Assembly (NCBI GenBank): GCA_029287355.1
Contig: JARFRH010000059.1
Span: 1-34,402, forward strand
Source of the DNA: Maribacter sp.
Lineage (GTDB): Bacteria; Bacteroidota; Bacteroidia; Flavobacteriales; Flavobacteriaceae
DNA: 34,402 nucleotides
Reading direction: 5' to 3'
The notes beneath the pieces are model-generated. The model had not been told where the DNA came from and searched no databases. It worked only from the letters and a program-made list of their open reading frames with translations. This document shows, piece by piece, positions 1 to 34,402 of the stretch. Position 1 is the first letter of the stretch. Each line of letters begins with the position of its first letter. The position numbers and the translations under genes were made by a program.

Positions 1-1165
1 CGATATTCGCTGGGTCAATGTAGTCCATATTGGCGTTCGTTGTTGCATACACCCCCCGGGAATTGGAAGTATCACTTCTTTTCATAGGAACGCCATTTAC
101 GACGACTAAGGCATTGGTATTCATATTGATACTACCATTACCTCTTATCTTTGCAGCGCCTAGGCCACCAGAAGATCTATCCCAAGCATTTTGACCTGGA
201 ATTTCAAGACCGGCTACTTTGGTATTAATTGCATCTCCGACAACTGTAGTTACTTCCGAAATCTCACTTGCATCTAATTCGGAAACCGTATATCCGATGG
301 ACTCTTTCTTCTGAAACCCGTAACCCGTAAGTGCCAATTCTGCCTTGTCAAGTTGTTCTTCAATAACAACAACCTCGTCCAAGGCTACGATATTGGCCTC
401 CATAAACACATTGGTATGGGTCATTGCCTCAATGGCGACCACTTTCACGGTTTTATTGTTCCTACTGGTTATGACCAAAGTGTCGCCTACTTGAGCGGGA
501 ATCGAAAAATCACCTGTGGGCCCTGTCAAAAAGCTATCGGATAAACCTTTAACCATTACCCTTACATCAGGGGCCGGTTTGTTGTCTATATAAACCGTTC
601 CGCCTATATTAGATTTTTGCCTTGGTTTACCTTCCGCTGCCTTTTGTTGAAGTTTCTTGACATTTTCAGGAAGCATGTTCGCGAAGTCCATCAGGCGACT
701 CTTGTTCAATAGCGCAGTGCGCTCCAAGAATTTCGCATCTCGATTGGGGCTGCTATTGATCAAATAGCTCTTTCCGTCCAAAGACAAAATATCTGTCGAT
801 AGCGTTTTTTGACCATCCGTAAAAACATAAACATTCGAGCTTTTGATTTTTCCTTTTAAGCCACTATAAATTGTTCCGCCATCATATGAAACTTGCTCCA
901 AGTCGTGTTTGAGTTGGGTCCAGTCCCCATCCTTTATCTTGTATATCTTTTCCTCCGTATCAATACCAAACAATAACAGTTGAACTTCCTGATGGGTGTT
1001 TCTCTCAAAAAGTTTTTCCAATACCGATAATTCTTTATCCAAATCGCGCACCGCCATGGAGGCCGAAACATCCCAACAGATAGTGATATTCCTATTTGCC
1101 TCTTCTTGGGAGCTTACCAACAGCATCCCAAAAAAGAACATGACAATGGAGGCTGTCTCTTTCAT
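1..1165 (-). CDS. VWA-domain protein fused to carboxypeptidase-regulatory-like and TonB-dependent receptor plug domains (C-terminus truncated by window edge)
   Basis: Manual translation from ATG at 1165 (minus) stays open to position 1: MKETASIVMFFFGMLLVSSQEEANRNITICWDVSASMAVRDLDKEL...NVYVFTDGQKTLS (MIDAS-like DVSAS), then NIGGTVYIDNKPAPDVRVMVKG (CarboxypepD_reg-like), then EVTTVVGDAINTKVAGLEI...RGNGSINMNTNALVVVNGVPM (plug-like). Absent from the ORF track because it runs off the edge. Confidence 0.8.
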   Translation of the reverse strand, partial: MKETASIVMFFFGMLLVSSQEEANRNITICWDVSASMAVRDLDKELSVLEKLFERNTHQEVQLLLFGIDTEEKIYKIKDGDWTQLKHDLEQVSYDGGTIYSGLKGKIKSSNVYVFTDGQKTLSTDILSLDGKSYLINSSPNRDAKFLERTALLNKSRLMDFANMLPENVKKLQQKAAEGKPRQKSNIGGTVYIDNKPAPDVRVMVKGLSDSFLTGPTGDFSIPAQVGDTLVITSRNNKTVKVVAIEAMTHTNVFMEANIVALDEVVVIEEQLDKAELALTGYGFQKKESIGYTVSELDASEISEVTTVVGDAINTKVAGLEIPGQNAWDRSSGGLGAAKIRGNGSINMNTNALVVVNGVPMKRSDTSNSRGVYATTNANMDYIDPANI

Positions 1166-1222
1166 AGTTAGTGGTATTTCTTTAAAACTATACTAAAATC
1201 CTAGTTTTTTCCAGTAATCACT

Positions 1223-2569
1223 TTAGTTGCCTTGATGCGCTTTGACTCTAGGAATCAACAAAAGTTCGGTTTGTCTTCCATTCACATAACGAAACCCATT
1301 TTCGCCATAAAAGCCTGCTTCTTCCAGCATAATTCTGATATCCCTTTTCCATTCGGGAACAGTAATGGTCGTATTTAATTCAATCGCATAGACCGTATTC
1401 GGGTTTAACGGATAATTCTCCCCGTCATCTTTCATTACCCCACCTTGAGAATCCCACATGCCGATTGTGGTGCCTGCTGAATGACCATACAGTCCTAAGG
1501 GATGGGTATAGATAGACGGCCGCAAACCAGCTGTCTTAGCATCCGATAAAGCCTTTGCCAAAATCTCGTTACCGGTTTTCCCTTGAATCATATTCGTAGT
1601 AAGAAAATCTTGAACGCGATTACCATCTTTCAATCCGTCAACCAAGTATTTAGGAGCTTCTTTTTCTTGCCGCTTGAGCACATAAGCCAATTCTTGACAA
1701 TCGGTATTCAACCGCAAATAGGTAATTCCGAAATCACAATGTAGCAAGTCGCCTGGAAAAATAACCATGTCATCAGGTCTTCCGGAAAACGAATACATAT
1801 GACTCACCAAATCCTCACTCGTGCGTTGTACGTCTACAGTTGGGTGAAACCATGTTTCCAAGCCAAGGTCGGTTACTTTTTGGCGCATCCACCACTCCAC
1901 TTCCGCAGTGTTCGTTACGCCTGGAGTAATTACTTTTTCTGAAAACGCTTCTGCGATGATATCATGGGTGATGTCAACCAACTGATTGTAGATAACCATC
2001 TCTCGTGCTGTTCGGGTTTCAATCCATCGCACAGCCAGTTGTTCGGCCGAAACTACTTTCTTAAGATGTTTTTTCGGTAGATTTCGTATAAATGCATCAA
2101 AGTCCGTTTTGTCAAGTCCGTCCGCAATATTGTGGTCTTCGGAGAAATTCAATCCTATTTTCTTTGGATTTCGTTCTTCTATCAGTTGAATCAGTCGTTT
2201 CCATTGGTTGGGTTCCTTCTCCTTGTCCCAAGCCGATTCAATATTATCCCCAACATTATATCTAGCCACAGCAAGCTTTTCGATGGTATTATTGGCTTTA
2301 TTCCTATAAAACAAAAGAATAGTTCTTCTACGGGCATTCAACCAAGTCGAAGGAAGCATTGTTCGCAATACCGGATCCTCATTGTATTCACGTGAAATGA
2401 CGATCCACATATCAATATCCGATATGTCCATCAAGGTAGGTAGCAAATTGTCAAACCGATCTGCTAAAATTTCATCGATAACTCTTGCGCGTTCTACTTC
2501 AGGCAGAATTTGTTGTGCAGTAGTAGGTGATGAAACAAATAATATAAGGGAAATAAAAAGGTTCTTCAT
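1223..2569 (-). CDS. M24-family metallopeptidase (Xaa-Pro aminopeptidase-like), secreted
   Basis: N-terminal signal peptide; metal-ligand motifs HCDFGI, NTDCQELAYV, THPLGLYGHSAG, AIELNT, MLEEAGF. Confidence 0.85.
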   Translation of the reverse strand: MKNLFISLILFVSSPTTAQQILPEVERARVIDEILADRFDNLLPTLMDISDIDMWIVISREYNEDPVLRTMLPSTWLNARRRTILLFYRNKANNTIEKLAVARYNVGDNIESAWDKEKEPNQWKRLIQLIEERNPKKIGLNFSEDHNIADGLDKTDFDAFIRNLPKKHLKKVVSAEQLAVRWIETRTAREMVIYNQLVDITHDIIAEAFSEKVITPGVTNTAEVEWWMRQKVTDLGLETWFHPTVDVQRTSEDLVSHMYSFSGRPDDMVIFPGDLLHCDFGITYLRLNTDCQELAYVLKRQEKEAPKYLVDGLKDGNRVQDFLTTNMIQGKTGNEILAKALSDAKTAGLRPSIYTHPLGLYGHSAGTTIGMWDSQGGVMKDDGENYPLNPNTVYAIELNTTITVPEWKRDIRIMLEEAGFYGENGFRYVNGRQTELLLIPRVKAHQGN

Positions 2570-2662
2570 CGTATTTAAATTGAATTATGAAATTACAAAA
2601 TATTGAAATGAATTGGATTTACTTCAGCATATCTAAGGCATACCTTATCCTCTAAAACAGGC

Positions 2663-3814
2663 TCATCCTATAATTTGCTTTAGGGTTTCCTTTCTACGAA
2701 TTTTGTCGGTATCCGTGCGTATGAAATTTGGAAGTGAGTAAACAGTTGTCGGTATTTCATATCGCTCTAAAGCACCATTTTCTTTTATCTCACGAAGTAT
2801 GGTCTCTAAATCCGTATTACCCTCACACACTAGGACCAATCTCTGACCAAATTCTTCATCGGGCATTCCCGCAACAAAAAAAGAATTGTTTAAGAAAGGA
2901 GCTAACTTTGCCTCGATCAGCTCTGGAAATAGTTTAACCCCGCCAGAATTGATGACATTGTCAAAACGACCCAACCATTCGAACTCCGTTTCTGATATCA
3001 GCTTAACGATGTCATTTGTGACTATGGTTTCTGAAGCGATTTTTGGAGCATCCAAAACAAGACAATGCCTTTCATCCAATGAGAAAGTAACATTTGGCAA
3101 GGCCTTAAAACCATGGTGTTTATCTACGCTCTTTCTGTCAACAGCGGTCTCGACTGTGTCTGTCTTGCCCGCAGACAGGCTCGACCTGACGGCTCCACTA
3201 TTAATTTTCTTAATAGCAACATGTGTAATCGTTTCCGTCATGCCATAAGTTTCATAAATCTGAGTGGACTTAGGCTGAACTTGTTTTTTCAATTGCATCG
3301 ATAGCGGGGCTCCACCAACTAATAGTATCATGATCTGTTCTATTTTAGCTAAACAATTTTGAAGCTGAAACGGCACCATGGCACAAAAATCATACTTCTT
3401 TTGTATGTGCTCCAGAGGGTTTGAGGATGGGGCAACATAATCCAATTCCAAACCTAAGACCATCGCTCGAACAAGCATCATCTTACCTGCTATGAATTGG
3501 GTTGGCAGGCATAGTAAACTTGTGTTCCCTGGCTGCAAATCAAAGAATGTTCCCGTCGCTATGGCCGAATTGACCATGTGTTGTTTTTTTAAAGGAATTG
3601 TTTTAGGTGTTCCTGTAGCACCTGAAGTATTGACTGTTAGCTCACTTGTTTGATCTAGCCAATCACTCAGAAAATCCCCTATATGCTGTTCATGTTCGAT
3701 ACCTTCCTTAATTAGGCTATAAGCGACTTCCTTAAGGTCATCAAAACCATAGCAAACTCCATTGAGTTTGAATTTTGGGTGTATGTTTTTAAAATTCAAG
3801 GAGGCTTCCATCAT
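2663..3814 (-). CDS. menE: o-succinylbenzoate-CoA ligase (AMP-binding)
   Basis: NTSGATGTPKTIPLKK P-loop, YETYGMTET motif, C-terminal GRFDNVINSGGVKLFPELIE; menC lies upstream. Start moved to MMEASLNFKNIHPKFKLNG (ORF track opens at 3841). Confidence 0.87.
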   Translation of the reverse strand: MMEASLNFKNIHPKFKLNGVCYGFDDLKEVAYSLIKEGIEHEQHIGDFLSDWLDQTSELTVNTSGATGTPKTIPLKKQHMVNSAIATGTFFDLQPGNTSLLCLPTQFIAGKMMLVRAMVLGLELDYVAPSSNPLEHIQKKYDFCAMVPFQLQNCLAKIEQIMILLVGGAPLSMQLKKQVQPKSTQIYETYGMTETITHVAIKKINSGAVRSSLSAGKTDTVETAVDRKSVDKHHGFKALPNVTFSLDERHCLVLDAPKIASETIVTNDIVKLISETEFEWLGRFDNVINSGGVKLFPELIEAKLAPFLNNSFFVAGMPDEEFGQRLVLVCEGNTDLETILREIKENGALERYEIPTTVYSLPNFIRTDTDKIRRKETLKQIIG

Positions 3815-4772
3815 TTGAAGTTCCAATGGGGTTCTGAGCAAGAAATACTTCCTTATCCACTACTTTTCCGAATAAACGCTCCTTCCAATTAGTCCAACCA
3901 TATTTTTTAGAAAAAATAAACAGCAAAATCGGATAAATGACCAAAACCGGGACAAACACATCCCATCCTAAAACAGGTTCTGAAATATCACGATAAAGTG
4001 ATTCCGTTTGAAATGCCGTCCAATCAGCAGTCACCAAAAGTGCTGTGGTGAGATTATTGGCTGTGTGAAAGCCTAAAGGCAATTCCAACCCTTCGTCCAT
4101 TAAGGTAAGAATTCCCAAGAAAAAACCCGTACCGATATAAAAGACCATAATACCATATCCCAATTTTTCAACTTCTGGATTAAATAGATGCATTACCCCA
4201 AATAGTATGGAAGTAAAGCATAGGGGTACCCATCTATTCTTAGCCAATAGGCCGATACCTTGCATCATATACCCTCGTAAATAGTATTCTTCCATGCTCG
4301 TCTGAATGGGAATCAAAACGATTGAAATCACCGCCAAAATCAGAAAAGGTTTCAAATTAAAATTGAACTCGTAATCTTTTGGAGATAACTGAATATCTAT
4401 GAATACGAATGCGATGGATATGATCGACCAAAGGATGAACGCGAAGAAAATACGCCCCCAGTCCACTTTCTTTCTAGAAGTCGTAAGTGACTTAATGGGC
4501 TGTTTGTGCACTAATTTTATCCAGATAAACAAGCAGGCCAGACCGATAACAAATGTCAATAGCATCAAAAACAGAAATAAGTTAGAACCCAAGGCTTCGG
4601 ACATTAGTCCCACATCTCCGCTGGCGAGGATGCTCATCGCATTTGATTTGGTAAATAAGGCAGCCATCAAAGGGGCCACGCCAAATATTTGCCAACCCAA
4701 AAAGATAACGCCGATACCCAAAAGGTAGCGCCAGAAGTCATGTTGACTTTTGTAAGCCTGTTCTATATACAT
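3789..4772 (-). CDS. CPBP-family intramembrane metalloprotease (type II CAAX protease-like)
   Basis: Multiple hydrophobic segments; EEYYLRG (EExxxR), FGVMHLF and FHTANN motifs. Confidence 0.87.
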   Translation of the reverse strand: MYIEQAYKSQHDFWRYLLGIGVIFLGWQIFGVAPLMAALFTKSNAMSILASGDVGLMSEALGSNLFLFLMLLTFVIGLACLFIWIKLVHKQPIKSLTTSRKKVDWGRIFFAFILWSIISIAFVFIDIQLSPKDYEFNFNLKPFLILAVISIVLIPIQTSMEEYYLRGYMMQGIGLLAKNRWVPLCFTSILFGVMHLFNPEVEKLGYGIMVFYIGTGFFLGILTLMDEGLELPLGFHTANNLTTALLVTADWTAFQTESLYRDISEPVLGWDVFVPVLVIYPILLFIFSKKYGWTNWKERLFGKVVDKEVFLAQNPIGTSNDGSLLEF

Positions 4773-5815
4773 AATTCTTTAATTAGATTGGTTTTCCAGG
4801 TTTTGTGTGGATCGTAAGATAATGTTCCTTCAGAAACCGTCAAAGGGCTTTCAAGATTATTGGTAAACAAACTACCTGTACCTAGACCCTGTGGCAAGGA
4901 GTTTTTCAAAGTGAAGGTCCATTGCGCAATCGCATTCAAACCGATATTACTTTCCAAGGCACTGGTAATCCACCATTCAATATTCAATTTTTCCGCTAGT
5001 TGAATCCACTCCGTACTACCCTTAAAGCCACCCACTAAACTGGGCTTTAAAATAATATAATGCGGATGAATCGATTGTAGCAATTTTTCTTTTTCCGGCA
5101 CATCGAATATTCCGATAAGTTCTTCATCCAACGCGATGTCCAAGGGGGTTTGGGCACATAAGTCACTCATTTCCGAAATATTGCCTTGTTTAATAGGCTG
5201 TTCAATGGAATGAAGCTCAAGTTCAGATAAAACCTTTAACTTTTCTAGCGCATCGGTCTTTGAAAAAGCCCCATTTGCATCTACTCGCAGCTCGATTTGT
5301 TCTTTGGAAAAATTATTTCTTATGGATTTCAAAATAGCGACTTCCTTTTCAAAATCAATCGCTCCGATCTTCATTTTTATACATTGGAAGCCTTCCTTTA
5401 ACTTTTGCTCAATCTGTTCATTCATAAAGGCCTCATCTCCCATCCAAATCAATCCGTTAATTGGAATGCAGCACGCACCCGATGTAAATTCGGAAGGAAA
5501 AAGTTCAAATGGATTTTTAGATGACAGGGACAAAAAAGCCTGTTCGACGCCAAATTGAATACTGGGAAAGTTTCGTAGCGCTTCCCATAATCCGTCTTTT
5601 CCTAAATGGATATTGGAACAGGTCCATGTTAAGGTATCTTCATATTCCCGTACATTATCGATACTCAATCCCCTTAAAATACCGCATTCCCCAATGCCAT
5701 ATCTCCCCTCTTCCTCTAAAATCAAAAACCAGGTTTCTTTTTGGGTTAGAACTCCGCGAGAAGTTCCACTAGGTCTCTTAAAATCGAGAATATATTTTTT
5801 ATAGGTTGCCTGCAT
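4763..5815 (-). CDS. menC: o-succinylbenzoate synthase (enolase superfamily)
   Basis: IKMKIG, LRVDANGAF, EQP, ALDEEL, ILKPSLVGG, TSALESNIGLNAIAQ motifs; adjacency to menE. Confidence 0.88.
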   Translation of the reverse strand: MQATYKKYILDFKRPSGTSRGVLTQKETWFLILEEEGRYGIGECGILRGLSIDNVREYEDTLTWTCSNIHLGKDGLWEALRNFPSIQFGVEQAFLSLSSKNPFELFPSEFTSGACCIPINGLIWMGDEAFMNEQIEQKLKEGFQCIKMKIGAIDFEKEVAILKSIRNNFSKEQIELRVDANGAFSKTDALEKLKVLSELELHSIEQPIKQGNISEMSDLCAQTPLDIALDEELIGIFDVPEKEKLLQSIHPHYIILKPSLVGGFKGSTEWIQLAEKLNIEWWITSALESNIGLNAIAQWTFTLKNSLPQGLGTGSLFTNNLESPLTVSEGTLSYDPHKTWKTNLIKELCI

Positions 5816-5825
5816 AGGATACTTT

Positions 5826-5833
5826 CAAATTTA
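5826..5833 (-). promoter_or_regulatory. Candidate Bacteroidota -7 element (TAAATTTG) for the menC-CPBP-menE unit
   Basis: Minus-strand TAAATTTG matches TAnnTTTG, 10 bp upstream of the menC ATG; no clear -33 TTG. Confidence 0.35.
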
Positions 5834-5862
5834 GCTATATTTTAGATTATAAATAATATGGA

Positions 5863-6654
5863 ATGGGCAGGATTGATGGTAAAACAATATGGATAACAGG
5901 CGCATCTTCTGGAATTGGGGAAGCGCTTACCTACCAACTCGACAAGAAAAAATGCAAGCTGGTCATCTCTTCTAGAAAGGAAATAGAATTACAGCGGGTA
6001 AAAGCCAATTGTACTCATCAAGAAAATATTGAAATCATTTCGCTTGATTTATCGGATTTGAATGATATGCCTGAAAAAGCTACTTTGGCTTTTTCAGCTT
6101 TTGGGCAAATGGATATACTCATCAACAATGCTGGTATCAGCCAACGTTCTGAAATCATCAACACTGATATTTCGGTCTATAAACAGCTTATGGATATCAA
6201 TTATTTGGGAACGGTTGCCTTGAGTAAGGCAATACTACCCTATTTTATGAAAGCTAAAAATGGACACTTTGTTACGGTTTCAAGTTTGATGGGGAAATTT
6301 GCTGGCCCACAGCGTTCAGGATACTGTGGGTCTAAACACGCTTTGCATGGTTTTTTCGACGTACTGCGAATGGAACACGAAAAAGACGGAATTAGTGTCA
6401 CGATGATATGCCCGGGTTATGTGCAAACCAACATTGATAAAAACGCCCTTACTGCCGATGGAAGCCCACAAGAGAAGCATGATATTGAAAACCAAAATGG
6501 TTTACCCGTTGCGGTATTTGCACGGAAGATGATCCGAGCTATCGAACGACAAAAATATGAAGCCTATATGGGTAAAAAAGAAGTGATGGGTATTTACCTC
6601 AAACGATTTTTTCCGAAGCTATTACATCGAATCGTAGTCAAAAGCACAGAATAA
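5863..6654 (+). CDS. SDR-family NAD(P)-dependent oxidoreductase
   Basis: TGASSGIGE cofactor motif, NNAG, S...YCGSKHA catalytic motif. Confidence 0.88.
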   Translation: MGRIDGKTIWITGASSGIGEALTYQLDKKKCKLVISSRKEIELQRVKANCTHQENIEIISLDLSDLNDMPEKATLAFSAFGQMDILINNAGISQRSEIINTDISVYKQLMDINYLGTVALSKAILPYFMKAKNGHFVTVSSLMGKFAGPQRSGYCGSKHALHGFFDVLRMEHEKDGISVTMICPGYVQTNIDKNALTADGSPQEKHDIENQNGLPVAVFARKMIRAIERQKYEAYMGKKEVMGIYLKRFFPKLLHRIVVKSTE

Positions 6655-6663
6655 AATGAACGA

Positions 6664-8631
6664 TTACTTGAAGTTAAACCAAAAACGAACACCTTCGGAT
6701 GTTTTATCTATGTTCAATTTTGATTGTAGTTGATTTACTAAACGGTTCATCAATCGAATACCCATTGAGGCATTTGCGCGTTCATCCGTATCCTCAGGAA
6801 GTCCAATACCATTATCAGTATATTCAAAAAAGCCGTCTTGGTCTGCTATTTTTCGAAGGTGAATATAGATTTTTCCATCATCTTCACTGGTCGGAAAAGC
6901 GTACTTGAATGAATTGGAGACCAATTCATTTAGAATCAAACCAAAGGGAATGGCCCGATCAATATCCAGTTCAACATCTTCAGCATCGATGGTGATATTG
7001 ATCTTATGTCCGCCTTTTTTATAAACCGATTGTACGCTGTTTATCAAACTTTCGATATATCCTTGCATTTCAATGACCGAAAGATCGTCATGCTGATACA
7101 ATTTCTGATGTATCAACGCCATCGCCTTTACTCTGCTCTTACCTTCTTCCAGGGCTTCAATAGCTGCTTTGCTTCGTGTATTTTTAGTTTGAAGACTCAA
7201 AAGACTGGAAACCATCTGCAAATTGTTCTTCACCCTATGATGTATCTCTTTCAAAAGTGAATCTTTCTCAATTAAAGAATTTTCTATGATGTGCTTCTGC
7301 TCAGCGATCAAGCGTTGGTTTTTGATACTCTTTAAATAGGCATATACCAAACCTGCAAAACCGAGCAAGGTAAAAATCAATGAGATAAATACAAGACTGA
7401 TTTTCTCATCCTTTGCAATCATGTCGTTCTTTGACTTTTCCAGGGCAGCTCGCTGTTCTTCCATCATGCGTTCTGCATCGGCCTTGTCTTCCCCAACCAC
7501 AGCTGCCAATTGCTGTTGTCGTAAATCGGATTGATTCTCTTTTATAGAATCCCTAATGCGCATATTGCGCTTGTAGTATATTGATGCATTCTGAAAATTG
7601 TTCGTCCTATCGTAATACGAAGCTAGTAGGCGGTTCTTTTTTAAAACATTTTCCAATGTAATCGGTCGCGTACCATCGCTTAGATAATCAGTGGCTTTTT
7701 CAAAATCTTGTAATTGTAAGTAGCATCCCGCGATTTCCAATTTGTTTTCTACCAATTCGGACGAAAATATACCTGCATTATAGACTTTTATACTATCAAT
7801 ACTTCGCTCGAGATATGGTATGGCTTCTTCAAATTGCTTTAACAGGACATGACATTTGCCGATATTTCCATCGATAATCGCTCTTAAAACTTTGCTGTCC
7901 GTTTCTTGTTTATCCGACTTGTCCGCTATGACATCATTCAGATAAACATTTACGAAACCATGTGCCTTTTTATAATTGCGTAAGGCAGTCGGATAAGATT
8001 TATCTAATCTGAGGTAGGTACCTACATTATTCCAAAAAACAGCTTGCCCATAATAATCTTTTTCACCAACGTTTTTCTTCTCTTGCCTGAAGTAGTCGTT
8101 CATGGCATCACGGTGCAAACCAAGAGCTGAATAAATATCATAGAAGGCGACATTTTCATCAATACCTAATTCCTTCTTCTCTTTTCTAATTTCAATTTGA
8201 TCCGCATATAACTCTAGTTTCGAATAGGTGATATCCATCAATTCTAAAAGCATGGCTATGGTATCATCATCTAGTGATTCCTTATTGCCATAGAGTTCTT
8301 TGGCTATGGCCAAACTTTTGTCATAATCCCCTAGATCATGATGAATCTGGGATTGAACCAATTTATAATGGGTAATTGCAAGGGAATCTTTAATTTTCTC
8401 AGAATTATTCAGATATACGTTAACTGCATCTAACCAATCATAGGCAGAATTTTCGCTATACCGATTTGGTGTATTGAAGAAAAATACGAAGCGTTCTTCC
8501 GAGCCTTCGGAGTTTTTGAATTCATTAAAATACCCTTGGCCGGAAATTGCCTCAACCTGTGCAAAAACAGGGTACACAGAGAGATAATAAAGCAATAAGT
8601 AAATAAGAATCTTGAATGGGACTTTTTTCAT
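6664..8631 (-). CDS. Sensor histidine kinase, HisKA_2 type, with signal peptide, TPR region and one TM helix
   Basis: KEIHHRVKNNLQMVSSLLSLQ phosphoacceptor box; NELVSNSFKYAF (N), DNGIGLP (G1), SMGIRLM; TPR-like N-terminal half; TM LVFISLIFTLLGFAGLVYAYL. Confidence 0.88.
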   Translation of the reverse strand: MKKVPFKILIYLLLYYLSVYPVFAQVEAISGQGYFNEFKNSEGSEERFVFFFNTPNRYSENSAYDWLDAVNVYLNNSEKIKDSLAITHYKLVQSQIHHDLGDYDKSLAIAKELYGNKESLDDDTIAMLLELMDITYSKLELYADQIEIRKEKKELGIDENVAFYDIYSALGLHRDAMNDYFRQEKKNVGEKDYYGQAVFWNNVGTYLRLDKSYPTALRNYKKAHGFVNVYLNDVIADKSDKQETDSKVLRAIIDGNIGKCHVLLKQFEEAIPYLERSIDSIKVYNAGIFSSELVENKLEIAGCYLQLQDFEKATDYLSDGTRPITLENVLKKNRLLASYYDRTNNFQNASIYYKRNMRIRDSIKENQSDLRQQQLAAVVGEDKADAERMMEEQRAALEKSKNDMIAKDEKISLVFISLIFTLLGFAGLVYAYLKSIKNQRLIAEQKHIIENSLIEKDSLLKEIHHRVKNNLQMVSSLLSLQTKNTRSKAAIEALEEGKSRVKAMALIHQKLYQHDDLSVIEMQGYIESLINSVQSVYKKGGHKINITIDAEDVELDIDRAIPFGLILNELVSNSFKYAFPTSEDDGKIYIHLRKIADQDGFFEYTDNGIGLPEDTDERANASMGIRLMNRLVNQLQSKLNIDKTSEGVRFWFNFK

Positions 8632-9065
8632 ATCACATAACGTACAAAACCAAACATAACACTATATCTTGGTTTCGCTAAATTTTTGTTGTATACCAAA
8701 TCCTTCATTTGGATTTTTCTCCTCCAGCTTGGAGCTTGGTATTACATTACAATTGTTCTCTAAACTTTTTTCAGCCTATAACTAAAGTACATTTCTTGGT
8801 TGATTTATTTGTAAGAAGCCTTAAAACAAAGCAACTAAACCAACAAAAGCTGCAAAGTGCATTCTCGGCTTTTCAACCCTGTTCAAAGAAAAAAGCAAGA
8901 TTTTGGGGATCCACTAGTTCTTTTCAAAATTATCGATTAGAATTCAATGTTTTATGACATTGTTGTGTAATGGGTATTTTTTGTTGTGAAAAACCAAATA
9001 CTGTAAAAAGCGTGTATTTCAACCGATTTTTATGCATTTCGCAGAAGACACTTCGAGGGGTACAA

Positions 9066-9097
9066 TAAAAAAGGGCACTCAAAAAATGCCCATTTAA
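9066..9097 (-). terminator. Rho-independent terminator downstream of the LytTR regulator
   Basis: Minus strand GGGCA-TTTTTTGAG-TGCCC followed by TTTTTTATT. Confidence 0.75.
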
Positions 9098-9125
9098 AAT
9101 GTTCGATATGACCGTGTTTTTTCTT

Positions 9126-9881
9126 CTAAGAATTCATGGCCGAAATAATAAACTCCTTAAAGTCTTTTGAAATCGGAATCAAATTATTGTTGATCATAAT
9201 ATCTTTCGAGTTGATGGCGTCGATATGGTCAACATTCACAATATAGGACTTATGTGCCCTATAGAACTTTGTTTTGGGCAACTTTTCTAGATAGTCTTTT
9301 AAGGGAGATCTGACTAAGAATTTCTTGTCTACCGTATTTACTTCTAAATACACATTGTCCGCCTTTATAAATTGTATGTCTCCAAATTGAATGCGGTAAT
9401 AAAGGTGTTGCTTTTTTACAAAAATAGAATCTTTAAGTACCGAATTGGACATTGGTACGTCTTCTTGGCTTAATGGGTTCTCCTGCTTGTTAGCCCCTGC
9501 ACCGTAGGTGAAGTTCGCCAAGGCAATCTCTATAGAAGTATAGAGGTCTTGTTGTTCGAATGGTTTTACCAAATAACCATTTGGTTTGACGGTCTTCGCA
9601 TTTTCGACAGTTGCCCTATCCGAATTCGAAGTGACGAAAATAAAAGGGATATCATAGTTCTCTCGAATATGTTTTCCTAAATCAATTCCTGTTTTGTCCG
9701 AGGCGAGGATAATGTCGATTAATACGAGGTCTACTTGCTGGGTTTTCAACACTTCCTCGGCCTGCTCATAAACAATAACATTGTCTACTATTTCATAGCC
9801 GATCTCTTCAAGCATAGACTGCATATCGTCAGCAATGATGACATTGTCTTCCACGATAAGTATTCTTATAGGTCGTTCCAA
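9126..9881 (-). CDS. LytTR-family response regulator
   Basis: REC domain (ILIVEDNVIIADDMQ, LVLIDIIL, VTSNSD, VKPF) plus LytTR domain (IQFIKADNVYLEV...FYRAHKSYIVNVDHIDAI). Confidence 0.9.
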   Translation of the reverse strand: MERPIRILIVEDNVIIADDMQSMLEEIGYEIVDNVIVYEQAEEVLKTQQVDLVLIDIILASDKTGIDLGKHIRENYDIPFIFVTSNSDRATVENAKTVKPNGYLVKPFEQQDLYTSIEIALANFTYGAGANKQENPLSQEDVPMSNSVLKDSIFVKKQHLYYRIQFGDIQFIKADNVYLEVNTVDKKFLVRSPLKDYLEKLPKTKFYRAHKSYIVNVDHIDAINSKDIMINNNLIPISKDFKEFIISAMNS

Positions 9882-9924
9882 AATAGTTGCTGTTTAAATG
9901 GTTAGATTATTATAAAATTACAGA

Positions 9925-10824
9925 TTAATTAAAAGCGATATAAAACAATAAGGCCAGTAAAAATGTGCTCAAGGCCAATTTTTTTAGTTCAGGATCAAGT
10001 AAATAGGGTTCCTTTGTTCGATATACTTTCAGCAGATGAAACGCAATCGGCACAAAAGCCAATAGCGGAATCAACTGGTAATATTCCGAAAAGGTGTTTA
10101 TGATGAAAACAAGCATACTCACAAAGCTGGAAATGAGTAGGATATAATGATATTTCTTCCCATTTTCAAAACCGATTTTCACAACGATTGTATTCTTATT
10201 GGCTTTTTTATCCGATTTAATATCACGCAGGTTATTCAAATTGAGCACCCCTACGCTCAGGGCGCCAATAGTAATGGCCGGTAACAAAGAGAAATCAGTT
10301 AAATACTTTGTGAATAAGAACATCGAGCCCAATACACCAACTAGTCCGAAAAAAATGAAAACGAAAACATCTCCGAATCCTCTATATCCATAAGCCGATT
10401 TACCAACTGTATATTTTATTGCGGCCCAGATGCTTAAAAGACCCAAGCCCCCAAAAAGAAGAAAATAACCAATATTTTCAACACCGAATGAGGTGTATAA
10501 TAAGGCAACTACGAACAATAGACTCACAAAGATGGCCACGACAATTCCATTTTTAAGTTCTTGTCGCGATAAGCTCCCGCTTTGTAAAGCGCGCTTGGGG
10601 CCAATTCTATCTGAATTGTCTGTGCCTTTTACACCATCGCCATAATCATTGGCGAAATTTGAGGTGACTTGAAAACTTATCGTTGTGAACAAAGCAAGTA
10701 TGAATATTAGTAGGTTGTTTTTTTCATAAAGATTAGCAAGAGCGGTACCGACTATAACGCCTGAAATTGAAAGGGGCAGCGTTCTTGGCCTAGCTGCGTC
10801 TAGCCATGTACTAATTTTTGGCAA
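9925..10824 (-). CDS. menA: 1,4-dihydroxy-2-naphthoate polyprenyltransferase
   Basis: NFANDYGDGVKGTDN prenyl-PP binding motif, second motif NNLRDIKSDKKANK, multiple TM segments; TTG start. Confidence 0.88.
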   Translation of the reverse strand: MPKISTWLDAARPRTLPLSISGVIVGTALANLYEKNNLLIFILALFTTISFQVTSNFANDYGDGVKGTDNSDRIGPKRALQSGSLSRQELKNGIVVAIFVSLLFVVALLYTSFGVENIGYFLLFGGLGLLSIWAAIKYTVGKSAYGYRGFGDVFVFIFFGLVGVLGSMFLFTKYLTDFSLLPAITIGALSVGVLNLNNLRDIKSDKKANKNTIVVKIGFENGKKYHYILLISSFVSMLVFIINTFSEYYQLIPLLAFVPIAFHLLKVYRTKEPYLLDPELKKLALSTFLLALLFYIAFN

Positions 10825-10826
10825 AA

Positions 10827-11429
10827 TTAATAGGGGTCTTCTATTTTTATTCGTTTACCTTCTTTATATGATGCAACAAACGCATCTTTAAAACCAATAT
10901 CGACCAGTTCTTTTCTGAACGTCTGTGCTTCTTCCAATGTCTGGAAATTACCAAGTGAGTAAGAGTAAAAGGGGTTTGTTTTTACGAACATTGTATTCGT
11001 CAACGCTTCAGAAGCCAAGGTGAGATTGTTATCAACAAATGACTTTACCTGAACCGAATAGATCATTTCTTTCTGCAAGAATTTCTTCGCTAGGTAGTAT
11101 TCCTTTACCAAACTCAATTCCTCGTTTTGCTCCTTAAGATTATCAATTCGTGTTTTGATCGCATCAAGACTATCTATAGACACCAACAAATTGCTTTGTT
11201 GCTCCAATCCACCTCCACTACTACTCAACCCAACCGTAAAGGAAGTAATCGCCAAAGTACCAATTAAGAAAAGTCCTGTAACCCCAGCTAAAACGTTTCG
11301 CTGGATTTTGCTTTTTTTAAGCTCCTTGTTCTTGATTTTAATTTGATCGAGAAGACGCTCATTGATGATTTGGGCCTTATCAATATCCTTATGTAATTCT
11401 AGTAAATCACTCTCTTCTATAAACGGCAT
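10827..11429 (-). CDS. Membrane-anchored coiled-coil protein with SPOR-like C-terminus
   Basis: Single TM (VLAGVTGLFLIGTLAITSFTVGL), coiled coil, then IYSVQVKSF...YSYSLGNFQTLEEAQTFRKELVDIGFKDAFVASYKEGKR resembling SPOR. Confidence 0.6.
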   Translation of the reverse strand: MPFIEESDLLELHKDIDKAQIINERLLDQIKIKNKELKKSKIQRNVLAGVTGLFLIGTLAITSFTVGLSSSGGGLEQQSNLLVSIDSLDAIKTRIDNLKEQNEELSLVKEYYLAKKFLQKEMIYSVQVKSFVDNNLTLASEALTNTMFVKTNPFYSYSLGNFQTLEEAQTFRKELVDIGFKDAFVASYKEGKRIKIEDPY

Positions 11430-11688
11430 ATGTTTCAGAGGTTATGGGATGACTGTGCGCTAAAGTAACTAAAAATCGTTGACCATAATAAAATATGTAA
11501 TGTCAATGTTGTAAAATTACAGTTTTTAGTGGTCTATGGAAGAAAAAACGTTGTTAAACTCTTATATTGAATTGATTACCATTTGCTTATCGATGAACTA
11601 CACGGTCGGTTTTAATGCATTTTTTTCAAGGATTCCAAGGAAGATCTATCCATACAGCACCGTCACTTTAAGACTACTTTAAGCGGCA

Positions 11689-12534
11689 CTAAAGCTCTTC
11701 GGATCCCACTAAATAAATACCATCGTTTTTTATGTCTATTTTTCGAGCCTTATACAGCGTACCTAATCCTTTTTTAAAGGTTTTCTTGCTCATTTGTAGT
11801 TCTTCTTTAATGTCCTCGGGGTTTGATTTGTCATTCAAGGCGAGGAAGCCATTATGATGTTTTAAGGTCTCATAGATTTTATTGGCGGCGGGTTCTATTA
11901 TCTTTTGACCAAGAGGTTGTAAAGAAATATCTATTTTGTTATCACCACGAATCGCCTTGACGACACCAGGTAAAAAGTCTCCTACCGAGATTTTCTTAAA
12001 TACCTCGTTAAAGTACACCAAGCCTTTATGCTGATTGTTTACGATGACCTCCCAACCTAGATCTGTTTTTCTGGTAACAATGAGATCTACCTCCTCCCAA
12101 ACGCGCACGGTAAGTTCTTCATTGCTAAGAAATTTCTCCAATTTATTGGATGCTACAAGTCTGTTACTGCGCTCATCTAAATAACAATAGACCACATACC
12201 ACTGACCTTCCCGCATCTTATTTCGTTGCTCACGAAAGGGAACCAAAAGATGCTTCTCCAATCCCCAATCCATAAAAGCACCAAATTCATTTACCTCAAT
12301 GACCTTTAATAATTGAAACTCATTTACGATAATAGCGGGTTCCAAGGTGGTCGCAATCGGACGTTCGTCATAATCCAGATAACAAAAAACCGTGAGCACA
12401 TCACCGATATTGTAGTCTTTTGGCACATACTTGTTCGGCAATAGTATGCCAGAGTGCTCGCCTGTACCTAAAAATAAGCCAACACTTGTATGCCTTAGTA
12501 TTTCAAGCTTGTTGAATTTGCCCAGTTCAATCAT
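11689..12534 (-). CDS. CvfB-like S1 RNA-binding domain protein
   Basis: GIGDVLTVFCYLDYDERPIATT-type N-terminal domain, VNEFGAFMDWGLEKHLLVPFREQ (S1), C-terminal winged-helix-like MSKKTFKKGLGTLYKARKI. Confidence 0.82.
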   Translation of the reverse strand: MIELGKFNKLEILRHTSVGLFLGTGEHSGILLPNKYVPKDYNIGDVLTVFCYLDYDERPIATTLEPAIIVNEFQLLKVIEVNEFGAFMDWGLEKHLLVPFREQRNKMREGQWYVVYCYLDERSNRLVASNKLEKFLSNEELTVRVWEEVDLIVTRKTDLGWEVIVNNQHKGLVYFNEVFKKISVGDFLPGVVKAIRGDNKIDISLQPLGQKIIEPAANKIYETLKHHNGFLALNDKSNPEDIKEELQMSKKTFKKGLGTLYKARKIDIKNDGIYLVGSEEL

Positions 12535-12561
12535 ACGGCAAAAGTACAGTTAAATTGTGGG

Positions 12562-12596
12562 CATAAAAAAACCATCTATCATTGCAATAGATGGTT
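12562..12596 (-). terminator. Rho-independent terminator downstream of the DUF2853 gene
   Basis: Minus strand AACCATCTAT-loop-ATAGATGGTT followed by a T run. Confidence 0.75.
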
Positions 12597-12620
12597 TCCG
12601 GTATTTTTTGGAACTATAAT

Positions 12621-12959
12621 TTAGTAAACAGATTCTTTTTTAAAGTGTTTGCATAACATATAGTACACTACCGCTCTATGCTTGTTTCTATTAGCGGAAC
12701 CATATTTATCCATTACTGTTTTAATACCATCCATTAATTTTGGACTATCAATCATCCCCAATTTTTTAATCAGGTAGTTCTTCTTTACTGTTTCCAATTC
12801 TTTTTCATCACCTCCTGAAACTTTAGAGGCATCCAAATTGTAGATTGAAGGTCCCAATCCAATTGTAACTTTTGTCAATAAATCCACATCGGGCTTCACA
12901 TCAAATTTGTCCTTAATGTCAGCAGCGTACTTTTCGATTAATTCATCTCTTTTACTCAT
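12621..12959 (-). CDS. DUF2853 family protein
   Basis: MSKRDELIEKYAADIKDKF...KKNYLIKKLGM...YYMLCKHFKKESVY matches the small conserved family as I know it. Confidence 0.7.
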   Translation of the reverse strand: MSKRDELIEKYAADIKDKFDVKPDVDLLTKVTIGLGPSIYNLDASKVSGGDEKELETVKKNYLIKKLGMIDSPKLMDGIKTVMDKYGSANRNKHRAVVYYMLCKHFKKESVY

Positions 12960-12998
12960 AATAGTCAGTGTTCTATATAATTAATGGTTAATAAAAGT

Positions 12999-14750
12999 CT
13001 AAGATATAAAATCGAAGTAACCAAGCAAAATTTTATCGTTTAAGATTCTTGGAGTATTGACCTCCAAAAGACTAGGCCCTGTTTTTTTGTGAAAAAACTC
13101 CGGTAGGATTTTTTCTAAACTTTTTTTATTTTCTACGACGAAATGTTCAATTCCGAACATTTTGCACAAATGAGAGACATCTCGATTTTGAACAGTTTCA
13201 AAATACCTTTCAAAATTTGGGGAATCCTCCCTTCCCGGCAGAATCCTAAAAATACCCCCTCCACCGTTATTTATCAATATGATTTTAAAATCCGAACGGA
13301 TGTAATCATTCCAAAGTCCATTACTGTCATATAGAAAGCTTAAATCGCCGGTGATAAGCAAAGTTGGTTCTTTATGATATACGGATGCTCCCACAGCAGT
13401 CGAAGTACTTCCATCGATACCACTGGTGCCTCGATTACAAAAAACCTTGACCTTGGGGTTCATATCGAATAACTGCATATAGCGAACCGTAGAACTATTG
13501 GCAAGCTGGACATGAAAATCATCGGGAATGTGGTTGCAAATATGGTAAAAAGCGAGCAAGTCAGAAAAAGCGATCTTCCCAAGATAAGCTTCCCTTTTTT
13601 CAACATAGTGCCCCTTCATAGATTTCCAATATGAAAAATATTCACTTTCGGCCAGCTTTGAATCTTCGAGAAATTCCGCGAAAAACCGATTTGGGTCTAC
13701 CTTAAAGTGGCGTGTAAGTGAAAAGAAGGTATTATAGGCCTTTAGTTGGTCAATATGCCAGTGCTCCTGGGGTTGGTGATGTCTTAGAAAGGCCTTAATT
13801 TTTTTGGAAACGATCAATCCACCGAAAGTGAGTAAAATATCCGGCTTCAGTTTTTTGAATAATTCTTCGCTATCTTCTGATTTCTCAATGGGTGCTACAA
13901 TACTATCGATACTAGGGAAGAAATTCGGATGATGCAGATTCGAAGTCGATTCGGTCAATACCAGCACCGAAGGATCATTCCCCAGAATATCTAAAAAACG
14001 TTGTTCTATAGCATTCGGATGATTGACACCCACTAGCACTATTTTTCGTTTAGCCGAACCCCAAAGCCCCTTATAAAGGCCCATGTCGGCAACACTTTCT
14101 TGTTCCACCTCTCCATTCGAAATTTCAGGTTTCACAGAAGGTTCATTGAGAACATTGTACAACGGCTCTTCAAAAGGCACATTGATATGAACTGGCAACC
14201 CAGTGCTCAAGGTCGTATTGAAAGCCTTATTCAACTCCAAATCATTATACGCTTGCACTTTTTGCTGCGTTGCAATCACTCCCACTTCGGAAATCAATTC
14301 CGGAGCATATTTTTCAACACGATCCGTAGCATGGGCAACATCTTGTTTCAGGTTGGCGGAATACCCAATATGTCTATGAAAAACATCATCTTGGCGAATG
14401 GTCTGGCCGTCCCCTACGTCGATTTTATAAACAGGCCTATCCGCTGAAATCACAACCAAGGGAATATCGCTGTAGAATGCCTCCGCAATAGCGGGATAAT
14501 AATTGAGTAAGGCACTGCCGGATGTACAGACTACGGCCACGGGTTTGCGTAATTGCTGGGCTATACCAAGAGCGAAAAAGGCCGCACTTCGCTCGTCAAC
14601 AATACTAAAACACTTAAAAAAAGAATCTTCTGTAAAACTTATGGTAAGCGGGGCATTCCGCGAACCCGGAGAAATAACAATATTTTCAATGCCCTTGGCC
14701 TTGCAATGCATTACTACGCTTTGTGCCGAGGGAATACTGGAATGCTTCAT
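12999..14750 (-). CDS. menD: 2-succinyl-5-enolpyruvyl-6-hydroxy-3-cyclohexene-1-carboxylate synthase
   Basis: ThDP fold: ISPGSRNAPL, DERSAAFFALG, TSGSALLNYYPA, NRGTSGIDGSTSTAVG, TGDLSFLYDSNGLW. Start taken at MKHSSIPSAQ (14750), not 14771. Confidence 0.92.
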   Translation of the reverse strand: MKHSSIPSAQSVVMHCKAKGIENIVISPGSRNAPLTISFTEDSFFKCFSIVDERSAAFFALGIAQQLRKPVAVVCTSGSALLNYYPAIAEAFYSDIPLVVISADRPVYKIDVGDGQTIRQDDVFHRHIGYSANLKQDVAHATDRVEKYAPELISEVGVIATQQKVQAYNDLELNKAFNTTLSTGLPVHINVPFEEPLYNVLNEPSVKPEISNGEVEQESVADMGLYKGLWGSAKRKIVLVGVNHPNAIEQRFLDILGNDPSVLVLTESTSNLHHPNFFPSIDSIVAPIEKSEDSEELFKKLKPDILLTFGGLIVSKKIKAFLRHHQPQEHWHIDQLKAYNTFFSLTRHFKVDPNRFFAEFLEDSKLAESEYFSYWKSMKGHYVEKREAYLGKIAFSDLLAFYHICNHIPDDFHVQLANSSTVRYMQLFDMNPKVKVFCNRGTSGIDGSTSTAVGASVYHKEPTLLITGDLSFLYDSNGLWNDYIRSDFKIILINNGGGGIFRILPGREDSPNFERYFETVQNRDVSHLCKMFGIEHFVVENKKSLEKILPEFFHKKTGPSLLEVNTPRILNDKILLGYFDFIS

Positions 14751-14783
14751 TGTAACAAAAATACGATGCAAACCGCTCTTATG

Positions 14784-14938
14784 CCAATTTGAATATAAAA
14801 TGGTGCACGGAAAACCAAGATGCTCTTATGTTTATGACACCGTGATAGATTTGAATAGCCTAAGCTACGGAATTCAAGAACAAGAAAGTAGAACGAAAGA
14901 TGAACGAATTTGAATAAGTCATTTAATATTCAAATTGG
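14784..14938. repeat. Intergenic ATTTGAATA repeat cluster (three direct, one inverted) in the menF-menD spacer
   Basis: ATTTGAATA at 14787, 14849 and 14908; inverted copy at 14927-14935; outer 13-nt arms CCAATTTGAATAT / ATATTCAAATTGG. Confidence 0.6.
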
Positions 14939-14963
14939 TAATATCCCAATGCTGATGAAAATA

Positions 14964-16073
14964 CTACGCACTGGTCAATACCTTGAGCATGGTATTGGTT
15001 TTGGCCACGGTCTCTTCCCATTCCTTATCTGGGTCGGAATCTTTGGTCACTCCTCCTCCAACGTAAATGAAGGCTTTGTTTTCTTTGAGTTGCATACAGC
15101 GCAGGTTTACAAAAAAAGTAGTAGTCGTTTTGATGGATTTATAAACCTGGTTTTCCTGATTTTTTCTCTGGGACGGACGTGAAGTTTCGACTTTCAGATT
15201 CAACTCACCTAAATAGCCGGTATAATATTCTCGGTCATAGTTTTCATTTTCTAAAATGAATTCTTTACTCAGGCCCATAGGCAGACCGCAAACCGCTGGC
15301 GTCGGATGAAGTGCATTGACAATTTCTAACAGACGGCTCTTTTCGTATTGGGCCATGATCTTGGTACGTAAGTGTAAAAGTTTTCCCGCCCGTATCGTCT
15401 CTCTTTCAGAAATACTGAGGTTGGTAACTTTGTCTTTTAAAGAACTCGAGATATAATTCGTGACCAATTGCTGTTCCTCCAATTCTTTCATTCCCCAGAT
15501 GGGATTGTCATCTTCTGCATACACCTGAGTACCTGCCAATGACATCGTCGTGATTCGTTGGTTCTCACCTTTTAGAAGTATTTCTGGGGTCGCGCCAAGC
15601 CAAGTGCCAATTTTAGGATGATGCCAGAGGTAACAAAAGGCATTGTCATAACTACCCAGAAGTTTTTGTAATAAATTCAATGGAGCTGTTGAACAATCAA
15701 TTTCCTCCTTCCTTGAAAGCACCACTTTTTGTAGTTCATGATTTCGAATGCGATCAATGCCATTTTTTACAAGATTGATATGAAATTCCTTTTGGGTGGC
15801 ATCTAATTTGATTCCTAGATGCTCTATCTCCGAGGTTTTCAAAGAAATAGGCATTACTTCCAAACGTTCATCGCAATGCAATAAAACAATTTCTTTCTGT
15901 GTATCGAACGGTGCAAAAACAAATCCCGATTCAGTGAAATCAGCAACATGATGCAAGCTAGCATCATCTTGAAATAAAGCTACAACATGCTGTTCCTTGG
16001 GTTTTCGATAGACTACGAAAGGTAGGTTTTTCGAATAATGGGCAGCAATTTTATTTGTGAATTCCTTGAACAT
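14964..16073 (-). CDS. menF: Isochorismate synthase
   Basis: Chorismate-binding motifs GTWLGATPEILLK, TMSLAGTQ, HPTPAVCGLP, REYYTGYLG. Confidence 0.9.
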   Translation of the reverse strand: MFKEFTNKIAAHYSKNLPFVVYRKPKEQHVVALFQDDASLHHVADFTESGFVFAPFDTQKEIVLLHCDERLEVMPISLKTSEIEHLGIKLDATQKEFHINLVKNGIDRIRNHELQKVVLSRKEEIDCSTAPLNLLQKLLGSYDNAFCYLWHHPKIGTWLGATPEILLKGENQRITTMSLAGTQVYAEDDNPIWGMKELEEQQLVTNYISSSLKDKVTNLSISERETIRAGKLLHLRTKIMAQYEKSRLLEIVNALHPTPAVCGLPMGLSKEFILENENYDREYYTGYLGELNLKVETSRPSQRKNQENQVYKSIKTTTTFFVNLRCMQLKENKAFIYVGGGVTKDSDPDKEWEETVAKTNTMLKVLTSA

Positions 16074-16496
16074 TTACTTCTTGGGCAATGCAATTGTGGT
16101 CAATTTACAAACGGAAATCAAATCGCCTTCAGCATTTGTAATCTTGATATCCCACAATTGAGTTGTGCGTCCTTTATGAACGATTACCGCCTTCGCGAAT
16201 ACTTCGCCATCGCGCACACCCTTTACATGGTTTGCTGCTATTTCAATGCCTCTTATAAACATCTTCTGTGCATCTAAAAAGATATAAGACGCCATGCTTC
16301 CGACTGTTTCGGCCAAAGCGACTGTGGCGCCTCCATGTAAAACGCCATCTGGTTGGTGAACTTTTGAATTGACCGGCATTTTAGCCACTAGATAATCCGC
16401 TCCAACATCAACAAATTCTATCTGCAAAGTTTCCATCATCGTATTCTTTGAGGACTCATTACATACCTTTAGTATTTTTTCTTTATAATCGTCCAT
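16074..16496 (-). CDS. PaaI/YdiI-type hotdog thioesterase, candidate DHNA-CoA thioesterase
   Basis: HQPDGVLHGGATVALAETVGS hotdog active-site motif; directly abuts menF. Confidence 0.8.
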   Translation of the reverse strand: MDDYKEKILKVCNESSKNTMMETLQIEFVDVGADYLVAKMPVNSKVHQPDGVLHGGATVALAETVGSMASYIFLDAQKMFIRGIEIAANHVKGVRDGEVFAKAVIVHKGRTTQLWDIKITNAEGDLISVCKLTTIALPKK

Positions 16497-16566
16497 GAAA
16501 CTTTTTTCGTAAAATTACGGATTACATAACCAAAAAAAGACTTTCCTTTATAGTAGTTTTAGGATT

Positions 16567-17211
16567 ATGAATAGACAAGAAAAACAGGTCATTTACAAAA
16601 CCACTAATACCTACGAAACGCTCAATGCATTGAGTGAAAAAACTAAAAACGTGTGGATTGTTCTGCATGGCATTGGGTATTTGAGCAAATACTTTATCAA
16701 ATATTTTGAAGAATTGGATCCCGAAGAAAACTATATCATTGCACCTCAAGCGCCTTCGAAATATTATTTAAAAAATGAATACAGGCATGTTGGTGCCAGT
16801 TGGTTGACCAAAGAAAATACCTTAACGGAAACCAAGAATGTAGTTGCCTATTTAAATGCAGTAAGAGAGGCCGAAAATCTTCCTGAACATTGTAGATTGT
16901 TAGTTTTTGGATTTTCTCAGGGAGTATCCATAGCCACCCGGTGGGTAGCTTCTCAAAAAGTAAAGTGTGATGATTTGATTTTATATGCAGGGGGTATTCC
17001 CAAGGACCTCACCTTCGAAAACTTCTCTTTTTTAGAAGAAATCAATACTCAAGTGACCCATCTTGTTGGGGATAGCGACGAATATATCAATGAAGAACTA
17101 TTGAAACAAGAATCGGAAAAGATCCAATTGCTTTTTCAAGGTCGGGCCAAGCATATCATTTTTAAGGGGGCTCACGAAATAAAAAAGGAACTAATACGTC
17201 AGCTCATTTAA
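16567..17211 (+). CDS. Alpha/beta hydrolase, phospholipase/carboxylesterase type
   Basis: VLHGIGYL oxyanion region, GFSQGVS nucleophile elbow, GDSDEYI acid region, C-terminal GAHEI. Confidence 0.8.
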   Translation: MNRQEKQVIYKTTNTYETLNALSEKTKNVWIVLHGIGYLSKYFIKYFEELDPEENYIIAPQAPSKYYLKNEYRHVGASWLTKENTLTETKNVVAYLNAVREAENLPEHCRLLVFGFSQGVSIATRWVASQKVKCDDLILYAGGIPKDLTFENFSFLEEINTQVTHLVGDSDEYINEELLKQESEKIQLLFQGRAKHIIFKGAHEIKKELIRQLI

Positions 17212-17212
17212 T

Positions 17213-17791
17213 ATGAAGGACTTTCCAAAACTGGTCTCCGACCGACTGATACTTGACCAGATCAAACCCTCTGATATCCCTGAAATAGTCGCCTATGCCG
17301 GTAATATTAAAATAGTAGAAAATACCCGAACCATGCCCTACCCCTATTTGGAGGAGGATGCCATTGCATGGATGAACATGGCCAATGAAGGCTTCAAAGC
17401 AAAAAACAATTATATATTCGCTATTCGTTTTAAAGGTAGCCAAGCCTTTATGGGCGGTATCGGTTTGACTTTGGATGTAGCAAATAACAGGGCAGAATTG
17501 GGCTATTGGCTAGCCGAAGAATTCTGGAACAAAGGCTTTACTACCGAAGCAGTTCATACTATTTTGAAATTCGGATTCGAGCAACTAAAGCTCAATAAGG
17601 TAGTTGCGGTTTACCTGACAACCAACAAAGCATCGGGCAAGGTCATAATTAAAAATGCTATGGTAAAAGAAGCCATATTCAAAGATCATGATGTAAAAAG
17701 AGGAAGTACTGTGGCAAACAATACATATGTTTCCCTCATACAATACCGAATGCTCAAAAGTGAATATGAGGACTTAAAAAAAAGCAAATAA
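17213..17791 (+). CDS. GNAT-family N-acetyltransferase (RimJ/RimL type)
   Basis: ELGYWLAEEFWNKGFTTEAVHTILKFGFEQLKLNKVVA acetyl-CoA fold motif. Confidence 0.85.
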   Translation: MKDFPKLVSDRLILDQIKPSDIPEIVAYAGNIKIVENTRTMPYPYLEEDAIAWMNMANEGFKAKNNYIFAIRFKGSQAFMGGIGLTLDVANNRAELGYWLAEEFWNKGFTTEAVHTILKFGFEQLKLNKVVAVYLTTNKASGKVIIKNAMVKEAIFKDHDVKRGSTVANNTYVSLIQYRMLKSEYEDLKKSK

Positions 17792-18363
17792 TGCCAATCG
17801 ATTTGCCTTCAATATTAGAAAATGAATATGTGCTTCTCACTTCCTTGACACTGGAGAACTTTGAGCATTTGATACCTGTGGCTTCACAAGAAAAGTTGGT
17901 TCAATATTCCCCCTCAGCTATTCATTCACCCAATTCATTGCGCAATTATGTTACAATCGCCTTGGAGGAAAGAGAAAGGGGAATGGGCATGCCCTTCATC
18001 ATTTTCGATAAGGGTAAACAACTGTACGCCGGAAGTACGCGATACATGAATATCGGATGGAAAAACAAGGTCATGGAAATTGGTTCAACATGGATTGGTA
18101 GGGAATTTCAAGGGAGTGGACTCAACTTTCAAATGAAGCAGCTGATGATTAATCACGCCTTTGATATAATGGGTTTCGAAAAAATAGAATTCCGAATTGA
18201 TGAACGGAATATGCGTTCAAGAAAAGCTGTTGAAAAATTAGGTGGAGTACTCGAAGGCACCTTAAGAAAAAATGTGTACCTACTTGACGGATTTAAACGC
18301 AATACCTGTTGTTACGGTATATTGAAGGAGGAATGGAAAAAACAACAGGCTAATCTTTCTTAA
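17791..18363 (+). CDS. GNAT-family N-acetyltransferase (RimJ/RimL type)
   Basis: EIGSTWIGREFQGSGLNFQMKQLMINHAFDIMGFEKIEFRIDERNMRSRKAVEKLGGVLEG. Confidence 0.85.
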   Translation: MPIDLPSILENEYVLLTSLTLENFEHLIPVASQEKLVQYSPSAIHSPNSLRNYVTIALEERERGMGMPFIIFDKGKQLYAGSTRYMNIGWKNKVMEIGSTWIGREFQGSGLNFQMKQLMINHAFDIMGFEKIEFRIDERNMRSRKAVEKLGGVLEGTLRKNVYLLDGFKRNTCCYGILKEEWKKQQANLS

Positions 18364-19273
18364 CTTCTTCGTCCATATCCTCGTAATAGCTGATTTTACG
18401 GGTCTTATATGTATTATCAGGAGTGATTATTTCTTTGACCCAGTTATCATTTGAGTCAAATTGATAAACGTAGGCCTTCTCTTTGATCGATTTACCTATA
18501 CCGGATTGTAATGTCAAGAGCATTCCCGATTCGTCATAATTGAACCTTTCTATTCTCTCCTTAGTAAATTGATTGCTTTTGCTATCATAGAAAAATTTGG
18601 TTCTCGATGTCAACTTGTTTCTGCCATCGAATACTTCTTCAACTGCGGCATTAGGTTCTCCATCCAAGTATTTTTTGGTCAAAACCGTTTTTGATATGAT
18701 ACTATCATTTTCTTTTTTTTCCGACGTTCGAATCGACTCTTTCAAAACTTCATGCAGTTTATAGGTTTTTGTCCATTCTCCATTCAACATTGTGTAAGAA
18801 ATCAATGTTTCGTCAATGCCCTCATTATTAGTTCGGACAATTCTGCGAATGGTATCATTGGTATAGAAATATTCATATTGGTCCAAGAACTCTTTTTCAT
18901 ATGAGATAATCTTCTCTGTGATTTTTAAGTTCGTTGTCGAATCAATGGTAAAGATATTAGCTATCGAGGATGCCGGATCAAAGGTATTATCGCGATAGTT
19001 CTCGAACCGTTTCTCCAAAAGTGTACCCCCCAAATATTTGTAATAGGTAATATCGTAGTCGTTATCGTTGTAACGCGTAACGGATTTTGAAAGCAGTCCA
19101 TCCTCGTTAAAGTCATATTCTTCCATCCCATACTTGGTGCTCACCAAACATGATTTCACCTTTCCTTTCAAATCAAAATCCTCGACCTTGAAAATCCTGA
19201 TTTCTTGGGATGCCAATCCCAATGGCATAAGAAAGAATGCAATATGAACTAAAACGAAGAAGTTTTTTACCAG
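18350..19273 (-). CDS. Hypothetical exported protein; likely extends upstream of the ORF-track start (19228)
   Basis: In-frame upstream codons CTG GTA AAA AAC TTC TTC GTT TTA GTT CAT ATT GCA TTC TTT CTT ATG give (M)VKNFFVLVHIAFFLMPLGLASQ, a signal peptide; a TAA lies three codons above the CTG, with no ATG between. Body has repeated Y/D-rich segments. Confidence 0.6.
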   Translation of the reverse strand: MVKNFFVLVHIAFFLMPLGLASQEIRIFKVEDFDLKGKVKSCLVSTKYGMEEYDFNEDGLLSKSVTRYNDNDYDITYYKYLGGTLLEKRFENYRDNTFDPASSIANIFTIDSTTNLKITEKIISYEKEFLDQYEYFYTNDTIRRIVRTNNEGIDETLISYTMLNGEWTKTYKLHEVLKESIRTSEKKENDSIISKTVLTKKYLDGEPNAAVEEVFDGRNKLTSRTKFFYDSKSNQFTKERIERFNYDESGMLLTLQSGIGKSIKEKAYVYQFDSNDNWVKEIITPDNTYKTRKISYYEDMDEEVKKD

Positions 19274-19426
19274 GCTGCAAAATTACTTGATATTCTCTCA
19301 ACAGAGAACAAAAGGGATGCCAAATCGGTGAATGGTCATTTTTCCACATTTATTTGGTTCCTGATAAATGAAATCGGTCTTGTATCTTTATCCAAATAAA
19401 AATGTGAGCTGCTTAAAAAACGACCC

Positions 19427-20332
19427 ATGATAAAACGAATATATTTACTCATTCTAGTTTGCATTTTAACCTGCTGCAACACCAAAAAAGACCATGAAGT
19501 TGAAGTTCAGGAATTTGAAATCGGTATTGTTGCCGACTGCCAGTACTGTAATTGCGAAACCGAAAACAACCGCTTTTATCAAAAATCTCCAGAACGTTTG
19601 CGAAAAGCGGTTAAAGAGCTCAACAAGCATGCTTTGGATTATGCCATTCATTTAGGGGATTTTATAGATAGGGATTTTCAAAGTTTTGATACCGTCGCAC
19701 CAATATGGAACAGTCTGAAATCAGATCGGTACCATGTATTGGGAAATCATGATTTTAGCGTGGAAGATTCATTAAAACCAATGATTTTTGAAAAAATGAA
19801 TATTGAAGATCGGTACTATAGCATACTAATAAACAAGTGGCGTTTTATAGTTTTAGACGGGAACGATCTTAGCCTACATGGCGCCCTAACCGATTGTAAA
19901 AAGTGGCAAACCGATTCACTTTTCAGGCTTTTGTCCGATAAAAATAGACCCAATCTAGAAATTTGGAATGGCGGATTAAGTACCGAGCAATTGAAATGGG
20001 TAGAGAATGAATTACAGTTAGCGACTGAAAATAAGGAGCGCGTTGGCTTCTATTGCCATTTTCCTTCACTCGGAGAAGAACAAACACATAATTTATGGAA
20101 TTACGAACAACTACTTTCTCTAATAGACCAATATCCTTGCGTGAAGTTTTATTTCAACGGACATAATCATGACGGAAGTTATGTTCAAAAAAATGGAGTG
20201 CATTACCTAAATTTCAAAGGCATGTTAGATACGAAAGACTCTTCTTCATTCGCCACGGTTACTTTTCGCAAAGATTCCCTCTTCGTAAACGGTTATGGGC
20301 GCGAACCATCAAGAAGTCTAAAAATCAGATAG
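19427..20332 (+). CDS. Metallophosphoesterase lipoprotein, resembling Mn-dependent ADP-ribose/CDP-alcohol diphosphatases
   Basis: Lipobox ILTCCN; GIVADCQY, HLGDFIDR, LGNHDF, CHFP, NGHNHDGSY. Confidence 0.8.
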   Translation: MIKRIYLLILVCILTCCNTKKDHEVEVQEFEIGIVADCQYCNCETENNRFYQKSPERLRKAVKELNKHALDYAIHLGDFIDRDFQSFDTVAPIWNSLKSDRYHVLGNHDFSVEDSLKPMIFEKMNIEDRYYSILINKWRFIVLDGNDLSLHGALTDCKKWQTDSLFRLLSDKNRPNLEIWNGGLSTEQLKWVENELQLATENKERVGFYCHFPSLGEEQTHNLWNYEQLLSLIDQYPCVKFYFNGHNHDGSYVQKNGVHYLNFKGMLDTKDSSSFATVTFRKDSLFVNGYGREPSRSLKIR

Positions 20333-20341
20333 GGTATCGTT

Positions 20342-20381
20342 CCAAAATAAAAAAAGCACCATTGTAACAATGGTGCTTTTC
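20342..20381. terminator. Bidirectional terminator between the phosphoesterase gene and dnaK
   Basis: AGCACCATTG-TAA-CAATGGTGCT perfect 10-bp stem; A/T run on the dnaK side, TTTT on the other. Confidence 0.8.
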
Positions 20382-20402
20382 GCATTTCTATGTTTTAAGA
20401 AA

Positions 20403-22307
20403 TTATTTTACTTCCTCAAAATCAACATCCTCTACATTATCCCCTTCGGCTCCTGCATCTGTGGTTGCTTCCCCTTCAGCAGCTTCTCCGTTTTGCTGTG
20501 CGTCCGCCTGTGCTTTGTACATTTCTTCAGAGGCAACTTTCCAGGCTTCATTGATTTTATCCAAAGCCGGGCCAACAACAGCCACATCCTTAGTTTCATG
20601 TGCCTTCTTCAACTCTTCCAAAGCTTCTTCAATAGGCTTTTTCTTGTCATCGGAAAGTTTCTCGCCAAACTCTTTCAACTGCTTTTCCGTTTGGAAAATC
20701 ATACTATCGGCCTCATTCAACTTATCCGCTGTTTCCCTTGCAGCCTTGTCGGCTTCGGCATTTGCCTCAGCATCTGCTTTCATCTTCTGAATTTCCTCTT
20801 CGGTCAACCCTGATGATGCTTCAATACGAATGTCTTGCGTTTTGTTGGTCGCTTTGTCCGTAGCAGAAACTTTGATAATTCCGTTCGCATCGATATCGAA
20901 AGTCACTTCGATTTGAGGTGTTCCCCTTTGCGCTGGCGGAATTCCATCTAAATGAAAACGTCCGATAGTCTTATTATCCGCAGCCATTTGGCGTTCCCCT
21001 TGCAGTACATGAATTTCAACCGATGGTTGATTATCGGCAGCTGTCGAGAAGACTTGTGATTTCTTTGTAGGAATGGTTGTATTTGCATCGATCAGTTTGG
21101 TAAAAACACTACCCATTGTTTCGATACCTAAAGACAATGGAGTTACATCCAACAACAATACGTCCTTAACATCTCCCGTTAAAACTCCACCTTGAATAGC
21201 AGCACCTATAGCTACTACCTCATCAGGGTTCACTCCCTTTGAAGGTGCTTTTCCGAAGAACTTCTCTACAGCAGCCACAACTGCAGGAATACGTGTAGAA
21301 CCGCCCACTAAGATAATCTCATCGATATCACTCTTAGACAAGCCGGCAGCTTTCATTGCCGTTTGGCAAGGATCGATTGTTCTTTTTACCAAATCTTCTA
21401 TCAATTGTTCGAATTTCGCTCTTGACAAGCTACGCACCAAATGCTTTGGTCCTGTTGCAGTGGCAGTCACGTAAGGTAAATTGATTTCTGTTTGAGCAGA
21501 AGAAGACAATTCGATTTTCGCTTTTTCAGCGGCTTCACGTAAACGTTGCAATGCCATTGCGTCATCACGAAGATCTATACTTTCCTCTTTTTTAAATTCA
21601 TCAGCCAACCAATCAATAATCTTTTGATCTACGTCATCACCACCTAAGTGCGTGTCACCATCCGTTGCCAATACTTCAAAAACACCATCCCCCAACTCTA
21701 AGATGGATACATCATGCGTACCTCCACCAAAGTCAAAAACAACGATTTTTTGATCGGTATCCTTTTTGTCCATTCCATAAGCCAAAGAGGCAGCAGTAGG
21801 CTCGTTGATGATACGCTCCACAGTCAAACCGGCAATTTCACCAGCTTCTTTCGTTGCTTGACGCTGTGCATCGTTAAAGTATGCAGGTACAGTAATAACA
21901 GCTCTTGTGACATCTTGACCTAAATAGTCTTCAGCTGTTTTTTTCATTTTTTGAAGAATCATCGCCGACAATTCTTGTGGGGTGTACAAACGCCCGTCGA
22001 TATCAACTCGGGGAGTGTTGTTATCACCCTTTACTACTTTATAAGGCACGCGCTCGGCTTCTTTTTTAGACTCCGAGAACTTATTGCCCATAAATCGTTT
22101 GATCGAATATATGGTGTTGTGTGGGTTGGTCACCGCCTGTCTTTTGGCAGGGTCTCCCACTTTAATCTCACCACCTTCAACAAATGCGATGACCGATGGT
22201 GTAGTTCGCTTTCCTTCTGCATTAGGGATTACCACTGGCTCATTCCCTTCCATTACAGAGACGCAGGAGTTGGTCGTACCCAAATCGATTCCTATAATTT
22301 TACTCAT
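20403..22307 (-). CDS. dnaK: Molecular chaperone DnaK (Hsp70)
   Basis: [48 protein letters not shown]-terminal ...[11 protein letters not shown]. Confidence 0.98.
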
Positions 22308-22360
22308 TACTATATGTTTTAAAATATTAGTGCTTAATTTTTTACTCGACCTCTAAATGA

Positions 22361-22399
22361 CAAACAATATGCCACGAATGGAAAACTGACAGGTTGTCA
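22361..22399 (-). promoter_or_regulatory. Candidate dnaK control region: sigma54-like TGGCA-N6-TTTG plus TGACA-N3-TGTCA palindrome
   Basis: Minus strand TGACAACCTGTCA (22387-22399), then TGGCATATTGTTTG (22361-22374), about 55 nt upstream of the dnaK ATG. Confidence 0.4.
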
Positions 22400-22498
22400 T
22401 TTTCTGATTTCACTAGCTACTCTTACCAAGTTAGTAGGAAAGTCCGTTTATTTTTATAATTTACATTAGTTAAATCGACTTTATAACGCATATCACAT

Positions 22499-23659
22499 AT
22501 GAAATCCAACAGACGTAATTTTTTGACCAAGGGGCTTTCTTCAGCCGCGGGAATGGCAGCTGCAACCATGTTCCCTTTAGAACTATTTGGTAATGATATC
22601 TCCAGACCCGATGTAACTGTTTTACCTAAGGAGAAGTGTTCAAAACCAGAGCACCGCATTCGGTTTTCGGTAATAGGGATCAATCACGGACATATCTACG
22701 GCATGGTCAACTCCTTGATCGAAGGAGGCGGAACGCTAGTGGCCGTATATGCTAAAGAGCCAGACTTATTGCAACAGTTTACCAAACGATACCCCGATGT
22801 AAAAGTTGCCCAAAGCGACAATGAGATTATTGACGATCCCAGCATACAATTAGTAGCGAGTGCAGCTATTCCGGTTGAAAGAGCGCCTATAGGCATTCGT
22901 GTCATGAAAGCGGGAAAAGACTATATGGCCGATAAGCCTGGTATTGTCACTTTTGAACAATACCATGAAGTGAAAAAAGTGCAAAAGGAAACCAAGCGCA
23001 TTTATTCGATTACCTACAGCGAACGATTGGCCAATCCAGCATCGGTAAAGGCAGGAGAATTGGTCAAAGCAGGTGCGATTGGCAAGGTTGTGCAACTAAT
23101 CGGTCTAGGCCCCCATCGCATGCGGCCAGATAGCCGACCGAATTGGTTTTTCGAACCCGAAAAGGCCGGGGGTATTTTGTGTGATATCGGTTCGCACCAA
23201 TGTGATCAGTTTTTATTTTACACAGACTCCAAAGAAGCGGAAGTCAGTTTTGCACAAACGGCTAATTTCAATATCCCAGAGTATCCTAACTATCGAGATT
23301 TTGGCGACATGAGCGTGCGCAGTAAGCATGCAACAGGTTATATTCGCATTGATTGGTTCACACCGGAGGGACTAGGCACCTGGGGCGATGGTCGAACGTT
23401 CATTTTGGGCACCGAAGGGTATATCGAAATGCGTAAATACGTAGATATTAGCGGACGTCAAGGCGGCAATCATTTGTTTTTGGTGAATCAGGAAGAAACC
23501 AAATATTACGATTGCAAAAATGTGCACATGCCCTATGGCAGACAACTCGTAAGTGATGTGGTCAATAGAACCGAAACGGCTATGACCCAAGACCACTGTT
23601 TTTTAGCTACGGAATTGGCCTTAGCTGGACAAAAGATGGCTTTTCAACTAAATTCTTGA
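22499..23659 (+). CDS. Gfo/Idh/MocA-family oxidoreductase with Tat signal
   Basis: NRRNFLTKGLSSAAG twin-arginine signal; Rossmann region FSVIGINHGHIYG; ADKPG; DIGSHQCDQFLFY. Confidence 0.85.
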   Translation: MKSNRRNFLTKGLSSAAGMAAATMFPLELFGNDISRPDVTVLPKEKCSKPEHRIRFSVIGINHGHIYGMVNSLIEGGGTLVAVYAKEPDLLQQFTKRYPDVKVAQSDNEIIDDPSIQLVASAAIPVERAPIGIRVMKAGKDYMADKPGIVTFEQYHEVKKVQKETKRIYSITYSERLANPASVKAGELVKAGAIGKVVQLIGLGPHRMRPDSRPNWFFEPEKAGGILCDIGSHQCDQFLFYTDSKEAEVSFAQTANFNIPEYPNYRDFGDMSVRSKHATGYIRIDWFTPEGLGTWGDGRTFILGTEGYIEMRKYVDISGRQGGNHLFLVNQEETKYYDCKNVHMPYGRQLVSDVVNRTETAMTQDHCFLATELALAGQKMAFQLNS

Positions 23660-23752
23660 ATAGAAAACTGAAGGAGGCTATGGCCAAATCCCCTTCGATA
23701 TAGATCCAAGAATACCGTTACCTTTACCCTGCAATTCTAACAAATCAACTGA

Positions 23753-25180
23753 ATGGAGTGTATCAGTATCTTCGATATGCTGAAAATCGGAATCGGCCCA
23801 TCAAGTTCTCATACCCTAGGGCCATGGCGGGCAGCCGAGCGCTGGATAGCAGAATTAAAAGCTGCAGGGCATTTTGAAACCGTGCAAAAAATTCAAGTCC
23901 ATACTTATGGCTCTTTGTCCTTGACCGGAAAAGGTCATGCTACTGATTATGCCCTTATGCTTGGCCTTTCAGGTGCTGACCCTGTAGAAATTCCAGTGGA
24001 TGACATTCATAAGATAGTAGCCGAAATTCAGAAAAACAATATACTGTACTTTGGTGCAGAGCGAGTGCTCCCTTTTGATGCTAAAGAAGATATCCTGTTC
24101 GATAGAAAATTTTTGCCCTTTCATGCCAACGGGCTCAAATTCGTAGCGACTTTTGAAAATGGCACTAAGAAATCGAGGAAATATTATTCTATTGGTGGCG
24201 GTTTTGTTGTCGTGGAAGAACGCAAAAACGCTAAAAAGAAAATTGCAATCTTCAATTCCTTCCCCTACCCCATTCAAAAAGGCGTGGAACTACTGGCCTA
24301 TTGCGAACAAGAGCGAAAGGCCATTTCTGAAATCGTTCTTGAAAATGAGCGGTCTTTGCGCAGCGATGTGGAAATTGATACTCAACTCAATAAGGTATGG
24401 ACTACCATGCTCGAATGCATGTACATTGGCTGTCATACCGAGGGGCTACTCCCTGGTGGACTTAACGTACGTCGTCGTGCATTTGAAATGCATAAAAAGC
24501 TGATGACAGCGGCGGGTAGCTATGATTCCCCAGAAAGCTGGCTGCAAACAATTCGAAAAACGGAAGTGAAATTCCGACAGATTTTAAAATGGGTGAGTTG
24601 TTTTGCTTTATCGGTCAATGAGGTGAATGCTTCTTTGGGAAGAGTGGTAACTGCCCCTACCAATGGAAGTGCTGGTGTGATTCCTGCCGTGTTGATGTAT
24701 TATCTGGTTATTGAAAACCACGATTCGAATGATGAGCATATCAAAAAATTTCTACTTGTTGCGGGTGAAATAGGAAGCATTTTCAAAAAAGGGGCGACTA
24801 TTTCTGCAGCTATGGGTGGATGTCAAGCCGAAATCGGGGTCTCCTCTGCCATGGCTGCAGGAGCACTTACCGAATTATTAGGCGGTACTCCCGAGCAAGT
24901 TTTAATGGCCGCGGAAATCGCAATGGAGCATCATCTAGGTCTTACATGTGACCCTATTGGAGGATTGGTACAGATTCCTTGTATCGAACGCAACTCCATG
25001 GGCGCCATTAAGGCAATCAACGCAGCGGAGTTGGCCTTGGATTCAAACCCTGAAGATGCAAAAGTGCCCTTGGACAAAGTGGTTCAGACCATGTGGGAAA
25101 CGGCAAAAGATATGAATTCGAAATATAAAGAAACTTCTGAAGGCGGACTCGCTGTAGGGGTGTTTATGAGCGATTGTTGA
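23753..25180 (+). CDS. sdaA: L-serine ammonia-lyase, single-chain iron-sulfur type
   Basis: [75 protein letters not shown]. Confidence 0.94.
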
Positions 25181-25292
25181 CCTTAACCTTATAAAAAATG
25201 AGAGGATTGAAACGGCCAAAAATAAATCAAGGTGGTCTCCGAACACCAATCCAAGAAAACTCCTTATTTTTAGCGTACTAAAACAAAACCCG

Positions 25293-26111
25293 ATGTCAAC
25301 TGCCAAAAAAGAATACAAACGTGTAACGGTCAAATCTCTTGTAGACATGAAAAAAAATGGAGAGAAAATCTCCATGTTGACCGCCTACGATTACTCTATG
25401 GCGAAAATTGTGGATACTGCCAATGTTGATGTGATCCTTGTAGGAGATTCGGCTAGTAATGTAATGGCCGGTCATGAAACCACCTTACCTATTACATTGG
25501 ATCAGATGATTTATCATGCATCATCTGTTGTACGTGCCGTTCAAAGAGCCCTTATCGTTGTCGATATTCCTTTCGGAAGTTATCAAAGTGATCCGAAAGA
25601 AGCCTTACGGTCCGCTATTCGAATTATGAAAGAAAGCGGAGCACATGCAGTCAAAGTAGAAGGTGGTGCTGAAATCAAGGAATCGGTCAAACGCATCTTG
25701 GCAGCAGGAATACCTGTCATGGGCCATTTGGGTTTAACACCACAATCAATCTATAAATTCGGAACCTATACCGTACGTGCCAAAGAAGAAGAAGAGGCGG
25801 AGAAATTGATGGAAGATGCCAAACTTTTAGAACGCCTAGGTTGTTTTGGTATTGTATTGGAGAAAATTCCCGCTGCATTGACCAAAGAGGTTTCTGAAAG
25901 TATTTCCATTCCCACTATTGGTATCGGAGGCGGCAAGCATGCAGACGGTCAAGTATTGGTCATTCATGACTTATTAGGCATGACACATGAGTTCAATCCT
26001 AGATTTCTAAGGCGCTACATGAACCTATATGAAGACATGGGAAACGCCATATCCCGGTATGTAACCGATGTAAAAGGCAGGGATTTTCCTAGTGACGACG
26101 AGCAGTACTAA
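25293..26111 (+). CDS. panB: 3-methyl-2-oxobutanoate hydroxymethyltransferase
   Basis: [51 protein letters not shown]. Confidence 0.95.
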
Positions 26112-26125
26112 AAACTAAATACCAA

Positions 26126-26183
26126 ATTCCGATACTCAATATTGGAATATGACACTTCTGATTTGTAATCCCAATTTTGAGTA
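26126..26183 (+). promoter_or_regulatory. Two mutually exclusive hairpins in the panB-lspA spacer
   Basis: Stem 1 26126-26134/26140-26148 (9 bp, one G-U); stem 2 26133-26145/26171-26183 (12 of 13 paired), ending directly before the lspA ATG at 26184. Confidence 0.4.
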
Positions 26184-26666
26184 ATGTTCAAAAAAATCTC
26201 CATAATTCTTCTCGTAATCTTGAATATCGGATGTGATCAGCTTTCAAAAAACGCAGTGCGGAAAAATATAGCATATCAAGAACACATTCAGCTTATCAAT
26301 GATAATTTCATTTTGACTAAAGTTGAAAACAAGGGGGCCATGTTAGGTTTTGGATCGGATCTATCGCCAATTCTCAAAATTATTTTCCTGCAGGGTTTAC
26401 CTATTATTATTCTGTTGGTGCTCCTATTCAGAATCCTTCAAAAACCAAAAATGAATAAATGGCTGGTATTTGCCTTTGCCTGCGTCATTGGTGGTGGAAT
26501 AGGCAATCTCATCGATAGAATTGCTCACGGACAGGTTACCGACTTTTTCCACATCAATTTAGGATTTATTAAAACCGGAATATTTAATATGGCCGATGTT
26601 TCCGTAACAATGGGCGTATTGATGATACTTTTTTTGAGTATCCGTTATCGAAAATTGGAAATGTAG
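26184..26666 (+). CDS. lspA: Lipoprotein signal peptidase (signal peptidase II)
   Basis: CDQLSK; GGGIGNLIDRI; VTDFF; FNMADVSVTMG; four hydrophobic segments. Confidence 0.93.
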   Translation: MFKKISIILLVILNIGCDQLSKNAVRKNIAYQEHIQLINDNFILTKVENKGAMLGFGSDLSPILKIIFLQGLPIIILLVLLFRILQKPKMNKWLVFAFACVIGGGIGNLIDRIAHGQVTDFFHINLGFIKTGIFNMADVSVTMGVLMILFLSIRYRKLEM

Positions 26667-27364
26667 TGGCTAGCAAAACCTTCTCCACCCCAAAAAATCT
26701 TCAAGTCCTCTTCGAAGACAACCACCTAATTGCCATCAACAAAAGACCCGGTGACATTGTTCAGGGGGATAAAACAGGGGATCTTCCACTAAGTGAAGTT
26801 GTAAAGCAATATATCAAGGAAAAATATAACAAGCCCGGAAATGTATACCTGGGCGTAGCGCACCGCTTAGATAGACCTACATCCGGAATCGTAGTCTTCG
26901 CCAAAACTTCGAAAGCACTACCCCGTTTAAACAAACTGTTTGCCGAGAAGGCGGCAAAAAAAACATATTGGGCAGTGGTCAAGAATCCGCCAGAAAAGCA
27001 GCAGGATACATTAACACATTGGATGAAACGAAATACCAAACAAAACAAGTCTTACGCCAATTTAAAGGAAGTGTCCGATAGTAAAAAAGCAGTTCTGGAC
27101 TATCGAATTATCAAAAAATTAGATAATTTCTTTCTGCTAGAAGTCGATTTAAAAACAGGACGCCACCATCAAATTCGTTCGCAATTGACTGCTATAGGTT
27201 GTCCTATCAAGGGAGATTTGAAATATGGCTTTGACCGTAGCAACAAAGACGGTAGCATTCACCTGCATGCCAGACGTCTTTCTTTCATCCATCCGGTGAA
27301 GAAAGAAATGTTAGATTTGGTAGCCTCCCCTCCCGATGATATAGTTTGGAACGCTTGTTGTTAA
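26666..27364 (+). CDS. RluA-family RNA pseudouridine synthase
   Basis: HRLDRPTSGIVVFAKT catalytic motif; LKTGRHHQIRSQL; GTG start overlapping the lspA TAG. Confidence 0.9.
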   Translation: MASKTFSTPKNLQVLFEDNHLIAINKRPGDIVQGDKTGDLPLSEVVKQYIKEKYNKPGNVYLGVAHRLDRPTSGIVVFAKTSKALPRLNKLFAEKAAKKTYWAVVKNPPEKQQDTLTHWMKRNTKQNKSYANLKEVSDSKKAVLDYRIIKKLDNFFLLEVDLKTGRHHQIRSQLTAIGCPIKGDLKYGFDRSNKDGSIHLHARRLSFIHPVKKEMLDLVASPPDDIVWNACC

Positions 27365-27401
27365 TTTGGATATATTTAAAAACCATTTTAAACACTATAT
27401 C

Positions 27402-27941
27402 ATGATTAATAGAACACTTTTTTTATTGACCCTTTTCATTATTTCTTCATGCGGAAGTTATAATTCTATCGACTCCTTTTACGAAGCGCATAAGAATGAC
27501 GACCAGGTGACTGCAGTACGCGTGCCACAGTTTATGCTTTCTATGTTAGGTAATATATCGCCCGAAATGAATTCATTGATAGGTAGTACAAGGGATTTAC
27601 GCTATATGCAGTTCCCCAGTGCGACACCTGAACGCACCAAGTTCTTAAATACGCAAATGAACAATATGACCGGTAGTTCGTTTATTGAAGTCTACCGAAA
27701 GAATGATGATCAAAAACGTAATGTCGTATCTATTCGGGAAAAGCGAGACGCTGTCAAAGAAATTTTGATTTACAACAACAATACCACACGTGGATCTTTT
27801 TTATATTTCAATGGCGACTTTGATCCCGTAAAAGTGCGTCAAATGGCACAAAATGAAGATTTTCAGAAAATTGGTGATGGCCTCATCAACCAGTTTAACA
27901 TGAAGGGCACTCCTGGTATTAATCCCGAAATAGAAAATTAG
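27402..27941 (+). CDS. DUF4252-like lipoprotein
   Basis: Lipobox FIISSCGS after internal start MINRTLF (ORF track opens at 27366); YRKNDDQKRNVVSI, LIYNNNTTRGSFLYFNGDFD. Confidence 0.65.
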   Translation: MINRTLFLLTLFIISSCGSYNSIDSFYEAHKNDDQVTAVRVPQFMLSMLGNISPEMNSLIGSTRDLRYMQFPSATPERTKFLNTQMNNMTGSSFIEVYRKNDDQKRNVVSIREKRDAVKEILIYNNNTTRGSFLYFNGDFDPVKVRQMAQNEDFQKIGDGLINQFNMKGTPGINPEIEN

Positions 27942-27967
27942 GAAGAGGATGAAAACAACTAATTAGA

Positions 27968-28831
27968 TCAGCGTCTATACGAACGAAAGCTTTCAATAAC
28001 CACGGAACTCAAAATTAATAATCCCCCCACTATGGTTAATAACGTTGGGATCTCTTTTAAGAACAAAGCTCCAATTAAAATTCCGTAAACAGGTTGTACA
28101 CTACTAATTATACTCGCGGTAGTAATACTGAAATTCTTGAAACTTCTTAGGAATAAAGTGTGACCCAATGCGGTGGTCAAAATTGCCAAGGTCACAAGAG
28201 CAGGCCATTGTGATGATATGGGGCTCAAATCAAAAAAGAATAGTGCCGGAATAAGTAGTACCGCTACCATCCCAACTTGATAACACATTAGCATCGAACC
28301 ATCATAAGCGGTTACTTTGGTTTTCAACAAGAGATTTCGAAGGGCATAAAACAAGGCGGATAGCACACCGATACCCACGGCCCATGTATGCTCATTTTTC
28401 AAATCAAAATCTGGGGCAAGTAAATAAATACCCGTCAAAACCAATAGCCCTAACAATAGATGAACACGCTGAAACTTTGTTTTTAATAACAACGGTTCTA
28501 AAAAAGCGGTAAGAATCGGAAAGGTAAACAATGACAACATACCAATGGCGACATTCGATAATTGGAGGGCATAGAAATAGGTGATCCAATGCAAACACAT
28601 CAGAAAACCACTCAGGAAAATAGGTAACCTATCTTTACTCTCAATCCTAAAGGACACTTTTCGATATCGGCAATACAGCCACAATACAAAAAATGCTATA
28701 ATCGCTCGAGAGGCGATGGTTATAGGTACAGGCAATTCTATATATCTTCCGAGAGCACCTGAGGTACTAATAAAGAGCACCGCCAAATTTATTTCGGAAA
28801 GATGGGCGATATGTAAGCTTTTCGGTTTCAA
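27968..28831 (-). CDS. EamA/DMT-family transporter
   Basis: About ten hydrophobic segments in two repeats; second-repeat end SIISSVQPVYGILIGALFLKEIPTLLTIVGGLLIL. Confidence 0.87.
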   Translation of the reverse strand: MKPKSLHIAHLSEINLAVLFISTSGALGRYIELPVPITIASRAIIAFFVLWLYCRYRKVSFRIESKDRLPIFLSGFLMCLHWITYFYALQLSNVAIGMLSLFTFPILTAFLEPLLLKTKFQRVHLLLGLLVLTGIYLLAPDFDLKNEHTWAVGIGVLSALFYALRNLLLKTKVTAYDGSMLMCYQVGMVAVLLIPALFFFDLSPISSQWPALVTLAILTTALGHTLFLRSFKNFSITTASIISSVQPVYGILIGALFLKEIPTLLTIVGGLLILSSVVIESFRSYRR

Positions 28832-28841
28832 GAACCAACAA

Positions 28842-30386
28842 CTAGCGGGTTAGCACTTTTGCTTTTTCTTGAATAATTTGAGCGACAGGTTTGTCCTCCA
28901 AATGACTTTCGAGCCAAGAAATAATATCTAAATACAAGAAAGCCCTTTTCTCATAAGGGTGGTCTTCATATTTCTTCAACTCTATATGCAACTTTTGAAA
29001 TTCATTTCGTAACTCATGGGGATAAATATTCCCTAGATTACGCAAGAACTTGATCATTTCTTGCTGAACCGCATGCAAATCATTCATTTTTAAAAGGAAC
29101 TTATAGGTGCTTTTGAGTTGCAATTCCAAATGATAATCCATTCCGGCCTCATAGTGTGCCACTAAACTCAATACACGAGCAAAACACATGAGGTCTTCAC
29201 GCATTTTCAAATTCTTGTTATTGATGATGATCTTGAGATATTGAATGCACGTTTTGTTATCACCCATTCCAAAATATAAACACGCAATTTTATAGTAAAG
29301 CAACATAATATGATGCTCATCAATACGGTCTTTATGTTTGTTGATCCCATACTCGATTATCTTTACCAAATACAGTCCTTTTTTAAAAGTCCCCTCTAAA
29401 AAATGAAGGTTCAATTTGTTCGAATTGATATATAGGAAAGCTAATGAACCTATATTGTCATTCTTGGGGAAATCCTTACTCTCAACAATACTTTCCAGTT
29501 TATCAAGTGTTTCTTTAAATTGAGAGCTATACTTCACATAAAATAAGGATTCCAATAAATAATGATTCCCTTTTAGAAAAAAAACGGGATTCAGGTAAAT
29601 CATCTCTTTATTTTCATAAAAAAGGTCGACCCATTTACTGGCATATTTATAACAGGATAGAAAATCTTGAATTAAAAAGCTATACCATAAGTGTGCCTTA
29701 TAGAGCCATAATTTTTCTCGAAACCCCAGGTCTTCAATGTTATGCTTTGGAAGCTGTTTTTCAAAGTATTTCTTAATTCTCTTAATATCCTCATCACTGC
29801 GTGCATAGCCTACTTTCAACATCCATCCATAGAGCTGTAAAGAAAGGTTTGAAAGTTTGCTGGTCATTACATTATGAGCAGAAAGTTCTTTCGCCTGAAT
29901 AGCAAGTTCATCCGCCCTATCGGGTATACTACGGGTAATGTATTGAGTCTCTATTATTTTCTCAAGCTCAACAATTTCATAAGCCACATTTTTCTCCTCA
30001 TTTTCAATTGCGATGTTTTTCGCCTTGTCCAATATTTTTAAACTCTGTTTGTATAGTCCTTTTTGATATAGAATAGTAGCAAAATCAAGTTGTTCCCTAA
30101 TTTGAAGACGAATATTTTGATTTACCGGATTCAGTCTTAGACTTATCAGGATCTGCTTATACAAATGCGCTTTTAAATTAGAAAGTTGTGACTTGGTAAC
30201 GATGCCGTTATCCAAAATGATTTTCTCATTATACGCCTTCATTTTATCCATTAAATTGAAGAGCGCAATGAATTTGGCATCCACATTGACCCCTAAGCGA
30301 CCTACATATAGTTTAAACTGTCGCTTTTCAGACTTGGAAAGTGATTTTACCAGCACGAACAATGCATCTTTATGCGCATTTGTCAT
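28842..30386 (-). CDS. Conserved hypothetical alpha-helical (TPR-like) protein
   Basis: 514 aa uninterrupted ORF, helical-repeat character, no catalytic motif; KSLSKSEKRQFKLYVGRLG start resembles uncharacterised Bacteroidota proteins. Confidence 0.6.
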   Translation of the reverse strand: MTNAHKDALFVLVKSLSKSEKRQFKLYVGRLGVNVDAKFIALFNLMDKMKAYNEKIILDNGIVTKSQLSNLKAHLYKQILISLRLNPVNQNIRLQIREQLDFATILYQKGLYKQSLKILDKAKNIAIENEEKNVAYEIVELEKIIETQYITRSIPDRADELAIQAKELSAHNVMTSKLSNLSLQLYGWMLKVGYARSDEDIKRIKKYFEKQLPKHNIEDLGFREKLWLYKAHLWYSFLIQDFLSCYKYASKWVDLFYENKEMIYLNPVFFLKGNHYLLESLFYVKYSSQFKETLDKLESIVESKDFPKNDNIGSLAFLYINSNKLNLHFLEGTFKKGLYLVKIIEYGINKHKDRIDEHHIMLLYYKIACLYFGMGDNKTCIQYLKIIINNKNLKMREDLMCFARVLSLVAHYEAGMDYHLELQLKSTYKFLLKMNDLHAVQQEMIKFLRNLGNIYPHELRNEFQKLHIELKKYEDHPYEKRAFLYLDIISWLESHLEDKPVAQIIQEKAKVLTR

Positions 30387-30532
30387 CGTAAAAATAAGGG
30401 TTTAAAGTTTTGTCTATCAGTTTGTTGCATATCCCTAAAAGTGATTGCCCATTGTAAAACATAATCGCTTTTTTAGGAGATTTCCCCTATTGGTCATATC
30501 TTCGTAAGGGTGGATAAATCTACACAAATATA

Positions 30533-31711
30533 ATGAGCAAAGATATAGTACAAATTTTTGATACCACACTAAGAGATGGCGAGCAAGTACCCGGTTGTAA
30601 ATTGGACGCTGATCAAAAATTAGTGATCGCGGAGCGATTGGATTATTTAGGAGTTGATATTATTGAAGCCGGATTTCCAATCTCAAGTCCGGGTGATTTC
30701 AATTCCGTATATGAAATCGCCAAATTGGTCAAGAATGCCACCGTTTGTGGTTTGACAAGGGCGGTGAAAAAAGATATCGAAATTGCGGCAGAAGCATTAA
30801 AACCCGCCAGAGTACCAAGAATTCATACAGGTATTGGAACCTCTGATTCCCATATTAAATTTAAGTTCAATTCTAATAGGGCCGCCATTATAGAACGTGC
30901 GGTCGCGGCGGTCAGTTATGCAAAAACTTTTGTGGAGGATGTAGAATTTTACGCGGAGGATGCAGGTAGAACGGACAATGAGTTTTTGGCTAGAGTTTGC
31001 GAGGCGGTTGTAAAGGCCGGAGCAACAGTTCTGAACATACCGGACACCACCGGTTATTGCCTACCGGAAGAATATGGTGCCAAAATGAAGTACTTGAAGG
31101 AAAACGTGAAAGGCATCCATAAAGCGGTGCTTTCATGTCATTGTCATAATGATTTGGGACTTGCAACCGCCAATTCAATTGCAGGAGTTGTCAATGGAGC
31201 GCGACAAATAGAATGTACGATCAATGGAATCGGCGAGCGAGCAGGAAACACTTCTTTGGAAGAGGTGGTCATGATTTTACGCCAACACCCTAGCCTTGGG
31301 TTAGACACTCGAATCAATAGCAAATTGCTGTACAGCACCAGTCAAATGGTTTCACAAAAGATGGGAATGATGGTGCAACCCAACAAAGCTATAGTAGGAG
31401 CAAATGCATTTGCCCATAGTTCTGGAATACATCAAGACGGTGTTATCAAAAATCGAGAAACTTACGAGATTATTGACCCTTCCGATGTGGGTGTCAACGA
31501 ATCTTCCATCGTTCTTACTGCACGCAGTGGTCGAGCGGCACTCGCGTACCGCGCAAAAATAGTGGGGTACGAACTAACCAAAACACAATTGGATACGGTT
31601 TATCAGGAGTTCCTGAAATTCGCAGATAAGAATAAAGAGATTATGGACGATGATATTCATGAAATAATTGCTGCTACTGATGTGGTGATTACCAAAGTCT
31701 CTGCCCCATGA
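30533..31711 (+). CDS. leuA: 2-isopropylmalate synthase (short form lacking C-terminal regulatory domain)
   Basis: [57 protein letters not shown]; overlaps leuB by ATGA. Confidence 0.88.
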
Positions 31712-32826
31712 ATCTGAAAATCGCTCTCTTGGGCGGCGATGGCATTGGCCCAGAAGTACTAGCTCAGTCCATAAAATGCTTAAAAGCGGTTGAAGAGACC
31801 TTTAATCATCGATTTACCTATTCAGAGGCACCTTTTGGTGCAGTTGCCATTTCAAATACCGGGAATCCCCTTCCTGAAGAAACATTGAAATTATGCAAGA
31901 CCTCTGACGCCATCCTCTTCGGAGCTATTGGCGCATTGGAATACGATTATGATCCAGAGGCGGTTGTTCGGCCCGAACAGGGGCTTCTCAAACTGAGAAA
32001 AGAACTTGGTCTTTTTGCGAACATCAGACCTGTAAAGGTTTTTCCGGCACTTGTTGAGAATTCACTCTTGCCTAAAAAAGTCATTTCAGGTACAGATTTG
32101 GTCATCTATCGCGAATTGACCGGAGGTATCTATTTTGGAAAGAAAACTCTAAGTAATGACGGTACCGTAGCCTCGGACCTATGTGAGTATTTCGAGGGCG
32201 AAATCTCCCGCATAGCCCACATGGCATTTAAGGCGGCCAAGAAGCGAAGGCGCAAATTGACTTTGGTAGATAAAGCCAATGTATTGGAGACGTCTAGATT
32301 GTGGCGAAAAGTAGTCAATGAGATTAGTAGCAGTTACCCTGAAGTGCAACTCGAATGCCTTTTTATCGATAATGCGGTAGTGCAAATGATGATGAACCCC
32401 AAACAGTTCGATGTGATTTTGACGGACAATATGTTCGGAGATATTCTCTCGGGCCAAGGTAGTGTCATAATTGGTTCGATAGGCCTACTACCCTCGGCAT
32501 CGGTAGGGAATGAAAATGCGATGTTCGAACCCTTTCATGGCTCTTATCCGCAAGCGAAAGGAAAAAACATTGCCAATCCTGTAGCTTCAATTCTAAGCAC
32601 CGCAATGCTCTTGCAGCATTTTGGCCTGAACGAAGAAGCGGATGCTGTTGTAAAAGCAGTGCACAAGTCATTTCAAACAAATGTAATTACGAAAGACATT
32701 CTGGGAAGTAGTAAATATGGCACCGATTACGTCGGTGACTTTATTGCTGAAAACATTGCTTATTCTGATGAAGACCTGAACCTTAATGACGAAAATATCG
32801 GTTTGGGGAAATCTACTATTATCTAA
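31708..32826 (+). CDS. leuB: 3-isopropylmalate dehydrogenase
   Basis: [64 protein letters not shown]. Confidence 0.95.
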
Positions 32827-32859
32827 AAAAACACAAATTCACCACATAGTAAAGCGCCA

Positions 32860-34083
32860 TCACTCTTCAAGCAAGCGCCTCACAAAAACATCGAATTCCT
32901 CTTTAAATTCTGTAAACTTTTCTCCAGTGGCCGGACCATTAAAGCCAGTGTGAATTTTGCGAACTACACCTGCTTTATCAATATATAGCGTTGTTGGATA
33001 AGAAAGCACATGGTTTAACATTGGTAACTTTTCTTGCGCCAATTCCTTATCGGATGAACCATATTGTGCCAAAAGAATAGGATAGTCAATATGAATTCTA
33101 TCCTTTAGTCGTGCAATGCTTTTGAAAGCACCTTCCTTTGTTTTAGCATATTCAAAAGCCAAGCCAACAACTTCTAAATCCAAATCTGGATTCTTTTTCA
33201 AATAGTCGACATAGAATTTACTTTCGTCCAAACAATTTGGACACCAGCTTCCCATTATCTGCACCAAAACTACCTTGTTCTTAAAGCTTTTATCTTCAAG
33301 TGAAACCATATTTCCTGTCGGATCAGGAAATGAAAATGCCAGTTGATCAAATCCCTCCTTCAAAAAAGTCAATGAATCCGTACTTGGCAATTCAAAAACC
33401 TCGTTACGCTTTGCCTCGAAAACCTCTTTTGAATGATTGCCCGAATAAAATGCACCATTCATTGTACTATCAGTGACCTTTGCAACAAAAACAAAAGCAT
33501 GTGCCCCATCAAATGCCGAAAACTTTAGGGTATCACCACTCATCACTCCATCGAGATACCTATAATCCCCTGTGGTCGTTCTGAAAGTTCCGGTCACTCT
33601 ATCGCCGTTCTGGGCAAAAATTCCTTTCGCGATATAATGGTCTTCGGTTTCCTTTTCAAACGTTGTCTCCCAAATTCCAGATACGTTTTTCAAGGCGGGA
33701 CTATTTTTTCGAAATCTTTCCGATATTCCGAAGGTCGCTTTAAAAGGAACGATTCTATCCAAACTCTCCTTTATAAATTGTCCTTCTATGGTGTTTTGAG
33801 AAAAAGTTCCTGCTATATATCCTTCGTAAACAGGGAATTTAATTCGAATGGAATCGTCTTTGATGGTTATTTCATCTACAGCAATAATTTCTTCTGCATT
33901 GAAAATTTCCATTACATAGCCTCCGGAATCGTTCTGCATCAACTTAAAATTGAATGGAAGAATTTCATTATCCATTACAGCTAACTCTCCCAACCAAATC
34001 CCTTCTGAGAGCGAATTTTTTTGTTCTTCGTTACAAGAACCCATCAATAAAATCAGGAACAGGTAAGAGATCGTTCTTTTCAT
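32860..34083 (-). CDS. TlpA-like thiol-disulfide oxidoreductase lipoprotein with beta-rich N-terminal domain
   Basis: Lipobox ILLMGSCN from start at 34083 (MKRTISYLF; ORF track opens at 34131); MGSWCPNCLDESKFYVDYL thioredoxin motif; SYPTTLYIDKAGVVRKIHTGF. Confidence 0.85.
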   Translation of the reverse strand: MKRTISYLFLILLMGSCNEEQKNSLSEGIWLGELAVMDNEILPFNFKLMQNDSGGYVMEIFNAEEIIAVDEITIKDDSIRIKFPVYEGYIAGTFSQNTIEGQFIKESLDRIVPFKATFGISERFRKNSPALKNVSGIWETTFEKETEDHYIAKGIFAQNGDRVTGTFRTTTGDYRYLDGVMSGDTLKFSAFDGAHAFVFVAKVTDSTMNGAFYSGNHSKEVFEAKRNEVFELPSTDSLTFLKEGFDQLAFSFPDPTGNMVSLEDKSFKNKVVLVQIMGSWCPNCLDESKFYVDYLKKNPDLDLEVVGLAFEYAKTKEGAFKSIARLKDRIHIDYPILLAQYGSSDKELAQEKLPMLNHVLSYPTTLYIDKAGVVRKIHTGFNGPATGEKFTEFKEEFDVFVRRLLEE

Positions 34084-34212
34084 GAATAGCATATTTATTA
34101 TCAATTTCCCTGAAGAGGAAATCCCTTGCATTCGTTATTTTGTTTTAGCACTAGTCGAAATAACAATAAAAAAGCTACACTAAAAAATTAAAAGAATTCA
34201 ATTCCCTGGCGG

Positions 34213-34243
34213 TTGAATGTGTTAAAGCATTGTTTTATCTTTA
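34213..34243 (+). promoter_or_regulatory. Candidate pheT promoter, TTG-N20-TATCTTTA
   Basis: TTG at 34213-34215, 20-nt spacer, TATCTTTA (7 of 8 fit to TAnnTTTG in the fixed positions less one) about 20 nt upstream of ATG 34263. Confidence 0.35.
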
Positions 34244-34262
34244 ACCGCTGTAAAAACGACTA

Positions 34263-34402
34263 ATGAATATTTCATATAATTGGCTCAAACAATTCTTAAA
34301 ATTAGATTGGGAAGCCCAACAAACAGCCGAACTCTTAACTGACCTAGGTCTTGAAGTTGAGGGTATTAGTCAATTCGAGTCTGTTAAAGGAGGACTTAAA
34401 GG
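34263..34402 (+). CDS. pheT: Phenylalanine-tRNA ligase beta subunit, N-terminal fragment (truncated by window edge)
   Basis: Manual translation MNISYNWLKQFLKLDWEAQQTAELLTDLGLEVEGISQFESVKGGLKG matches the PheT N-terminus; absent from ORF track. Confidence 0.92.
   Translation, partial: MNISYNWLKQFLKLDWEAQQTAELLTDLGLEVEGISQFESVKGGLK

Follow-up and report, generated by a model that had tools for sequence, protein, structure and literature searches.

A short palindromic repeat, dispersed and non-autonomous, with the core TCGAGC..GTCGAGA, very probably accounts for a segment of menE in a Maribacter genome: the segment would be an in-frame copy with a nested apical hairpin, most likely kept in place through a tolerance filter acting on one loop of the enzyme. 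Rickettsia and a few other bacteria are the main source of what is known about in-frame palindromic repeats within genes. A Flavobacteriaceae group offers filled, decayed and empty sites at which the process can be followed in conserved enzymes; with one MenE loop and apparently about ten entries into it by several repeat families, tolerance, targeting and recruitment of mobile-DNA peptides become countable and testable. One small enzyme site becomes a natural test of bacterial tolerance of mobile DNA within genes, and the finding poses the question of what moves such repeats when a RAYT is absent.

The window, by which we mean the whole 34,402-nt stretch that was analysed, is part of contig C41 of the parent draft genome G000 (4.23 Mb in 353 contigs, 95.8% complete, 2.8% contamination). 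The best NCBIfam match of its menE gene in a profile search is TIGR01923 menE (E = 2.7e-34, under the curated cut-off); the closest relatives of the protein are from Flavobacteriaceae, and several 2-succinylbenzoate-CoA ligases are among its PDB relatives. Judged by sequence appearance, neighbouring ORFs look like menaquinone genes:

2663–3841, minus strand: menE (o-succinylbenzoate-CoA ligase), an ORF of 392 aa with a TTG start as listed
4763–5815: MenC-like ORF
9925–10824: MenA-like ORF
12999–14771: MenD-like ORF
14964–16073: isochorismate-synthase-like ORF

The region of MenE that follows YGMTET..N is a length-variable loop. Here an earlier note on this DNA had set apart a 30-aa segment (3110–3199, minus strand) between conserved blocks that it named, containing an inverted repeat at 3150–3184 with 10 of 13 arm positions matching. 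Coordinates, translation and inverted repeat are all correct, and the segment is, as the note had it, GC-richer than its surroundings (51% for the loop DNA versus 41% for the whole gene). The inserted element does lie inside this segment but occupies only about half of it, covering 15 of the 30 loop residues; at 45 nt, or 15 codons, it keeps the reading frame as claimed, and the other loop residues form a tail without repeat match. The features of the loop are as follows:

3110–3199, minus strand: long variable MenE loop SGAVRSSLSAGKTDTVETAVDRKSVDKHHG, residues 215–244, from alignment with MenE of 79 family members and 12 congeners
3146–3190, minus strand: inserted repeat unit GTCAGGTCGAGCCTGTCTGCGGGCAAGACAGACACAGTCGAGACC, encoding VRSSLSAGKTDTVET (residues 218–232), with copies elsewhere
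3160–3178, minus strand: nested apical hairpin CTGTCT-GCGGGCA-AGACAG with a perfect 6-bp stem; other copies have nested hairpins at the same position
3122–3187, minus strand: predicted disordered stretch, residues 219–240, pLDDT < 50

An AlphaFold2 model of MenE (44-sequence alignment) has a mean pLDDT of 88.9, and residues 219–240, which fall within the insert and the tail, are its sole stretch below 50. The prediction fits a surface loop tolerant of insertion. The 12 codons 3′ of the repeat (window 3110–3145, AVDRKSVDKHHG) are part of the lengthened loop and match no repeat found; this tail opens with GCTGTTGACAG and may be what is left of a second unit.

The insert is laid out as GTCAGG-TCGAGC-(nested hairpin)-GTCGAGA-CC, its tag end reading CCGTCAGG, and it encodes, without a stop, a hydrophilic peptide rich in Ser, Thr, Glu and Lys. 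Folded as single-stranded DNA, the single 45-nt unit scores z = -0.37 and is equalled by 66 of 200 shuffles. The inverted repeat, which the note had read as the signature of a palindromic element, is thus at chance level when taken alone, and it is the dispersed copies, with no control matches, that identify the menE segment as a repeat. The pattern GGTCGAGC N{0,28} AGTCGAGA has two matches in the 4.2-Mb genome and none for the reversed-pattern control. The outer parts of the window unit are identical to those of a dispersed copy on another contig (G000:C236, GTCAGGTCGAGCGGAGTCGAGACC), and the 24-nt form lacking the nested hairpin occurs in eight copies when up to 3 mismatches are allowed; one copy agrees at every specified position (control 0). 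At ≤1 mismatch, the 16-nt core TCGAGCGSAGTCGAGA is present 19 times in G000 (reversed control 0) and in 14 of the 15 genomes of the genus, with a maximum of 57 copies and one control match overall. The parent-genome search thereby gave, beyond these 19 core copies, one more nested-hairpin copy, G000:C183, which together with copies in G004 and G003 forms the nested-hairpin relatives of the window unit. Since copies of equal length, 37 nt, occur in G004 (TCGAGCCTGCCTGACCGGTAGGCAGGCACAGTCGAGA) and at G000:C183 (TCGAGCCTTCCTGTTCGGCAGACAGGCAGAGTCGAGA), the window copy belongs to a recognisable nested-hairpin variant; enlarged-loop cores (TCGAGC N{8,36} AGTCGAGA) have 12 matches in the genus and none in the control.

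The nested hairpin was considered as the repeated part and rejected: the 19-nt hairpin matched itself and one site with 3 mismatches, and the outer core is what is repeated. BLAST of the 96-nt segment against its own genome returned the self-match only, the query being too short and diverged for BLAST. In several genomes the core copies are frequently paired in inverted orientation at a spacing of about 38 bp and have TGTCA/TGACA as an outer tag; this paired form is commonly intergenic in the genome and the genus, and the hairpin formed by one 70-nt inverted pair is near-perfect (z = -7.5). One locus of G001 (L232, G001:C1:52329-60754) holds an unusual cluster of seven exact core copies in about 8.5 kb.

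The same repeat lies inside other genes, as expected of the palindromic element colonising ORFs that the note had proposed: in-frame copies are also present in three further enzymes of G000, HisA, MetG and ValS. With MenE these make at least four in-ORF copies in G000 among the copies examined. The nested copy at G000:C183 lies within hisA, and its frame and orientation there match those of the menE copy (..KTSSVTSSLPVRQTGRVEKQ-LKLIASGG..). The protein matches TIGR00007 above the NCBIfam cut-off, and its alignment with the HisA structure 4gj1 (PDB) has a 15-residue gap at the repeat. Among congeners, the hisA site is filled by simple or nested copies in G001, G004, G006, G013 and G014, holds perhaps a decayed copy in G008, and is empty in G005, G007, G009, G010, G011 and G012; the genus tree is poorly supported and does not fix the number of insertions. 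The repeat at this site in G001 HisA (L248) contains a nested hairpin of another sequence, CCCTCGACTGTGCTCGGGACAGGCTCC, which suggests that such hairpins are gained or altered inside existing repeats. The MetG and ValS copies of G000 are simple copies whose sites are shared with G001; the latter has further in-ORF copies in an ATP-dependent DNA ligase, a BioF-like enzyme, a ketosynthase-like protein and a long protein without NCBIfam match; a copy in GltX of G006 is antisense. Counted by distinct site, the commonest in-ORF reading is sense frame 0, giving V[ST]SSGVE.

This distribution bears on whether the hairpin acts in the mRNA, as a regulatory or structural RNA whose coding is incidental. 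The nested palindrome and the view that many REPs act as RNA (PMC3733652) speak for such a role, yet the repeat stands mid-gene in several unrelated genes, the region has no Rfam match at E ≤ 1 and the unit shows no folding excess (z being computed for single-stranded DNA); we regard an RNA function as highly improbable, and a structured RNA was rejected as a candidate on the Rfam result. A plasmid origin was likewise sought and gave no match.

Across 193 distinct Flavobacteriaceae MenE genes (212,574 nt), the loop, which makes up 4.7% of the sequence, is 9–43 aa long with a median of 16, against 36 in the window on the same measure, and it is shorter than the window's in 11 of 12 congeners. 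Some of these loops translate other dispersed repeats, such as RHAELVSAS and SLRGETTKQSVE. The CATTGCGAG..AAGCAATCT repeat is dispersed in 7 of the 11 genomes concerned and the CATNCTGANNYTGTYKMAGNATC repeat in 11 of 12, both with controls of 0. Altogether repeat families A–D, which can be counted as three or four, have 14 matches in the 193 genes, 13 of them within the loop and all 13 of these in the sense orientation; reversed-pattern controls gave none. The families are distributed as follows:

Family A: the window, L277, L289 and L357
Family B: L017, L036, L279 and L294
Families C/D: L029, L065, L283 (tandem pair) and L296

Under uniform placement, margins included, this concentration in the loop has a binomial p of about 3e-14, a value that treats matches as independent and is weakened by shared descent. 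The reading frame is constant inside each family. Tag ends of several B and C copies read CGTCATTGCGAG or CGTCATGCTGAA. Fitch counts of gains of intact copies on a loop-masked single-gene MenE tree are 4 for A, 2 for B and 4 for C, which suggests about ten separate insertions into the loop, an estimate given that tree support is moderate and losses are possible. Outside the genus, 549 kb of DNA surrounding menE in 80 relatives contains no copy of the family A core (≤1 mismatch), although the family is found inside MenE of three other genera. The only match off the loop is a second repeat match in L357, near the N-terminus (nt 55–80 of the MenE frame, 2 mismatches), possibly upstream of the true start.

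The wide spread of lengths across the family, and a hairpin that folds no better than shuffles, would suit a loop that is simply hypervariable and whose inverted repeat arose by chance, without a mobile element. This reading does not account for outer parts identical to dispersed copies at zero control matches, for nested copies of the same length elsewhere, for in-frame copies in other enzymes or for recurrent repeats in the MenE loop of other genera, and we consider it very unlikely.

The note had further claimed that the segment is absent from relatives. Alignment bears this out for most of them, which lack a segment of such length, and it fails for one congener, G014, whose loop equals the window's in length. 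There, 43 of 90 nt are identical, compared with a codon-shuffle mean of 23.6, and none of 5,000 shuffles scored as high; the 3′ half of the repeat is lost. On this comparison the G014 loop is a homologous, decayed version of the window segment, and so the insertion probably predates the split between the window lineage and G014 and is decaying in the latter. Neither outcome by which the note would have been refuted was observed, since further copies exist in the parent genome and this congener alone has a homologous segment; the note's interpretation is essentially borne out.

In the explanation that we favour, some process, either trans-acting or linked to replication, would have copied the dispersed repeat into menE, probably earlier than the divergence from this nearest congener. 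The unit would have survived because it has no stop in this frame, because its length of 45 nt leaves the frame intact, and because its hydrophilic peptide falls in a surface loop already variable in length, outside the folded core; after insertion it would drift and decay, as in G014. Its peptide is probably without a catalytic role. The recurrence of repeats in one loop most likely reflects a tolerance filter, by which insertions elsewhere in the gene are lost, and not site-specific targeting.

Were the repeats or the machinery that mobilises them to prefer the menE site, recurrence would mean targeting and not tolerance alone. Three or four families in the same loop, all in the sense orientation, would be expected of such a preference, as would the MenE loop of L283, where two different elements stand in tandem, TCATTCTGAACACAGTGAAGAATCT then CATGTTGAACTAGTTTCAGCATC, read as CHSEHSEESIRHVELVSAS. 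The other in-ORF sites (HisA, MetG, ValS, GltX, DNA ligase, BioF) differ, however, the loop DNA flanking the insertions is not conserved, and the families differ in sequence, which makes a single machinery improbable; we judge site-directed insertion unlikely. Selection might instead favour a longer hydrophilic MenE loop, for solubility or partner binding for example, with the repeats as a supply of peptide. The strict strand and frame bias of each family in MenE and the retention of an equal-length loop in G014 despite strong divergence are consistent with such recruitment, but avoidance of stops and hydrophobic peptides could also produce the bias, most MenE proteins (median loop 16 aa) are without the insert, the loop is predicted to be disordered and its lengths vary freely, so that recruitment of the peptide seems quite unlikely. 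A broader proposal, that the MenE loop is a family-wide recurrent site for unrelated mobile palindromes, those of each family read in a single frame, at which repeat peptides are actively captured and kept as a loop extension, by selection or by targeting, is one that we advance tentatively and with considerable doubt; if true, it would amount to a route of convergent protein evolution whose source is mobile DNA that has no known transposase.

As a description of how the element works, the note's analogy with Rickettsia palindromic elements is sound: the menE repeat behaves like one of these elements or like an intragenic REP, with dispersed copies in the same genome, in-frame copies in unrelated genes and empty sites in orthologues. 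Rickettsia palindromic elements are likewise short palindromic repeats found between genes and in frame within ORFs of conserved proteins, to which they add a peptide; here the hosts are Flavobacteriaceae and the unit of 24–45 nt is usually single within ORFs, the likeness claimed here being one of working. GTAG- and CGTC-tagged REPs are 20–40-nt palindromes, single or in inverted dimers and mostly intergenic (Di Nocera et al. 2013, PMC3733652). RPE-4 and RPE-6 are among the intragenic REPs that the same study describes; tRNA synthetases and DNA ligase are examples of enzymes that carry such copies in frame, and in recB two Xanthomonas species have different REPs at roughly one site (PMC3733652). 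'Flavobacter' is absent from the main text of that paper. The present repeats share the unit size and the inverted pairing with these REPs. They may differ in the tag, the main family mostly having TGTC, not CGTC, before the core, and they differ in that one loop has received three or four families, over many genera. The literature searched contained nothing relevant on intragenic repeats in Flavobacteria or Bacteroidetes; most subscription journals lay outside its coverage, and novelty is provisional.

From REP biology, a RAYT is the obvious candidate for the mover. REPINs and BIMEs also consist of inverted unit pairs that form one long hairpin, as here, but we found no RAYT association: Y1_Tnp matches are absent from G000 and from the copy-rich G001, G013 and G014, an absence that is not absolute for the 95.8% complete G000, and the stretches retrieved around Y1_Tnp hits of the genus (about 1.5 kb per side where the contig allowed) contain no core. 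RAYT was rejected as the mover for now on these grounds. A past or distant RAYT is possible, as is replication slippage or template switching at hairpins. No duplication of a target site was established. G002, G003, G009 and G012 carry several genes or fragments of Y1_Tnp, of which some contain internal stops, yet their core copies are few or moderate in number, with none in G009.
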